From assembly GCA_028874335.1 (NCBI GenBank), contig JAPPJY010000078.1, positions 114,310 to 178,309 of the forward strand: DNA of 64,000 nucleotides, written 5' to 3'. Positions within the stretch are counted from its first letter, which is position 1. The number at the start of each line of letters is the position of its first letter. The notes beneath the pieces were generated by a model, which saw only the letters and a program-made list of their open reading frames with translations, had not been told where the DNA came from and ran no database searches. This document shows positions 1 through 64,000 of the stretch, piece by piece. This DNA is from Gemmatimonadota bacterium. Its GTDB lineage: Bacteria > Latescibacterota > UBA2968 > GCA-2709665. A program made the translations under genes and the position numbers.

Positions 1-422
1 GTGCGGTCGCCCAACTCGCGCCTGAACATCCCGTGCGCGTCCAGGGCGGTCCTGTAGAACGCCCCGAAGTCGTTCTTCGGATAGACTTCCTTGCAGTGCT
101 CGCACCAGATCTTCCACGGCCTGGCGTCGTCGAATTCCCACCATTCGCGTCCCGATTTCGCTGGCGCCTCCTCCCCGCAGCCAGGGCAGTACGGCTGCTG
201 GCCCTTGTAGGTCACGCCCTCGTTCGTGTAGACGGTCCGCGGCAGCTCCTGGGCGGTCACCATTTCCCACAATGCTTCGTCCGTACAGCCCACCCACTCG
301 TCGGCTGCCCTAACCGCGCGTTCCTGCTGCTCGCGCGCCCATCCGTGTTTCGCTGCATTCGATACGGCGCTCGACCGCATCGCCGCGCTGACAAATCGGC
401 TTCGCGTTTTTCCGATCGACAT
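1..422 (-). CDS. Heparinase II/III-like protein, N-terminal fragment truncated by the window edge (not in the ORF track)
   Basis: Manual minus-strand translation from ATG at 422: MSIGKTRSRFVSAAMRSSAVSNAAKHGWAREQQERAVRAADEWVGC...LPRTVYTNEGVTYKGQQPYCPGCGEE...WWEFDDARPWKIWCEHCKEVYPKNDFGAFYRTALDAHGMFRRELGDR, open to base 1. The CPGCG/CEHC cysteine pairs plus 'PKNDFGAFYR..LD..G.F' resemble the N-terminal region of heparinase II/III-type proteins. SD-like GAAAGGGGTGA upstream. Confidence 0.6.
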   Translation of the reverse strand, partial: MSIGKTRSRFVSAAMRSSAVSNAAKHGWAREQQERAVRAADEWVGCTDEALWEMVTAQELPRTVYTNEGVTYKGQQPYCPGCGEEAPAKSGREWWEFDDARPWKIWCEHCKEVYPKNDFGAFYRTALDAHGMFRRELGDR

Positions 423-558
423 TCCGTTCACCCCTTTCCGTTCGTATGACAGATCCGCATATCAGGCCGGGTCCACGTTCCCCCATTTTGCCGAAACATC
501 CTGTCTTCCGCAACCCGTAAACCGCCCGGTGGGCGAACGTCAGGTCGCGGTATCGGCA

Positions 559-586
559 TTGTATTTTGTGCCTGAGAGTTTATATT
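559..586 (+). promoter_or_regulatory. Putative sigma70 promoter (TTGTAT-16-TATATT) for the Yip1-like gene
   Basis: TTGTAT at 559-564, 16 bp spacer, TATATT at 581-586, about 70 bp upstream of the ORF at 659. Confidence 0.4.
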
Positions 587-658
587 ACCTGGGACGTCCG
601 CATTTCGTTTTGTAAGGGCAAGCTGAAGAAGTGAGGTCCACACTCGGAGGAGAAAACA

Positions 659-1396
659 ATGGAAGATTCCGCGGAGTCTCAGCAGGTGGAAAGTGGAGAG
701 GAGATGGGTATCGTCAGCAGGATGATCGGAGCGTTATTCTCACCCGGACGCACATTCGCCGCTGTAAACGCGCAGGTCGATCACCGGGACTGGTATCTCC
801 CGATGATCATCATCGTGGTTGTGGGCATGATTTCCGCGTACCAGCTCATGCCAGCCGCGCAGACGGCCGGTATGGAGGCCGTTCAGGAGCAGTTAGCGCA
901 AGATGAATCCCTTACGGAAGAGCAGCGGGCGCTGGCCCTGGAAAGCGCGCAGAAGATGATGGGACTGGGCGCCGTTGTCTTCGGGTCTCTTGGATCAGCC
1001 GTAACGATCTTTATCCAGGCGGTGATATTTTTCGTGCTCGCCAATTTCGTATTCGGCGGCGACGGCACGTTCAAGAAAACCCTGGCCGTTGTGAGCTACA
1101 GCTCCCTCGTGGTCATCCCCGCCGCCATCGTAACGTTGTTGCTTGCAGCGGCATGGGATTCAGCAACGGTGCAGGTTGGGCTAGGCCTGCTTGTGCCTGA
1201 ATCCATGAAAGGGAGTTTCGCGGACCACGCGCTTTCCATGATCACGGTCTTCGCCGTGTGGAAATACCTGCTGATCGCGGTGGGTCTGGGGGCTGTTGCG
1301 GGGATACGAACGAGGCTCGCGGGGATGGGGGTCTTCGGACTCTGGATCCTCTACGTCCTCGCCGCCGCCTTCGCACGGTCCGCTGTTACCGTTTGA
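659..1396 (+). CDS. Yip1-domain-like multi-pass membrane protein
   Basis: 245 aa with several TM segments; 'ALFSPGRTFAAVNA...W.LP' N-terminus and FGGDGTFKKTLAVVSYSSLVVIPAAI pattern typical of bacterial YIP1 family. Confidence 0.7.
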   Translation: MEDSAESQQVESGEEMGIVSRMIGALFSPGRTFAAVNAQVDHRDWYLPMIIIVVVGMISAYQLMPAAQTAGMEAVQEQLAQDESLTEEQRALALESAQKMMGLGAVVFGSLGSAVTIFIQAVIFFVLANFVFGGDGTFKKTLAVVSYSSLVVIPAAIVTLLLAAAWDSATVQVGLGLLVPESMKGSFADHALSMITVFAVWKYLLIAVGLGAVAGIRTRLAGMGVFGLWILYVLAAAFARSAVTV

Positions 1397-1415
1397 CGGT
1401 GGGGTACAGGTATCA

Positions 1416-1486
1416 CACAGAGACGCGGCCAGGTAGTTGAAAAGCTCGGAAATACAGTGAGCATTCAACAGTCTGGCCGCGCTGTG
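1416..1486 (+). terminator. Long imperfect inverted repeat downstream of the Yip1-like gene (possible terminator)
   Basis: CACAGagaCGCGGCCAGgtagTTGAA ... TTCAAcagtCTGGCCGCGCTGTG; the arms are complementary with small internal loops. Confidence 0.45.
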
Positions 1487-1583
1487 TTTCTACGATTCTT
1501 TCTTTAAAATAGTTTCCGATTGCTCAATCGGACGTTACTGATCCCTGGCTTACATTAACAGTTCCACCAGGCTTACACGGTCG

Positions 1584-1898
1584 TCACGTCTGCTCATAGA
1601 CCGCCTCCGCTGAGTTGAGTATTTCGTTTCGAAGCAGCCAATTCGGGTTGCTCTCGACCCCCCTGAAGGTGTGAAGATCGACTCTTCTCCCGTAAATTTC
1701 CGACAGCTCATCCTGCATGGTGAGGAACTCCAGTCCCGGCGTCTTGCCAGGCTCGAACTCCACGATCACATCCACGTCGCTCTCGGCAGTGAAGTCGTCT
1801 CGGAGAACCGAACCGAAAAGTGCCAGCCGCTTGATCCCGTTCCGCTGGCAGAACGCGGCGATTTCATCTTTCGGAATGTCGATTCTTGCGTTCACCAA
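1584..1898 (-). CDS. MNT-type minimal nucleotidyltransferase
   Basis: 104 aa with GSx10DxD signature 'LFGSVLRDDFTAESDVDVIVEF'. Start is 6 bp after the stop of the upstream Fic gene. Confidence 0.85.
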   Translation of the reverse strand: MVNARIDIPKDEIAAFCQRNGIKRLALFGSVLRDDFTAESDVDVIVEFEPGKTPGLEFLTMQDELSEIYGRRVDLHTFRGVESNPNWLLRNEILNSAEAVYEQT

Positions 1899-1904
1899 TT
1901 GCAG

Positions 1905-3074
1905 CTATCTCCCACTTGAAGGAACCCGAAACGGCCTAAGATTCAGCATCGTCTCTTTATTGGCGACGTAGCTATTCCCCTCACACCTGATCCAATGCTT
2001 ATCTACTAGCCATTGTAAATCCTTCGTCATATTGGATGGATTGTCCTCGTACAACGGACCTAAACTCTCAGCCGACAAGATAAGCGCCAATGCGCTTACT
2101 GCTTGATCGCTTTTTGATAGTTCCAGCAGCAGGTCGCGGCGTCGTTTGCCGTCGACAGTATCCTGTTTCGGGAAATGTTGATATACATGGTGCCGCCAAA
2201 CAATATCCAGATGCTGCTTCCAGATCATCTCCAATTGACCGTTAAGTCCGTCGAGGAATCCCTGCACGGCATAGTAGAGAAAGGGTACGATCTCTCCTCC
2301 GGATTGGCTGGTCCGCGCGAGTTGGCGCGCGTATTCGGCTCGTGTCGCGCTATAATGGCTACTCAACAGGTGACAGGCGGGTACCGGTATGCCCGCCTGC
2401 AACAAAATAGCGAGTTCCAGCAGTCTCGCTGTGCGACCGTTTCCGTCGCCAAACGGATGGATCCAGGCGACGTAGAGATGAGCTAAAACCGCCTTAATGA
2501 TTGCGAATGTAATCTCTTCGCCTTCGGGCACCTTGAATTCATCCCGTAGCCAGTGGCACAGCTTATCCGCCAGGTATTCGCAATCCTCTGCGGGCGCTCC
2601 TCGATACCGCCCTCCTACGCCCACGGAGTGGGTGCGAATCGTACCCGGAATGGAACCCTCTTGCTGATTGAGCTTGTCAAGAACAGCCCGATTTATCTCC
2701 GTAATCCATTCAATATCCAGGGGTTCGACCGACCCCTCGCGCATTCCCTCGATGGTGGCGTTGATCGCCTTTACGATGTTGTCGACCTCCTGCGCCAGAT
2801 ACTCGCGGGAGGGAGGCAGATCCAGTTCGCCATCCAAATGCCGCAACACATCATCTTCGGTCAGGGTATTTCCTTCAATTGCGGTGGTGGCATGGACGCC
2901 CTTGGCCAGATAAACCTTATACAGGTCCTCCGCCGAGTCATGTACCAGTGGCACCCTTGAGATGTGCTCGATCTTGGACGTACATTCACCCAGCTTCATC
3001 CAAAGCGTATAGGGGACGTCACGCAGATCGATCTGAAACGTGATCCAGGGATGGGTCTTTTCGTATTGCCTCAT
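1905..3074 (-). CDS. Fic family protein (class II-like, N-terminal inhibitory motif TTAIEGN)
   Basis: Catalytic motif HPFGDGNGRTAR; inhibitory-helix motif TTAIEGN; start at MRQYEKTHPW chosen, ORF extends to 3104. Confidence 0.9.
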   Translation of the reverse strand: MRQYEKTHPWITFQIDLRDVPYTLWMKLGECTSKIEHISRVPLVHDSAEDLYKVYLAKGVHATTAIEGNTLTEDDVLRHLDGELDLPPSREYLAQEVDNIVKAINATIEGMREGSVEPLDIEWITEINRAVLDKLNQQEGSIPGTIRTHSVGVGGRYRGAPAEDCEYLADKLCHWLRDEFKVPEGEEITFAIIKAVLAHLYVAWIHPFGDGNGRTARLLELAILLQAGIPVPACHLLSSHYSATRAEYARQLARTSQSGGEIVPFLYYAVQGFLDGLNGQLEMIWKQHLDIVWRHHVYQHFPKQDTVDGKRRRDLLLELSKSDQAVSALALILSAESLGPLYEDNPSNMTKDLQWLVDKHWIRCEGNSYVANKETMLNLRPFRVPSSGR

Positions 3075-3975
3075 GGTTTGCCTGGTTGCGCAAATCGTGC
3101 GCATCGGTTGTTTTGCGTGTGGTCTCTTTCACAAAGAGCGCGATCTCTTTGTCTATGTCCTCAACGTCTTCGATATCTTCGCCTCGGGCGGCACGCAGAA
3201 GGTGTTTCAGTGTGTACTCGCAGCAGCCGGCAACATACGAGATGAATTCCGTCAGGTCTTCCGACTTGTCGGCCTGTACCAGCGATTCGATGTATCGGTT
3301 TCTTTCCTGGATGGGGACGATCGCTGCGGTGTAGTCGTGTTTGATCAGAATCATGTTCATCAGCAGCCGCGCCATGCGACCGTTCCCATCGTCGAACGGA
3401 TGAATTCGGACAAAGCGGTAGTGAAAGGTGGCGGCGATGACGATGGGATGTTCGCCCTGGCTCTCGGCCCTTCTGTACCAGTCGATGAGGTCTCCCATCG
3501 CAGGCTTGACCTGGTCGGGCGCTGTGAAATAGTAGATTTCGCCGGTTGACGTCCGGACGTTGTTGGGCTGAGTTTTGTAGTTGCCGATTGTTATGTGTCG
3601 TTTCCCGGGCCGTCCGTCGGGTGTCAGTGCGTCGACTTCATACGGCTCTTTCAATAATACCTTGTGAAGATTACGGATGAAGACCTCGTTGAGTTCTTCT
3701 TTGTTTTTGACCGCGTGTTCGATAGCCTTTACCGCTTCATTGTGACCCTCGATGTCCAGATGATCGCGCATCGACTTTCCGTGCGCGGTAAGTCCGTGGA
3801 GGATGAGACTTCGCGTCTCCCCGAGGGTCAGGCTGTTGCCTTCGATGGCATTTGAGTGATAGTTCGACTCGATGCGGAGCTTCTGTTCAATCCGCCCCAC
3901 CACATCTGAAGGCAGCGGCCTCAGTGCATCCAGTTCCGCTTTCAGCCGATCGATATTTTCGACAGCGTCGCCCAT
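3019..3975 (-). CDS. Fic family protein (class II-like, N-terminal inhibitory motif SNAIEGN)
   Basis: Catalytic motif HPFDDGNGRMAR; SNAIEGN inhibitory motif; start MGDAVENID chosen, ORF extends to 4026. Its 3' end overlaps the next Fic gene by ~56 bp. Confidence 0.9.
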   Translation of the reverse strand: MGDAVENIDRLKAELDALRPLPSDVVGRIEQKLRIESNYHSNAIEGNSLTLGETRSLILHGLTAHGKSMRDHLDIEGHNEAVKAIEHAVKNKEELNEVFIRNLHKVLLKEPYEVDALTPDGRPGKRHITIGNYKTQPNNVRTSTGEIYYFTAPDQVKPAMGDLIDWYRRAESQGEHPIVIAATFHYRFVRIHPFDDGNGRMARLLMNMILIKHDYTAAIVPIQERNRYIESLVQADKSEDLTEFISYVAGCCEYTLKHLLRAARGEDIEDVEDIDKEIALFVKETTRKTTDAHDLRNQANHEAIRKDPSLDHVSDRSA

Positions 3976-4085
3976 GGTCTTTCTTCTTGATTCAATGACG
4001 TGCCCAACAGAATACTGTATCAGCAAGAGACAACTGACCGGTCTCGATGTCTTGCCGTCTGCTCGCAGGCCACGATACCGGCGAA

Positions 4086-4397
4086 TCAGACTCCATAAAC
4101 TTCGATACCTTCCTCGAGGGCGTTCTTGTAGATCAATCTGTCATTATCCTTGTGCTGTTCCAGGTCCCTTACGGTTGCCACGACGATATCAAATGGCACG
4201 CGTAAACCCTTAATCTCACGGTAGAGTTTCTGTGCGGTCCGGCGGCGGTGCACACCATCGGGCATGACGACGAGCAGGTCAATGTCGCTCTGCTCTCCCG
4301 GTTCATTCCTGGCCGCCGATCCGAAAAGCACGATTCGCAAGGGGTTTACGCGTTTTACGACCTCGCCGACGAGCCTGTCTATTGTCGAATCAGGCAT
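4086..4397 (-). CDS. MNT-type nucleotidyltransferase domain protein
   Basis: GSx10DxD motif 'LFGSAARNEPGEQSDIDLLVVM'. Start MPDSTIDRLV chosen because a promoter overlaps the longer ORF start at 4469. Confidence 0.8.
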   Translation of the reverse strand: MPDSTIDRLVGEVVKRVNPLRIVLFGSAARNEPGEQSDIDLLVVMPDGVHRRRTAQKLYREIKGLRVPFDIVVATVRDLEQHKDNDRLIYKNALEEGIEVYGV

Positions 4398-4440
4398 GAG
4401 TCTCTTCTCTCGAGTGTGTGCGGGCTGATTTGTTTCTAAA

Positions 4441-4469
4441 TGTATACGCAATGACGTGGAGAACGTCAA
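4441..4469 (-). promoter_or_regulatory. Sigma70-like promoter for the NTase-Fic-Fic-NTase cassette
   Basis: Minus strand TTGACG (4469-4464), 17 bp spacer, TATACA (4446-4441). Confidence 0.7.
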
Positions 4470-4493
4470 GGGGAAGGCAGATCGGAAGGGATT

Positions 4494-5246
4494 TCAGCGC
4501 CGTAGCCGGAAGCCCTGGGCGGTGAGGAATTCATCCAGTTCGGCGCGGGCGTGAAACTGTCCGGTGCGCCCTGCCATGACATTTGTCCATCGCTCGTCGC
4601 CCTCGTGCATCCCCTGCGAGGCATAGAACTCGACCATCGTCCTGTCGTATTCCTCCATGGCCAGTTGATGGGTTTCGTCGCACAGGTATCGCTCGCGATG
4701 AAGGACCGCGTCGAGGGGCAAGCGCGGTTTGACTTCCGGCGCCTGCGCCGGGTACCCGATGCAGAAGCCGGCCACGGCCACGACGTACGGGGGCAGGTCG
4801 AGCAACCGGCCCACCGATTTCGGGTTGTTCCGCATCGCGCCGATCATGCAGATGCCCAATCCCAGCGATTCCGCGGCGATCGCCACATTCTGCATCATGA
4901 GTGCCACGTCCACTGTCGCGATCATCAGCGCTTCCGCATAGTCCCCGTCAAACCGCTCCGCCTCGTGCATTTGGTTGGCCATCCTGTCCCGGTGCAGATC
5001 CGCGCAGAAGGCCAGAAACGCCGCGCTCTGGTGTATCTGCACCTGATCGGCGCACAGTTCGGCCAGTCGCTTCTTCCGCTTTGGATCGGCCACGTGAATG
5101 ACGGTGTAGGCCTGCACATTGCTGGACGTGCTCGCCTGCTGACCGCACCGGATCAGCGTTTCGAGCACACCGTCGGGTAACGGCCGGTTCCGGAACCTGC
5201 GGATACTTCTGTGAGAAAGCAGGAGGTCGATGGTAGGATTTGTCAT
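4494..5246 (-). CDS. Nitroreductase family protein (NfsA/FRP-like NAD(P)H-dependent oxidoreductase)
   Basis: 'HRSIRRFRNRPLPDGVLETLIRCGQQASTSSNVQAYTVI' and 'LGLGICMIGAMRNNP' are hallmark nitroreductase segments. Confidence 0.88.
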   Translation of the reverse strand: MTNPTIDLLLSHRSIRRFRNRPLPDGVLETLIRCGQQASTSSNVQAYTVIHVADPKRKKRLAELCADQVQIHQSAAFLAFCADLHRDRMANQMHEAERFDGDYAEALMIATVDVALMMQNVAIAAESLGLGICMIGAMRNNPKSVGRLLDLPPYVVAVAGFCIGYPAQAPEVKPRLPLDAVLHRERYLCDETHQLAMEEYDRTMVEFYASQGMHEGDERWTNVMAGRTGQFHARAELDEFLTAQGFRLRR

Positions 5247-5277
5247 GTAGAAACCCTTGAAAGGTGAGAATTAAAGC

Positions 5278-5335
5278 AGCTATCAGCCGTCAGCCTTCAG
5301 CAGTCAGCTAAAGACGAAAGGCAAATTCAAATACC
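5278..5335. repeat. Degenerate heptad repeat (TCAGCNN)n with AAAGACGAAAGGCA tail
   Basis: agctatcagccgtcagccttcagcagtcagctaaagacgaaaggca; same motif and tail as at 7311-7413. Confidence 0.65.
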
Positions 5336-5410
5336 AAATCAAAAGCAAAAACCCCTTTTCCCCAAATTCCCTGCCTACGGCGTGTTCCTTTTGAAGCGAC
5401 CAATAGGAAC

Positions 5411-5443
5411 AAAAAAAGTGGGTGGGTTTTGAAACCCACCCAC
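5411..5443 (-). terminator. Intrinsic terminator of the ATP synthase operon
   Basis: Minus strand GTGGGTGGGTTTCAAAACCCACCCACTTTTTTT: ~11-12 bp perfect stem followed by T7, 38 bp after the atpC stop. Confidence 0.9.
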
Positions 5444-5480
5444 GCTGTACCGCGGCTGAGGCCTTGTCGTCCAGGGCGCC

Positions 5481-5885
5481 CTATTGCGCCCCGATCCGCA
5501 GCCGGTTGATCGCCCGCGCCAGCGCCAGGTTCGCCCGCGCCTCGTCGATCTGCTGATCGCGTTTTTGCGTAAGCATTTCCCGCGCGCGTTCTCTGGCGGC
5601 TTCGGCTCGGTTTACGTCAATATCCTGCGCGAATTCCGCCGTCTCGGCCAGCACGGTGACGCGGTCACGCTGCACCTCCGCGAATCCGCCGCTGATTGCG
5701 ACCGACTTTGGTCCATTCTGCTGTTCGGAAAAGACGATCTCTCCAATATTGAGTGAGGCCAGCATCGGATGGTGTCCCGCCAGTACGCCAAACCCTCCCT
5801 CGGTTCCCGGGGCCCGCACTTGCTCCACCTCGCCCGAGAAAACCGTCTTCTCCGGCGTTACAATTTCAAGCTGAAACGTCGGCAT
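5481..5885 (-). CDS. atpC: F1Fo ATP synthase subunit epsilon
   Basis: MPTFQLEIVTPEKTVFSGEVEQVRAPGTEGGFGVLAGHHPMLASL; the track ORF is over-extended. Confidence 0.93.
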   Translation of the reverse strand: MPTFQLEIVTPEKTVFSGEVEQVRAPGTEGGFGVLAGHHPMLASLNIGEIVFSEQQNGPKSVAISGGFAEVQRDRVTVLAETAEFAQDIDVNRAEAARERAREMLTQKRDQQIDEARANLALARAINRLRIGAQ

Positions 5886-5899
5886 CACGTTCCTGCGAT

Positions 5900-7413
<1,514 letters not shown>

Positions 7414-7476
7414 GATGGCACGGAATCGACAGGGTCTCCGAAAACAGTCTGTCGCAAAATGCGACAGTAACCAGCG

Positions 7477-8328
7477 CTACGCCACGGCCTCGGCGCCGCC
7501 AATGATGTCCATCAATTCCAGGGTAATGGAGGACTGGCGCACCTTGTTCATCTCGCGCGTCAATTCTTCGATCAGGTCACCGGCATTTTTAGTTGCGTTA
7601 TCCATCGCCGCCATGCGCGCGGCCTGCTCTCCGGCATTGGACTCCAGAAGGGCGCGCCAGACCTGAAAATTCACGTGTCTCGGAACGAGCGTTTCAAGCA
7701 ATTGCGCCGGGTCCGGCTCAAAGATGTATTCGCCGGCGGCGCTTTCTTCGCCGGTTTCCCGGGGCACGATCGGCAGAAGCCGGTTGATTGCCGGCTCCTG
7801 GCGTCCGAGGGAGAGAAACTCGTTGTTGGCAATCCACACCTGGTCCACGTCGCCGGACATGAATCGACTCGTCAGGTCCCGCGCGATGGAAACGGCCTGG
7901 CCGAGATGCAGGTGGGCGAACACGTCCAGGTATTCCCGTCTGATCGTCAATCCGCGCTGTCGAAAAAAATCCCGCCCCTTCCTTCCAATTGCGACGAGCT
8001 CAACTTCACCCTGTGCTTCGAGTTCCGATAGCACCCTCCGGCAGATTCCGGCGTTGAACCCGCCGCACAGTCCGCGGTCCGCGGTCACAACCGCGACCGA
8101 GATTCTGCCGGATTCGCCCTGCCGGAACAGGGGATGCCGGTCCGCGTCTATACTTGCGGTAAGGCGTTGAAGAATACGGTCCAGTTGTTCGGCATAGGGC
8201 CGGGCAGCCAGAATCGCGTCCTGGGCTTTCCGCACCCTGGCCGCGGCCACGAGTTGCATGGCGTGGGTGACTTTCTGGATATTCTTGACGCCGGTCACCC
8301 GGTTTCGGAGTTGACGCAATGTCGCCAC
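7477..8328 (-). CDS. atpG: F1Fo ATP synthase subunit gamma
   Basis: MATLRQLRNRVTGVKNIQKVTHAMQLVAAARVRKAQ...DRGLCGGFN...MDNATKNAGDLI. Confidence 0.96.
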   Translation of the reverse strand: MATLRQLRNRVTGVKNIQKVTHAMQLVAAARVRKAQDAILAARPYAEQLDRILQRLTASIDADRHPLFRQGESGRISVAVVTADRGLCGGFNAGICRRVLSELEAQGEVELVAIGRKGRDFFRQRGLTIRREYLDVFAHLHLGQAVSIARDLTSRFMSGDVDQVWIANNEFLSLGRQEPAINRLLPIVPRETGEESAAGEYIFEPDPAQLLETLVPRHVNFQVWRALLESNAGEQAARMAAMDNATKNAGDLIEELTREMNKVRQSSITLELMDIIGGAEAVA

Positions 8329-8347
8329 CGGCTACCCCTCCGTACGT

Positions 8348-9868
8348 CTACGCCGACGCCTGAAAGCCGCGCTTGACACGCTCGATGGCGGCATCGATGA
8401 CGCTTCGCGCCTCGTCGCTCAACTCTTCGGTATTCGAAATCTCGTCCACGACGTCCTGGTGGTGGTCGCGCATATAAGAAAGCACCTCGGCCTCGAATCG
8501 TCTGACGTCCTCCGTGGGCAGTTCATCGATGCTCGCGCCAACGGTCAGAGACACCACCTGCGCTCCGAGCGACATCGGCATGTACTGGTCCTGCTTGAGG
8601 ATTTCGATCAGCTTCTCGCCGCGGTTCAGCAGGTTGCGCGTGGCCGTATCCAGGTCCGATGCCCCGAACTGCGCGAAGGCCTGCACCTCGTTGTATCGCG
8701 CGATATCGCCGCTCAAAGTACCTGAAACCGCCCTCATGGCTCGGGTCTTCGCCGAGCTGACCCTGGAGACGGAAGCGCCGACGTCCATTGCCGGCCGGAT
8801 GCCCGAGTAGAACAATTCCGGCTTCAGCAGAATCTGCCCGTCCGTTATGGAAATGACGTTGGTCGGCACGAACGTGGATACGTCCCCTTCCAGGATCTCG
8901 ATGATGGGCAGCGCCGTGAGAGAGCCCCCGCCCTCTTCGTCGCTCAGTTTGCAGGCGCGTTCCAGAAGGCGCGAGTGCAGGTAGAACACGTCGCCGGGAT
9001 AGGCTTCCCGTCCGGGCGGCCGGCGCAGGACCAGGGCCATTTCACGGTATGCCCAGGCCTGCTTTGAGAGATCGTCGTACACGATCAGTGCGTGTTCGCC
9101 CTTGTCGCGGAAGTACTCGCCCATCGAGCAACCGGCATAGGGGGCCAGGAACTGGAGCGGCGCGGGGTCGCTGGCCGTGGCCGAAACCACGATGGTGTAC
9201 CCCAGGGCGCCGTTCGCCTCGAGCTCGGCGACGACCTTGGCCACGGACGACGCCTTTTGTCCGATGCCCACGTAGATACATTTGACGCCGCTGTCTTTCT
9301 GATTGATAATCGCATCCAGACCGATGGCCGTCTTCCCGGTCTGCCGATCGCCGATAATCAACTCGCGCTGTCCGCGTCCGATCGGCGTTGCGGCATCCAC
9401 CACCTTGATTCCGGTCTGCAGCGCCTCTTCCACCGGCTGGCGTTGAATCACTCCGGGCGCAATCCGTTCCACGGGCAGCGTCTGCGAAGTCTGAACCGGC
9501 CCTTTGCCATCCAGCGGCTCACCCAGGGGCGTAACCACGCGACCCAGCAATTCGTCTCCAACGGGCACCTCGACGACGCGTCCTGTCCGCTTGACCTGGT
9601 CGCCTTCCTTGATTGCCGTGTCGTCTCCGAAGAGGACGCACCCGACATTGTCTTCCTCCAGGTTGAACGCCATGCCCATGATGTTCTCGGGAAACGCCAC
9701 CAGTTCGCTGGCCTGCGCGTTGCCCAGACCGTGAACGCGCGCCACGCCGTCGCCCACCTGCAGCACGGTCCCGGTTTCGTAAACGTCAATGTCCCGTTCG
9801 GCCTCCAGAATCTGCTGTTTGAGAATATCGGAGACTTCATCGGGGCGAATCTGCAAGTTCATCGCCAT
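8348..9868 (-). CDS. atpA: F1Fo ATP synthase subunit alpha
   Basis: [57 protein letters not shown]. Confidence 0.97.
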
Positions 9869-9957
9869 AAGTGTCTACACCTCGGTTATCAGCCCGTTGG
9901 AAAAGTCCATCCTGTCTGTGGCCGGCTCGCATGAAGAGCAGCTTTTTCCGCGGTCTG

Positions 9958-10503
9958 CTATGATACACCCGAAACCAGTCTCTGGCGCATCCGGTTCAGC
10001 TGCGCTTCGAGGGTTGCGTCGAAAACGTGGTCACCCATCCTGGTTACAAAGCCGGCTTTGAGTCCCTGGTCGATTTCGACGTCCAGCCGTACCTGCTTTC
10101 CGGAATAAGCCGACAACCGCTGCGCTAGCCTGTCGCGCTGGTCCTGCGAGAGTTCCTGCGCCGACCGCACGTATGCGGTGACCAGACCCCGTTGCTCGTC
10201 CAGGAGCGTCAGAAACGCCCGGATGATGCTGTCGAGTCCCCGCTCGCGCCGTTTGTCGCACAACAGCAGCAGGAAACTCAGGGTGAGGTCCCCGATCCGG
10301 CCGGAGAAAAGCCTCCGGACCGCCGTCCGCTTCTGTTCCGGATAGATCAGGGGGTCACTGAGAAAGGCACGCAGGTCTTCCGATTCCCTGATCAGGTTCA
10401 GAAGGCTCTCGAGGTCCTCGCGCACCCGGTCCAGCGCGCCCCGCTCCTGGGCCGCCTGGATGAGCGCCCTGGCATAACGCATTGCGACGGGGGTTTCGTT
10501 CAA
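9958..10503 (-). CDS. atpH: F1Fo ATP synthase subunit delta
   Basis: RYARALIQAAQERGALDRVREDL...VDQGLKAGFVTRMGDHVFDATLEAQLNRMRQRL-type C-terminus; operon position. Confidence 0.92.
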   Translation of the reverse strand: MNETPVAMRYARALIQAAQERGALDRVREDLESLLNLIRESEDLRAFLSDPLIYPEQKRTAVRRLFSGRIGDLTLSFLLLLCDKRRERGLDSIIRAFLTLLDEQRGLVTAYVRSAQELSQDQRDRLAQRLSAYSGKQVRLDVEIDQGLKAGFVTRMGDHVFDATLEAQLNRMRQRLVSGVS

Positions 10504-10518
10504 GCTCCGCTCCGGAAA

Positions 10519-11016
10519 TCAGTTTTGTCCATGATCAGGAATGCTGTCGATGAACTCGTCGACAAGCTTCCTGTTTCGGGCTGTGTCCAGGTTTTCGTCC
10601 AACACCTTGCCGGCGGCTTCGATGGCCAGACCGGCGGCATGCGTACGAAGTTCCTGGATCGCCTGCTCCTTTTCCTGCCGTATCGTCCGCCGGGCCTGCT
10701 CCAGCATCTGCCGGGCTTCGTCCGACGCGCGTTGACGCACTTCCTGGGCTGCACGCTCGGCCGCCTCCCGTCCTTCCGAGATGGCCTGTCGCGCCTCGGC
10801 CTGGGCCTGCTCCATTGCGCGCCGGTTTTCCTCGGCCGCACTCTGGGCTTCCTCCCTGGCTTTCTCCGCCTGGTTCAGGGAATCCCGAATGCGCCTTTCG
10901 CGCTCGTCCAGCATGGCCAGGAGCGGTTTCCATGCAACCTTCCTGAGAACGAGGAGCAGCAGGACGAAGGTAATTATGGTCCAGAACATCAGACCTGTAT
11001 CGACATTCAGCAACAT
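10519..11016 (-). CDS. atpF: F1Fo ATP synthase subunit b
   Basis: N-terminal TM 'DTGLMFWTIITFVLLLLVLRKVAWKPLLAMLDERERRI' followed by a charged coiled coil. Confidence 0.94.
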   Translation of the reverse strand: MLLNVDTGLMFWTIITFVLLLLVLRKVAWKPLLAMLDERERRIRDSLNQAEKAREEAQSAAEENRRAMEQAQAEARQAISEGREAAERAAQEVRQRASDEARQMLEQARRTIRQEKEQAIQELRTHAAGLAIEAAGKVLDENLDTARNRKLVDEFIDSIPDHGQN

Positions 11017-11057
11017 ACCCGTTCCTTTGGGTTAGACGTCCTCAACGGTATGCTCTC

Positions 11058-11309
11058 TCAGCCGCCTTTTGTCGCCAGAAGGAAGCAGACCACCTGCCCG
11101 AAGAGCGCCACACCCTCGATGAAGGCCGCGGTAATGATCATGGAAGTCCGGATATCGCCTGCCGCTTCAGGCTGCCGTGCGGTGCCCTCCACGGCCATAC
11201 CGGCCAGACGTCCGATTCCAATTCCGGCGCCGATCGTTACCAGCCCCGCGCCAATGCCGGCGGACAAATAACCGTATGCTTCAGCCGCCACGGATGCCAC
11301 GTCTGCCAC
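11058..11309 (-). CDS. atpE: F1Fo ATP synthase subunit c
   Basis: 83 aa hairpin; GAGLVTIGAGIGIGRLAGMAVEGTARQPEA...FIEGVALFGQVVCFLL. Confidence 0.96.
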   Translation of the reverse strand: MADVASVAAEAYGYLSAGIGAGLVTIGAGIGIGRLAGMAVEGTARQPEAAGDIRTSMIITAAFIEGVALFGQVVCFLLATKGG

Positions 11310-11335
11310 AACACACCTCCTCCGCTAGGAAGTTA

Positions 11336-11499
11336 AGAAGCTGTCTTAAAATTCCCAGCGGTCTTCGCGCGGCTGCAAAAGCGCCGGTCGGCGTTGGTCA
11401 AATCCACCCGTATAGACAAATAGGGTCGAATTTTCCCGCCTTGACCGCCACTTTTTCGCTCGCGCTCGGGAACTCACCGGTAATTTTAAAACAACTTCC
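11336..11499. repeat. Copy 1 of ~165 bp MITE-like palindromic-ended element
   Basis: Ends agaagctgtcttaaaattccc ... ggtaattttaaaacaacttcc (TIRs); interior nearly identical to 45483-45647. Confidence 0.85.
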
Positions 11500-11528
11500 A
11501 AGGGTTTATAATGCAACGTTTCCAACAA

Positions 11529-12329
11529 TCAATGATCCTGATGCACCGCCATCCCGATGAAGACGGCGGATAACATGGTGAAGATATAAGCCTGCACCAA
11601 TGCCACGAAGATTTCGAGCAGATAAATCGCCAGCGCGAACAGCACGGAAACAGGCGCAACGGCGTACGACTTGAACATGAAGATCAGTCCCAGCAACGCC
11701 AGAATGATCACGTGTCCGGCGGTCATATTGGCAAAGAGACGAATACAGAGGGCGAACGGCTTGGCAACCAGCCCGATGAGCTCGATCGGGATCATCAGGA
11801 GCGTGATCGGCAGCGGCAGTCCGTGGGGTACCAACCCCTTGAAATAACCCAGAAAGCCGTTGTGAAGAATGCCGCCCATCTGAATGACGAGAAAGGCGCA
11901 GATCGCCAGCCCGGCGGTTACGCTCACATTACCGGTGGCGGTCGCGCCATAGGGTACGAGGCCAAGCAGATTGCAGGTGAGGATGAAGAAGAATACGGTA
12001 AAAAGAAAGGGTAAAAACCGTCCGGCTTCCTTTGCTCCGATGTTGGGAACGGCGATTTCATCCCGGATAAATACGACGACCGATTCCAGGAGATTTGCGA
12101 GCCCGGAAGGTACCAGGCCACGGCGCCGGGTTGTCCTGATGAAGACCCACAGGAGAAACGCCGCCGCAACCCACATCATGACCACGTGCCGGGTAATGGA
12201 CACGTCGACGCCGAACAGCTCAAAACGGGGTATTTCGACATGAAGAAAGGGCAGGTGGAGCTCTGACGAATCGAGCAGATGCTCCATGATGTAGTCTTTT
12301 TTGCCTTCCGCGGCGTTTTCCGATGCCAT
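11529..12329 (-). CDS. atpB: F1Fo ATP synthase subunit a
   Basis: ANLLESVVVFIRDEIAVPNIG...CIRLFANMTAGHVIILALLGLIF...LEIFVALVQAYIFTMLSAVFI. Confidence 0.95.
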   Translation of the reverse strand: MASENAAEGKKDYIMEHLLDSSELHLPFLHVEIPRFELFGVDVSITRHVVMMWVAAAFLLWVFIRTTRRRGLVPSGLANLLESVVVFIRDEIAVPNIGAKEAGRFLPFLFTVFFFILTCNLLGLVPYGATATGNVSVTAGLAICAFLVIQMGGILHNGFLGYFKGLVPHGLPLPITLLMIPIELIGLVAKPFALCIRLFANMTAGHVIILALLGLIFMFKSYAVAPVSVLFALAIYLLEIFVALVQAYIFTMLSAVFIGMAVHQDH

Positions 12330-12333
12330 CGAA

Positions 12334-12738
12334 TCAAACCCCTGATCGTGAATCCCGCCGAACCGCGGCGCGCTTCACGAAGAACCGGATTTCCAGAATC
12401 TGAAAGAGCAGATAGGACGAAAAGAGAGAGAAAACCAGACCGTAAACCGAGAGCGTTGTGAATTTGACCAACAGCACCAATCCAATGCAGATGACCAGCA
12501 TCCGAACGACCATTCCGCCCAGCAGCGCTTTCAGAAAGACCGGCTGCGGCCGGTCGAACGACCAGATGGCCGAGAGCCCGCCGGCCAGCGCGTTCAGTGC
12601 GCCGATCCCGCACCCTACGGCTGCCGCCCGGACCATGTCAACCCCCCAGTAGACGTATAGCGGGTATCCGCCCAGAATTGCCGCTGCGATCAGGACAGCC
12701 CCGACCTGTCTGGCAAATCGGAGGAATTCGGTTCCCAC
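12334..12738 (-). CDS. ATP synthase subunit I-like membrane protein
   Basis: 134 aa, four TM segments, between atpZ-like gene and atpB in an atp operon. Confidence 0.7.
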   Translation of the reverse strand: MGTEFLRFARQVGAVLIAAAILGGYPLYVYWGVDMVRAAAVGCGIGALNALAGGLSAIWSFDRPQPVFLKALLGGMVVRMLVICIGLVLLVKFTTLSVYGLVFSLFSSYLLFQILEIRFFVKRAAVRRDSRSGV

Positions 12739-12755
12739 GTCTCACCTCCGGACGG

Positions 12756-13007
12756 CTATTGGCGGTCCTGCTTTTCGCGTTCCTGGAGTCGCATTGCCGT
12801 TCGGTACAGGTTCAGGAAACCGACAACGATTCCCAGAGCCAATCCCGCCAACATCAGATAGGGAGCCGTTCCGAGTTTGCCGTCCAGCCATTTCCCGGCA
12901 AAAAGACAGAGAATGAAAGACGCCGCAAACTCGATTCCCAGGTTCAGATAAGGGCCGGCTCTACGATATGCCGCGGCCAGACCGGGTTGTTTTTTTTCTT
13001 CCTCCAT
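12756..13007 (-). CDS. atpZ: AtpZ/AtpI family protein
   Basis: 83 aa two-TM protein 'GIEFAASFILCLFAGKWLDGKLGTAPYLMLAGLALGIVVGFLNLYRT', first gene of the atp block. Confidence 0.75.
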   Translation of the reverse strand: MEEEKKQPGLAAAYRRAGPYLNLGIEFAASFILCLFAGKWLDGKLGTAPYLMLAGLALGIVVGFLNLYRTAMRLQEREKQDRQ

Positions 13008-13070
13008 CGATCAACGCGATGGGTTTTGAATGGAAGGGCGTGAGTGACCCCGAAACCGCAGGCACAGCAT

Positions 13071-14519
13071 CTAAGTTCCAATGAGGCTGCCTACCGTTTG
13101 CCTGGCCAATTCCAGAAACCGCGACGGAGCGAGGCCGATATAGAGGGTCGCAAGGGACGTTACCAGCAGCGCCGTTCGGGCGAGAGGTGGAAATGTGTCC
13201 ACCGGCTCTTCGTCGGCGGGCTGTCTCATATACATGCTGACGACGACCCCGAGATAGAAATAAACCGAGACAAGGCTGTTCAGCACGCCGATAATGGTAA
13301 GCGAGACCAGTCCGGCATCGATTGCCGCCCGGAATATGTAGAACTTCCCGAAAAATCCGGCGGTAGGCGGGAGACCCGCCAATGAAAGCATGAACAGCGT
13401 CATCGTCAGCCCGAGGACCGGATGCTTGAAACCCAGCCCCGCGTAATCCGATATGTCGACGTTCTCTTCGCCCTTCCGCGCAACCAGAATCACGACCGCG
13501 AATGCCCCGATATTCATAAACGTATAAGCAAGCAGATAGAACAATGCGGCCGAAATCCCCTTGCCGCTGGCCGCGGTAAGCGCAACCAACACGTAACCGG
13601 CATGGGCAACGCTGGAATAGGCCAGCATTCGCTTGATGCTGCGTTGCCCCAGCGCGCTCAGGTTGCCCACGGTCATGGTCAGCACGGCCAGGATCCAGAG
13701 TACCGCCGTCCACTCCGCCTTCATCGATTCCAGAGACACCATCAGCACGCGCAGGAACGCGACAAAGGCTGCCGCCTTGGGCCCGGCCGAGAGAAAGGCG
13801 GTAACCGACGCGGGCGCGCCTTCGTAGACGTCAGGCGCCCACATATGGAACGGAACCGCCGCCACTTTGAATGCGAAGCCCACAACCAGCAATGCCATGC
13901 CGGCATACAACATCAGCCCGCCTCCGTCAACGCGCCGCAGAAGCATTGCGCCGACCTGCTGGAGGCTGGTGGAGCCGGTCGATCCGTAAATCAGGGCAAT
14001 CCCGTAAAGCAGAAACCCGGTCGCAAACGCACCGAGCAGCAGATATTTCAGGGAGGCTTCGTTGGAGACGGAACGCGAGCTGAGGAATCCAACCAGGATA
14101 TAGAGCGACAGCGACATCAGCTCCAACCCCAGGAAGATTACGATAAGGTCCGTCCCCGCGGCCATGAGCATCATGCCCAGGGTGGCCGTCAGCAGCAGCA
14201 GATAGTACTCGCTGCGGCTGCTTTCTTCCCGCCTCAGGTACCCCGTGGAGACAAAAATGGTCAGCGCCGTGCCGACCGTAAATATGATGTTGGAAAAGAG
14301 CGCGAAGTTGTCCAGCGCGAGCATCCCGCCGAAGGCCTGCTCGGACCGCCCCCAAAGACCCGCGCAGGCGACCGCCGCCAGGCCCGTTCCGATGATGGCC
14401 GCGTATGCGGCTCCAACACCCCGATTTGCCGGTCGGACGATGTCGATGCACAGGATCAGCAACGCACTTGCTGCGACAATCAGCGAGGGAACGAGTACAA
14501 TCCAGTTCACGTCAGGCAA
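13071..14519 (-). CDS. nuoN: NADH-quinone oxidoreductase subunit N
   Basis: 482 aa; 'FHMWAPDVYEGAPASVTAFLSAGPKAAAFVAFLRVL' and 'SSVAHAGYVLVAL' are NuoN motifs. Confidence 0.93.
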   Translation of the reverse strand: MPDVNWIVLVPSLIVAASALLILCIDIVRPANRGVGAAYAAIIGTGLAAVACAGLWGRSEQAFGGMLALDNFALFSNIIFTVGTALTIFVSTGYLRREESSRSEYYLLLLTATLGMMLMAAGTDLIVIFLGLELMSLSLYILVGFLSSRSVSNEASLKYLLLGAFATGFLLYGIALIYGSTGSTSLQQVGAMLLRRVDGGGLMLYAGMALLVVGFAFKVAAVPFHMWAPDVYEGAPASVTAFLSAGPKAAAFVAFLRVLMVSLESMKAEWTAVLWILAVLTMTVGNLSALGQRSIKRMLAYSSVAHAGYVLVALTAASGKGISAALFYLLAYTFMNIGAFAVVILVARKGEENVDISDYAGLGFKHPVLGLTMTLFMLSLAGLPPTAGFFGKFYIFRAAIDAGLVSLTIIGVLNSLVSVYFYLGVVVSMYMRQPADEEPVDTFPPLARTALLVTSLATLYIGLAPSRFLELARQTVGSLIGT

Positions 14520-14554
14520 CGCGGTAGTCCTCGTTGAGAATTATTAGCGGCATT

Positions 14555-14583
14555 AATTAACGGGGATGCGATAGAAAAGTCAA
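14555..14583 (-). promoter_or_regulatory. Sigma70-like promoter upstream of nuoN/atp genes
   Basis: Minus strand TTGACT (14583-14578), 17 bp spacer, TTAATT (14560-14555). Confidence 0.6.
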
Positions 14584-14708
14584 GCCTAAAGTTCGAATTT
14601 GGCGCGCAGGCACGTATTTGCGGGCTGAGGCCGGCGACCTTCGGTACGGAATACGTTCTTAAATACCTGTTTTTACGTCACTAAAATAAGATTGTACGTT
14701 CCGGGACA

Positions 14709-16397
14709 TCAGAAGCAGAAGATCAGGAACGCGGCCAGCGAGATGGTCACGACCAACACGGCAGTACCCGTCGTCCAGCTTCGACCCAGAATGCCCTGGG
14801 GACCGTGGTATTGACGGCATCCTGAAGCGGCCTCCGCGACCAGCGCCTTCCCGCTCTTCAGGATCGAACTTCCGGCGGAACCACCCACCCGCGCCACAGC
14901 CCCGACGATACCGGGCAGCAGCCGTCGATACACCCAGTCCGTGTCCAGGTTTACGGACCGCAATACGGACGGATAGACGCCGGTCCGCTTCATCACGACG
15001 AAGGCCAGCGCTGAGAAGAACAACAGTTGGTACTGGGTAACCAGGTGTTCCGCCGTATAGGGTTCGTAATCTACGGCAAACGGTAAGACAGCGTAGAGTG
15101 GTTTCGGAAAGATGCCAATCAGTACGCACAGGCCGGCTGCCGCTCCCATGGCGACACGCATGTTCAGAGGCGCCTCCCTGCAGCGGATCCCGGAATCCTC
15201 CGAGAAGAAGGCAAGGTAGGGGACCCTGATGCCCGTATAGAGCAACACGCCCGCCGAAGCGAACAACAACGCCAGCCAGGTCAGGACGTGGTGTCCATTG
15301 GCCACGGCACCGAGGATAAATGACTTGCTGACGAAACCGTTGAAGAAGGGAACGGCCGAAATCGACGCCGCGCCGATGATGCAGAAAGCCGCCGTCAGAG
15401 GCATGGACCTGTAGAGCCCGCCCAGTTCCGAAGCCCTGGCCGTACCCGTACGATAGAGCACCGCGCCCATTGACATAAACAGCAAGGCTTTGTAAATGAC
15501 GTGGGTGGCTGCGTGGGCGGCCGTTCCGTTCAGGGACATCTGGGTCCCGATTCCAATACCGACGACCATGAATCCCAGCTGGATGTTCAGGCTGTAGGCC
15601 AGCACCCGTCTGAGGTCATTCTCGATGATCGCGTAAAACATGGGAAACAGGGTCATCGCGGCGCCGATCGGGATCAGGATCTCGGTACCGGGAAAGCCCC
15701 TGGCAAGCGCGTAGACCGCCAGCTTTGTTGTGAAAGCGCTCAGGAAAACGGTCCCGGTCACGGTCGCCTCCGGATAGGCGTCCGACAGCCAGTTGTGGAG
15801 CAGCGGAAACGCGCATTTGATTCCAAAAGCAATGAAGACAAGCGTCGTGCCCAGGCCGTTCAGCCCCAACTCTGCAAATGCGATCGATCCGGTCTCGCGA
15901 AGATGAACAAGAATGCCCGCCAGCAGAATCATGCCCGAGCAGACCTGCACGATCAGGTAGCGCATTCCGGCGGCGTAGGCGCGGTCGGTCCGGCGGCTCC
16001 AGATCAGGAATACGGAAGCAATCGCCGTCAGTTCCCAGAAGACGAACAGGGTGATCAGATCGCCCGCGAAGAGGGCGCCGACCGCGCTGCCCGCGTAGAA
16101 CAGGCCCGCGACGTGCTGCGTATTGTCCTTCACGTGGAGCGCATAGACGACGCTCAGCAGGGCGGCGATATGGAAGATATAGCCGAAGACCAGGCTGAGC
16201 CTGTCGATGCGAACCAGAAGAAGGGAATAGTCGAAGATCCCGATCTTCCAGTATTCCCCAGGGGTCAGTCCGATCAGATGGGCAAGCCCGGCAATCGGAA
16301 GCAGGAGCATATAGGCCGATTGCAAGCGCCCCCGCAGGACCGGTATCAGCAGCGATCCGACAATCAGGATCAGCGCCGGCGGAAAGGGGTCAATCAT
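14709..16397 (-). CDS. Complex I subunit 5 / MnhA N-terminal-like proton-conducting transporter subunit
   Basis: ~560 aa, 'FWELTAIASVFLIW', 'FGIKCAFPLLHNWLSDAYPEATVTGTVFLSAFTTKLAVYAL'; proton-conducting membrane transporter family. Confidence 0.85.
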   Translation of the reverse strand: MIDPFPPALILIVGSLLIPVLRGRLQSAYMLLLPIAGLAHLIGLTPGEYWKIGIFDYSLLLVRIDRLSLVFGYIFHIAALLSVVYALHVKDNTQHVAGLFYAGSAVGALFAGDLITLFVFWELTAIASVFLIWSRRTDRAYAAGMRYLIVQVCSGMILLAGILVHLRETGSIAFAELGLNGLGTTLVFIAFGIKCAFPLLHNWLSDAYPEATVTGTVFLSAFTTKLAVYALARGFPGTEILIPIGAAMTLFPMFYAIIENDLRRVLAYSLNIQLGFMVVGIGIGTQMSLNGTAAHAATHVIYKALLFMSMGAVLYRTGTARASELGGLYRSMPLTAAFCIIGAASISAVPFFNGFVSKSFILGAVANGHHVLTWLALLFASAGVLLYTGIRVPYLAFFSEDSGIRCREAPLNMRVAMGAAAGLCVLIGIFPKPLYAVLPFAVDYEPYTAEHLVTQYQLLFFSALAFVVMKRTGVYPSVLRSVNLDTDWVYRRLLPGIVGAVARVGGSAGSSILKSGKALVAEAASGCRQYHGPQGILGRSWTTGTAVLVVTISLAAFLIFCF

Positions 16398-16635
16398 AGT
16401 AGTCTTCCTTGCGTCCCAGTACGACTCGCAATCCCCTGGCAATCAGAACGAGCGCCACACATGCCGCAAACCCGTACCACCCGTAGAAGCCGAACCATGC
16501 CTCTGTCTTGAAATGGCCGTGTCTGACCATGACAAGATCCACCACGATCAGAATGGCGCAGACCGCATAGAGCGCCCGGTGGATGGTCATTGCGTTCCCG
16601 GATTTGTCATGCCGGTTTTTCCTGTTGTCTTCCAT
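16390..16635 (-). CDS. Small two-TM membrane protein of the antiporter cluster (uncharacterised)
   Basis: MEDNRKNRHDKSGNAMTIHRALYAVCAILIVVDLVMVRHGHFKTEAWFGFYGWYGFAACVALVLIARGLRVVLGRKEDYYD; overlaps the next gene start. Confidence 0.75.
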   Translation of the reverse strand: MEDNRKNRHDKSGNAMTIHRALYAVCAILIVVDLVMVRHGHFKTEAWFGFYGWYGFAACVALVLIARGLRVVLGRKEDYYD

Positions 16636-16646
16636 GGGCTTATCCG

Positions 16647-18113
16647 TCAGGGATGGGTAATGGGCGCCAAAAGCCGGTAGATGTCGTCGGCGCAGAAGAA
16701 GAGCGCCAGACATCCCAGCGCCGTGAGGCACAGGGGAACCACGCAGAACGCCGGGGCTTCACGGATGCCGGACGGGTTGGATGGCGCCTTGGTGGGCGCC
16801 ACGAAGAAGGCGCGTGCGACGATCGGCATCAGGTACGCGACGTTCAGGAGCGAACTGATCAGCAATACGGCCACGAAAATGATCCGGTCCGCATCCGCCG
16901 CGCCCAGCGCGAGGTACCACTTGCTCCACGAACCACCGAGCGGGGGCAGGCCGATCACGCTGAGCGACCCCACAAAAAACGCGATCATGGTTATTGGCAT
17001 CGTCTTCCCGATACCCGCCATGTCGCTGATTTCCGTCTTGTGCGCGGCCACCATGATTGCGCCGGCGCAGAAGAACAGCGTGATCTTTCCGAAGGCATGC
17101 ATCGCGATATGCATGGAGCCGCCTATAATGCCCCACGAATTGGCAAGAGCCGCGCCCAGCACCACGTAGGACAGCTGACTGACCGTGGAATAGGCGAGAC
17201 GCGCCTTGAGATTGTCTTTGGTCAATGCAACCAGGGACGCGATCAGCAGCGTCGCCGCGGCGACGTAGGCCAGCCACAGACTCATACCGGTGTCCGCGAG
17301 CAGATCGATGCCGAAGATGTACACCACAATCTTCATCACCGTAAACACACCCGCCTTGACCACGGCCACCGCGTGCAGCAGCGCGCTCACGGGCGTGGGC
17401 GCAACCATCGCCGCGGGCAGCCATCGGTGAAATGGCATCAGCGCCGCCTTGCCGGTCCCGAACGCGTAGAGCGCCAGCAGTACGCCCACCACCGCCGGAC
17501 TCGCCTTGCCCGCGAGGATTCCGCCGGGTACGAATTCCAGGGTGCCCGTCAGTTGCCACGTCCACACCACTGCCAGCAGCATCAGCCCGACCGACGTGCC
17601 GAGCAGTATGCCCATGTAGATCCTGCCCGACCGGAGCGCTTCCCCGGTCCGATGGTGCGTGACCAGCGGATAGGTTGACAGGGTGAGCACTTCGTAGAAG
17701 ATGAACAGGGTGAACAGATTCCGGGCGAACGCGACGCCCAGGGCGCCCGAAATGGCCACCGCGAAGAAGACGTAGAAGCTGGTCTGGTTGGATTCGTGAT
17801 GACCACGCATGTATCCGATGGAATACAGAGACGTCAGGATCCAGAGTCCGGAGGCGATCAACCCGAAGAGCATGCCCAGCGGTTCGACTTCGAAGGCCAG
17901 CGCCAGGCCCGGCATCACCTCCAGAATCTGTATGCCGGGTCTCGAACCCGAAAGGACCACCGGTACCAGTGAGAGTACCACGAAAAACAGCACGCCGCCG
18001 GTGGCCAGTGTGGCCGTCTCCCGCAGATTGGGCCTGTTTCCGAGAAGGCCGATCAGCGGGGCGCCGAGCAAAGGCAGCACAACGGCGAGCAGCGTGGCAT
18101 CCGAAGCGGTCAT
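16647..18113 (-). CDS. MnhD/MrpD-like monovalent cation/H+ antiporter subunit
   Basis: Start MTASDATLLAVVLPLLGAPLIG overlaps the upstream stop (ATGA); 'LMPFHRWLPAAMVAPTPVSALLHAVAVVKAGVF'. Confidence 0.88.
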   Translation of the reverse strand: MTASDATLLAVVLPLLGAPLIGLLGNRPNLRETATLATGGVLFFVVLSLVPVVLSGSRPGIQILEVMPGLALAFEVEPLGMLFGLIASGLWILTSLYSIGYMRGHHESNQTSFYVFFAVAISGALGVAFARNLFTLFIFYEVLTLSTYPLVTHHRTGEALRSGRIYMGILLGTSVGLMLLAVVWTWQLTGTLEFVPGGILAGKASPAVVGVLLALYAFGTGKAALMPFHRWLPAAMVAPTPVSALLHAVAVVKAGVFTVMKIVVYIFGIDLLADTGMSLWLAYVAAATLLIASLVALTKDNLKARLAYSTVSQLSYVVLGAALANSWGIIGGSMHIAMHAFGKITLFFCAGAIMVAAHKTEISDMAGIGKTMPITMIAFFVGSLSVIGLPPLGGSWSKWYLALGAADADRIIFVAVLLISSLLNVAYLMPIVARAFFVAPTKAPSNPSGIREAPAFCVVPLCLTALGCLALFFCADDIYRLLAPITHP

Positions 18114-19627
18114 GGCGCGATACCCATGAGCCATCCGGCGGCCTGCCGGGCAACGCCAACCGTGAAGGAGGTCGAAATCCCGAAATAGAGGGTGGCCGCG
18201 ATCAGGACCCACATCGGGATGTGCATCAGCATCGGCGCCTCGTTGACGCGGACCGGAACGGTGGGCTTGCGGAAGTAGGCGACCTCAATCACGCGCCAGA
18301 TGTAGACGACCGCCAGCAGGGAACCCAGCAGGACCAGTACCGCAACCGGCCACCAGCCCTTTTCCAGGGCAGCCAGAACCAGGTACCACTTGCTGATGAA
18401 GCCCACTGTGAGAGGTACGCCGATCAGGCTGAGGCCCCCGAGTACAAAGGCGGCCATCGTCACCGGCATGCGGCGTCCGAGACCGCGCATGTCGTCCAGT
18501 TGCACGGAGCCCACGCGGAGGGCGACACAACCCATGCCAAGGAACAGCGCGCCCTTCATCACCGCGTGGTTGAAGAGGTGGACGATTCCCGCCGTCAGGC
18601 CGTTCAGCGATCCCGGCCCGTACCGGATATCCGGCCCGGCGCCGCTCACCGACACAAGGCCGACGCCCAGCATCATGTATCCGACCTGTGCGACGCTGGA
18701 CCACGCGAGCATACGCTTGATGTTCGTCTGAAAGATGGCCACCGTTGAGGCCGCGAAGATTCCCAGGATCGAAAGCGGCAACAGCACGACCTGAATCCCG
18801 ATCGTATCGAATGCGAATCGGGGTCCGAACACGGTGAAGATGAACCGGAGGAGGACATAAATGGAGACCTTGGTCGCCGTTGCCGCAAGAAAGGCCGTCA
18901 CCATCGACGGCGCATAACAATACGCGTTGGGCAGCCACATGTGCAGGGGAAACAGGGCCAGTTTCAGGCACAGGCCCACGCTGAGGAACGCGAACGCCGC
19001 CAGCACGGTGCGGGTGCCCAGGGCCGGGACCAGACGGACCGCGAGGTCCGCCATGTTCAGGGTCCCGGTTGCCATATACAGGAGCCCCACGCCGATCAGG
19101 ATGAATGTCGCCCCGACGGTGCCCATCACCAGGTACTGGTAGGCGGCCGTCAGGGCGCGTCGGTCGCTTCCAAGGCTGATCAGCGCGTAGGTTGAAAGGG
19201 AGGCAATCTCGATGAAGACGAACAGGTTGAACGCGTCGCCCGTAATGGCGATGCCCAGCAGGCCCGTCAGGCACATGAGATATGCCGCGTAGAACAGATA
19301 GTGACGGTCGTGCGGGATTTCCAGGGCCGTGCTGTGAGGCGCGTAAACGAGTACAATGGCGCCTATGGAAGCCACCAGGAGCAAGACGAACGCATTGACC
19401 GCATCGATCCGATACTCGATCCCCCAGGGGGCGCTCCAGCTTCCCAGCGCGTATGAGATTGTGCCGGAATCCAGGACCTTTATGAGCAGCAGCGCGGCAA
19501 TCCCCATCGCCGTCCATGCGACAGCCGCGGCAAAGGTCCAGGCCAACATCCTTCGCCTCAACAGCAGGCAGACCGGCGCTGCAATGAGAGGTACCACGAT
19601 TTGCAGAGCGGGCAGGTGGACGGACAT
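18110..19627 (-). CDS. MnhD/MrpD-like monovalent cation/H+ antiporter subunit
   Basis: 505 aa; 'ALFPLHMWLPNAYCYAPSMVTAFLAATATKVSIYVLLRFIF'. Confidence 0.9.
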   Translation of the reverse strand: MSVHLPALQIVVPLIAAPVCLLLRRRMLAWTFAAAVAWTAMGIAALLLIKVLDSGTISYALGSWSAPWGIEYRIDAVNAFVLLLVASIGAIVLVYAPHSTALEIPHDRHYLFYAAYLMCLTGLLGIAITGDAFNLFVFIEIASLSTYALISLGSDRRALTAAYQYLVMGTVGATFILIGVGLLYMATGTLNMADLAVRLVPALGTRTVLAAFAFLSVGLCLKLALFPLHMWLPNAYCYAPSMVTAFLAATATKVSIYVLLRFIFTVFGPRFAFDTIGIQVVLLPLSILGIFAASTVAIFQTNIKRMLAWSSVAQVGYMMLGVGLVSVSGAGPDIRYGPGSLNGLTAGIVHLFNHAVMKGALFLGMGCVALRVGSVQLDDMRGLGRRMPVTMAAFVLGGLSLIGVPLTVGFISKWYLVLAALEKGWWPVAVLVLLGSLLAVVYIWRVIEVAYFRKPTVPVRVNEAPMLMHIPMWVLIAATLYFGISTSFTVGVARQAAGWLMGIAP

Positions 19628-19986
19628 CAGGGTGTCTCCTCACCCTGACCGTAGATTTCCTGTTCTTCTATTGTGCCGTAGACTTCCTGTATGCGCACCA
19701 CGAGCGCCAACCCGAGAGACGTCGTGGCGATACCGACCACGATCGCCGTGAGAATAAGCACGTGCGGCAGCGGGTTCGAATAGTTTCGTACCCCCTCCGC
19801 GATGATCGGCGCACTTCCGCCGGAGACCTTACCCAGGCTGATGTAGAACAGGAAGACCGAGGTCTGAAAGATATTCAATCCGATCAGTTTCTTGACCAGA
19901 TTGCCGCTGGCGATCACCGCGTAGAACCCGATCATCATCAGGACGATGACGATCCAGTAGTTATATAAACCCGGGAACGCGGTCAT
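19627..19986 (-). CDS. MnhC/MrpC (NuoK-like) antiporter subunit
   Basis: 119 aa; 'LVKKLIGLNIFQTSVFLFYISLG...PLPHVLILTAIVVGIATTSLGLALVVRI'. Confidence 0.9.
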   Translation of the reverse strand: MTAFPGLYNYWIVIVLMMIGFYAVIASGNLVKKLIGLNIFQTSVFLFYISLGKVSGGSAPIIAEGVRNYSNPLPHVLILTAIVVGIATTSLGLALVVRIQEVYGTIEEQEIYGQGEETP

Positions 19987-20402
19987 GATCTCGTCCTGCC
20001 GACAAAGGCGAAGAAGACCCCGATGATCACCGAAGCCACGGTGATTCCCACGCCCAGTTCGATCAATAGAATCCCCAGATGCTGGCCGCCCACCGGATCC
20101 GTTCCCAGCACACCGTAGTCCAGGTAGCGGCCGCCCTTCAATATCCCCGCGACCCCGGTGACCGCATACAGGAGCAGGCCCAGGGCAATGACGATTTCCA
20201 CGACGGCGGGCCTGGCCACACGCTTCGCCTCTTCCAGACCGAAGATCAGGGTGTAGAGCACGAACGCAGCCGCGAAGATCACGCCAGCCTGGAACCCCCC
20301 TCCGGGCCCGAAATCGCCGTGAAACTGGACGTATAGCGCAAACAGAAGGATCAGCGGGATGAGCAGCTTGGCGATGACCCTCGGTATGATCTGATGTTTC
20401 AC
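19983..20402 (-). CDS. MnhB/MrpB-type Na+/H+ antiporter subunit
   Basis: GTG start overlapping the upstream stop; 'FALYVQFHGDFGPGGGFQAGVIFAAAFVLYTLIFG'. Confidence 0.9.
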   Translation of the reverse strand: MKHQIIPRVIAKLLIPLILLFALYVQFHGDFGPGGGFQAGVIFAAAFVLYTLIFGLEEAKRVARPAVVEIVIALGLLLYAVTGVAGILKGGRYLDYGVLGTDPVGGQHLGILLIELGVGITVASVIIGVFFAFVGRTRS

Positions 20403-20968
20403 CGCCCTTCCTCCCGGTCGCGGCCCGGCCGTGACCCCTTCAGCAGCAGCAACACCCCGATGCCCGCGCAAAAGATCACCGTGGTCTCGCCAAGCGTATC
20501 GTATCCTCTGTAGCTGGCAAGGACGGAAGTCACGATATTCTCAACGTCCACGCGTTGCGCTGAACCATCGACGTGCGGCACGGAATCCTTGAGGTATTCA
20601 GGCGCGATATGGGTATGCACCGGCGCCCCGGCGTCTCCGAAACGCGGCATGTCCAGCGTTCCGTAGATCAGGACCGCCCCCGTCGCCAGGACCACGAGAA
20701 GGGGAAGCGGTGACACCCGGGAGGGCTTCCTCTCCACCCGCGTTGTCAGCAGGAGGGTACCGAGCAGCAGTACGGTGGAAATGCCCGCTCCCACGGCGGC
20801 CTCGGTAAAAGCCACGTCGACGGCGTCCATCACGGTAAACAGCCCCGCGGAAAGCAGGCTGAAGATTCCGGCCAGGATCACGGAGGCGAGCAGGTTGCGG
20901 ATGAGAACGACGGCGACGGCGGTGGCGACCAGGAAAGCCAGCAGAACAACGTCGATGAGTTCGATCAT
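20399..20968 (-). CDS. DUF4040/MbhD-MbhE-like subunit (corresponds to the MrpA C-terminus)
   Basis: 189 aa; 'ASVILAGIFSLLSAGLFTVMDAVDVAFTEAAVGAGISTVLLLGTLLLT' plus C-terminal 'SYRGYDTLGETTVIFCAGIGVLLLLKG'. Confidence 0.85.
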   Translation of the reverse strand: MIELIDVVLLAFLVATAVAVVLIRNLLASVILAGIFSLLSAGLFTVMDAVDVAFTEAAVGAGISTVLLLGTLLLTTRVERKPSRVSPLPLLVVLATGAVLIYGTLDMPRFGDAGAPVHTHIAPEYLKDSVPHVDGSAQRVDVENIVTSVLASYRGYDTLGETTVIFCAGIGVLLLLKGSRPGRDREEGR

Positions 20969-21273
20969 GGCTGGTGATTATCCAGAGGCTTCAACCCGGA
21001 GGTGAAGGCGGCCTTTGCAACCGCATGGGTCGATGCGGGGCCGGTCAGGAAAACCAGCAGGAGGATCAGAAACAGTTTCACGGTGACCATGCTGAGGCCG
21101 CCCTGCAGCATCAGCCCCACGAGCAAGAGCCCGGCGCCGAGCGTATCGGTAATGCCGGCGCCGTGCATGCGGCTGTAGAAATCGGGAAGTCTGAGCAGCC
21201 CGATACCGCCCACGATACAGAAGAACGACCCCAGGAGCAGACATGCCCAGCTGGCGACATCGTTGACCATCAT
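20965..21273 (-). CDS. MnhG/MrpG-type antiporter subunit
   Basis: 102 aa; 'GSFFCIVGGIGLLRLPDFYSRMHGAGITDTLGAGLLLVGLML'. Confidence 0.92.
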   Translation of the reverse strand: MMVNDVASWACLLLGSFFCIVGGIGLLRLPDFYSRMHGAGITDTLGAGLLLVGLMLQGGLSMVTVKLFLILLLVFLTGPASTHAVAKAAFTSGLKPLDNHQP

Positions 21274-21557
21274 CCGGTGGACTCTCCGTTCTCACCGTCA
21301 GCCGCCCCGAAACTGCCGTACTGGACGAACTTGAGTACTGCAAACGTCCCGATGAAATTCAACAGGACGTATATCAGCGCCAGGTCGAGAAAATCCGGCC
21401 TGCCGGTAAGAAACCCCAGCACCGCGATCAGGAGGATCATCTTGGTGCCGAACACATTCGCGGCGAGGATACGGTCGTAAACCGTCGGCCCCGCGAACGC
21501 CCGAACCAGAGCCAGAACCATTGTAATCAGGACCGCCGCCATCGCCGATGCAAACAT
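21270..21557 (-). CDS. MnhF/MrpF-type antiporter subunit
   Basis: MFASAMAAVLITMVLALVRAFAGPTVYDRILAANVFGTKMILLIAVLGFLTGRPDFLDLALIYVLLNFIGTFAVLKF; track ORF over-extended. Confidence 0.9.
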   Translation of the reverse strand: MFASAMAAVLITMVLALVRAFAGPTVYDRILAANVFGTKMILLIAVLGFLTGRPDFLDLALIYVLLNFIGTFAVLKFVQYGSFGAADGENGESTG

Positions 21558-22072
21558 CAGGACTCTCCCTCCAGCGCCGTGACGCGGCGATCCATCTCCC
21601 CGTCCGCGAGTTCCTCCGCGCTTTCCCGCGAGAGCGCGTGCACCAGCACGACGTCGTCTTCCACGTCCACCGACACGGTCCCTGGAGTCAGTGTGATCGA
21701 GTTGGCGTAGATGACCTTCCCGAGCGCGGTTTTCTGGGTTGCCCGGGTACGAATCAGGGTGGGGCTGACCGGCAGCCGCGGATTCAGGATTCGCGATGCC
21801 ACGTCGATATTGGACCGGAAGATGGCAAGCAGCAGCCAGGGAACGTACAGGATTGCGCGGCCTGCCACGTGGATGGGATGCCCCTCGGAATCGACAATGC
21901 CCATCCGCCTGACGATGCCGATCACCGCCAGACAGGAGACGATCCCCAGCACGAGAACCAGCGTACGTTCGATCGTATAGTGGCCCGACCAGAGCAGCCA
22001 GACACCGAACAACATAACGACGAGACTCAACAGAACTCTCAAACCCGATTTCCTCCACGACACGTTGTGCAA
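21557..22072 (-). CDS. MnhE/MrpE-type antiporter subunit
   Basis: 'LLLAIFRSNIDVASRILNPRLPVSPTLIRTRATQKTALGKVIYANSITLTPGTVSVDVEDDVVLVHAL' is a classic MnhE signature. Confidence 0.92.
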   Translation of the reverse strand: MHNVSWRKSGLRVLLSLVVMLFGVWLLWSGHYTIERTLVLVLGIVSCLAVIGIVRRMGIVDSEGHPIHVAGRAILYVPWLLLAIFRSNIDVASRILNPRLPVSPTLIRTRATQKTALGKVIYANSITLTPGTVSVDVEDDVVLVHALSRESAEELADGEMDRRVTALEGES

Positions 22073-22097
22073 CGGCCGAACGCACCCGACGTCCGGT

Positions 22098-23624
22098 TCA
22101 TTCGATCAGGTTTTTCTCGTCTTTGCGATCCAATACGTATAGTTCGTTCAGGCTTTCTATCTGCCGGATGCGAACCTGTTCCACCACGAGTTTGGCGGAC
22201 AATTCGGTTTTCTTCAGGAACGTCCCCGGGTATATGCCAATCCAGAACATCAGGACCACGAGCGGCGTCAGGATGATCCATTCGCGAGGGGTCAGGTCCG
22301 GCAGTTTCCGGTTGCGTTCGTCCGTCACCTCTCCCCACACCACGCGCTGGAACATCCACAGCATGTACACGGCGGCAAGGACGACACCGGACGCCGCTAT
22401 GATGCCATACACCTTGCTTGCCTTGAAAGTTCCGAGAAGGATCAGAAACTCGCCCACAAACCCGTTCAGTCCGGGAAGTCCAATCGAAGAAAGCGTTGTA
22501 ATCAAAAAGAAGGTGGCGAAGACCGGTATGGTTTTGGCCAGTCCGCCAAAATCGGCAATCAGCCGCGTATGCCGGCGTTCGTAGATCATACCCACAATCA
22601 GAAACAGCGCTCCCGTTGACAGTCCGTGGTTCACCATCTGGATGATTCCGCCCTGCATACCCTGGGCGTTCATGGCGAAAATGCCCAGGACCACAAATCC
22701 CAGGTGGCTCACACTCGAGTAAGCCACCAGTTTCTTGATATCCGTCTGTACCATCGCGACCAGGGCGCCGTACACGATGCCGACCACGGAGAGCGCCATG
22801 ATGTAAGGCGTGAAGTACAATGCCGCCAGCGGGAACAGCGGCAGACAGAACCGGATCAACCCGTAGGTCCCCATCTTGAGCAGAACCCCCGCCAGGATGA
22901 CGCTGCCCGCCGTTGGCGCCTCCACGTGCGCGTCCGGCAACCAGGTATGAAGCGGAAAAAGCGGGACCTTGATGGCGAAACTCAGGAAGAACGCCAGGAA
23001 GAGCCAGTGCTGCTGCGGGTGCAGATAGGTCATCTTCTGTAGAACCATGAGATCGAATGTATTGTACTGCAGACCGAGATAGACAATCGCCACGAGCATC
23101 AACAGGCTGCCGGCGAGGGTAAACAGCACGAACTTCACCGCCGCATAGATCCGGCGTTCACCGCCCCAGACGCCGATCAACAAATACATCGGAATCAGCA
23201 TGGCCTCCCAGAAAACATAGAAGAGGAACAGGTCCAGGGCACAGAACACCCCCACCATCCCGGTTTCCAGCAGAAGCATCGACGCCATGTACTCCCGCAC
23301 CCGGGACGTAATCGACGACCAGGAGGCGAGAATCGCCAGGAACGTGAGCAGGGTAGTCACCAGTACCAGCAACAGACTGATTCCGTCGATTCCCACGAAA
23401 TACGAGATGCCGAACTGGCCCACCCACTCAACCCTTTCCACAAACTGCATCCCGGGAACGCCTGCTCTGAAATCGGCGTACAACAAAAAGGACAGCAGCA
23501 AATTCACAGATGCCGCTGTCAGAGCGAACACGCGGCTGAATCCGTCCCGGCCGCGACCGAACAGCAGGACCAGAACACCGCCAAACAATGGTACAAAAAT
23601 CAGGCCTGTAAGGAGTCCAGGCAT
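22098..23624 (-). CDS. nuoM: NADH-quinone oxidoreductase subunit M
   Basis: 508 aa; 'FFLSFAIKVPLFPLHTWLPDAHVEAPTAGSVILAGVLLKMGTYGLIRF'. Confidence 0.95.
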   Translation of the reverse strand: MPGLLTGLIFVPLFGGVLVLLFGRGRDGFSRVFALTAASVNLLLSFLLYADFRAGVPGMQFVERVEWVGQFGISYFVGIDGISLLLVLVTTLLTFLAILASWSSITSRVREYMASMLLLETGMVGVFCALDLFLFYVFWEAMLIPMYLLIGVWGGERRIYAAVKFVLFTLAGSLLMLVAIVYLGLQYNTFDLMVLQKMTYLHPQQHWLFLAFFLSFAIKVPLFPLHTWLPDAHVEAPTAGSVILAGVLLKMGTYGLIRFCLPLFPLAALYFTPYIMALSVVGIVYGALVAMVQTDIKKLVAYSSVSHLGFVVLGIFAMNAQGMQGGIIQMVNHGLSTGALFLIVGMIYERRHTRLIADFGGLAKTIPVFATFFLITTLSSIGLPGLNGFVGEFLILLGTFKASKVYGIIAASGVVLAAVYMLWMFQRVVWGEVTDERNRKLPDLTPREWIILTPLVVLMFWIGIYPGTFLKKTELSAKLVVEQVRIRQIESLNELYVLDRKDEKNLIE

Positions 23625-23628
23625 AGGT

Positions 23629-25488
23629 TCAGTTCCCCGAGACGTAGTAGATCACCGCGACCACGCCGATTACCATCCAGAGCGCATAGGTGGGCGCGTT
23701 GCCGGACTGAAAGCGGGTAACAACCCAGCCCGCGCCCTTCACCAGCTGGCCCAGCCCGTTCGCGATTCCGTCCACCACGATTGCATCCAGAACCCGCGCC
23801 AGTACCAGCGATAGCCGATGAACCGGCCGGACGATGAGGGCGTCGTAAATCTCGTCCACGTACCACTTGCGTATCAGCAGCCCGTGAACGGCGTTCGAGG
23901 ATGCCGCTCCCAGCCGGCCTTCTCTGTGCATCCGGTATGCGAGTCCGATTCCCACCAGGCCCGCAAGGACGGAAATACCCACCAGCATGCCGCCGGACAA
24001 TCCTCCCGATGCCGCATGGTGGGCCGCTCCGGCCGTATCGCTCAGGAACCCATCGATCCAGCCGTGACCCGGGGGAACGCCCACAAATCCGACAACGGCC
24101 GATCCCAGCGCCAGAACGACCAGCGGGACGGTCATGTTCGCCGGCGACTCGTGAGCGTCGTCGTACAGGCGCTGATCCCGGGGTTGTCCATGGAAAGTCA
24201 TCAGGATCAGCCGGAACATGTAAAACGCGGTAAGGACCGCGCCCAGGACGCCCAGAATCCAGATCGCCACGTTTCCGGAGCGGTAGGCGCTCACCAGGAT
24301 TTCGTCCTTGCTCCAGAAGCCGGCAAGCGGCGGTATTCCCGCGATGGCGAGCGCGCCGATCCAGAATGTAACGCCGGTTATCCGCATCCTGCCCAGCAGC
24401 CCTCCCATCTTCCGCATATCCAGCTCGTCCTGCATCGCGTGCATCACACTGCCGGCGGCCAGAAACATCAAACCCTTGAAGAACGCGTGCGTGAACAGGT
24501 GGAAGATTCCGGCGGTATATGCGCCGACGCCCACGCCAATGAACATGTACCCCAACTGGCTGACCGTCGAATAGGCCAGGACGCGTTTGATGTCGGTATT
24601 CACCAGCGCGATGGTCGCGGCCAGCAACGCCGTGGCGACGCCGACCCAGGCCACCACGGCCCCGGCGGTGGGCGCGAGGGTATACAGCACATTCGAACGG
24701 GCCACCATGTAGACCCCCGCCGTGACCATGGTGGCCGCATGGATCAATGAACTGACGGGCGTGGGGCCTTCCATTGCGTCCGGAAGCCAGACGTAAAGCG
24801 GAAACTGCGCCGACTTGCCGCAGGCGCCCAGAAAGAGCAGCAGCGCAATCGCCGTCGCAACCCCCGTGGACAACATCAGGGGCGCCTTTTCGAATACCTC
24901 GGCGTACTGCACCGTGCCCAGGTAACTCGCCATCAGAAAGATCCCAAGCAGGAAACCGAAATCCCCGATCCGGTTGACGATGAACGCCTTTTTGCCGGCG
25001 TCGGAAGCGGATTTCCGCTCGTACCAGAAGCCGATGAGGAGATATGAACACAATCCAACGCCTTCCCAACCCACGAACATCAGCAGATAGTTGTTCGCGA
25101 GCACCAGAACCAGCATAGAGAACACAAACAGGTTGAGGTAGGCGAAGAATCTGGCAAACCCCGGGTCGTTGCGCATATATCCGAAAGAATACACATGGAT
25201 CAGAAACGAGATCGTCGTCACCGTCACGATTATGATCGTCGACAGTGCATCGACCTGGAACCCCACCGAGGCATGGAACGAGCCCGCCACGATCCACGCG
25301 TACACGTCTTCGTTCAGTTCTCCACCGCCCATCACCCAGAACAGAACGCGCAGAGACAGAACCCACGACAGACCGACCGCCGCGGCGCCGATATATCCTG
25401 ACGCCTGCCGCAGCCGGTACCCGAACAAACCGTTAACGGCCGCGCCGGCCAGCGGAAAGAGAACGATCAGAATGACTACGGTAAGCAT
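23629..25488 (-). CDS. nuoL: NADH-quinone oxidoreductase subunit L
   Basis: 'FLGACGKSAQFPLYVWLPDAMEGPTPVSSLIHAATMVTAGVYMVAR'. Confidence 0.95.
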   Translation of the reverse strand: MLTVVILIVLFPLAGAAVNGLFGYRLRQASGYIGAAAVGLSWVLSLRVLFWVMGGGELNEDVYAWIVAGSFHASVGFQVDALSTIIIVTVTTISFLIHVYSFGYMRNDPGFARFFAYLNLFVFSMLVLVLANNYLLMFVGWEGVGLCSYLLIGFWYERKSASDAGKKAFIVNRIGDFGFLLGIFLMASYLGTVQYAEVFEKAPLMLSTGVATAIALLLFLGACGKSAQFPLYVWLPDAMEGPTPVSSLIHAATMVTAGVYMVARSNVLYTLAPTAGAVVAWVGVATALLAATIALVNTDIKRVLAYSTVSQLGYMFIGVGVGAYTAGIFHLFTHAFFKGLMFLAAGSVMHAMQDELDMRKMGGLLGRMRITGVTFWIGALAIAGIPPLAGFWSKDEILVSAYRSGNVAIWILGVLGAVLTAFYMFRLILMTFHGQPRDQRLYDDAHESPANMTVPLVVLALGSAVVGFVGVPPGHGWIDGFLSDTAGAAHHAASGGLSGGMLVGISVLAGLVGIGLAYRMHREGRLGAASSNAVHGLLIRKWYVDEIYDALIVRPVHRLSLVLARVLDAIVVDGIANGLGQLVKGAGWVVTRFQSGNAPTYALWMVIGVVAVIYYVSGN

Positions 25489-25531
25489 TTTCAATTCCAC
25501 ACAAATCAACAGACAGGGTAAAACGCGGCGC

Positions 25532-25837
25532 CTACCATTTCAACAGATTCACGTCACCCACGTCCAAAGTCTGCCTGTTCCTGTAAAGCGCAATGATGAT
25601 CGCCAGTCCGACAGCCACTTCGGCAGCGGACACCGCCATCACGAAAAACACGAATACCTGCCCGGAACCCGAACCCATATGGCGCGCCATCGTCACAAAC
25701 AGGAGATTGACCGCGTTCAGCATCAGCTCGATACACATGAAGATCACGATCGCATTGCGACGAATCAGCACGCCCGTCACGCCGATGGCGAAAAGCATCG
25801 CGCTCAGTATCAGGTAATACGAAACCGGAACGGCCAT
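25532..25837 (-). CDS. nuoK: NADH-quinone oxidoreductase subunit K
   Basis: 101 aa; '[30 protein letters not shown]...[27 protein letters not shown]'. Confidence 0.96.
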
Positions 25838-25875
25838 CTCGATCTCACTGTTCCTCTTTAGTTCATAAACTCAGA

Positions 25876-25908
25876 ACTTACATGGATGAACAGGATGAAC
25901 AGGATAAG
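25876..25908. repeat. GGATGAACA microrepeat
   Basis: acatggatgaacaggatgaacaggataagaa in the unusually long nuoJ-nuoK spacer. Confidence 0.6.
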
Positions 25909-26167
25909 AATCCAAAGGCTGTCATATACCCCATTCCTTGCTATGACGAAGAGTCCGTCTAAGGTGTTCCACGCAAAGTTGTGCCGAACATTCCGTTCAC
26001 ACGTTAGCAGATGCTTTAGGTGAAATCTACACCACAACCGTCGAAAAACAGGCGATGATTCAACGTCACGACCCGATTTTGTGAACTATTCATGACGTTA
26101 AGAATCTATCACGAACTTGCGGAGAAAACGAAAAGCGGACGGCTTTCGCGTCTGGGCGACGAGGCGT

Positions 26168-26695
26168 TTATCGGGGCTGGTTTTCTCCGCTCCCGCGGTC
26201 CCCTTTTACCATGACCATCACACCGATCAGGGCAACCAGCAGAATCAGGGAAACTACCTCGAAAGGAAACAGATACCTGGTATACAGCATCTTGCCGATG
26301 GCGTTGATGTTGTCGGTAAACAACGGCGCCTCGGCCGATGCCGGCGTGCCTGCCCATCGCCGTCCCGCCATGAAGCCCAGTTGCGCCACCAGAACCGCCG
26401 CCAGCAGGACAACCGCGACGCGCCGATATTTGCCCGCGACGCGCTCGAGCGCATCGGAATGGCCCAGGTTCAGCAGCATGATTACGAAAAGGAAGAGTAC
26501 CATGATTGCGCCGGCGTACACGATAATCTGGACCACCGCCAGGAAATACGCATTCAGCAAAACAAAAAGCCCTGCCAGGGCGAAGAACGCAGCCACCAGA
26601 GACAGGGCGCTGTAGACCGGATTTCGAAACGCGACGAGGAGCACGGCCGCAACCAGCGCGATTGCGGCAAAGACGAAAAAGAAGGTCTGCTCCAT
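26168..26695 (-). CDS. nuoJ: NADH-quinone oxidoreductase subunit J
   Basis: MEQTFFFVFAAIALVAAVLLVAFRNPVYSALSLVAAFFALAGLFVLLNAYFLAVVQIIVYAGAIMVLFLFVIMLLNL; track ORF over-extended. Confidence 0.95.
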   Translation of the reverse strand: MEQTFFFVFAAIALVAAVLLVAFRNPVYSALSLVAAFFALAGLFVLLNAYFLAVVQIIVYAGAIMVLFLFVIMLLNLGHSDALERVAGKYRRVAVVLLAAVLVAQLGFMAGRRWAGTPASAEAPLFTDNINAIGKMLYTRYLFPFEVVSLILLVALIGVMVMVKGDRGSGENQPR

Positions 26696-26739
26696 TATCC
26701 CTCCCGCGGGTCGCCGCCCGGTGGTCGGAGACGGAACAC

Positions 26740-27780
26740 TTAGCTTGTAAGCGTCAAATACAGACCGGTCAGGAACACGTTCAGAAGCGCCAGCGGCAGC
26801 AGAACCTTCCAACCCAGCCACATCACCTGATCGTATCGAAAACGCGGAAGGGTCCAGCGTACCCACAGGAACAGGAACATGAAGAATCCGGTCTTGACCA
26901 GAAACGCGAGTACCTTGAGCAGGCTGGCGCCGATCGTTGTACTTCCCGGATCCACAAGCCAGGGCATATGCCAGCCGCCGAAGAACAGCGTGGCGATTAC
27001 GGCCGACGCCGTAATCATGTGGGCGTACTCTGCCATGAAGAACATGGCGAACTTCATACTGCTGTACTCGGCGTGGTAACCGGCCACGAGTTCCTGTTCG
27101 GACTCCGGAAGATCGAACGGCAGCCGGTTGCTCTCGGCGAACGCCGCCGCGGTGAACAGCACGAAACCGAGCGGCTGCGTGAATACGTTCCATCCCGGCA
27201 GAAACCCGAACAGCGTCCGTTCCGACTGCTGCTTCACGATTTCATCCAGCTGCAATGTGCCCGCTGCCATCAGCACGCCGATGAGAGACAACCCCAGCGC
27301 CAGTTCGTAGCTGATCATCTGGGCGGACGCGCGCAGCCCGCCCAGCAATGCATACTTGTTGTTGGACGCCCATCCGCCAAGCACAACACCGTAGACCCCC
27401 AGCGATGCCAGTGCAAGGAGGTAGAGGATGCCGATATTCACGTCCGCGATCTGCAGACGGATCTCCCGGCCACCAAAGGTAATGGAGTCTCCAAACGGCA
27501 CGATGGCGAATCCCATCAGCGCGGGGACGAGAATGGCAGGCGGCGCGGCCAGGTAGACGAATCGGTTCACGTGCCGGGGAATCACGTCTTCCTTGAAGAG
27601 AAACTTGAGACCGTCGGCAATCGGCTGGAGCAGTCCCCATGGCCCCACCCGGTTCGGACCCAGGCGGTTCTGGATATATGCGCTGATCTTCCGCTCCGCC
27701 AGCACGAGATAGGCAACCGCGCCCATGAGCCCGCCGAATACCACAACGATCTTGAACGTACTTTCAATGGCATAATCCAT
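26740..27780 (-). CDS. nuoH: NADH-quinone oxidoreductase subunit H
   Basis: '[43 protein letters not shown]' and '[21 protein letters not shown]'-type motif ([34 protein letters not shown]). Confidence 0.96.
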   Translation of the reverse strand: [346 protein letters not shown]

Positions 27781-27809
27781 AAGCGCGCCTGGTGTTCCGT
27801 CCCGGCTGC

Positions 27810-29432
27810 CTAGCGTTCCGTCCCGGCTGCCTCGATCTCAACGAGCGGCCGGCCTCCGTCTCCGATGACGTCGTAGTTGATCCCCTTGAATGCCGCGATG
27901 GTATTCGACATGTCGGCCATGATCTTTTCGACCGCGGAGTGCGGGTCCTCGCCCCCCATCAGCCGGTTGACGTCCCGCAGAATCTTCCAGTCCGGCCGCG
28001 CGTCGCCCACGGGCGCCAGACCCTGTCGAATACGCTGCACCCGTCCGTCGACATTCGTAAACGTCCCTTCTTTCTCGATAAAGGCAGCGCCCGGAAGGAT
28101 CACGTCCGCCATCGACGTCCAACCGCGGGACTGAACATCCTGAACGACCAGGAAATCCAGGGACGCGAGAGCGTTCTGTTCCTCATCGGAAAGCGACTCC
28201 ACCGGGTCGCCGCCCACCAGGTAGAGTCCCCGTATCCGTCCGTCTGCCACGCCGCGCCAGATTTCGGAGGTCTCCGTTAGTGTCAACCCGAGACCTTCGA
28301 GAACGGTCCGCGCGCCTCTTGCATTCGGAGATTTGTCCGCGCGGATGGTGAAACCGCCCTTGAACACCACGTCGCCTTCGTCGCTGACCCGGCTGCGAAC
28401 CGCGACGGGGCCGCCCGACAGCCCGTTTCGGAAGAGACTGCCGAACAAGAAATGCTCTTCGTTGGTCAGACAGGCCGATGCAATCCCGGCTACGGCGCTG
28501 TCGCCGTATTCCGTCCGAATGCGGTCGAACCCCGCCCTTACCGCCTCCAGCGCGACCTCCCACAGCGACAGTTCCTGTTTCTCGCCTCTTCCCAGCATCG
28601 GAAACAGCAGGCGGTCGTCGCCATGCACGTAGCCCCACCCGTGGCGGCCGTCGTCACACATCCAGTATTCGTTCACGTCCGGATTCTGACGCGGCACGAG
28701 CCGGTAGATCCGCTCGTTGTTGTAATCGGCCCGGATGTTGCATCCCGCACTGCATCCGGGGCAGATGGTGTCAACCGACTTCAGAAACCATACACGCTGC
28801 TTGAATAGGAATGACTTGTCCAGAAGCGCGCCCACCGGGCAGATATCCACCGTATTGCCGGACAGGCGATTGTCCATCCGCACCCCCGGAAAGACGTCAA
28901 TCTCGTTATAGACGCCCCTGTTGAAATACCCCAGTTCGCCGGTTCCGGAAATCTCGTCGCAGAACCGGGTACAGCGAGTACACCGGATGCACCGGTCGGA
29001 ATACAACAACACGTGCCGGCCGACGTCTTTCTTGGGCTGCACCAGCTTCTTCTCGTGGAACCGGCTCCTGTCGGATCCGTAGGTATAGCTGTAATCCTGC
29101 AGTTCGCACTCTCCGGACTGATCGCACACGGGACAATCCAGCGGATGGTTCACCAGCAGGAATTCCATCACGGCATTCTGGTTTTCCTTGACGACGTCGG
29201 ACTGCGTATCCACAACCATACCTTCCGCAGGCATTGCGGAGCAGGAAGGGCCGAGGCTGCTTCGGCCGCCCATTTCCATCTCCACAAGGCACATGCGGCA
29301 GTTAGCCGGCGCGCTCAGCCCCGGATGGTAGCAGTAATGGGGAACGTATATTCCGTTGTCGATCGCCGTCTGGAGTACGTTCTTTCCGGGAACGATCTCG
29401 ATTTCAGTGCCATCGATGGTGAATGTCGACAT
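27810..29432 (-). CDS. nuoG: NADH-quinone oxidoreductase subunit G (short molybdopterin-domain form)
   Basis: 2Fe-2S ferredoxin N-terminus, 'CDQSGECELQD', 'DRCIRCTRCTRFCDEISG', 'CPGCSAGCNIR'; 540 aa. Confidence 0.92.
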   Translation of the reverse strand: MSTFTIDGTEIEIVPGKNVLQTAIDNGIYVPHYCYHPGLSAPANCRMCLVEMEMGGRSSLGPSCSAMPAEGMVVDTQSDVVKENQNAVMEFLLVNHPLDCPVCDQSGECELQDYSYTYGSDRSRFHEKKLVQPKKDVGRHVLLYSDRCIRCTRCTRFCDEISGTGELGYFNRGVYNEIDVFPGVRMDNRLSGNTVDICPVGALLDKSFLFKQRVWFLKSVDTICPGCSAGCNIRADYNNERIYRLVPRQNPDVNEYWMCDDGRHGWGYVHGDDRLLFPMLGRGEKQELSLWEVALEAVRAGFDRIRTEYGDSAVAGIASACLTNEEHFLFGSLFRNGLSGGPVAVRSRVSDEGDVVFKGGFTIRADKSPNARGARTVLEGLGLTLTETSEIWRGVADGRIRGLYLVGGDPVESLSDEEQNALASLDFLVVQDVQSRGWTSMADVILPGAAFIEKEGTFTNVDGRVQRIRQGLAPVGDARPDWKILRDVNRLMGGEDPHSAVEKIMADMSNTIAAFKGINYDVIGDGGRPLVEIEAAGTER

Positions 29433-29438
29433 TGTTGT

Positions 29439-30776
29439 CTACCCCGGTACCCGGATGGATTTGTCCTGATGTATGGGGCATCGTCCTTCTTCGATATGGG
29501 CCTCGAACTCGCTGCGGAATGTATGCACGAATCCGTGGATCGGATTTGCAAATGCCCCGCCGAAACCGCAGATGGTCGTCAACCTCGAGGGCGGGCATAA
29601 AAACGGCCCGACGTTATGGGCAACGTCGAGCAGCGTATCCAGGTCGCCCGGCTGCCCCTGTCCCTCTTCGATTCTCGACACGATGTCTCGCGCCCAGGGA
29701 CATCCCTCTCGGCACGGCGTACACTGACCGCAGGACTCGTGCGCGAAGAAGACCATGAAATTCAGCAGCGCGTCTACCATGCAGGTTGTTTCGTCCATCA
29801 CGATGATCCCGCCCGTGCCGAACATGCCCTGGAAATCGCCGCCGCCGGGTGCCAGGAAATTCGACGGGTCCATCACGATATCGATCTGGTCGGGTGTCAT
29901 CGGAGGCGTTGAGGCCCCGCCCGGAATCACCGCTTTCAGTTCACGCCCGTCGCGCACGCCGCCCGCGAAATCCTCCACGATCTGGCGCATCGTGACCGAA
30001 CCGGTTTCCAGCTCGAACATCCCCGGCCTGTTCACGTGCCCGCTGACACAGAAGATGAACGTACCGGGAAACCGTTCGCTGCCGATTCCTTTGAACCAGT
30101 CCGCGCCGCGGTTCACGATATGGGGTACATAGGAGAGCGTCTGGACGTTGTTCACGGTGGTGGGCTGTTCGAAAACACCCTGCTGGGCGGGAAACGGAGG
30201 CTTCGAACGCGGCTCGGCCCGGTTGCCGTTCAGGGACTGGATCAGGCCCATTTCCTCGCCGCAGATATAGGCCCCGGCGCCGGGATGGACGTAGACTTCA
30301 AGATCGTAGCCGGAACCCAGAATGTCCCGGCCGATGTATCCTGCCGCCCGCGCTTCGGCAATCGCCCGTTCCACGATCGTTCTCGCCTCGAACATTTCGC
30401 CGCGGATGTAGACGTATGCCACGCTCACCCGCATCGCGTACGAGGCGATGATGGTGCCTTCCAGCATCTGATGCGGATTCTGCTCCATCAGGTGCCGGTC
30501 CTTGAACGTGCCCGGTTCGCTCTCGTCGGCATTTACGCAGAGATAGCTGGGCTCCCGGGGTTCTTTCGGCATGAAACCCCATTTGACGCCGGCCGGAAAC
30601 CACGCGCCTCCCCGACCCGCCAGCGCCGCCTCCCGCACCTCGTCGATCACCTCGTCCTGAGACATCCCGAAGGCTTTCTCAATGGCCGTGTATCCGCCAT
30701 GGGCCCGGTACACGTCGATGTTCCCGAGGCCTTCGACGCCGAACAGTTCGGTGATGATTTTATATTCTTCCGGCAT
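29439..30776 (-). CDS. nuoF: NADH-quinone oxidoreductase subunit F
   Basis: 'GRGGAWFPAGVKWGFMP', 'CVNADESEPGTFKDR', 'GAGAYICGEEMGLIQSLNGNRAEPRSKPPFP', 'ESCGQCTPCREG'. Confidence 0.95.
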   Translation of the reverse strand: MPEEYKIITELFGVEGLGNIDVYRAHGGYTAIEKAFGMSQDEVIDEVREAALAGRGGAWFPAGVKWGFMPKEPREPSYLCVNADESEPGTFKDRHLMEQNPHQMLEGTIIASYAMRVSVAYVYIRGEMFEARTIVERAIAEARAAGYIGRDILGSGYDLEVYVHPGAGAYICGEEMGLIQSLNGNRAEPRSKPPFPAQQGVFEQPTTVNNVQTLSYVPHIVNRGADWFKGIGSERFPGTFIFCVSGHVNRPGMFELETGSVTMRQIVEDFAGGVRDGRELKAVIPGGASTPPMTPDQIDIVMDPSNFLAPGGGDFQGMFGTGGIIVMDETTCMVDALLNFMVFFAHESCGQCTPCREGCPWARDIVSRIEEGQGQPGDLDTLLDVAHNVGPFLCPPSRLTTICGFGGAFANPIHGFVHTFRSEFEAHIEEGRCPIHQDKSIRVPG

Positions 30777-30796
30777 ATCCGTTCAATCGTACCGCT

Positions 30797-31276
30797 TCAC
30801 GCGCACCTGTCGAGCAGACGGTCCAGCTTCTCCCGCGTCACGCAGCGATGCAGATCCTCGTTGATCAGAACCGCCGGCGCACCCTCGCAGGCAGCGATGC
30901 ACTCCACCTTGGCCAGCGTGAACCGTCCGTCCCCGGAGGTTTCGCCCACGTCGATTTTCAGCTTTTCCTTAATGTGTTTCGTGATTTCTCCGGCCCCACA
31001 CAGCGCACAGGACAGCGTTCCGCACACATGGATGACGTATTTGCCCACGGGCGCCTTGTGGAACATCGGATAGAAGCTCATCACGCCGGCGGCGTGGGCG
31101 GGCGGGATTTCCAGAAGATCCGCGACGTATCTCAGCCCTTCCAGAGATAGATACCCCCACTCCTTCTGCGCCAGGTGCAGAACCGGAAGGATTGCCGCCT
31201 TGCGCCACTCCGGCGGATAGTGCGTGATGATCTCCTCACACTTCTTCCGCGTCTGTTCCGACAGGGCGATCGCCAT
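30797..31276 (-). CDS. nuoE: NADH-quinone oxidoreductase subunit E
   Basis: 159 aa thioredoxin-like 2Fe-2S; 'CGTLSCALCGA...VECIAACEGAPAVLIN'. Confidence 0.94.
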   Translation of the reverse strand: MAIALSEQTRKKCEEIITHYPPEWRKAAILPVLHLAQKEWGYLSLEGLRYVADLLEIPPAHAAGVMSFYPMFHKAPVGKYVIHVCGTLSCALCGAGEITKHIKEKLKIDVGETSGDGRFTLAKVECIAACEGAPAVLINEDLHRCVTREKLDRLLDRCA

Positions 31277-31306
31277 GTTTATGGATCCACGAAAATGATG
31301 CCGCGG

Positions 31307-33079
31307 TCAGCGATCCAGCTCTCCCGCGATGACATTGATGCTTCCCAGAATGGCAACGACGTCGGCCACCATATGTCCGTGCGCCAGTTGCGGAAAACAC
31401 TGGTAATTCATGAACGACGGGGGCCTCACCCGAAGCCGGTAAGCGGCCCCGCTTCCGTCGCTGACAATATAGAAGCCCAATTCTCCGTTGGGACTCTCCG
31501 TAGGCACGTAAATCTCTCCCGGCGGGGGCGCGATCCCGTGATCGTCCATCGTCACCTTGAAGTGGTGGATCAGCGATTCCATCCCGGTATACACGGCGTC
31601 TTTCTCCGGGAGAATGACCTTGGCGTCGTCAACCTTGACGGCGCCCCCGGGCAGATGGTTCACGGCCTGTTCGACGATCCGGACGCTCTGGTTCAGTTCC
31701 TCCATCCGGACCAGGTAGCGGTCGTAGACGTCGCCCTTTTCGCCCACGGGAATCTCAAAGTCGTATTCTTCGTAGCCCAGATATGGCTCGGCCTTTCGCA
31801 AGTCGTAGTTCACGCCCGATCCGCGTGCCATCGGTCCCGTCAGGTTCCACGCGATGGCGTCTTCGCCGGAAATCACGCCAATTCCCTTGGTGCGGTCGAT
31901 CCAGATTCTGTTCCGGGTTAACAGCCTGTCCACCTCCCCTGCCGCCCTGGGGAATTGCGCCGTGAAATCGGTTACCAGTTCGTGGAAATTGTCGGGCACG
32001 TCCCAGCCCAGGCCTCCGACCCGCGTGTAGCTCGTCGTCAGACGGGTACCGGTGACGGCCTCGAAGATATCGTACAGGCGTTCGCGTTGTTCAAAGGTGT
32101 ACAGAAATACTGTCATCGCGCCGATATCCAGCGCATGGGTGCCCAGCCAGACCATATGGTCCGCGATGCGCGACAGCTCCGACAGGATGACGCGGATTAC
32201 CGTTGCGCGCGGCGGGACCTCCAGACCCATCAGCTTTTCCACCGTCATTGCAAAGCCGATGTTATTGCACAACGGCGAGAGATAGTTCATCCGGTCCGTC
32301 ACCGTGACCCACTGGTTGTACGTATGGTGTTCCCCCAGTTTTTCGAAGCCGGTATGCAGGTAGCCGATGTCCGGTAGGCATCTGGAGATGCGCTCGCCGT
32401 CCAGTTCGAGCGTGAGCCGAAGCGTACCGTGGGTTGCCGGGTGCTGGGGCCCGAGGTTCAGGACCATCCGCTCCGACGCCAGCGGATCGCCGCCGGCCGG
32501 ATCATCGCCCTCGAAGGGATTGCCCTCGAACCCGGGATCTTCCGGCGCGATGACGTCCCGTTCACCGCGCCCCTTAACAGGGTAGTCTTTCCTCAGGGGA
32601 TGGTACTTGAAATTCACCGGCATCAATATCCGACGCAGATCCGGATGTCCCTCGAACCGGATGCCGAACATATCGTAGGCTTCCCGCTCCGGCCATTCGG
32701 CCCCCTTCCACAACCCGCACGCGGACGGGATGCCGCAGGTCCTGTCGTCTACTTTCGCCCTGAGCCTGAACCGGTGGTTGTGCGGGTGGGAATAAAGGTG
32801 ATAGACCACGTTGAACCGGGTACCCGGATGCGGTCCCGGATATTCGGAATAGTCGACCGCCGTCACATCCGACAGACGGTCATACGCCAGGTCAGGATCG
32901 TCCCGGAGGAACGCCAGCATATCCGACGCCCGGTCCGCCTCGCAAACCGCCGTCCGGTCGCCGCGGGACCCGGAAACCTCCAGGACGTCTTCGCCGAACC
33001 GTTCCTCAAGCTTCTTCGAAGTCAGGTTATCAACGTCCGTGTGCGCAATCGGCGACCCGTTCTTCTTTTCCATGGGCAT
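31307..33079 (-). CDS. nuoCD: NADH-quinone oxidoreductase fused subunits C and D
   Basis: NuoC segment ('[14 protein letters not shown]...[24 protein letters not shown]') followed in frame by NuoD ('[22 protein letters not shown]...'). Confidence 0.95.
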
Positions 33080-33135
33080 GCGTTGGCCCAATCTTGGCCA
33101 GTCGTTGAAAGTCTGTTTTTCGGTCGCTTCCGACC

Positions 33136-33501
33136 TCAGTCCCAATCCAGCCCGCCCTTGCGCCAGACATACGCGAGCCCGAGAGCCAGGACCCCGAGAA
33201 ACACCGCCATTTCCGTAAAAACAAAGGTCCCCTGGGCCAGCAGATCCTTGAAGACAACGGCCCAGGGGTATAGAAAAACGACTTCGATATCGAAGACGAT
33301 AAACAGCATCGCCACAACGTAGAACTTGACGGAAAACCGCAGCCTGGCGTCGCCCACGGGAGGAACGCCCGACTCGTACGGCGACAATTTCACCGGGTTG
33401 GGACGGCGGGGTCCGAACAGATGCGTAATGATTAAACTGACGGCTGCAAACCCGACGGCAACTGCCATCAGAATAACAATCGGAAGATAATCGACCAGCA
33501 T
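33136..33501 (-). CDS. nuoA: NADH-quinone oxidoreductase subunit A
   Basis: '[45 protein letters not shown]'; start [11 protein letters not shown]. Confidence 0.95.
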
Positions 33502-33580
33502 CGTGTCCTTGGACCTCTCGCGGGCTAAAAAAGCAGTTCTGGAATAGTACTTCTTCCGACGACCGCTTTTCGGCGGTGTT

Positions 33581-33609
33581 AGTATATCATAAGGATTGTT
33601 AAATGTCAA
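33581..33609 (-). promoter_or_regulatory. Near-consensus sigma70 promoter of the nuo operon
   Basis: Minus strand TTGACA (33609-33604), 17 bp spacer, TATACT (33586-33581). Confidence 0.85.
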
Positions 33610-33911
33610 GCCATTCCAGAACAATCAACACGCATATTTCTGCGTGCGATTGCGAGGTCCGTTTGGGGGCGACAATCCAGCGCTGAACGCGGGAATTCGG
33701 GCCGCCGATTCACGGCTCGAACGGGCGAATATCCGTTGACACAGACCGCGATGTCGCTCATATTGTCGCTCAGTACGGAGTGCGATTGAAGTGAGATGCG
33801 CCAATCGCGAATTCGTCGACGACGATCGATAGTGTCCCCTGACAGACCGTTGAAAGCGTCTGTCCGGTGTGCGTCCGGTTCCTGCCACGGTTTTCTGACG
33901 AGAAACAAGCC

Positions 33912-34490
33912 ATGTTTCGCCGGGTACTTTCCTTTTTGAACGCCAAGCCGCCTCCGCCTCCGTCGCCCCAGCTGGAAATGCAGAGGGATACGCTGCAGGA
34001 CCTGCCGGAGGTCCGGATCCCCGAAGGGTATGGCCTGCGAACCTACCGGTCCGGCGACGAAGCGGGGTGGTGCGCAATCATGGAAGGCAACGTGGGACGG
34101 GACTGGACGCCTGAATTGTGTCGTGAGAAACTCGTCAACGATCCTCGGTTTCATCCCGACAGCCTCTTTTTCGCCACACTCGATTCCCGACTTGTGGGTT
34201 CCGCGTGCGCCTGGAGCCGGGACCTGACGGAACGCATCGTGGGTGAAGTGCACATGGTTGCCGTACACGAAAGCCAGCGCGGCAAGGGCCTGGGACACCT
34301 TGTCAACGCGGCCGTACTCCACCGGCTCAAAGACCTGGGCTATCGCCAGGCCCACCTGTTGACCGACGACTGGCGCGTCCCGGCCATCAAGAGCTATCTC
34401 TCCGCCGGCTTCCGGCCCCTGCACACCCACGACACCCATGCGAAACGGTGGTCGGACGTCCTTGCCCGCATTGGCATCGAGACTGGCTGA
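33912..34490 (+). CDS. GNAT family N-acetyltransferase
   Basis: 'VHMVAVHESQRGKGLGHLVNAAVLHRLKDLGYRQAHLLTDDWRVPAIKSYLSAGFRP' (acetyl-CoA binding motif QRGKGLG). Confidence 0.88.
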   Translation: MFRRVLSFLNAKPPPPPSPQLEMQRDTLQDLPEVRIPEGYGLRTYRSGDEAGWCAIMEGNVGRDWTPELCREKLVNDPRFHPDSLFFATLDSRLVGSACAWSRDLTERIVGEVHMVAVHESQRGKGLGHLVNAAVLHRLKDLGYRQAHLLTDDWRVPAIKSYLSAGFRPLHTHDTHAKRWSDVLARIGIETG

Positions 34491-34577
34491 CCCTTCGGTA
34501 ATCGACCTGAGTTCAGCACATCTGTCAATCCACCAAAATGCCTTGTTTTTCAGCGCCATTTGCGAAAAGAGACAGAA

Positions 34578-35645
34578 ATGAAAGCCGCCGTTCTCCACAG
34601 ACCGCTGACCCGCGTCTCCGTCGAAGGAGTGGAAATCGCGCCTCCTCGCGAGGGTGAAGTGCTTCTCGAGATCGTCGGCGCCGGGGTTTGCCACAGCGAC
34701 TATCACCTCGTCGACGGGCATGTCGCGCCTCGCGCGCTTCCCTGGGTGATGGGACACGAGGGCGCTGGGATCGTCAGGGAAGTCGGCCCGGGTGTGACCA
34801 GCGTTGGATGCGGCGACAGGATCATCCTCTCACTCGATGCTATGTGCGGCCATTGCCGCAATTGCAGCGAGGGAAGCCCCGCGCTTTGCGAAACCCATCA
34901 GGGCGAAATCCCGAGTCGCATCTCCAGGAACGGGAAGGTCTATTTCCACAACAGGCCCACGTATACCGAACAGACCATCGTATCGGCGGATGCGTGCGTC
35001 AGGGTGCCGGATGACACGAACCTTCGCAGCGCGTGTCTGATCAGCTGCGCGGTCATTACCGGTATCGGCGCCGTGGTCAATCGCGCACAGGTGGAAGCAG
35101 GCGCCACAATGGCGGTGTTCGGCTGCGGGGGCGTGGGCCTCAACGTCATCCAGGGCGGTGTGCTCGCATCGGCGGGAAAGATCATCGCCGTGGACCGGGT
35201 AACTTACAAACTGGAGTTGGCGGAACAGTTCGGCGCCACGCATTTCGTCAACGCCGGAAGCGAAGATCCCGTACAGCGGATCTTGGAGATCACCGGCGGC
35301 GGCGCCGACTATGCCTTTGAAGTCGTTGGATTTCCGGCGCTGGTCAGGCAGGCGTTTGCATCGGTCCGCACCAGTGGAACCGCGGTAATGGTGGGGGTGC
35401 AGCCCACCGGCCAGGATGTTTCCGTTGACGGCGATGATCTCTTGCGGGACCGCGCCGTGATGGGTTCCTGGCACGGTGCCGCACGCGCCCGGGTGGATTT
35501 CCTCTGGATTCTGGATCTGTACCGTCAGGGAAAGGTCAAGCTGGACGAGTTGATATCCCGCTACCGCCCTCTGGATGAGATCAACGAGGCATTCGAAGAT
35601 ATGGTCCAGGGTAGAGTCGCGCGAACAGTGCTTGTTTTTGATTGA
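34578..35645 (+). CDS. Zn-dependent alcohol dehydrogenase (MDR superfamily)
   Basis: 'GVCHSDYHLVDGHVAPRALPWVMGHEGAGIVREVG', structural-zinc 'CGHCRNCSEGSPALC', 'VFGCGGVGLNVIQGG'. Confidence 0.93.
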   Translation: MKAAVLHRPLTRVSVEGVEIAPPREGEVLLEIVGAGVCHSDYHLVDGHVAPRALPWVMGHEGAGIVREVGPGVTSVGCGDRIILSLDAMCGHCRNCSEGSPALCETHQGEIPSRISRNGKVYFHNRPTYTEQTIVSADACVRVPDDTNLRSACLISCAVITGIGAVVNRAQVEAGATMAVFGCGGVGLNVIQGGVLASAGKIIAVDRVTYKLELAEQFGATHFVNAGSEDPVQRILEITGGGADYAFEVVGFPALVRQAFASVRTSGTAVMVGVQPTGQDVSVDGDDLLRDRAVMGSWHGAARARVDFLWILDLYRQGKVKLDELISRYRPLDEINEAFEDMVQGRVARTVLVFD

Positions 35646-35666
35646 GGAGATGCAGGACAGAGGAGG

Positions 35667-35865
35667 CAACCTTGACTCGTCGTTTTTCGGGGACGTTAAA
35701 TCGTATATTTGCAATCTGATAAATGCGATTAAACTGCGGACTACCAGGATACATCTGGTCACCGGACGTGAACGCAAATATCATCCTTATGAACGACCTC
35801 GATACCCCGTTTCGCACCGGTCCTTTTTGTGCTTTTTGTGGTCAATTTGCCATTTTCGAATTGAG
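35667..35865. repeat. Copy A of a diverged ~190 bp dispersed intergenic repeat
   Basis: Shares blocks with 37613-37810: aaccttga, ttttcggggacgttaa, gcgatta, taccaggataca, ggtca-tgg-cgtgaa, gtttcg, attgagg. Confidence 0.65.
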
Positions 35866-35873
35866 GATAAGGC

Positions 35874-36722
35874 GTGTCCGAATTGAATGCGGTAAACCTT
35901 CCAAAGGTCCCGTTTGGACGATATCGGATCAGCCGGCTCATCATGGGCGACAATCCGATCTACGGGTATTCGCACTTCAATCAGTTACTCTCAGAGCATC
36001 AGAGAGAAGCCAATTCGTCGGACCAGGTGATGGCGACCCTCCGACGCGCGGAAGAAGTGGGCGTAAACGCCTGGCAAAATACGCTTACCGAACGTTCTGC
36101 CGCAGATCTTCGGCGATACCGCGACGAGGGAGGCGCGATCCATTACTTCTGTCTCAGCGGGGGCGGAAACTGGTACGAGGATCCGTCGCTGATCGACGAA
36201 GCCGCCACGCATGAACCCATCGGAATGGCGCCGCATGGAAGCGGGGTCGCAGGGCGGTGTCTCAAGGAGAATCGCCTCGGACATCTTCAGGAAATCCTCA
36301 AGCGCATTCGTGGCACCGGGACCATGGTCGGCCTGTCGGTACATAATCCCCGCATCATCGATATTGCCGAAGACGAAGATTGGGACATCGATTATTACAT
36401 GACCGCCCTGTATTATCTGGAGGGTGCACAAAAGGAATTCGAACGAAACTTCGGTCATCCGCCCCTTGGTGAAATCTACCTCCGCGAACATCGCGAACGT
36501 ATGTGTCGGATTATCAGGAATACCGCCAAACCCTGTATTGCATTCAAAGTCCTCGCGGCCGGACGTTCCATCGGTTCCGGGAACCAGATTCGCGAAGAGT
36601 TCGCATTCACGCTGAACAATATCAAATCCAATGATATACTTCTGGTCGGGATGTATCAGAAATTCAACGATCAACTGGGCGAAAATGCGGCGATGGTAGC
36701 GGAATTGTGTCAGGGATCTTGA
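35874..36722 (+). CDS. Aldo/keto reductase-like TIM-barrel family protein
   Basis: 'VPFGRYRISRLIMGDNPIYGYSHFNQ...CIAFKVLAAGRSIG' barrel-like pattern. Confidence 0.5.
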   Translation: MSELNAVNLPKVPFGRYRISRLIMGDNPIYGYSHFNQLLSEHQREANSSDQVMATLRRAEEVGVNAWQNTLTERSAADLRRYRDEGGAIHYFCLSGGGNWYEDPSLIDEAATHEPIGMAPHGSGVAGRCLKENRLGHLQEILKRIRGTGTMVGLSVHNPRIIDIAEDEDWDIDYYMTALYYLEGAQKEFERNFGHPPLGEIYLREHRERMCRIIRNTAKPCIAFKVLAAGRSIGSGNQIREEFAFTLNNIKSNDILLVGMYQKFNDQLGENAAMVAELCQGS

Positions 36723-37268
36723 ACGCCCCCAAGCCCGGCGCGGAACAGCCTTCCAACCGGTCGACCTCAGCCCTGAAGGGATCGTAGATTACCAGGTCCG
36801 CTCAGGGCTCGTGTTTTTTCCGTGTACAATCAGGAGCGATGGGGAAGTTAGCGTTGAGTTTGTTATGGAAAACACGCCATGCCATGCCCATCCCGTGACT
36901 TCCCTCCGTGCCCTCCACGTACCCTGCGGCGCCATTCCCGAAATGACGGCTCGCAGGGTTGCGATTGGTGATAATTCCTTTAAATTTTCTATAGGACGGA
37001 GCCCGTCTCTGTGTCACTGGCTTCAGAGACGTGGTTTGTTCTCCCAGGTACCACACTGTTACGGTTCTATCCGTTCCAGTTGCTCCGGAAGTCCTCCGGC
37101 GGTTTTTCTGAATTGTATCGAGTCGGCTTCGGACTCAATTTGGAGTCGATGCCTGAACCCGGCCTGCCGGCGCCGACCCGACATCGCGGACGGGCGCTGT
37201 CCCGAGTCCTCTGAAAAATGCCTGCGAAACGGGTATGCGGGGAACTTCAGCAGTTAGGACGGATCGTC

Positions 37269-37616
37269 ATGGATCTGGACGTTACATGGGAGCGGAAGCA
37301 CGGAGTCCTGATCGCAGTCCTCGCGGGTCGCATCGATGGCAACAATGCCGAAGTTCTTCAGGATACGCTGGAGTTTGGAATCGGCCCGGAAGAAAGTGCT
37401 CTGATCCTGGATTTCGAGCAGGTCACTTTCATCAGCAGCGCGGGGCTCCGCGTTGGTGTGATCATCGCCTGGAAATTCAAGGACCCCGGAAAGCAATTCG
37501 GCGTATGCACGCTCACCGATCCGGTCCGTGAAGTCATCACCATCAGCGGTTTCGATCAGATAATCGACATTTACGCGTCACAGGCAGAGGCAATCAAAGC
37601 GTTCGAGGATAACTAA
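37269..37616 (+). CDS. STAS-domain protein (anti-sigma factor antagonist-like)
   Basis: 'LAGRIDGNNAEVLQDTLEFGI...LILDFEQVTFISSAGLRVGVIIAWKF' with conserved ISSAGLR. Confidence 0.9.
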   Translation: MDLDVTWERKHGVLIAVLAGRIDGNNAEVLQDTLEFGIGPEESALILDFEQVTFISSAGLRVGVIIAWKFKDPGKQFGVCTLTDPVREVITISGFDQIIDIYASQAEAIKAFEDN

Positions 37617-37810
37617 CCTTGATTCCTAAGTTTTCGGGGACGTTAATTCGAATATGTGCTTGTAAATAAAGGCGATTAGAAGGCTGATTACCAGGATACA
37701 CCAGGTCACTGGCCGTGAAGGGAAAAAACGTCTTTCCATACGTCGATAACGCCCTGTTTCGGAGGGTTTTATCGCGTCGCCGCGTTGCTGTTTTTTTTCG
37801 GATTGAGGCT
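37613..37810. repeat. Copy B of the ~190 bp dispersed intergenic repeat
   Basis: See copy A (35667-35865). Confidence 0.6.
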
Positions 37811-37881
37811 AAGCTGAATCCTGGAGAAAGTGCATTCATTCGTGAAACAGAAGACCGACCCAAAAGAACCGGAGCGAAGCC

Positions 37882-38163
37882 ATGAACAGCGATGAAGAAA
37901 AAATCGGATCGATGCAGAGCGCGGTTGACATGCAGATCATTGGCGACAACATCTCCGACATTGCTGAATTCACGATCGACAAGTATGAATTCAGGAATGA
38001 CAACACCCTCTCTTCGGATGTGCGGGAAAAAGCGGCCGCGAGGATCGAGGAGGCGCTCTGGGAGCGGGTTAACGAACTGAACCTGTTGCGCAAACAGTAC
38101 CTGGCAGGGCTGTTCAGCCTGGCAGATGAGAAGCTTAGCGAGGTTGTCGATAAGCGGGAATAA
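37882..38163 (+). CDS. Hypothetical 93-aa protein
   Basis: Acidic, helical 93 aa ORF between the STAS gene and the permease gene; SD-like ccggagcgaag upstream. Confidence 0.55.
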   Translation: MNSDEEKIGSMQSAVDMQIIGDNISDIAEFTIDKYEFRNDNTLSSDVREKAAARIEEALWERVNELNLLRKQYLAGLFSLADEKLSEVVDKRE

Positions 38164-38416
38164 CGATCGGTCCCATCCTGCCGGTCGTCCCGGAAAAGGA
38201 TGAGGGGGTCCGAAATCTGCGATCGCCGGCACGATCTTGCGGTGCCGGGTACGGGAAGTTGAGTACGGGGGTGGGAACAGGCGGCCCGTGAACTCAACGA
38301 AGCCTTTTTAGAATTCCGATTTACGGGCAGCGCGCGAGCATTCCAGCGGTGGGCACGCGGGCGACCCGCAAAGGATTTTAAAAGGGCTTTTTCGTTTTGT
38401 AACTTGAAGCCTCACC

Positions 38417-40210
38417 GTGCAACAGGATCACCCGGTTCCCCCGGAGACGGAACGGGAGGCGCATCTGATGCCTGCCCCTGCAAACGAGAGAATCCGCTAC
38501 GAAACAGACCAGTCCTGCCCCCTGCTTCTGGCAATCGGGGTCGGTATTCAGGGTATCGTGATTGTGCTGACGCCCACTGTGCTGGTCGTGGCCATTACGG
38601 TTCTTGCCGCCGGACAGGATCAACGATTCATGTCGTGGGCCGTGTTCGCGGCACTGATCCTTACCGGAGCGGCCACCGCTTTACAGGCCGCAAGGATCGG
38701 CCGGTTGGGCGGCGGCCACCTGCTGATAACGGGCGTCACCCCGAATTTCATCGCCGTCTCGATCCTTGCCCTGGAGGAGGGCGGTCCCTCAATGCTGGCC
38801 GGGCTTGTTGTCGTCTCCTCGTTATTCTACGTCGCAGTGGGGACATGGCTGCCGCTTCTGCGCCGTATCATAACGCCTGTCGTCTCCGGCACGGTTCAAA
38901 TGCTGATCGCGGCCATGGTAATTCCGTTTGCACTCGACCGGCTGAAAGACGTGCCGGAGAGCGCACATGCAGCGGCGGGCCCCTGTGTTGCGGCGGTAAC
39001 CCTGGTTGTTTCAACGATGCTGATATTACGGGCTCCCGCGTCCTGGCGAATGTGGTCTCTGCTGGGGGGAATCGCCGCGGGTTGTGCGGCCGCCGCGCCG
39101 TTCGGGCTATACAATTTCGCGCGATTGAGCGGTTCGTCGTGGGTGGGAATCCCCGAAAGCGGTTTTTCGGGCGTGGACCTGACTCCGCACGCGGGATTTT
39201 GGGCGCTGCTGCCCATGTTTCTCATCGTGACCCTGGTACAGGCCATCAAGGGCATCAGCGACGGTGTCGTGGCCCAACGGGCGGCGCGGAACAGGCCTCG
39301 CGCGACCGATTTTCGATTGATCCAGGGCTCGCTCTATGCCAACGGCGCTGGCATCCTGATGTCCGGCATTGCCGGCACGCCACCCACGAGCACCTATTCG
39401 TCGTTTTCGACCTCGCTCATTAATCTCACGGGAGTATCCGCCCGCAACGTTGGCTATACCATGGGCGGCCTTCTGGTGGTCCTGGCCTTCTTTCCGAAGG
39501 TAACGGGTGTCCTGCTCACCATTCCCGGCCCGGTTATGGGCGGCTTTCTTCTGTTCGCCCTTGGCATGTTTTTCGTTGAGGGAATTCAGACCCTGTCGCG
39601 GGCCGGCCTCGACCTGCAACACGCCATCGTTGCGGGGCTGGCATTCTCCATCGGCCTCGGTATGCAACACCAGAATATCCTGGAGGGCATCCTGGGAAAG
39701 CCCTGGGGCGCATTGCTCGGCAACGGGATGACCATGGGCACGGCGACAGCGATCGGACTGACAGCGTTCCTTGAACTGACCCGTCCGCGGCGCCGGCGTC
39801 TGGAGGCCCGGCTGGACATTTCGGATTTGCCGCGTATCGATGCGTTTCTGGAAGAGGTTGGAGGCTGGATGGGTTGGGACGCCGCCTCGACCGGACGGTT
39901 GCGCTCCGCGGGGGAGGAGACTCTGGTGAGTCTGCTGGAGCCGGAAAACGAACATCCTCCAGACCGCGTGCCGCGCCTGATCGTCGTTGCCCGCAACGAG
40001 GGCGAGGCCGTGGAACTGGAATTCATTGCGGTTTTTGACGAAGAAAACCTGGAAGACCGCCTCGCTTTTCTCGGCGAACAGGAGGAAACCCCGGACGAGA
40101 GCGAGTTATCGTTTCGAATTCTACGACATTACGCTTCTTCTGTCAGGCATCAGAAGTACCACGGCATGGACATCGTTACCGTACGAGTGGTCCCGCAGGA
40201 AGGTTCCTGA
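38417..40210 (+). CDS. NCS2 (xanthine/uracil) family permease with a C-terminal HATPase/RsbW-like domain
   Basis: Permease body ('GLVVVSSLFYVAVGTWLPLLRRIITPVVSGTVQMLI', 'AGTPPTSTYSSFSTSLINLTGVSARNVGYTMGGLLV'), then a ~150-aa soluble tail 'TGRLRSAGEETLVSLL...VELEFIAVFDEENLEDRLAFL...ELSFRILRHYASSVRHQKYHGMDIVTVRV'. Confidence 0.85.
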   Translation: MQQDHPVPPETEREAHLMPAPANERIRYETDQSCPLLLAIGVGIQGIVIVLTPTVLVVAITVLAAGQDQRFMSWAVFAALILTGAATALQAARIGRLGGGHLLITGVTPNFIAVSILALEEGGPSMLAGLVVVSSLFYVAVGTWLPLLRRIITPVVSGTVQMLIAAMVIPFALDRLKDVPESAHAAAGPCVAAVTLVVSTMLILRAPASWRMWSLLGGIAAGCAAAAPFGLYNFARLSGSSWVGIPESGFSGVDLTPHAGFWALLPMFLIVTLVQAIKGISDGVVAQRAARNRPRATDFRLIQGSLYANGAGILMSGIAGTPPTSTYSSFSTSLINLTGVSARNVGYTMGGLLVVLAFFPKVTGVLLTIPGPVMGGFLLFALGMFFVEGIQTLSRAGLDLQHAIVAGLAFSIGLGMQHQNILEGILGKPWGALLGNGMTMGTATAIGLTAFLELTRPRRRRLEARLDISDLPRIDAFLEEVGGWMGWDAASTGRLRSAGEETLVSLLEPENEHPPDRVPRLIVVARNEGEAVELEFIAVFDEENLEDRLAFLGEQEETPDESELSFRILRHYASSVRHQKYHGMDIVTVRVVPQEGS

Positions 40211-40234
40211 ATCCCTGAGTCGACGTCCAAATGG

Positions 40235-41089
40235 TCAGGCTTTTCCGGGACTGGACGCCACTTGAGCGCGGTATTCCTCCACCAGAGCGGCGGCTCCGGC
40301 CCGGATGAAGCCCAATTCCGAGGTTGCTTCGTAAAACGCGGCTCCCCTGTGAGCCCACTCGCCCGCGGCGGCGGCGCTCCAGGGCATGGTGCCGAAGGCT
40401 ACGCCGTGCTTCTTGCAGAGTTTCAGGACGGCTTCCATCGGGCCGCGCACCTCGGGATGGTCGAAGTCGCCGGGATGTCCGAATTCGATGGAGGTGTCTC
40501 CGGGCCCCACGAAGCACATGTCGACCCCTGGTTGACTCAGAATCTCCCCGGCGTTACGATAGCCCGTGACCGTCTCCAGATGGACCACGAGTGTGGTCTC
40601 CCGGTCCTGTTCGTCCATCCATCCCCGCCAGTCCGAAACCTCCCTGTAGTCGCTGTTGCCCCACCCCGGCGCCACGGCGCGGGTCCCCGCGGGGGGAAAT
40701 TTCAGGTAGCTGAGCAGACGCCTGACCTGCTCCCCGGTTTCCGTACGGGGCAGCTGGATTCCCACCACGCCGGCCTCCAGCAGCTTCGCGACCTCCTGCC
40801 GTTCCAGTTGGGGCGTCTTGGCGATGACGGGCAGGCCGTTGTCGCGTGCCGAGAGAATGGTGTCGGCCAGGTCCTGCAGGTCGAAGAGGCTGTGCTCGTA
40901 CTCGATGTAGACGAAGTCGAAGCCGGCGTGCCGGAACATCTTGACGAGGGAAGGATGGGCAAACGCCTCGATTGTCGCGCCGATCAACACCTCGCCCTTT
41001 TTCAGACGGGCTTTGAGGTGGCGTCCCGGACCTCCTTCCGGGTACCAGGGATTGTCAACTCCCTTGCTGCTGTTCGAGAGCGGTGGCAT
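40235..41089 (-). CDS. HpcH/HpaI aldolase/citrate lyase family protein
   Basis: 'VLIGATIEAFAHPSLVKMFRHAGFDFVYIEYEHSLFDLQDLADTILSARDNGLPVIAKTP...DMCFVGPGDTSIEFG'. Confidence 0.92.
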   Translation of the reverse strand: MPPLSNSSKGVDNPWYPEGGPGRHLKARLKKGEVLIGATIEAFAHPSLVKMFRHAGFDFVYIEYEHSLFDLQDLADTILSARDNGLPVIAKTPQLERQEVAKLLEAGVVGIQLPRTETGEQVRRLLSYLKFPPAGTRAVAPGWGNSDYREVSDWRGWMDEQDRETTLVVHLETVTGYRNAGEILSQPGVDMCFVGPGDTSIEFGHPGDFDHPEVRGPMEAVLKLCKKHGVAFGTMPWSAAAAGEWAHRGAAFYEATSELGFIRAGAAALVEEYRAQVASSPGKA

Positions 41090-41113
41090 TGGGCCTCCTG
41101 ATCTTTAACCCAT

Positions 41114-41797
41114 TCAAACGCGTATCTTCGAGATTGAAATGTGGCCGTTGAAACAGGTGTCGATATCGCTGCCGGGCTGACGCGGGCGCTCCTGGTAGAC
41201 ACCTGCGTACTCATAATCGTCTCCGGTTCGCGTGTAAGTGTTCATTTGCGGACTGCTGTCCACATGGGCCTGTCTTGTTTCCAGAACGACCCTTTCGTGT
41301 TCAGGATGCGGCAGATTCACGCTGAGAAAACACCCCGATTCCAGCGCTTCCCCAAGTATCTTGTTCAGAAGGGGCTCAAGCCGTTTTTCGGCAAGACGCC
41401 AGTCGATGGTCCGGTCCTTCTCTCTATAATGTGACAGGGCGACGGCCCTGCAACCCAGAATGGCCGCCTCCCGGGCCGCGGCCACGGTCCCGGAATCGTA
41501 GACGTCCACCCCGAGATTGCTTCCGTTGTTGATCCCGGAGAGCAGCCAGTCGCCATCGGGCGCCAGCCGGCTCAGGGCCAGCCGGGCACAGTCCGCGGGC
41601 GTGCCCCAAATTCGGAAACGCGTTTCCGTCAGTCTATCCACACGGACAGGACCGTTTGTCGTCAACCGGTGCCCTACGCCTGACTGGGGCTCTGCCGGCG
41701 CTGCAACGACGACCTCGCCCCAACGGGATGCCAGCCCAACCAGCGTTTTCAGCCCCTCTGCATCAATCCCGTCGTCGTTCGTAACGATCAGCTTCAC
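41114..41797 (-). CDS. surE: 5'/3'-nucleotidase SurE
   Basis: MKLIVTNDDGIDAEGLKTL...AAPAEPQSGVGHRLT...LLSGINNGSNLGVDVYDSGTVAAAREAAILG. Confidence 0.95.
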   Translation of the reverse strand: MKLIVTNDDGIDAEGLKTLVGLASRWGEVVVAAPAEPQSGVGHRLTTNGPVRVDRLTETRFRIWGTPADCARLALSRLAPDGDWLLSGINNGSNLGVDVYDSGTVAAAREAAILGCRAVALSHYREKDRTIDWRLAEKRLEPLLNKILGEALESGCFLSVNLPHPEHERVVLETRQAHVDSSPQMNTYTRTGDDYEYAGVYQERPRQPGSDIDTCFNGHISISKIRV

Positions 41798-41818
41798 GCT
41801 AGACTCCCGGTCCGACCG

Positions 41819-42424
41819 CTATTGCAAAGGCGCCTTTGAAGCTCGTGAATCGGCAGGGTCCATCTGGTGCAGAGACTTCTTAAGCAGGCGGCCCCAGTAA
41901 CTGTCATACGGGTGGACCGCCCGCACCCGTTCTTCTCCCCGGCAGACAGGCCGGCCTTCATTGGCCCATCTGAAAATCGATCCTTCCAGATTGTAGACTT
42001 TCCTGTAGCCCTTCTCCATAAGGAATCCGGCGAGTTCAGACGAGCGGTACCCCACGGAACAGTACACGACGATACGTCGGTTCGCTGGTACGCCCCTGAG
42101 TACCCTCAGCGCTTCGGCCTTCGAGGGAGAAGGCCTGGCGCCGCAAAGATGGCTGACGGCATATTCCTCTGATTCCCGTACGTCCAGCAGAACGAGGTCT
42201 TCCTGCTTTGGCAACCTGTTCAGCCACGCTTGCAGAGTATCCGCGGAAAGTTGCGCGACATCCGGAAATTTGCCGCGAATCATCCTGAGCGTCGATGACC
42301 ACGCCTTCGCGCTGTCTTTGGCTTGTTCCTGCGCGATTGAGGAAGCAGGCGGGCAGGCAAGGATACCGGCAATAATAAACAACGGCAGGAGAGGCATGAA
42401 AGAAGGGCGATAGTGGGACGCCAT
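41819..42424 (-). CDS. Secreted rhodanese-like domain protein
   Basis: N-terminal signal-like segment; 'LVLLDVRESEEYAVSHLCGA', active-site loop 'VVYCSVGYRSSELAGFLMEKGYRKVYNLEGSIFRWANEGRPV'. Confidence 0.9.
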   Translation of the reverse strand: MASHYRPSFMPLLPLFIIAGILACPPASSIAQEQAKDSAKAWSSTLRMIRGKFPDVAQLSADTLQAWLNRLPKQEDLVLLDVRESEEYAVSHLCGARPSPSKAEALRVLRGVPANRRIVVYCSVGYRSSELAGFLMEKGYRKVYNLEGSIFRWANEGRPVCRGEERVRAVHPYDSYWGRLLKKSLHQMDPADSRASKAPLQ

Positions 42425-42428
42425 GGAA

Positions 42429-43334
42429 TCAGATTAGCGAATGACTCTCGAGGAACTCGCGCATCGCCTCGAAGCACTCCGCGGGCTGTTCCAATAGCAG
42501 GAGGTGGGTCGTTTCAGGGAGAAAATCGTAGTCGACGGTTACAATATCGCTAAGGTCGAGTGTCGGAAGGTATGAAAACGGCAACGTGGGATCCGCGCCG
42601 ATGACCTTTAATGGGCAACGGAATTTCGGAAAGTCCACCAGCACGGCAAAAGTGGCAGCATAGTCGACGATCTGCGCTTCGTATTCACGCGGACACCGGA
42701 GTTCAAAACCCGGACGGTTCGGGGATCTGCGAAGCGTCGTCCTTGCCACAAGTTCGAAGACGCCAGGCACGACGCGCTGGAAGGTCGGCAGATAGGGCAG
42801 TACGTCGGCGAATTCCTCCCTGGTATTGAAATGGTTCGCGCGGCGTCGCGTCATTGCGGCCACGCGCTCCGCCGCGGCGTCGAATTCTTCGTAACTGGCG
42901 CCGTGCTTGCACAGTGGGGGGTCGAAGAGAACGCACGCGGAGAATCCGTCGCCTCTGACGGGCGAAAGCAGCGTGGTCAGGGACGAAACCGAGTGGAATA
43001 CGCCTATTTTCGGCCTACGCCCCCAGTGCCGGTCGATCGCTTCGAGAATACGGTCGTGGTCATTGACGAACGTGGGAACACTATGCTCATGAATGGAACT
43101 GACCCCGTTCCATCCGTGGTTCCTCAGGTCGTAGACAATCAGGTCGAACTCGTCCAGCAGCAATGACCAGAACGGATAATAGAGATCGCTCGCGAGACCG
43201 TTACCATGGGTGAGTATGAGACGGGGACCCCCGGGATTTCCATGGCGGCGCAGGGTAATGCGGGTGTTGTCGTCCACGGGAACATCGAAGGTGGCGAGCG
43301 GTTCCGGGATGTCCCAAACGGCTTTGGAATTCAT
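42429..43334 (-). CDS. Alpha/beta hydrolase fold protein
   Basis: 'LILTHGNGLASDLYYPFWSLLLDEFDLIVYDLRNHGWN'; nucleophile-elbow-like 'IGVFHSVSSLTTLL'. Confidence 0.82.
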   Translation of the reverse strand: MNSKAVWDIPEPLATFDVPVDDNTRITLRRHGNPGGPRLILTHGNGLASDLYYPFWSLLLDEFDLIVYDLRNHGWNGVSSIHEHSVPTFVNDHDRILEAIDRHWGRRPKIGVFHSVSSLTTLLSPVRGDGFSACVLFDPPLCKHGASYEEFDAAAERVAAMTRRRANHFNTREEFADVLPYLPTFQRVVPGVFELVARTTLRRSPNRPGFELRCPREYEAQIVDYAATFAVLVDFPKFRCPLKVIGADPTLPFSYLPTLDLSDIVTVDYDFLPETTHLLLLEQPAECFEAMREFLESHSLI

Positions 43335-43492
43335 GGTCAAGTCGCTGGTCTCGCCGTGGTTGGGTATTTCAACAACTCGATCCGAGGTTGAACTACAGAG
43401 TGGGCGCCGAATTGCCGCAAATTCAATTTGGCCCCGGATTGGAATCCGGGGCCATTCTTCGTGCAGTGAACGCACTCCGATTGGAATGCGAC

Positions 43493-43732
43493 TCAGCCTT
43501 CATCGAGACGATTGACAAGGTCGCGCACGCTCTTGACTTCACCACAATCTTCAAGCGTAAACTTGACCTCGAATTCCTGCGCGACCAATTTCGCGAACGC
43601 CACCAGGTCCACGGAGGAAATACCGGCCTCCATCAGGCTGATGTTCAGATCATCAGGCAGCGCAATCGGCTTTCCGTCGACTTCGAGATTCTCCGCGATG
43701 AGACTTCTGAGGCGATCTTCCGTTGAAGCCAT
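43493..43732 (-). CDS. Stand-alone acyl carrier protein
   Basis: 79 aa 'ISLMEAGISSVDLVAFAKLVAQEFEVKFTLEDCGEVKSVRDLVNRL' with phosphopantetheine-site-like GISSVDL. Confidence 0.82.
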   Translation of the reverse strand: MASTEDRLRSLIAENLEVDGKPIALPDDLNISLMEAGISSVDLVAFAKLVAQEFEVKFTLEDCGEVKSVRDLVNRLDEG

Positions 43733-43776
43733 AGCTACGATCCTTTCATGTTAGTGGGTGGTCTGAACGGACAGGT

Positions 43777-43805
43777 AAGATAGCGATCACCAGATGTCAA
43801 GTCAA
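43777..43805 (-). promoter_or_regulatory. Sigma70-like promoter for the ACP/hydrolase unit
   Basis: Minus strand TTGACT (43805-43800), 17 bp spacer, TATCTT (43782-43777). Confidence 0.6.
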
Positions 43806-43964
43806 TTCGTTTTTTTCGGGCGGATCGGTGTTCCGCGAAAGCGGTTCCTGTTCGGGCCGGTCACAATACCGAAAAAAAATCTTTCCGCGGCCGGTCTTTC
43901 CGCTATATTGGCTGCCTTAACAACGCGATACATCAATAATATATCGACTCCCGGGGTAAATGCC

Positions 43965-44717
43965 ATGCCTTATCTCTCCGCCTCAGACAAGCGTTTCTTT
44001 AAGGAAAACGGTTGCCTCATCGTTCGCGGCGCGCTCACGTCCACTCAGGTTCGCGCCGCACGGGATGCGCTCTGGACCGGCATCGAGGCCGACCGCGACG
44101 ATCCGGCAACCTGGATCGACGCGGGGCCCCGCACACCTGTGCCGGCCAGCCATCCGGCCATCCGCGCCGCGGTTCACGAATCGCCGCTCTTCGAGATGAT
44201 GGAGGAAATGGTCGGCAAGGGCCGGCTCAATCCCGGCAGCGCGGGTCCGGCACTGGTTTACCCGTCCGCGGACAAGGCATGGTCTCTTCCGGAACGGGGC
44301 CATCTGGACGGGTACTACACTCCGACCAACGGCGTGCCCGAGGGGACGGTTGGATACACGACGATCAACCTCACGATTTACGTCATCGACGTCGCATCGA
44401 AAGGCGGCTGCTTCACCTATTGGCCGGGCAGCCACATCGTCTCATACGAATACTTCAGGACGCACTCCCTGCTGTCGGTCCGCGGCGGCACATCCAGTGA
44501 CGTCTATCCCGAAGGGACGTTGCCGGAGGGGCGCGAATTTATCGGAAGCGCCGGCGACGCCATCTTCTGGCACAGCCAGCTCTTCCATGCGGGATCCAAA
44601 AACGTCAACCGCAACATCCGCATGGCGTTGATCGGCCGCTTCGCTCGCAAGGACGTCAACGATATCCGCTTCGAGACCTGCGACGATCAATGGGCGCATT
44701 GGGAGGGTATCAACTGA
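43965..44717 (+). CDS. Phytanoyl-CoA dioxygenase (PhyH) family protein
   Basis: 'FFKENGCLIVRGALTSTQVRAARDALW...WSLPERGHLDGYYTP...FTYWPGSHIVSYEYF...GDAIFWHSQLFHAGSKNVNRNIRMAL'. Confidence 0.88.
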   Translation: MPYLSASDKRFFKENGCLIVRGALTSTQVRAARDALWTGIEADRDDPATWIDAGPRTPVPASHPAIRAAVHESPLFEMMEEMVGKGRLNPGSAGPALVYPSADKAWSLPERGHLDGYYTPTNGVPEGTVGYTTINLTIYVIDVASKGGCFTYWPGSHIVSYEYFRTHSLLSVRGGTSSDVYPEGTLPEGREFIGSAGDAIFWHSQLFHAGSKNVNRNIRMALIGRFARKDVNDIRFETCDDQWAHWEGIN

Positions 44718-45484
44718 TGGAACTCGTCTTCAGTCCGACGCTCTGTCCCGATCTGCAGTTGCCCGGGATACTGGATCTGTCCCGGTCGGCCGGCTTCACA
44801 CGCCTGGAACTCTTCCGCGATTGTACGCAGAGCTCGCCTGTCCACCCCGACTGGTCCGTGCCAATGGTCCGTGCCGCCATTGCCGGCGCCGGAATGCAGC
44901 TTTCCGGCTTCAACATACGCAACCTCACGGGCCGCAAGGCAGACTCCGACGAGCGCAATCTCGCGTACAACCTGCGCCAACTCGAGTGGGACGTCCACCT
45001 GGGCCGGGCACTGGGCGTGAAGACCATGAATACGAGCGGAGGCGACCGCACACCCGAAGCGCTCGCCGACCTCATCGAGGGCGTAAATACGCTCCTGGAA
45101 AACATCCCCGATATCGTCCTCAATTTGAGCAACGGGAAGGGAAACCGTCTCCAGGGGCTCGGTGACTTTCAGGCGGTGATGTCCGAGTTGCCCGGTCGAG
45201 CACGCGTTCTCCTGGACACCGGACACCTGCTTTCGGCGGGCGAATCCATTATGCCCTTTGCCGACGCCCTGGCGGGACGTATCGGTCGCGTCCATCTGCG
45301 CGACCAGGTGGTGGATAAGCCGGTGCCCTTCGGCGAAGGAGAAGCGCCTTTTGAGGAGTTGCTGAATCTGTTGACAGACTGCAGTTACGATGGCCCGCTG
45401 GTGGTTGAACTCAAGGGTGTCGACTGGGATCATCCGATGCCGGCTGCCATTTCCGCGCGCCGATTTATCGAAGCCCTTCTCTAG
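44717..45484 (+). CDS. Sugar phosphate isomerase/epimerase-type TIM barrel (AP endonuclease 2 fold)
   Basis: ATG overlaps the preceding TGA; 'LLDTGHLLSAGE...RIGRVHLRDQVVDKPVPFGEGEAPFEELLNLLTDCSYDGPLVVELKG'. Confidence 0.88.
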   Translation: MELVFSPTLCPDLQLPGILDLSRSAGFTRLELFRDCTQSSPVHPDWSVPMVRAAIAGAGMQLSGFNIRNLTGRKADSDERNLAYNLRQLEWDVHLGRALGVKTMNTSGGDRTPEALADLIEGVNTLLENIPDIVLNLSNGKGNRLQGLGDFQAVMSELPGRARVLLDTGHLLSAGESIMPFADALAGRIGRVHLRDQVVDKPVPFGEGEAPFEELLNLLTDCSYDGPLVVELKGVDWDHPMPAAISARRFIEALL

Positions 45485-45647
45485 AAAGCCGTCTTAAAAT
45501 TCCCTGCGGTCTTCGCACGGCTGCAAAAGCGCCGGTCGGCGTTGGTCAAACCCACCCTTATAGACAAATATGGGCGGGTTTTCCCGCCTTGACCGCCACT
45601 TTTTCGCTCGTGCTCGGGAACTCACCGGTAATTTTAAAACGGCTTCT
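45483..45647. repeat. Copy 2 of ~165 bp MITE-like palindromic-ended element
   Basis: agaaagccgtcttaaaattccc ... ggtaattttaaaacggcttct (TIRs); internal GGCGGGAAAACCCGCC hairpin (minus strand); nearly identical to 11336-11499. Confidence 0.87.
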
Positions 45648-45709
45648 AAGTCCTTTCGCGGCGCAACCTTCTTGTTGTTCCGGACCTCCACATCCTGGCG
45701 ACCGTATCG

Positions 45710-48169
45710 TTAAATCCAGTGGCGCCGCCGCTGGAACGGGTAGGGCGGGAGAGCGATGCGGCGCCGTTCTTCGCCTGCGAAAAGGCCCTCGAACCGTACT
45801 GCGAGCCCCGACTCGTATGCGTCTGCAACCGCCTTGACGATTCCGCCGTCATCCGCCTCCGAATTTTCACCTCCCGGAATTCGCAGGCTGTCGATCACAA
45901 CCGGCGCCCCGCCACCGTTCGCGGCCACCGGCCACGCCCGACGCACGTCGGAATACTGTACGGCGTCCATACCGATCGCAATGATGACGCTTATCCCCAA
46001 TTCGGCCAGTGTGTCGAAGGATTTGCGGAACGACGCCGTTTCGTCCTGCTGACGTCGCCAGTACTCCGCGTCGAGAGCCTCGTCCGACGCGATTACCCGA
46101 CCCGTAATGCCGCTGACGAAGTCGAGCGAAGGCGACGCGCAAGCGACGTCGCCCACAAGTTCATCCGCGCCCTGCGCCGACGCAAGTCGCAATCCTTCCT
46201 CGAGACTGAGAACTCCCGCCGCCTGCGCCGCCGCGAGTTCTCCGGGGCCTCGACCGGTGACCGCGTTCGGTCTGATACCCGCACTGGACCACAGTGCGGT
46301 GAGCGCGCATTGCAACGCGTAGACGGCCGTTCGCGCCAACGCGGGATCTTCAAGGAGACCGTCCGTTCCGGCGCGCTCGAACATCGCGGACAGCAGCGAA
46401 TCGCCACGAATTTCGCCAAAGGCCTCCTCGCAGCGATCCAGGACCGCACGCGCCACCGGCTCTGTTTCGTACAGCGTCCGGGCCATTCCCGTCCGTTTGA
46501 TGCCTGACTCTCCGAATGCGAAAGCAACCTTCCCCGCATCCACAGGTTCCGGCGATACGGGAGCATCGGCCACCGCCTTCAATCCGTCCCGTAACGACCC
46601 GGCATCGCTGAAGACCACGCCGGCTCTGTAGTCGAAATGGCTCCGCCCCGTTCCCGCGGTCCATGCCATGTCCGCTAGCAAGTCCTGCACCGCCTCATCG
46701 GAAGCAGACGTCCCTGCCATGGCGTCGAGCCAGTCGAGATAACGCCCCGCCAGATCGATCAGCGCGCCATCCGCCTTTCCGGAGAGCGGGAGGAAACGCG
46801 TCTTTCGCGTCTGCAGCACGTCGTTCTCCGGCAGCGGCAGGCCGGCCATCGGCTCCGGCAGCGATACGTCCACGGAACACGGGGCGCCGGCGAGGACGGG
46901 GTCTGCATCCGTGCGTGAATCGCCCCCGGACAGGTACCCTTCCACCACGACGTGGGCGTTCGTGCCCGATATGCCGAATGCGCTCACCCCCGCGCGCGGC
47001 GGTCGATCGGCGAGGGCCGGCCAATCGGTGTTGGCCGACACCACGCGCACCGGGAGACTGCCCCAGTCCAGGTTCGGATTCGGTTCGTGGAAGTGCAGGT
47101 TACGCGGGATCACGCCACGATGCATCGCCAGCACGGTCTTGATGAGGCTTGCGACCCCCGCGGCCGGTTCCAGATGCCCGATGTTCGTCTTCACGGAGCC
47201 AATCAACAGCGGTCGGTCGGCTTCACGTTCCCTGCCGTAGACCGCCGCTGCCGCCTGCACCTCGATCGGATCGCCGAATCCCGATCCGGACCCGTGCGCC
47301 TCGAGATAGTCGACTTCCGACGGGTCGACATTCCCGCGCGCGAGGGCAGACTCGATGACCCGCTCCTGTGCGGGGCCGTTCGGCACCGTCGGTCCGGCGG
47401 CGGCACCGTTCTGGTTAACCGCCGAACCACGAATCACGCCCCAGATGCGGTCCCCGTCGGCCTCCGCTTCGCTCAAGCGTTTCAGAACGACCATACCACA
47501 ACCCTCCGCTCGCACGAAACCGTCGGCGGATGCATCGAAGGCCCTGCACCGCCCGCTTGGCGACAGCATCCCCAGATCGCCCATTTCTCTTGTAAGCGCA
47601 GGCGAAAGAATGGCGTGCGAGCCCCCAACCAGGGCCATATCCACTTCCTCGTTCCACAGGGCGGCGGCGGCATAGTGTACCGCAACAAGTGACGACGCGC
47701 AGTTGAGTTCCACCGGGATGGTGGGTCCCTCCAGTCCCAGCGCGAAAGAAAGACGCCCGACAGCCATGCTGGCGGCTGTGCCCAGGTAACTGACGCCGTA
47801 GGCGCTGCCTGTCATCAGGTCCCGGTATTCGCTGGTGGATATGCCCGCATAGACTCCGGTGCGGCTGCCCCGGAGCAAGTCCGGATTCATCCCCGCGTCT
47901 TCAAGCGCCTGCCAGCTTGTCTCCATAAGCATGCGTTGCCGCGGATCCATCGTGCGCGCTTCAATGGGCGCAATCCGAAAGAACCTGGAATCAAACCGGT
48001 CAATCTCATCCACGAATCCGCCCTGGCGGTACGCGGCGTACTCAGCCGGAAGCTCTTTGGTGAGCCCCCCCATGTGCCTGAATCTCCGCGTCCGTCCGTC
48101 ACCGCGTCCCTGCCCGCGACGAGTTGACGCCAGAACGCATCGATATCCGGTGCGCCGGGGAACCGGCAC
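45710..48169 (-). CDS. Type I PKS, C-terminal part (KS2 + degenerate AT), out of frame with the upstream part
   Basis: KS2 with 'NCASSLVAVH', 'YLEAHGSGSGFGDPIE', 'VKTNIGHLEPAAGVAS'; AT-like region with 'GRGPGELAAAQAAG' in place of GHSxGE; ends ...PPYPFQRRRHWI*. Genuine coding in this frame begins near the G7 tract at 48065-48071. Confidence 0.9.
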   Translation of the reverse strand: MPVPRRTGYRCVLASTRRGQGRGDGRTRRFRHMGGLTKELPAEYAAYRQGGFVDEIDRFDSRFFRIAPIEARTMDPRQRMLMETSWQALEDAGMNPDLLRGSRTGVYAGISTSEYRDLMTGSAYGVSYLGTAASMAVGRLSFALGLEGPTIPVELNCASSLVAVHYAAAALWNEEVDMALVGGSHAILSPALTREMGDLGMLSPSGRCRAFDASADGFVRAEGCGMVVLKRLSEAEADGDRIWGVIRGSAVNQNGAAAGPTVPNGPAQERVIESALARGNVDPSEVDYLEAHGSGSGFGDPIEVQAAAAVYGREREADRPLLIGSVKTNIGHLEPAAGVASLIKTVLAMHRGVIPRNLHFHEPNPNLDWGSLPVRVVSANTDWPALADRPPRAGVSAFGISGTNAHVVVEGYLSGGDSRTDADPVLAGAPCSVDVSLPEPMAGLPLPENDVLQTRKTRFLPLSGKADGALIDLAGRYLDWLDAMAGTSASDEAVQDLLADMAWTAGTGRSHFDYRAGVVFSDAGSLRDGLKAVADAPVSPEPVDAGKVAFAFGESGIKRTGMARTLYETEPVARAVLDRCEEAFGEIRGDSLLSAMFERAGTDGLLEDPALARTAVYALQCALTALWSSAGIRPNAVTGRGPGELAAAQAAGVLSLEEGLRLASAQGADELVGDVACASPSLDFVSGITGRVIASDEALDAEYWRRQQDETASFRKSFDTLAELGISVIIAIGMDAVQYSDVRRAWPVAANGGGAPVVIDSLRIPGGENSEADDGGIVKAVADAYESGLAVRFEGLFAGEERRRIALPPYPFQRRRHWI

Positions 48170-51100
48170 GCCATACCCACGATCGCAATGCCGTCGTTCT
48201 CTCTCGCGCGCTGCACAACGGTCATGACCTCTGGCTCGGGCTCTTCCTCGACGGCCGGTTCAGTGCTGACCCCGCCAAGTTCTTCAGCAAGGTGACTCGC
48301 CAGGCTGGCAATATCCGGGTAGTCGAATACCACGGTATTGGGCACGACGTACTGGTCGGCAAATGCCCGATTCAGGCGGTTTCGCAGCTCGACGGCCATA
48401 AGCGAGTCCATACCCAGATCGAAGAATCCCACCGAGGGCTCCGGCGCCGCCGGAAGCCTGAGTACTGCCTGCACCTCCTGCTGCAGGAACGACACGAGCA
48501 GTTCTTCCGGCGCCGCGGGCGTTCCCTGCAGACTGGACATCAGGTTCTCAGAAGACGCAGCCGTGCCGGCCTCGTCATCCTTTGTCGCGGAGAGCAAATC
48601 ATCGAGAAAAGGCGGCCGGTCCTGGACAGCTTCTTCGAACACGGACCAGTCCATCGACATCACCACGGAATTCGTAACGTCCTGGCGTACGAGCTGGTCG
48701 AATGCCCGCATACCCTGCTGCGGGGTGAACCAGCGCCCGCCCAGCGCCGAACGCTGCCGGTCGATGCGTTCCCGTTGTTCCGCAGCCTCGCCGATTTCCG
48801 ACCACGCCCCCCAGGCGATGGCCTGTCCGGGGAGTCCCAGCGCACGGCGGTGACCGGCGAGCTGATCCAGAAACGCGTTTGCCGAAGCATGGTTCGCCTG
48901 CCCCGGATTGCCCATGACGCCGACCCGGCTGGAGAACAACACGAACATATCCAGATCGCGGTCCATCGTTGCCCGGTGCAGGTGCCAGGCGCCCAGGACC
49001 TTCGGCCAGAGCACCGTTTCGAATCGGTCCCAGGTCTGATTGGTCAGTGCGCCGTCGGAGAGTACGCCCACGCTGTGGATCACGCCCCCGAGCGGAGGGA
49101 GCGTCGCATCCATCCTCGCCAGCATCTGATCGATCGCGGCGGCGTCCGTAACGTCCGCGAGTTCCACCTGTACTGTAGCACCGGCCTCCCGCAGCCTGCC
49201 AATCGCTTCCTCGGCCTCGTCATCGGGCGCCCGGCGTCCGTTCAATACGATGGCCCCCGCTCCACGGTCCGCCAGCCAGGCGGCGACAGCGCATCCGATT
49301 CCGCCGAGTCCGCCCGTAACGAGATAGGTCCGGTCCTGCCGCAACCTGCCGTTCTGCACAGGCGGCGTCGTTACGACGATCTTGCCGAGGTGGCGTGCGG
49401 CGCGCATGAAGCTCAGGGCTGCGCCGGCTTCGGCGAGGGGCCATCGGCTGTGGGTGATCGCTTCGAGTTCTCCGGACGAGAGACGAGCCATCACGTCCCG
49501 AAGTACCCTTCCCACCCATTCGGGGTCGGTCTTCTTCATCACGTCCAGTTCAAGGATGTCGTAAGGCACGTCCGGACGCACCGCCGCCATCTCCTCCTCG
49601 CTGAGGATGTCCCGCCTGGCCAGTTCCACGAAGCGCCCGCCGTGCCTGAGGCAGGACAGACTCGCTTCGATGAAGCCCTCTCCCGTAAGGCTGTTCAGCA
49701 CCACGTCCACACCCGCGCCGTCCGTGGCCTCCAGGATTTCACGGCCGAAGTTCGTCGTGCGGCTGTCGAAAATGTGATTCACGCCCAGCGATCGGAGATA
49801 CGCCCGTTTGGGCGCGCTCGCGGTGGCGAAGACCTCAGCTCCCGCGGCCTGCACCAGCTGGATGGCAGCCAGCCCGACGCCGCCCGCCCCAGCGTGAATC
49901 AGAACCCGCTCGCCGGCCTCCAGCCCGGAGAACTCGAATGACAATGCCGCGGACACGAACGCGCTTGGCACCGTGGCAAGTCCGGAGACGGAGTATCCCG
50001 ACGGCGCGGGCGCCACCAGTTGCTCGTGCGTAACCATTTGCTGCGCGAACGCGCCGAAACCCAATCCGACCACATGGTCGCCCACCGAGACGGTTGATAC
50101 TTCGGCGCCGACCTCGAGAATACGGCCGCACATTTCCCTGCCGAGATTGCCCTCTTCGATAAAGCCGAGCGACCGGAAGACATCCCAGAAGTTGAGCCCG
50201 GACGCTTCCACCCCAACGCGAACCTCCCACGGCTCGAGTGACCGTGCGGGCAGGGGGAGGACCTGCGGCCGGTCGAACACGCCGGTCGGGTCCGGAGCCA
50301 GCACCCAATCCGACGCCTCCGGGAGCGACAGCCGCTCACCCTCGGTGCCTGCCCGGACCAGGCGCGCCACCTGGCGGCGGTCGGACCGATACGCGATGTG
50401 GTTTTCGGAATCCGGATAGAGAAGTTCGTTGGCGAGGTCGGGTGCGGGCGCCATCTCGCCCGGGTCCAGATCGATCATCCTCGGCTGAAGATGCGCCGCT
50501 TCCCGGGCTATGGCCTTGCCGAAGCCCCACAGCGCCGCGCCAGCGAGTTCTCCGCCGCGCTCGCGTTCCAGTATCTGGGCGCCCCGGGTGATCAACCAGA
50601 CTCCGTTTTCAGGGACGACGTCGGCGTCGGCGATGCCCTGCACGAGCGCGAGCGCGCTCGCTCCCGTCCTTCTTACGTCTTCCGCCATTTCCTGTGTCGT
50701 GGCTTCCGGCCCGTGACCGTCCAGTCCCGCGAGGTGCACAACGCCGCGCAGCGGCACTTCATGCGGCAGACCTGCCAGAAGCGCGCACCAGGACTCACGC
50801 AGGTCGGTTTCTACAGAAGCGTTGAATACGCCCGGACCGTCGCCCACAGGTTCTCTGTCGTCCTGCGTTCCGCTGCCGGCAAGCACGACTGTCTGGTCCC
50901 GCGCGGCCAATTCGGCTGCCAGTTTCGCCGCCGAACCTCCCCGGTCCGCGGCCAGAACCCAGACGCCGGGCGCCTCGGCCACTTTCGACGGACCCTGCGC
51001 AACGATGACACCCTTGTCCAGCGTCCGTGACGTGTCGGATTCATCCACCCCCAGGACCTCCACGCCTTCGAATCCCGCGCCGCCCAGAGCGTAACGCCAG

Positions 51101-54100
51101 ACAGGTGGACCGGCGAGGGCGTGGTGTGGACGATAGTCGTCGGCGAACCGCCACCAGCCGTCCAACTGGCCGAAGGTCAGATCCATCCATCCCAGCCCAC
51201 TCAGGTTTTCGAGTGCGATCAGATGCCCTGACGGCGCGAGAAGGTCCCGGCAGTGGCCCAGCGTCTCGGTCAGGTACCGCGTTGCGTGCAGCACGTTGGA
51301 TGCGATCAGCAGGTCGTATCCGTGGGCGTCGAAGCCCTGTTCGACCGGGTCCTTTTCGATATCCAGCGGACGGTACTCGATGCAACCGCCGCCGTCGCCG
51401 AACCGCGCTTCCGCCTCGGAAAAGAAACCCGCGGAGATATCCGTATACATGTAGTCGAACTGTCCATCCGGAAGTTCCGGAAGGACGGAAGCGGTCGCCG
51501 ATCCGGTACCTGCGCCGACCTCGATGACCCTCAGGCGCCGGCCTTCGGGCAGCGCGGCCACGAGCGCTTCGACCGCATCCGCCAGCATCCGGTTCGCCGC
51601 GCGCGCGACCGGCGCCTTCAGATACAGATCGGCCGCTGTCGGTTCACCGCTGCTGAACAGGAGCGTCAGCGGGTCTTCACGACCGCGAAGCACCTCCGCC
51701 AGGGCGATGCCGGAACGCCTGAACAGGCCGATCTCGATCTGGCCGTCGGGGTGCCGGTCGGCCATGCGCGAGGCATACGCCTCGAGGTCTGCGGGCAGGC
51801 CTTCGGGAAGCGGATCACCCGGCCCAATGACGACGGTGAATCCGTCGCCCGCTTCCTTCACGACCCCCGACCTGGCGAGCATCTCAAACAGCCTCCGAAA
51901 GAGGCGCCTGTGCTCCGGAAGGACGTCCAATTCTTCCCGCAAAACCTCCGGGTCGACGGTTTCTCCGACCTGCCGTTGCCAGCCCAGTTCCTCCAGGGTC
52001 GCGAGCGCGCGGGACCGGGACCACCTTTCCAGGTCCGAGAGCAGGGCGTCCCGGTCATCGGGATCGACTCCCGCGTCCCGCAGATAGCCGGCGAACGACT
52101 GTGAGCCGGACGCGACTTCCGCCGGACCCGGGAAGAAGCCCGCGGATGTAATTCCGGCCGGTAGGTCACGTTCGCGCCAGACGACCTCGTACAGGAGATC
52201 TTTAACGCCCTCGACCGCGGCGAGCAGCGCTTCCGGCGTCGCGCGTTTAACGGCATAGCCGCTCAGGCGGCCCAGAGGGGCTCCGTTCGGGTCGTAGATG
52301 TTGATTTCACCGCTGAGCACTTCCGGCGGCTCGCCCGGCGCGGCTTCCGCCTCGCTGGATGCTTCGCTGAGCCGCACGTGACAGAGGACCCGGTCCGGCA
52401 GCGGTCCCGCCAGCCAGAGTCGCTCCCAGGCAAACGGCAGATACGTGGCGCCGCCTTCCCTGCCTGCCAGATTGCGCGCCGCACCCACGACCTGGAAACA
52501 GCCGTCCAGCACGAGCGGATGGACATCCAGACCATGCCCTGAAAGCGCCTCGGGAAGAGACACCTCGCCCAGCGCCTCACCGGGACGGGACCAGGCTCTG
52601 CCAAGCGTCCGGAAGAACGGGCCCAGGTCGACGCCGGTACTCGCCCTGTGGCGGTAGTATTCCGCCACGTCCAGTGGCGAGAGCTCGGTCTTCAGGCTAT
52701 CGGGGTCGATCCGCCCGCCCGGCTCTGGGCCCGCAGCTCCGAGTGCAAGCACGCCTTCCACGTGGACGGTCCAGTTTCCCTCCTCTCCTCTGCTGAAGAT
52801 CCGGACACCGCGCGGCGAACCCGGTTCGCCGGTTTCGAGCATGACCTGCATCTTCCGGCCGGCGTCACCCGTCCCGTCTTCGTCCTCTTCGAAGACCAGG
52901 GCATTGTGCAACTGGAAATTTTCCACAACCACGGGGCCGCCTTCCTCGAGGCGGGACGCGGCGCAGGCCATCGCGCCATACAGCGCGCCGGGCGCGACGA
53001 TTCGGCCGAATACCTTGTGGTCGTTCAGCCAGGCCGGGTCCGATGGAAACACTTCCGTCTCGAACGTGACCTCTCCGCGAGCGGATTCGTGGCGGTCGCC
53101 GAGCAGCGGGTGACCGGCGCCGCCGGCCCGTCGACGCGGAGGCTGGATCCAATGTCTCCGGCGCTGAAACGGATAGCTGGGCACTGAAATCCGCCGGCGT
53201 GTCTCCCCCGCGAAGAGCCCGGCGAAGCCAACCGGGAGTCCCGCCTCGTATGCCGCTGCCGCTGCCGCTACGAAACCATCGGCATTCCGGGACTCCTCAG
53301 CCCCGTCCGAAGGCGGGCGGAGGCTGGACAGCACCACCGGCGCCGGTGTTTCCGGCGATTCCGGCCAGGACGCGGCCGCCAGCGGAGCGAGTACAGTGCG
53401 CGGACCGATCTCCAGCACCACGTCGACGCCCTGATCCGCCAGCGTCTTCACACCCTGGGCAAACGCCACCGCCTCCCGGGCGTGCCTGCGCCAATAAGCG
53501 CCGCCCTGAGTCTGCCCCGGTTCAACAGCCAGACCCGTCAGGTTGCTGACAACGGCGAGTGAGGGAGACTTGAACTCCAGGTTGCTGAGAAAGCGCTCCA
53601 GTTCGTCAAGAATGGGCTCGACGAGCGCGCTGTGGAACGCCTTGGTCGTGTTCAACCGCCTGACCCTCACGCCTGCCGCGGCGAATTGATTCGAGATCGC
53701 CTCGATGCCCGCCGTTGGACCACTGACAACCTGGTGGGTACCGTTGTAGCCCGAGATGCTCAAACCCACATCCTGAGAGGTCGCGTTCACGACTTCCTCG
53801 ACGCGATCGGCGGGCGCAAATACAGCGGCCATGCTTCCCGGTTCCATCTTCGACATCAACGCGCCGCGTACCGCGGCGAACCGCATTCCGTCCTCCAGGC
53901 TGAATACCCCCGCCGCCTGCGACGCCGCGAGTTCCCCGATGCTGTGTCCCAGAACGACGTCGGGACGGATACCGACGCTCGACCAGAGCGCCGTCAGCGC
54001 GCATTCCAGCGCGTAGAGAGCCGGTTGCTCCCAGGCCGTGTCGCCGAGTTCACCCTCGCTTCCGACGTTTCCGAACATCACGTCCAGCAGCGAGGCTCCC

Positions 54101-55974
54101 CGTTCTTCAAGTATCACCGCCTCGCAGCGGTCCATCACGGCCCTCGCGACGGGCTCGGTCTCGTACAGTCCCCGTCCCATGCCTGCCCACTGGCTCCCCT
54201 GTCCCGTGTAGGCGAACGCCACCCGGGCGCGAGTCCGCGAGAAGGCGCCCAGGTTTCCCTCCTGGACGTCCCTGAGCTGATTCTGCAACGTTTCCACGTC
54301 CTTGAAGACGACGCCCGCGCGGTGGTCGAAGTGGCTACGGCCCACGCCCGCGGTCCAGGCCATGTCCGCCAGTATCTCACTTTCGCCGGAGGAGATTTCG
54401 TCAGCGGCTTCCCCCAGCCGCGAAAGGTAACGCCCGGCAAGATCGCACAGCGCTCCATCGGATTTTCCCGATAGCGGAAGCAGGCGGACCCGGCGCGGTT
54501 GGATTTTCCGTTCAGCGACGGGTAAATCCCCCACCGCTGCCGGCAGTGAGACCGCTACGGGCATCGCGGCACCGGCAGTCCCTGGTATTCCGGCGGCGGC
54601 GTCCGGCGCGCGGTATTCCTCCATTACGATATGGGCGTTGGTCCCGGAAATGCCGAAGGAGTTAACCCCGGCGAGGCGGGTACTCCCCGGACGGCGCGGC
54701 CAGTCCGTCATAGACGACGTCACCCGCAGGGGCAGCCGGTCCCAGTCTACGCTCGGATTGGGGTCCCGGAAATGGAGGTGCTTAGGGATCACGCCCCGGT
54801 TCAGTACGAGCGCGGTCTTGATCACACCGGCTACGCCGGCGGCAGACTCCAGGTGGCCGATATTGGTCTTCACGGATCCGATGAGGAGCGGCCGGTCGGT
54901 CTTTCGTCCACGCCCGTAGACACTCGCCACGGCATCGATCTCGATAGGATCGCCGACGGTGGTTCCCGTCCCGTGCGCCTCGAGGTAATCCACGTCCAGC
55001 GGGGAGACGCCGCCCTCGGACAATGCGGTTTCGATCACCTCTTCGAGCGCTGGCGTGTTCGGCACCGTCAGCCCCGTACTGGCCCCGCCGTGGTTCACCG
55101 CCGAGCCCCGGATGACCGCCCAGATCCGGTCCCCGTCCGCCTCAGCCTCGCTCAGCCGCTTCAGCACGACGACCCCGCAGCCCTCGCCACGCACGTAACC
55201 GTTTGCCGAGGCGTCAAAGGTCTTGCATTGCCCGTCCGGAGACAGCATCATCGCCTCCGCGCGCAATTCGTAGATGCGACCGTTCAGTATTGCCTGCACG
55301 CCGCCGGCGATGGCCAGATCGGCTTTGCCCTGTTGCAGGTCCGCCACCGCGTCATTGACCGATACCATGGACGACGCGCACGCGGCGTCGACCGCCTTGG
55401 CCGGACCCCTGAGCCCCAGTACGAACGAGACCCGGCCGCTGGCGCCGTTCAGGTTCGTGCCGCTGAGGGCATAGAGACAGCCGGCAGCCTCGGCGGGCTT
55501 GATCGAATCCACCACCAGCATTCGGTATTCGTCGTTGCTGATCCCCGTGTAAACGCCCGTGCGGGTCTCTCTCAACCCCTCCGGATCGATTCCGGCGTCC
55601 TCAAGCGCCTCCCAGCTCGTCTCCAGCATCATTCGCTGCTGCGGGTCCAAAAACTCAGCTTCCACAGGCGAAATCCGGAAAAAAGCGTCGTCGAAGAGGT
55701 CGATGTCGTCGACGAACGCGCCGAAACGGCAACCCTCACTCTGCCCTGCGTTTTCGGCGAAGATCTGCCCCCAGCGGCCTGCCCCGGAGCCCGGGACACC
55801 CTCACCTACGGCATTCCCGCCGGCTTCGAGCAATCGCCAGAACGAAGCGATGTCCGCCGCGCCGGGGAATCGACACGCCATGCCCACGATTGCTATCGGC
55901 TGCGCGGACCCGGAACTCGTGCTCCGGTCGTCCGGGTTCCCCAGGGATTCAATGTGCCCATCTGCTTCCATCAT
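47887..55974 (-). CDS. Highly reducing type I polyketide synthase, KS-AT-DH-MT-ER-KR-ACP then start of KS2
   Basis: KS 'VDAACASSMVSVN'; AT 'GHSIGELAASQAAG' with 'KAFHSALV'; DH 'LNDHKVFGRIVAPGALY'; MT 'VIEVGAGTGSATASVLPEL'; ER 'HAGAGGVGLAAIQLVQ'; KR 'YLVTGGLGGIGCAVAAWL'; ACP 'FFDLGMDSLMAVELRNRL'. Then 'IAIVGMACRFPGAPDIDAFWRQLV' (KS2 start) before the frame is lost at ~48070. Confidence 0.95.
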   Translation of the reverse strand: MMEADGHIESLGNPDDRSTSSGSAQPIAIVGMACRFPGAADIASFWRLLEAGGNAVGEGVPGSGAGRWGQIFAENAGQSEGCRFGAFVDDIDLFDDAFFRISPVEAEFLDPQQRMMLETSWEALEDAGIDPEGLRETRTGVYTGISNDEYRMLVVDSIKPAEAAGCLYALSGTNLNGASGRVSFVLGLRGPAKAVDAACASSMVSVNDAVADLQQGKADLAIAGGVQAILNGRIYELRAEAMMLSPDGQCKTFDASANGYVRGEGCGVVVLKRLSEAEADGDRIWAVIRGSAVNHGGASTGLTVPNTPALEEVIETALSEGGVSPLDVDYLEAHGTGTTVGDPIEIDAVASVYGRGRKTDRPLLIGSVKTNIGHLESAAGVAGVIKTALVLNRGVIPKHLHFRDPNPSVDWDRLPLRVTSSMTDWPRRPGSTRLAGVNSFGISGTNAHIVMEEYRAPDAAAGIPGTAGAAMPVAVSLPAAVGDLPVAERKIQPRRVRLLPLSGKSDGALCDLAGRYLSRLGEAADEISSGESEILADMAWTAGVGRSHFDHRAGVVFKDVETLQNQLRDVQEGNLGAFSRTRARVAFAYTGQGSQWAGMGRGLYETEPVARAVMDRCEAVILEERGASLLDVMFGNVGSEGELGDTAWEQPALYALECALTALWSSVGIRPDVVLGHSIGELAASQAAGVFSLEDGMRFAAVRGALMSKMEPGSMAAVFAPADRVEEVVNATSQDVGLSISGYNGTHQVVSGPTAGIEAISNQFAAAGVRVRRLNTTKAFHSALVEPILDELERFLSNLEFKSPSLAVVSNLTGLAVEPGQTQGGAYWRRHAREAVAFAQGVKTLADQGVDVVLEIGPRTVLAPLAAASWPESPETPAPVVLSSLRPPSDGAEESRNADGFVAAAAAAYEAGLPVGFAGLFAGETRRRISVPSYPFQRRRHWIQPPRRRAGGAGHPLLGDRHESARGEVTFETEVFPSDPAWLNDHKVFGRIVAPGALYGAMACAASRLEEGGPVVVENFQLHNALVFEEDEDGTGDAGRKMQVMLETGEPGSPRGVRIFSRGEEGNWTVHVEGVLALGAAGPEPGGRIDPDSLKTELSPLDVAEYYRHRASTGVDLGPFFRTLGRAWSRPGEALGEVSLPEALSGHGLDVHPLVLDGCFQVVGAARNLAGREGGATYLPFAWERLWLAGPLPDRVLCHVRLSEASSEAEAAPGEPPEVLSGEINIYDPNGAPLGRLSGYAVKRATPEALLAAVEGVKDLLYEVVWRERDLPAGITSAGFFPGPAEVASGSQSFAGYLRDAGVDPDDRDALLSDLERWSRSRALATLEELGWQRQVGETVDPEVLREELDVLPEHRRLFRRLFEMLARSGVVKEAGDGFTVVIGPGDPLPEGLPADLEAYASRMADRHPDGQIEIGLFRRSGIALAEVLRGREDPLTLLFSSGEPTAADLYLKAPVARAANRMLADAVEALVAALPEGRRLRVIEVGAGTGSATASVLPELPDGQFDYMYTDISAGFFSEAEARFGDGGGCIEYRPLDIEKDPVEQGFDAHGYDLLIASNVLHATRYLTETLGHCRDLLAPSGHLIALENLSGLGWMDLTFGQLDGWWRFADDYRPHHALAGPPVWRYALGGAGFEGVEVLGVDESDTSRTLDKGVIVAQGPSKVAEAPGVWVLAADRGGSAAKLAAELAARDQTVVLAGSGTQDDREPVGDGPGVFNASVETDLRESWCALLAGLPHEVPLRGVVHLAGLDGHGPEATTQEMAEDVRRTGASALALVQGIADADVVPENGVWLITRGAQILERERGGELAGAALWGFGKAIAREAAHLQPRMIDLDPGEMAPAPDLANELLYPDSENHIAYRSDRRQVARLVRAGTEGERLSLPEASDWVLAPDPTGVFDRPQVLPLPARSLEPWEVRVGVEASGLNFWDVFRSLGFIEEGNLGREMCGRILEVGAEVSTVSVGDHVVGLGFGAFAQQMVTHEQLVAPAPSGYSVSGLATVPSAFVSAALSFEFSGLEAGERVLIHAGAGGVGLAAIQLVQAAGAEVFATASAPKRAYLRSLGVNHIFDSRTTNFGREILEATDGAGVDVVLNSLTGEGFIEASLSCLRHGGRFVELARRDILSEEEMAAVRPDVPYDILELDVMKKTDPEWVGRVLRDVMARLSSGELEAITHSRWPLAEAGAALSFMRAARHLGKIVVTTPPVQNGRLRQDRTYLVTGGLGGIGCAVAAWLADRGAGAIVLNGRRAPDDEAEEAIGRLREAGATVQVELADVTDAAAIDQMLARMDATLPPLGGVIHSVGVLSDGALTNQTWDRFETVLWPKVLGAWHLHRATMDRDLDMFVLFSSRVGVMGNPGQANHASANAFLDQLAGHRRALGLPGQAIAWGAWSEIGEAAEQRERIDRQRSALGGRWFTPQQGMRAFDQLVRQDVTNSVVMSMDWSVFEEAVQDRPPFLDDLLSATKDDEAGTAASSENLMSSLQGTPAAPEELLVSFLQQEVQAVLRLPAAPEPSVGFFDLGMDSLMAVELRNRLNRAFADQYVVPNTVVFDYPDIASLASHLAEELGGVSTEPAVEEEPEPEVMTVVQRARENDGIAIVGMACRFPGAPDIDAFWRQLVAGRDAVTDGRGDSGTWGGSPKSFRLSTPRTARADSWMRLTGLIPGSFGLRPLKRARWIRGNACLWRQAGRRLKTRG

Positions 55975-56072
55975 GTACTTCTCCTATTTTGCGGACTTCG
56001 CCGAATCCGAACCGGTCATCTGCCGACCCGTGTATGTGCCGAACGGGATTTGCATCGCAGGCGGCGGGATAA

Positions 56073-56864
56073 TCAATTGGCCGGATTTCGCTCAAGCGTT
56101 TCCAGCCAGCGATACCCGTAAGTCGGGATATTGTCTGACGGGGGCGTTACGCCGCCCGGGAACATACTGAATCGCACCACGCGTAATCGGTAGCTAAAGC
56201 CATGCACCGGCTTGAAGCCGACGATTTCACTTGGGAACGGGGCTCCGTTGACAACTTTGCAGTAGATGGAACGATTGTCGTTGCAGTGCACTCGGCCCGG
56301 CCCAACTGCGATTATTTCTTCGTCCGTGCCCGTCGCCTCGTTCTTTGCGACGATTTCATCCAGCACATGGCGGCCATCGCCATATTTGTTTACATTCAAG
56401 GTATAGTAAAAACCCGCTTCGTATTCGAAATTCGTGATGATGTCGTTGTACGGAACACCGTCAACCAGCAGGCAGAAGTCATCCGAGTCTGAGCACGTAA
56501 CCCGTGTAGGTCCGACAAGCAACGTCGCCGGAGTGGACGGCGCGCGGGCTTTTTCAAGTTGCTCCAGAAGGCGATATGCGTACCGGCCTGCATCCTGAGG
56601 CGGTTCGTTTCCATTCCAGGGGTCGTATTTCCCGATCCTCAGACGGTAGGTGTAGCCGGGTTCGTAGTTGAAGCCATCGATCCCGTCGTAAAACAACGAC
56701 CCGTCAACCACCATGCATGTCTGCTCGCCAACGCCGTAGCACCTGGCCAGGGTCGGACCCACGGTAACTTCAATAATCTCGATATAACCCGGTCCGACCG
56801 CGTCTTTACACGCGGAGGATGCCAGGGTCAGAACGAGGGGAAGAACAAGCTTTCCGGATCGCAT
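56073..56864 (-). CDS. Lipoprotein with three tandem DUF4377-like domains
   Basis: Signal with lipobox-like LASSAC; three repeats 'VGPTLARCYGVGEQTCMVVDG..FYDGIDGFNYEPGYTYRLRI', 'VGPTRVTCSDSDDFCLLVDG..YNDIITNFEYEAGFYYTLNV', 'VGPGRVHCNDNRSIYCKVVNG..FPSEIVGFKPVHGFSYRLRV'. Confidence 0.8.
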   Translation of the reverse strand: MRSGKLVLPLVLTLASSACKDAVGPGYIEIIEVTVGPTLARCYGVGEQTCMVVDGSLFYDGIDGFNYEPGYTYRLRIGKYDPWNGNEPPQDAGRYAYRLLEQLEKARAPSTPATLLVGPTRVTCSDSDDFCLLVDGVPYNDIITNFEYEAGFYYTLNVNKYGDGRHVLDEIVAKNEATGTDEEIIAVGPGRVHCNDNRSIYCKVVNGAPFPSEIVGFKPVHGFSYRLRVVRFSMFPGGVTPPSDNIPTYGYRWLETLERNPAN

Positions 56865-57250
56865 ATGGACCTCCTTCAACGGGTTGCACAACCTGTTGCG
56901 TTGTTCCCGGCATTTGAAGAACATCGACTCAACCGGCGGGTGAGCCCTGTCGAACAATCAAGCCCTTTGTACGCCGGCGGGTCAGTTCTGAAGTTGACAA
57001 TGCCGTCGCGTCCGTTGTAACTTTAATATATAACAAAAGTTGCGGATTTTACAATGGCAGGTGGCGACCGCCCGGATCACCGGCGCATCCTGAATTCTTC
57101 CAATGAGCCGATTTCGGCTTGCTGGCGCCGGACGGCGGACAACTGCCAGACTGGGGCGGGGTGGTCGGTATGTCATTGGCAATGCGACGAATTCCAGAAG
57201 CGATTGTTGTCCCGATCGGCCGTCTTCAGGGTCCCGCCCTGATCATCTGA

Positions 57251-57399
57251 CAGTTTGTTGAGAAAGTCGCTCTTCAGGCGAGGCCGAAGACAAGGCGCGC
57301 AACCGGGTCCCATCGGGCGATTCGGCGATGGCGCGCAACGCAGGTTTTCGACCGCAAGGGCCGGCCGTAGTCCGGATGGGCTTTTTCAACGGGCTGCCA
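57251..57399. repeat. ~150 bp terminal-inverted-repeat (MITE-like) element
   Basis: Left end CAGTTTGTTGAGAAAGTC; right end reverse-complements to CAGCCCGTTGAAAAAGCC. The mismatches are all G.U-compatible in RNA. Confidence 0.6.
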
Positions 57400-57412
57400 A
57401 GGGAGATAGACG

Positions 57413-60370
57413 GTGCGTGTATTTCTGTTTTGCTGGCTGGTGGTGGGGTGCGGGACGGTCTGGTCCCAGCCCAATGGCTATATCGAGGGGACCGTAAGAG
57501 GGGAAGGCGGCGAGGCTTTGCCCGGAGCGAATGTCTTCGTAACGGGTGTCGACGTCGGGGAACGGACCCGGGCCGCGACAGGCGACGAGGGGCGATTCCG
57601 ATTTGCCGTACCCGCGGGCGATTACCGGCTCGAGATTACATTCATCGGGTACAAACCCGAAATCCTGGATAACGTTTCGGTTCTGCGAGGCCGGTCCACC
57701 AGGCTGGAAGTGATTCTGAAGGAGCAGGTCATCTTTCTGGAGAAGAGCGTGGTATCCGCGTCCCGCCGACGGGAAAAGATCCTGGACGCTCCCGCCTCCG
57801 TCTCGGTGGTCGAGACCGCCGATATCCGCAACAACCCCTCGATGAACGTGGCCGACCACGTTAAGAACCTGCCGTCGGTGGACTTCGCGAAAACCGGACT
57901 GGCGAACAGCAGCATCGTGGTGCGTGGCTTCAACAGCGTATTTACGGGCACCCTGCTCATGATGACGGACAACCGGCTTGCAAGGGTGCCGTCCGTGCGG
58001 GTCAACGCCCCGAATTTCATTCCGATTACAAGCGATGACGTGGAACGAATCGAGGTGGTCCTGGGGCCCGGATCGGCGTTGTACGGACCCAACAGCGCCG
58101 ACGGGGTGATGCACATCATCACCCATTCGCCCTTTACCTCGCAGGGCACGAGTGCGCATTTCGGGTACGGAGAGCGCAACCTGCGTCAGGCCTCGATTCG
58201 CCACGCGGGCAAAGTCGGGGACCGGGTGGGCTACAAGGTTTCCGCCAGGTACTATACAGGGACGGAGTGGGAATATATCGACCCGGAGGAGGTGAGGGCC
58301 AGGGAACGCCGGGAAGAGCAGATTGCCGCGGGTCTGAACCTGCCGTCTCTTCCGCTGCGCAACCCCGAAACCAACAATCTCGGCCTCGAAGCGCGTCTGG
58401 ACTGGCGCGCCTCCGACAATTTCACGGCCATTTTTTCAGCCGGACACAACAAGGCGGACCTGGTCGGACTCACCGGCGTGGGGGCCTCCCAGACGAGAGA
58501 CTGGCAGTACAACTACGCTCAGATGCGCGTTCTGTATGACGACTGGTTTGTCCAGGCCTTCCGCAACTGGACCGATTCCGGCGGCACTTTCCTGCTGCGT
58601 ACCGGCGATCCCGTGGTCGACAAGTCCTCACTCACGGTCTTCCAGGCGCAGCACGTGTCGAAACTGGGTATACGCCAGCGGTTTACGTACGGCCTGGATG
58701 CACTGTTTACGCGGCCGGATACCGAAGAAACCGTCATGGGCAGGAATGAGGATGACGATGACCTGAACGAGTTCGGGGTCTACTTGCAGAGTGAAACTTC
58801 CCTTTCCAAAATGGTTGACCTCGTGCTTGCCCTGCGTTACGACTACCACAGCCGCCTCGCGGACCCCGAGTTCTCGCCCCGGGCCGCGCTGGTGTTGAAG
58901 CCGAAGCCCACCCAGACGTGGCGTTTGACATACAACCGTGCTTTCACCACGCCCACCTCGAACAATCTGTATCTCGATCTGCTGGCCACCAGAGACCCCT
59001 TCGGGTTCAGCGGAATCTTCTCGCCGATGTTCACGGCGCGCGGTCTGACGTTCGACCCGATCGATCTCTGGACCCAGGGCAACTACCAGGACAACGACTT
59101 CGGCTTCACATTCCGGCGGGAAGGCGGACGGCCCCTCTTCCGCTCGCCGTTTGCCGCCATGGCCGGCCTGCCGGCCGATCAGTATCTGCGACTGGACGAC
59201 CCGGATTTTACCAACGTGATGTGGGGCATCGGCAGGGAGGTGGTGCTCGAGCAGCTGTTGCCGACCGTAAAGGAAATGGCCGTCGACATCCTGATCCAAC
59301 AGGGCATGGGTGCCGAAGAAGCCCGGGCTGTCGCGAACGGACTGGCAGAAGCCTTTCCCGGAGTCGTTCCCGAGCGATTGACGGGGCTTCGCAATGTCAT
59401 GGGCCGGCTGAACATTGCAACGCCGCCGCTGGGCGAAGATCCGCAAGATATCCAGCAGCCGTTTTTCTTTTTGGAGTCTGACGGCGCAACGCCCGTAACG
59501 GCTTACGACGTTCCCCGCATCCAGTCCGCGATTACCAGGACGTTCGAGATCGGCTACAAGGGCGTCATTGCGGACAAACTCATTGTGGCCGCGGACCTTT
59601 ATCAGTCCAGGATCGAAAACTACGTGGGTTCGGTTTCGGTGGAAACCCCCAACGTGTTTCTCGAACCGGAGAGTCTCGCCGAGGCTCTGAGTCGCGGATT
59701 CGAACAGACGCTGTCCGATCCGGCCAACGCCGTGCTCGCCGCCGGTCTCCAGCTGGTTGACAATGTGCAGGTGCCGGGGCTCCTGGAGGGCAATCGGAAC
59801 GGTTCTCCGGTGGATGAACTGACCGCTATCTTCGTGGCCGGTGCCGCGGCGATTCCATACGGAACGGTGTCACCGGAACAGGCGACCGATCCCTACGCGA
59901 TGGTGTTGACCTACCGCAATTATGAAGATGTCACCATCCGCGGGCTGGACCTGGGCCTGGCCTGGTATCCAACGGCGCAGTGGAGACTGACCGGCAACTA
60001 TTCCTACGTGAGCAAGAACTTCTTCAAGAACCTGAAATACACGCACGTCCCCGGCGTTGGCGATATCACACTGAATTCGCCCCGGCACAAATTCAAGCTG
60101 GGGGCGTCGTACGACTTTTCCGGGTTGGGCCTGTCGGTCGGCAGCGCGCTGCGATTCACCGATTCCTTTCCCATGCAATCGGGAGTGTACGTGGGCGACG
60201 TTGATGCCTATACGGTTGTCGACATGTCGCTGAAATACCGGTTGCCCGTCGAGCGGGAGGTGGATCTGCACCTGGATGCGAGCAATCTTCTCAATACGCG
60301 CTACCGTTCATTCATCGGTGCACCGGAAGTGGGCCGCCTCGTCTTCAGCCAGGTCAGCATGCGGTTTTAG
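57413..60370 (+). CDS. TonB-dependent receptor with N-terminal carboxypeptidase-regulatory-like domain
   Basis: Signal peptide; 'GYIEGTVRGEGGEALPGANVFVTG...GEYRLEITFIGYK'-type CarboxypepD_reg domain; plug 'VSVVETADIRNNPSMNVADHVKNLPSVDFAKTGLANSSIVVRGFNSVF'; C-terminal beta-barrel ending in F. Confidence 0.93.
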   Translation: MRVFLFCWLVVGCGTVWSQPNGYIEGTVRGEGGEALPGANVFVTGVDVGERTRAATGDEGRFRFAVPAGDYRLEITFIGYKPEILDNVSVLRGRSTRLEVILKEQVIFLEKSVVSASRRREKILDAPASVSVVETADIRNNPSMNVADHVKNLPSVDFAKTGLANSSIVVRGFNSVFTGTLLMMTDNRLARVPSVRVNAPNFIPITSDDVERIEVVLGPGSALYGPNSADGVMHIITHSPFTSQGTSAHFGYGERNLRQASIRHAGKVGDRVGYKVSARYYTGTEWEYIDPEEVRARERREEQIAAGLNLPSLPLRNPETNNLGLEARLDWRASDNFTAIFSAGHNKADLVGLTGVGASQTRDWQYNYAQMRVLYDDWFVQAFRNWTDSGGTFLLRTGDPVVDKSSLTVFQAQHVSKLGIRQRFTYGLDALFTRPDTEETVMGRNEDDDDLNEFGVYLQSETSLSKMVDLVLALRYDYHSRLADPEFSPRAALVLKPKPTQTWRLTYNRAFTTPTSNNLYLDLLATRDPFGFSGIFSPMFTARGLTFDPIDLWTQGNYQDNDFGFTFRREGGRPLFRSPFAAMAGLPADQYLRLDDPDFTNVMWGIGREVVLEQLLPTVKEMAVDILIQQGMGAEEARAVANGLAEAFPGVVPERLTGLRNVMGRLNIATPPLGEDPQDIQQPFFFLESDGATPVTAYDVPRIQSAITRTFEIGYKGVIADKLIVAADLYQSRIENYVGSVSVETPNVFLEPESLAEALSRGFEQTLSDPANAVLAAGLQLVDNVQVPGLLEGNRNGSPVDELTAIFVAGAAAIPYGTVSPEQATDPYAMVLTYRNYEDVTIRGLDLGLAWYPTAQWRLTGNYSYVSKNFFKNLKYTHVPGVGDITLNSPRHKFKLGASYDFSGLGLSVGSALRFTDSFPMQSGVYVGDVDAYTVVDMSLKYRLPVEREVDLHLDASNLLNTRYRSFIGAPEVGRLVFSQVSMRF

Positions 60371-60385
60371 AGTAGCCGCATGATG

Positions 60386-60427
60386 GCAAAAGAGGGGGTG
60401 CGGTGACTGCCGCACCCCCTCTTTTGC
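60386..60427. terminator. Perfect 18-bp-stem bidirectional-type terminator hairpin
   Basis: GCAAAAGAGGGGGTGCGG-TGACTG-CCGCACCCCCTCTTTTGC, 15 bp after the TonB receptor stop. Confidence 0.85.
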
Positions 60428-60446
60428 GAGGCAGAGGTCTGAGAAT

Positions 60447-61439
60447 ATGTCTGGCAGCAGGCCATCAGTGGAGGATTCGCGAAAGTTGCGTGACGGTGGG
60501 ACGTCCGTACCTGACATGGCGGGGGCGCTTGACCGTGCGAAGGGGGCGCTGGTGGGGCTGGCGCTGGGGGATGCGCTCGGTACGACGCTCGAATTCTCCG
60601 GGCGGGACACCAGGCCGCCGGTTACCGACATCGTTGGTGGAGGTCCATTCGGCCTGGCCGCGGGGGAGTGGACCGACGATACGAGCATGGCACTGTGTCT
60701 CGCGGAATCGCTGCTGGAACGGGGTGGGCTGGACGTTCGCGACCTGATGGTGCGGTTCCTCCGGTGGCGTGAGGAAGGACACAACTCGGTCACCGGTGTG
60801 TGTTTCGATATCGGCAACGCCACGGACGGCGCGCTCCGGTCTTTTAAGAAAACCGGGGAACCGTTGAGCGGCAGCACCGATCCTGGGACCGCCGGAAACG
60901 GTTCGCTGATGCGGCTCTCGCCGGTGGCGATCCGCTGGTGGCACGATCATGCCGAAGCAACGGCGGCCGCCCGGTTGCAGAGCCGTACCACACACGGCGC
61001 CGCGCAGGCGGTTGAGGCCTGCGCGCTGTATGTCGACCTGTTGATCGAGGCGATCGCCGGCGCGCCGAAGGAGACCGTCATGCGCGCCAGAGACTGGGCC
61101 GGCGACGCGCTGATCGCCGACGCGGCCGCCGGAACGTGGCGCGCAAAAGAGCGGGATGACATCTCCTCGTCGGGATACGTCGTACACACACTCGAAGCGG
61201 CGCTGTGGTGCGTGGACCGGTCGGAGTCCATCGAGGATGCCCTGATTCTGGCCGCCAATCTCGCCAGTGACGCTGACACCGTGGCCGCGGTGACCGGTCA
61301 GCTTGCCGGCGCGCTGTGGGGCATGTCGGGCGCCCCCGCCGCGTGGCTCGACAAACTGGCCTGGCGCGACCGCCTGGAGGCGCTCGCCGCCGGCCTGTTC
61401 GAGGCGGCAAACAGCGAGCGGTCCGACGCCGACGTGTGA
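60447..61439 (+). CDS. ADP-ribosylglycohydrolase (DraG) family protein
   Basis: 'KGALVGLALGDALGTTLEF', 'GEWTDDTSMALCLAESLL', 'GTAGNGSLMRLSPVAI', 'LAANLASDADTVAAVTGQLAGALWG'. Confidence 0.93.
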   Translation: MSGSRPSVEDSRKLRDGGTSVPDMAGALDRAKGALVGLALGDALGTTLEFSGRDTRPPVTDIVGGGPFGLAAGEWTDDTSMALCLAESLLERGGLDVRDLMVRFLRWREEGHNSVTGVCFDIGNATDGALRSFKKTGEPLSGSTDPGTAGNGSLMRLSPVAIRWWHDHAEATAAARLQSRTTHGAAQAVEACALYVDLLIEAIAGAPKETVMRARDWAGDALIADAAAGTWRAKERDDISSSGYVVHTLEAALWCVDRSESIEDALILAANLASDADTVAAVTGQLAGALWGMSGAPAAWLDKLAWRDRLEALAAGLFEAANSERSDADV

Positions 61440-61499
61440 AACGGGATTGCCGGTATTCGATACCTGTCGAATCGCCTTGACGTTATCCAATGGATATTC

Positions 61500-62576
61500 T
61501 CAAGATCCGGCGTCAATCTGCTCAGATTTCCGCATCCGGTCCCGCGCTTTCCTCGAGATGCGGTTCCAGACGCCCGTGAGCCCCATCGCCTTCTTCATTT
61601 CCTTCAACGTCTCATCTGCAACCACCTGGACGCGCTGCGTTCCCTCGTACAGTACCTTTTCCACGTACCCTGAATCCGCTGCAAATTGCGCCCTTCGCTC
61701 CCGGATCGGATCGAGAAAGTCGTTCAGCGCCCGGCTGAGCTTTTCCTTCACCTCCACGTCGCCGACCGTCCCGTCGCGATACCTCGACTTCAGGTCAGCC
61801 ACTTCCGCCTCGTCCGGATTGAACGCGTCGTGGTAGACGAATACGGGGTTCCCTTCCACCCTGCCGGGAATGTCGGCTCTGATCCGGTTGGGATCGGTAA
61901 ACATCCCCCGCACCTTCTTCTTCACGGTCTGCGCGTCGTCGGACAGAAAAATCGCATTGTCCAGGCTCTTGCTCATCTTGGCTTGGCCATCCGTACCCAC
62001 GAGAACGGGGACTTCGCCGATCAGCGCGTCCGGAATCGGGAAGACCTCCCCGTAGTAGCTGTTGAACCGGCGGACGATTTCCCGGGTGACCTCCACGTGC
62101 GCCAGATTGTCCTTACCCACGGGAACCAGGTGCGCCCTTGGCGTCAAGATATCCGCCGCCTGCAAAATGGGGTATCCGACCAGCCCGAACGGAATCGCCT
62201 CTTCATCCAGCCTTGCGGCGCGCGCCATATCCTTGATGCTGGGCAATCGTGCCACCCTCGGCAGCGTCACCAGCATCTCGAAAAACAGATTCATCTCGTA
62301 AACGGCGTGGATGGCGGACTGCAGATAAATGGTCGACCTGGACGGATCGATGCCCACCGCCAGATAGTCCAGCAGCATCTCCCGCACGTTTTCCCGCAAG
62401 GCATGGATGTGCTCCTTCTGCGGCCGCGTCGTGAGCATATGCAGGTCCGCCACCAGGAAAAAGCACTCGTATTCGTCCTGCAGCCGCACCCGGTTCTTCA
62501 ACGAGCCGACGTAATGTCCGAGGTGCATCTTCCCCGTGGGCCTGTCGCCCGTGAGTATTCTTTTCCGTTTATCCAT
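61500..62576 (-). CDS. trpS: Tryptophanyl-tRNA synthetase
   Basis: 'ILTGDRPTGKMHLGHYVGSLKN', 'KMSKSLDNAIFLSDD', C-terminal 'VEKVLYEGTQRVQVVADETLKEMKKAMGL'. Confidence 0.96.
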   Translation of the reverse strand: MDKRKRILTGDRPTGKMHLGHYVGSLKNRVRLQDEYECFFLVADLHMLTTRPQKEHIHALRENVREMLLDYLAVGIDPSRSTIYLQSAIHAVYEMNLFFEMLVTLPRVARLPSIKDMARAARLDEEAIPFGLVGYPILQAADILTPRAHLVPVGKDNLAHVEVTREIVRRFNSYYGEVFPIPDALIGEVPVLVGTDGQAKMSKSLDNAIFLSDDAQTVKKKVRGMFTDPNRIRADIPGRVEGNPVFVYHDAFNPDEAEVADLKSRYRDGTVGDVEVKEKLSRALNDFLDPIRERRAQFAADSGYVEKVLYEGTQRVQVVADETLKEMKKAMGLTGVWNRISRKARDRMRKSEQIDAGS

Positions 62577-62589
62577 CGCTACTCCCCCT

Positions 62590-62620
62590 AAACAAAAATC
62601 CCCGCCGAGGACCGGCAGGG
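62590..62620 (-). terminator. Attenuator-type intrinsic terminator immediately upstream of trpS
   Basis: Minus strand CCCTGCCG-GTCCT-CGGCGGGG-ATTTTTGTTT; U tract ends ~14 nt before the trpS ATG. Confidence 0.85.
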
Positions 62621-62651
62621 ACGTTGATCTTAAAAAAATCGAATCTCAAAT

Positions 62652-62729
62652 TCAGCACGCAGTCAGCCGGCCGGTACGATTGAAGTCGTACCGCCACCAG
62701 CCTCTTGAATTTCCGCCGCGCGCCGCCAT
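62652..62729 (-). CDS. Putative 25-aa trpS leader peptide with tandem Trp codons
   Basis: ATG GCG GCG CGC GGC GGA AAT TCA AGA GGC TGG TGG CGG TAC GAC TTC AAT CGT ACC GGC CGG CTG ACT GCG TGC TGA = MAARGGNSRGWWRYDFNRTGRLTAC*; preceded by SD-like AAAGGAAG. Confidence 0.8.
   Translation of the reverse strand: MAARGGNSRGWWRYDFNRTGRLTAC
62670..62693 (-). promoter_or_regulatory. Pause/antiterminator hairpin segments of the trpS attenuator
   Basis: CGGTACGA (62693-62686) pairs with TCGTACCG (62679-62672). ACCGGC (62675-62670) can alternatively pair with GCCGGT (62616-62611) in the terminator 5' arm. Confidence 0.7.
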
Positions 62730-62768
62730 CTCGTTCTTCCTTTAAACAGGGTTCTCTGGAACCGGTGA

Positions 62769-62797
62769 ACGATATCGAATTCTCACTCCCCTGTCAA
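62769..62797 (-). promoter_or_regulatory. Sigma70-like promoter of trpS
   Basis: Minus strand TTGACA (62797-62792), 17 bp spacer, TATCGT (62774-62769). Confidence 0.75.
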
Positions 62798-62837
62798 GCA
62801 AATTCCGCTTTTCTTGTTCTTACACACCGTGAAGCGG

Positions 62838-63830
62838 CTATGTCGCATCCCTCAACAGTTGCGCTATTTCAACGGCAAAGTAGGTCAGGATCATATCCGC
62901 GCCCGCCCGTTTGATGGACGTCAGCGTTTCGACCATCGCGCGCTCCTTTTCCACCCAGCCGCGCTCCGCGGCCGCAAGTACCATCCCGTATTCTCCGGAC
63001 ACGTTGTAGGCCGCGATGGGCGTTTCGAAGCTCTGCCTCGCGCTCGCGATGACGTCCAGGTACGGCAGTGCGGGTTTCACCATCACCACGTCGGCCCCCT
63101 CCTCGATATCCAGCGCAATTTCTCTCATCGCTTCCCGGATATTGGCGGGATCCATCTGGTACGTCTTCTTGTCCTCGGGGACGCCCCGCGCCTTTACCGG
63201 CGCGGACTTGAGCGCTCCACGGAACGGCCCGTAGAAGCATGATGCATACTTGGCGGAATAGGCCATGATGCCGACGTTGCTGAACCCATGGTCGTCCAGC
63301 GCCACCCGGATGGCGCCAATCCGTCCGTCCATCATGTCAGACGGGGTGACCCAGTCCACGCCCGCCTCGGCGTGAGACAGAGCCATTCTGCACAGCACCT
63401 CAACGCTCTCGTCGTTCGCGACCTCGCCGTCGATCAGCAGGCCGTCGTGTCCGTGCGTGGTATAGGGATCCAGCGCCACGTCCGTCTGTACGCAGAGGTC
63501 TGGAAGCGCCGCCTTGAGCGCACGGACGGCCCTCTGGATCAACCCGTCCGGCGCGTACGCCATCGTGGCGCGCTCGTCCTTTTCCTCCGAGTATCCGAAC
63601 AGATTCACGCCGCAGATGCCGAGGCCGTACACCTTCTCGCATTCTCGAATGAGTTCGTCGACCGAGAACCGGAACTGCCCGGGCATCGAGTCAATGGGTT
63701 CGCGCACGTTGGCGCGTTCAGTCACGAACATGGGATAGATCAGGTCCCCGACGTTCAGTACGGTTTCCCTTGTCAGCGTCCGAATGGGTTCCGAACGCCT
63801 CAATCGCCGGGGCCGGTAGGTCAGTTCCAT
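62838..63830 (-). CDS. hemB: Delta-aminolevulinic acid dehydratase (porphobilinogen synthase)
   Basis: 'RPRRLRRSEPIRTLTRETVLNVGDLIYPMFVTE', 'VNLFGYSEEKDE', 'VMVKPALPYLDVI', 'AYNVSGEYGMVLAAAERGW'; start MELTYRPRRLRR. Confidence 0.96.
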   Translation of the reverse strand: MELTYRPRRLRRSEPIRTLTRETVLNVGDLIYPMFVTERANVREPIDSMPGQFRFSVDELIRECEKVYGLGICGVNLFGYSEEKDERATMAYAPDGLIQRAVRALKAALPDLCVQTDVALDPYTTHGHDGLLIDGEVANDESVEVLCRMALSHAEAGVDWVTPSDMMDGRIGAIRVALDDHGFSNVGIMAYSAKYASCFYGPFRGALKSAPVKARGVPEDKKTYQMDPANIREAMREIALDIEEGADVVMVKPALPYLDVIASARQSFETPIAAYNVSGEYGMVLAAAERGWVEKERAMVETLTSIKRAGADMILTYFAVEIAQLLRDAT

Positions 63831-63862
63831 ATTGCCTCTTTTATTCAGAAACCCAAACCGAT

Positions 63863-63946
63863 CAGGATTCACTGGATTTACAGGATTAGCAGGATTAGAA
63901 ACAAAGAGCAGAATCAGAACCTGATGCAGGATTGGAAACAAAGAGC
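63863..63946. repeat. GGATT microrepeats plus 19-bp direct repeat upstream of hemB
   Basis: caggattcactggatttacaggattagcaggattag; aggattagaaacaaagagc (63891-63909) and aggattggaaacaaagagc (63928-63946). Confidence 0.6.
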
Positions 63947-64000
63947 CCTACGTGCCAATATAGAGTGAGACAACTCCCCCTCCGAGTTTAATGTCGTACA

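Follow-up and report, generated by a model that had tools for sequence, protein, structure and literature searches.

A probable ribosome-mediated transcription attenuator in front of the tryptophanyl-tRNA synthetase gene of Latescibacterota

What controls the tryptophanyl-tRNA synthetase gene trpS in an uncultured bacterium, and does a short reading frame with adjacent Trp codons in front of this gene take part? The locus lies in a window of 64,000 nucleotides (the whole stretch of DNA analyzed here), taken from a 5.4 Mb assembly of 96 contigs, referred to as genome G000. The element in question is flanked by the hemB stop (62838) and the trpS ATG (62576) and, like both genes, is on the minus strand. 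A first-pass annotation had read it as a ribosome-mediated attenuator made up of a promoter, a Shine-Dalgarno-like sequence with a leader ORF, a hairpin, a terminator, and a complementarity between the second hairpin arm and the terminator. All five elements were found on the minus strand where they had been placed. The features are as follows, in the order of transcription.

62838..63830, minus strand: hemB, porphobilinogen synthase, lying upstream in the same orientation (NCBIfam NF006762, 485.9 bits; cut-off 297)
62769..62797, minus strand: sigma-70-type promoter TTGACA-17-TATCGT (motif scan; kept in relatives)
62736..62743, minus strand: Shine-Dalgarno-like sequence AAAGGAAG of the leader ORF, with the ATG at 62729 six bases on (read directly)
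62652..62729, minus strand: leader ORF of 25 codons, MAARGGNSRGWWRYDFNRTGRLTAC, with the stop codon UGA at 62654-62652
62694..62699, minus strand: putative regulatory codons UGG UGG, codons 11-12 of the leader ORF (read directly)
62665..62702, minus strand: hairpin 1:2 (minimum-energy fold; pair counts across orthologues)
62666..62675, minus strand: segment 2, ACCGGCCGGC, the 5' strand of the predicted antiterminator, pairing with 62616-62610 when a ribosome is placed at the Trp codons
62610..62616, minus strand: segment 3, GCCGGUC, common to the predicted antiterminator and the terminator (folding; shuffle test)
62590..62622, minus strand: intrinsic terminator GUCCCUGCCG-GUCCU-CGGCGGGGAU with T tract (terminator scan; conserved)
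61500..62576, minus strand: trpS, tryptophan--tRNA ligase of 358 aa, the putatively controlled gene (NCBIfam TIGR00233, 310.9 bits; cut-off 176.75)

The promoter is the sole sigma-70-like match in the 61-64 kb region, agreeing in 10 of 12 bases (about 0.8 such matches expected by chance), and reading the sequence confirmed the two UGG codons of the leader ORF. The hairpin had been described as an 8-bp stem directly 3' of the Trp codons. This upper stem (CGGUACGA/UCGUACCG; 62693-62686 / 62679-62672) is indeed present, but the hairpin is larger, with six more pairs in a lower stem (GGCUGG/CCGGCU; 62702-62697 / 62670-62665). The lower stem thus brings the Trp codons inside the 5' side of hairpin 1 (segment 1), as in E. 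coli. The terminator stem (62622-62598) has a folding energy of -17.1 kcal/mol, and its T tract runs to 62590, 13 nt 5' of the trpS start codon. The minimum-energy fold of the leader contains both hairpin 1 and the terminator, and the leader folds better than its shuffled versions (z -2.8; 1 of 200 shuffles as good). The antiterminator that had been proposed, ACCGGC with GCCGGU, is the register used in one same-genus genome (G002), whereas the window favors an overlapping, shifted register of 7 bp, GGCCGGC (62672-62666) with GCCGGUC (62616-62610). Elsewhere in the window (45710-55974, minus strand), two ORFs resembling polyketide synthase genes, very large at 2695 and 819 aa, overlap. The reading frame changes near 47.9-48.2 kb, which either a sequencing frameshift or a genuine interruption of the gene could explain.

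The analysis shows the individual elements, how they are conserved and which alternative folds are computed for them; from these we infer the transcription start, pausing, termination and the response to Trp-tRNA. Transcription would start about 7 nt past the -10 box, after which a ribosome would load on the leader ORF. When Trp-tRNA is scarce, this ribosome would pause at UGG-UGG and cover the 5' arm of hairpin 1, which would free segment 2 to pair with segment 3. The 2:3 pairing would block the terminator, and trpS would be transcribed. When Trp-tRNA is charged, the ribosome would reach the UGA codon and its footprint would cover segment 2, so that segments 3 and 4 would pair, the terminator would form and a transcript of about 170 nt would end near 62590. 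The locus has the features of such an attenuator, with a leader ORF carrying tandem cognate codons and a terminator between this ORF and the structural gene. In folding, the 2:3 pairing excludes the terminator and is favored by a stalled ribosome but disfavored with a ribosome at the stop codon. The switch very probably permits read-through of the gene only under a shortage of Trp-tRNA.

The comparison with orthologous leaders carries much of the argument. TrpS searches covered 60 related genomes plus named genome records and gave us, for comparison, the regions upstream of trpS from the same genus (G001-G003), from two further genera of the family (G004 and G005) and from the remaining members of the order. 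Those of G001, G002, G003 and G005 contain leaders that align with the window leader over its full length, with a leader-region DNA identity of 83-91% among the same-genus genomes and of 53-61% between G005 and the others. Promoter hexamers, ORF, hairpin and terminator are kept in all four; the hexamers (-10 box TATCGT, TATTGT or TATTAT) keep their 17-nt spacing while the spacer sequence diverges. An intact leader ORF of 23-25 codons lies at the same place in each of these genomes, encoding MAARGGNSRGWWRYDFNRTGRLTAC in the window, MAARYENSGSWRWHDFNRTGRLTAC in G003, MLAHGGISGSWRWYDFNRTGQLTAC in G002, MAALCGNSGSWWWHDFNRTGRLNAC in G001 and MVHGWFRSSWWYDRHHTGWLTVH in G005. Otherwise, the peptide is little conserved in its N-terminal half, but the three-codon slot directly 5' of the upper stem reads WWR, WRW, WRW, WWW and SWW in the five genomes, which means that at least two of the three aligned codons are UGG in every leader while the combination varies. 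Keeping the number of Trp codons while their positions shift is the pattern expected from selection on Trp codon content. The distance from segment 2 to the stop codon is 11 nt both in the window and in G005.

The paired regions are kept as well. In the named structure, 95.8% of the alignment cells are paired, against 24-46% in controls with slid partners. In hairpin 1, the compensatory replacement of one C-G pair by U-A (in G005) stands beside several one-sided changes, and the 8-bp stem of G001 and G003 has a C-A mismatch; the terminator shows one double change and two one-sided changes. Covariation thus amounts to two doubly changed pairs among five sequences, a value reached by 43 of 500 shuffles; it is thin and too weak to decide by itself because there are only five orthologues, four of which are 83-91% identical. 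The antiterminator is formed by GGUUGGC with GCCGGCC in G005 and by the shifted ACCGGC with GCCGGU in G002. When the spacer was dinucleotide-shuffled, a 2:3 complementarity as good was obtained in 4 of 1000 cases for the window, 40 of 1000 for G002 and 44 of 1000 for G005.

The behavior of these leaders was modeled by placing each leader codon in the A site and folding the free RNA to the end of segment 3, with a footprint assumed to protect 12 nt downstream. When the Trp codons occupy the A site, the probability that segment 3 pairs upstream is 0.96 in G000, G003 and G001, 0.87 in G002 and 0.98 in G005, and the minimum fold of the stalled state is the 2:3 antiterminator in all five leaders. 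With the ribosome at the stop codon, G002 keeps a pairing of 0.41, whereas in the other four it drops to about 0. Identical treatment of the E. coli trp leader yields 0.71 and 0 for these two ribosome positions. Both the alignment of orthologues (in which the Trp codons, the terminator and the hairpin, with its single compensatory pair, are kept) and the folding of the RNA (predicted switch in every orthologue with the ribosome on the Trp codons), which the first-pass annotation had named as checks, therefore support its reading of the element as a ribosome-mediated attenuator. Without a ribosome, segment 3 still pairs upstream with a probability of 0.47-0.77 in the five leaders, compared to 0.07 in E. 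coli, so hairpin 1 appears to be a weaker guard against the antiterminator than in E. coli. It may thus guard only feebly or serve chiefly for pausing; in this RNA, the main off-switch seems to be the ribosome at the stop codon, which masks segment 2.

One could read the hairpin and T tract as a plain hemB terminator, with trpS having its own promoter and the Trp codons being incidental. It is true that hemB lies upstream on the same strand, both in the window and in the f1 relatives read, and that in G004 the leader ORF is gone while a shortened terminator still stands between hemB and trpS. The terminator, however, is found about 216 nt beyond the hemB stop codon and 3' of the conserved promoter, and hence unavoidably in the path of trpS transcription. 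A plain terminator also needs neither the ORF nor the Trp codons nor the 2:3 complementarity, all of which are conserved, and we regard this reading as very unlikely. The leader might also act without sensing Trp, as a constitutive weak attenuator or as a translational-coupling ORF that sets the trpS dosage. In the model, the antiterminator is favored across ribosome positions at codons 2-16, beyond the UGG codons alone; stalls 5' of the Trp codons likewise favor upstream pairing of segment 3. Moreover, leader ORFs are proposed to raise downstream translation via reinitiation (PMC4833913), a proposal that counts for such a role. Yet the UGG codons are kept directly 5' of the hairpin in five genomes while shifting position, and the gene behind them is that of the Trp synthetase itself, which makes a leader blind to Trp highly improbable, slightly more so than a plain hemB terminator.

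Control by a T-box or another known riboswitch has the least in its favor. A T-box does exist in the window genome (before pheST), and T-boxes precede trpS in three Chloroflexi relatives. The Rfam scan of the window, however, yielded no T-box (RF00230), and there is no T-box core upstream of trpS, as the first-pass annotation had noted; no other Rfam family reached its threshold, and the best sub-threshold matches are at chance level. Nor did the Trp_leader model match in the window, at its gathering score or at E-values up to 10, and the scans of window and relatives assigned the trpS leader to no known family. At the sensitivity of Rfam, a T-box is already refuted here, and we give this reading almost no credence. 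Taken together, it is highly probable that trpS is controlled by a ribosome-mediated transcription attenuator of the E. coli trp type.

A covariance model built from the five leaders finds exactly one match in each of its own source genomes (G000, G001, G002, G003 and G005), with genome-wide E-values of 1e-39 to 2e-23 in the latter four, from which the model was partly built. The leader is thus found in 5 of 65 phylum genomes, with no match in the other 60. In the trpS relatives of Poribacteria, Chloroflexi, Armatimonadota and Spirochaetota, the model detected no further member. Its only additional hit was a weak match (E 0.07) to a remnant in G004. This genome has kept the promoter -35 box and the shortened terminator while losing both the leader ORF and hairpin 1, and it offers a natural loss of the leader usable for comparison. 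The order's other family has different sequences upstream of trpS, with no such leader among them. Judged by these searches, the distribution is narrow, restricted to the family and absent from the rest of the order. This restriction and the predicted weakness of hairpin 1 compared to E. coli are the two points that weaken the interpretation. Directly after trpS, G003 (L083:361-1227), G001 (L147:2035-2907) and G005 (L148:485-1192) encode a shortened TrpRS-like paralogue without a recognizable KMSKS motif and with a HIGH motif that is not kept; this paralogue is absent from the window genome and was not found in G002.

A second attenuator is present in the window genome before trpE (L112:590-760, contig C84; alignment A3). 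Ahead of the gene come MNVTDRDRNGFSWRGYFYRSYRWYYREVSDCCVCPRE and a terminator, CCGUGGGCAUCUGCUCACGG, with nine U after it; UGCCCACG, located just 5' of the leader stop codon, shows full complementarity to CGUGGGCA of the terminator arm. Across the order, the trpE leaders contain W, Y and F codons (e.g., MMNAFATYFWYFWRRFDGRYYYYRRPSKSVVCPAC) and a common terminator core, with UGCCCA or a variant before the stop codon being complementary to UGGGCA of the terminator. A model built from 18 of them gives one match each in 20 of 21 order genomes, the trpE gene of the missing genome lying at a contig end; no Rfam family matches these leaders. In three genera (L117, L118, L119), a second sigma-70-like promoter (TTGACA...) is located between the trpE attenuator terminator and trpE, and it could bypass attenuation. 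In G004 (L146:206-536, contig C166), a second copy of trpE is preceded by a weak T-box match whose specifier region contains UGG.

The T-box of the window genome lies directly upstream of what appears to be pheST (L145:3545-3840, contig C20), with PheS identified by its sequence rather than by a family model. With 80 bits it scores below the Rfam gathering score, but its core is intact, and it is the sole T-box match in the genome. Together with the trpS attenuator, this T-box indicates that attenuators and T-boxes coexist in one genome and that both mechanisms would be used for tRNA synthetases. TRAP and TrpR, considered as other means of control, were not found in the seven genomes tested, the window genome included; this result and the second attenuator at trpE count in favor of attenuation at trpS. 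We consider it an evenly balanced proposal that the order regulates its Trp metabolism by two attenuators (Trp-only for trpS; Trp/Tyr/Phe for trpE) with no Trp repressor protein found, and with pheST under a T-box, the reverse of E. coli. If true, anthranilate synthase would come, through the trpE leader, under the control of aromatic amino-acid starvation in general.

Ribosome-mediated attenuation of aminoacyl-tRNA synthetase genes has precedents. In E. coli, the pheST operon is under such control. This attenuator (mentioned in PMC1262725) resembles the present one in acting on synthetase genes, but uses Phe codons instead of Trp codons, and pheST of the window genome has a T-box instead. Closer in target are the classical attenuators predicted upstream of trpS and trpS2 in Streptomyces (PMC1262725), which belong to another phylum and have another sequence, and the trpS leader trpL2 reported from RNA-seq in S. 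lividans (PMC8079986). TrpL2 (MMTRTCTQLWRAA) contains one Trp and lacks a U-rich tract, whereas in leaders of the window type the terminator is canonical and the Trp codons number at least two. Given the Streptomyces predictions, the type of mechanism is not new and is indeed of the ordinary textbook kind; the present element adds a probable case from Latescibacterota, a little-studied uncultured phylum for which we found no report of a trpS attenuator in the open-access literature. By the comparative evidence, a tRNA synthetase gene of this phylum is very probably under attenuation that couples transcription to translation, through a leader ORF that is a small gene missed by the usual ORF size cut-off. 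The interest of the element therefore rests on the phylum, the comparative support and the neighboring trpE system.

The trp leader of E. coli (trpL; Rfam Trp_leader) likewise combines a short ORF carrying tandem UGG codons, 1:2/2:3/3:4 alternatives and a terminator with a T tract, and shows the same ribosome-position behavior when folded side by side with the window element. The two differ in the gene that they control (trpE in E. coli, putatively trpS here) and in the window element having no Rfam match. In addition, the window ORF spans both arms of hairpin 1, and the state without a ribosome is predicted to terminate less strongly than in E. coli.
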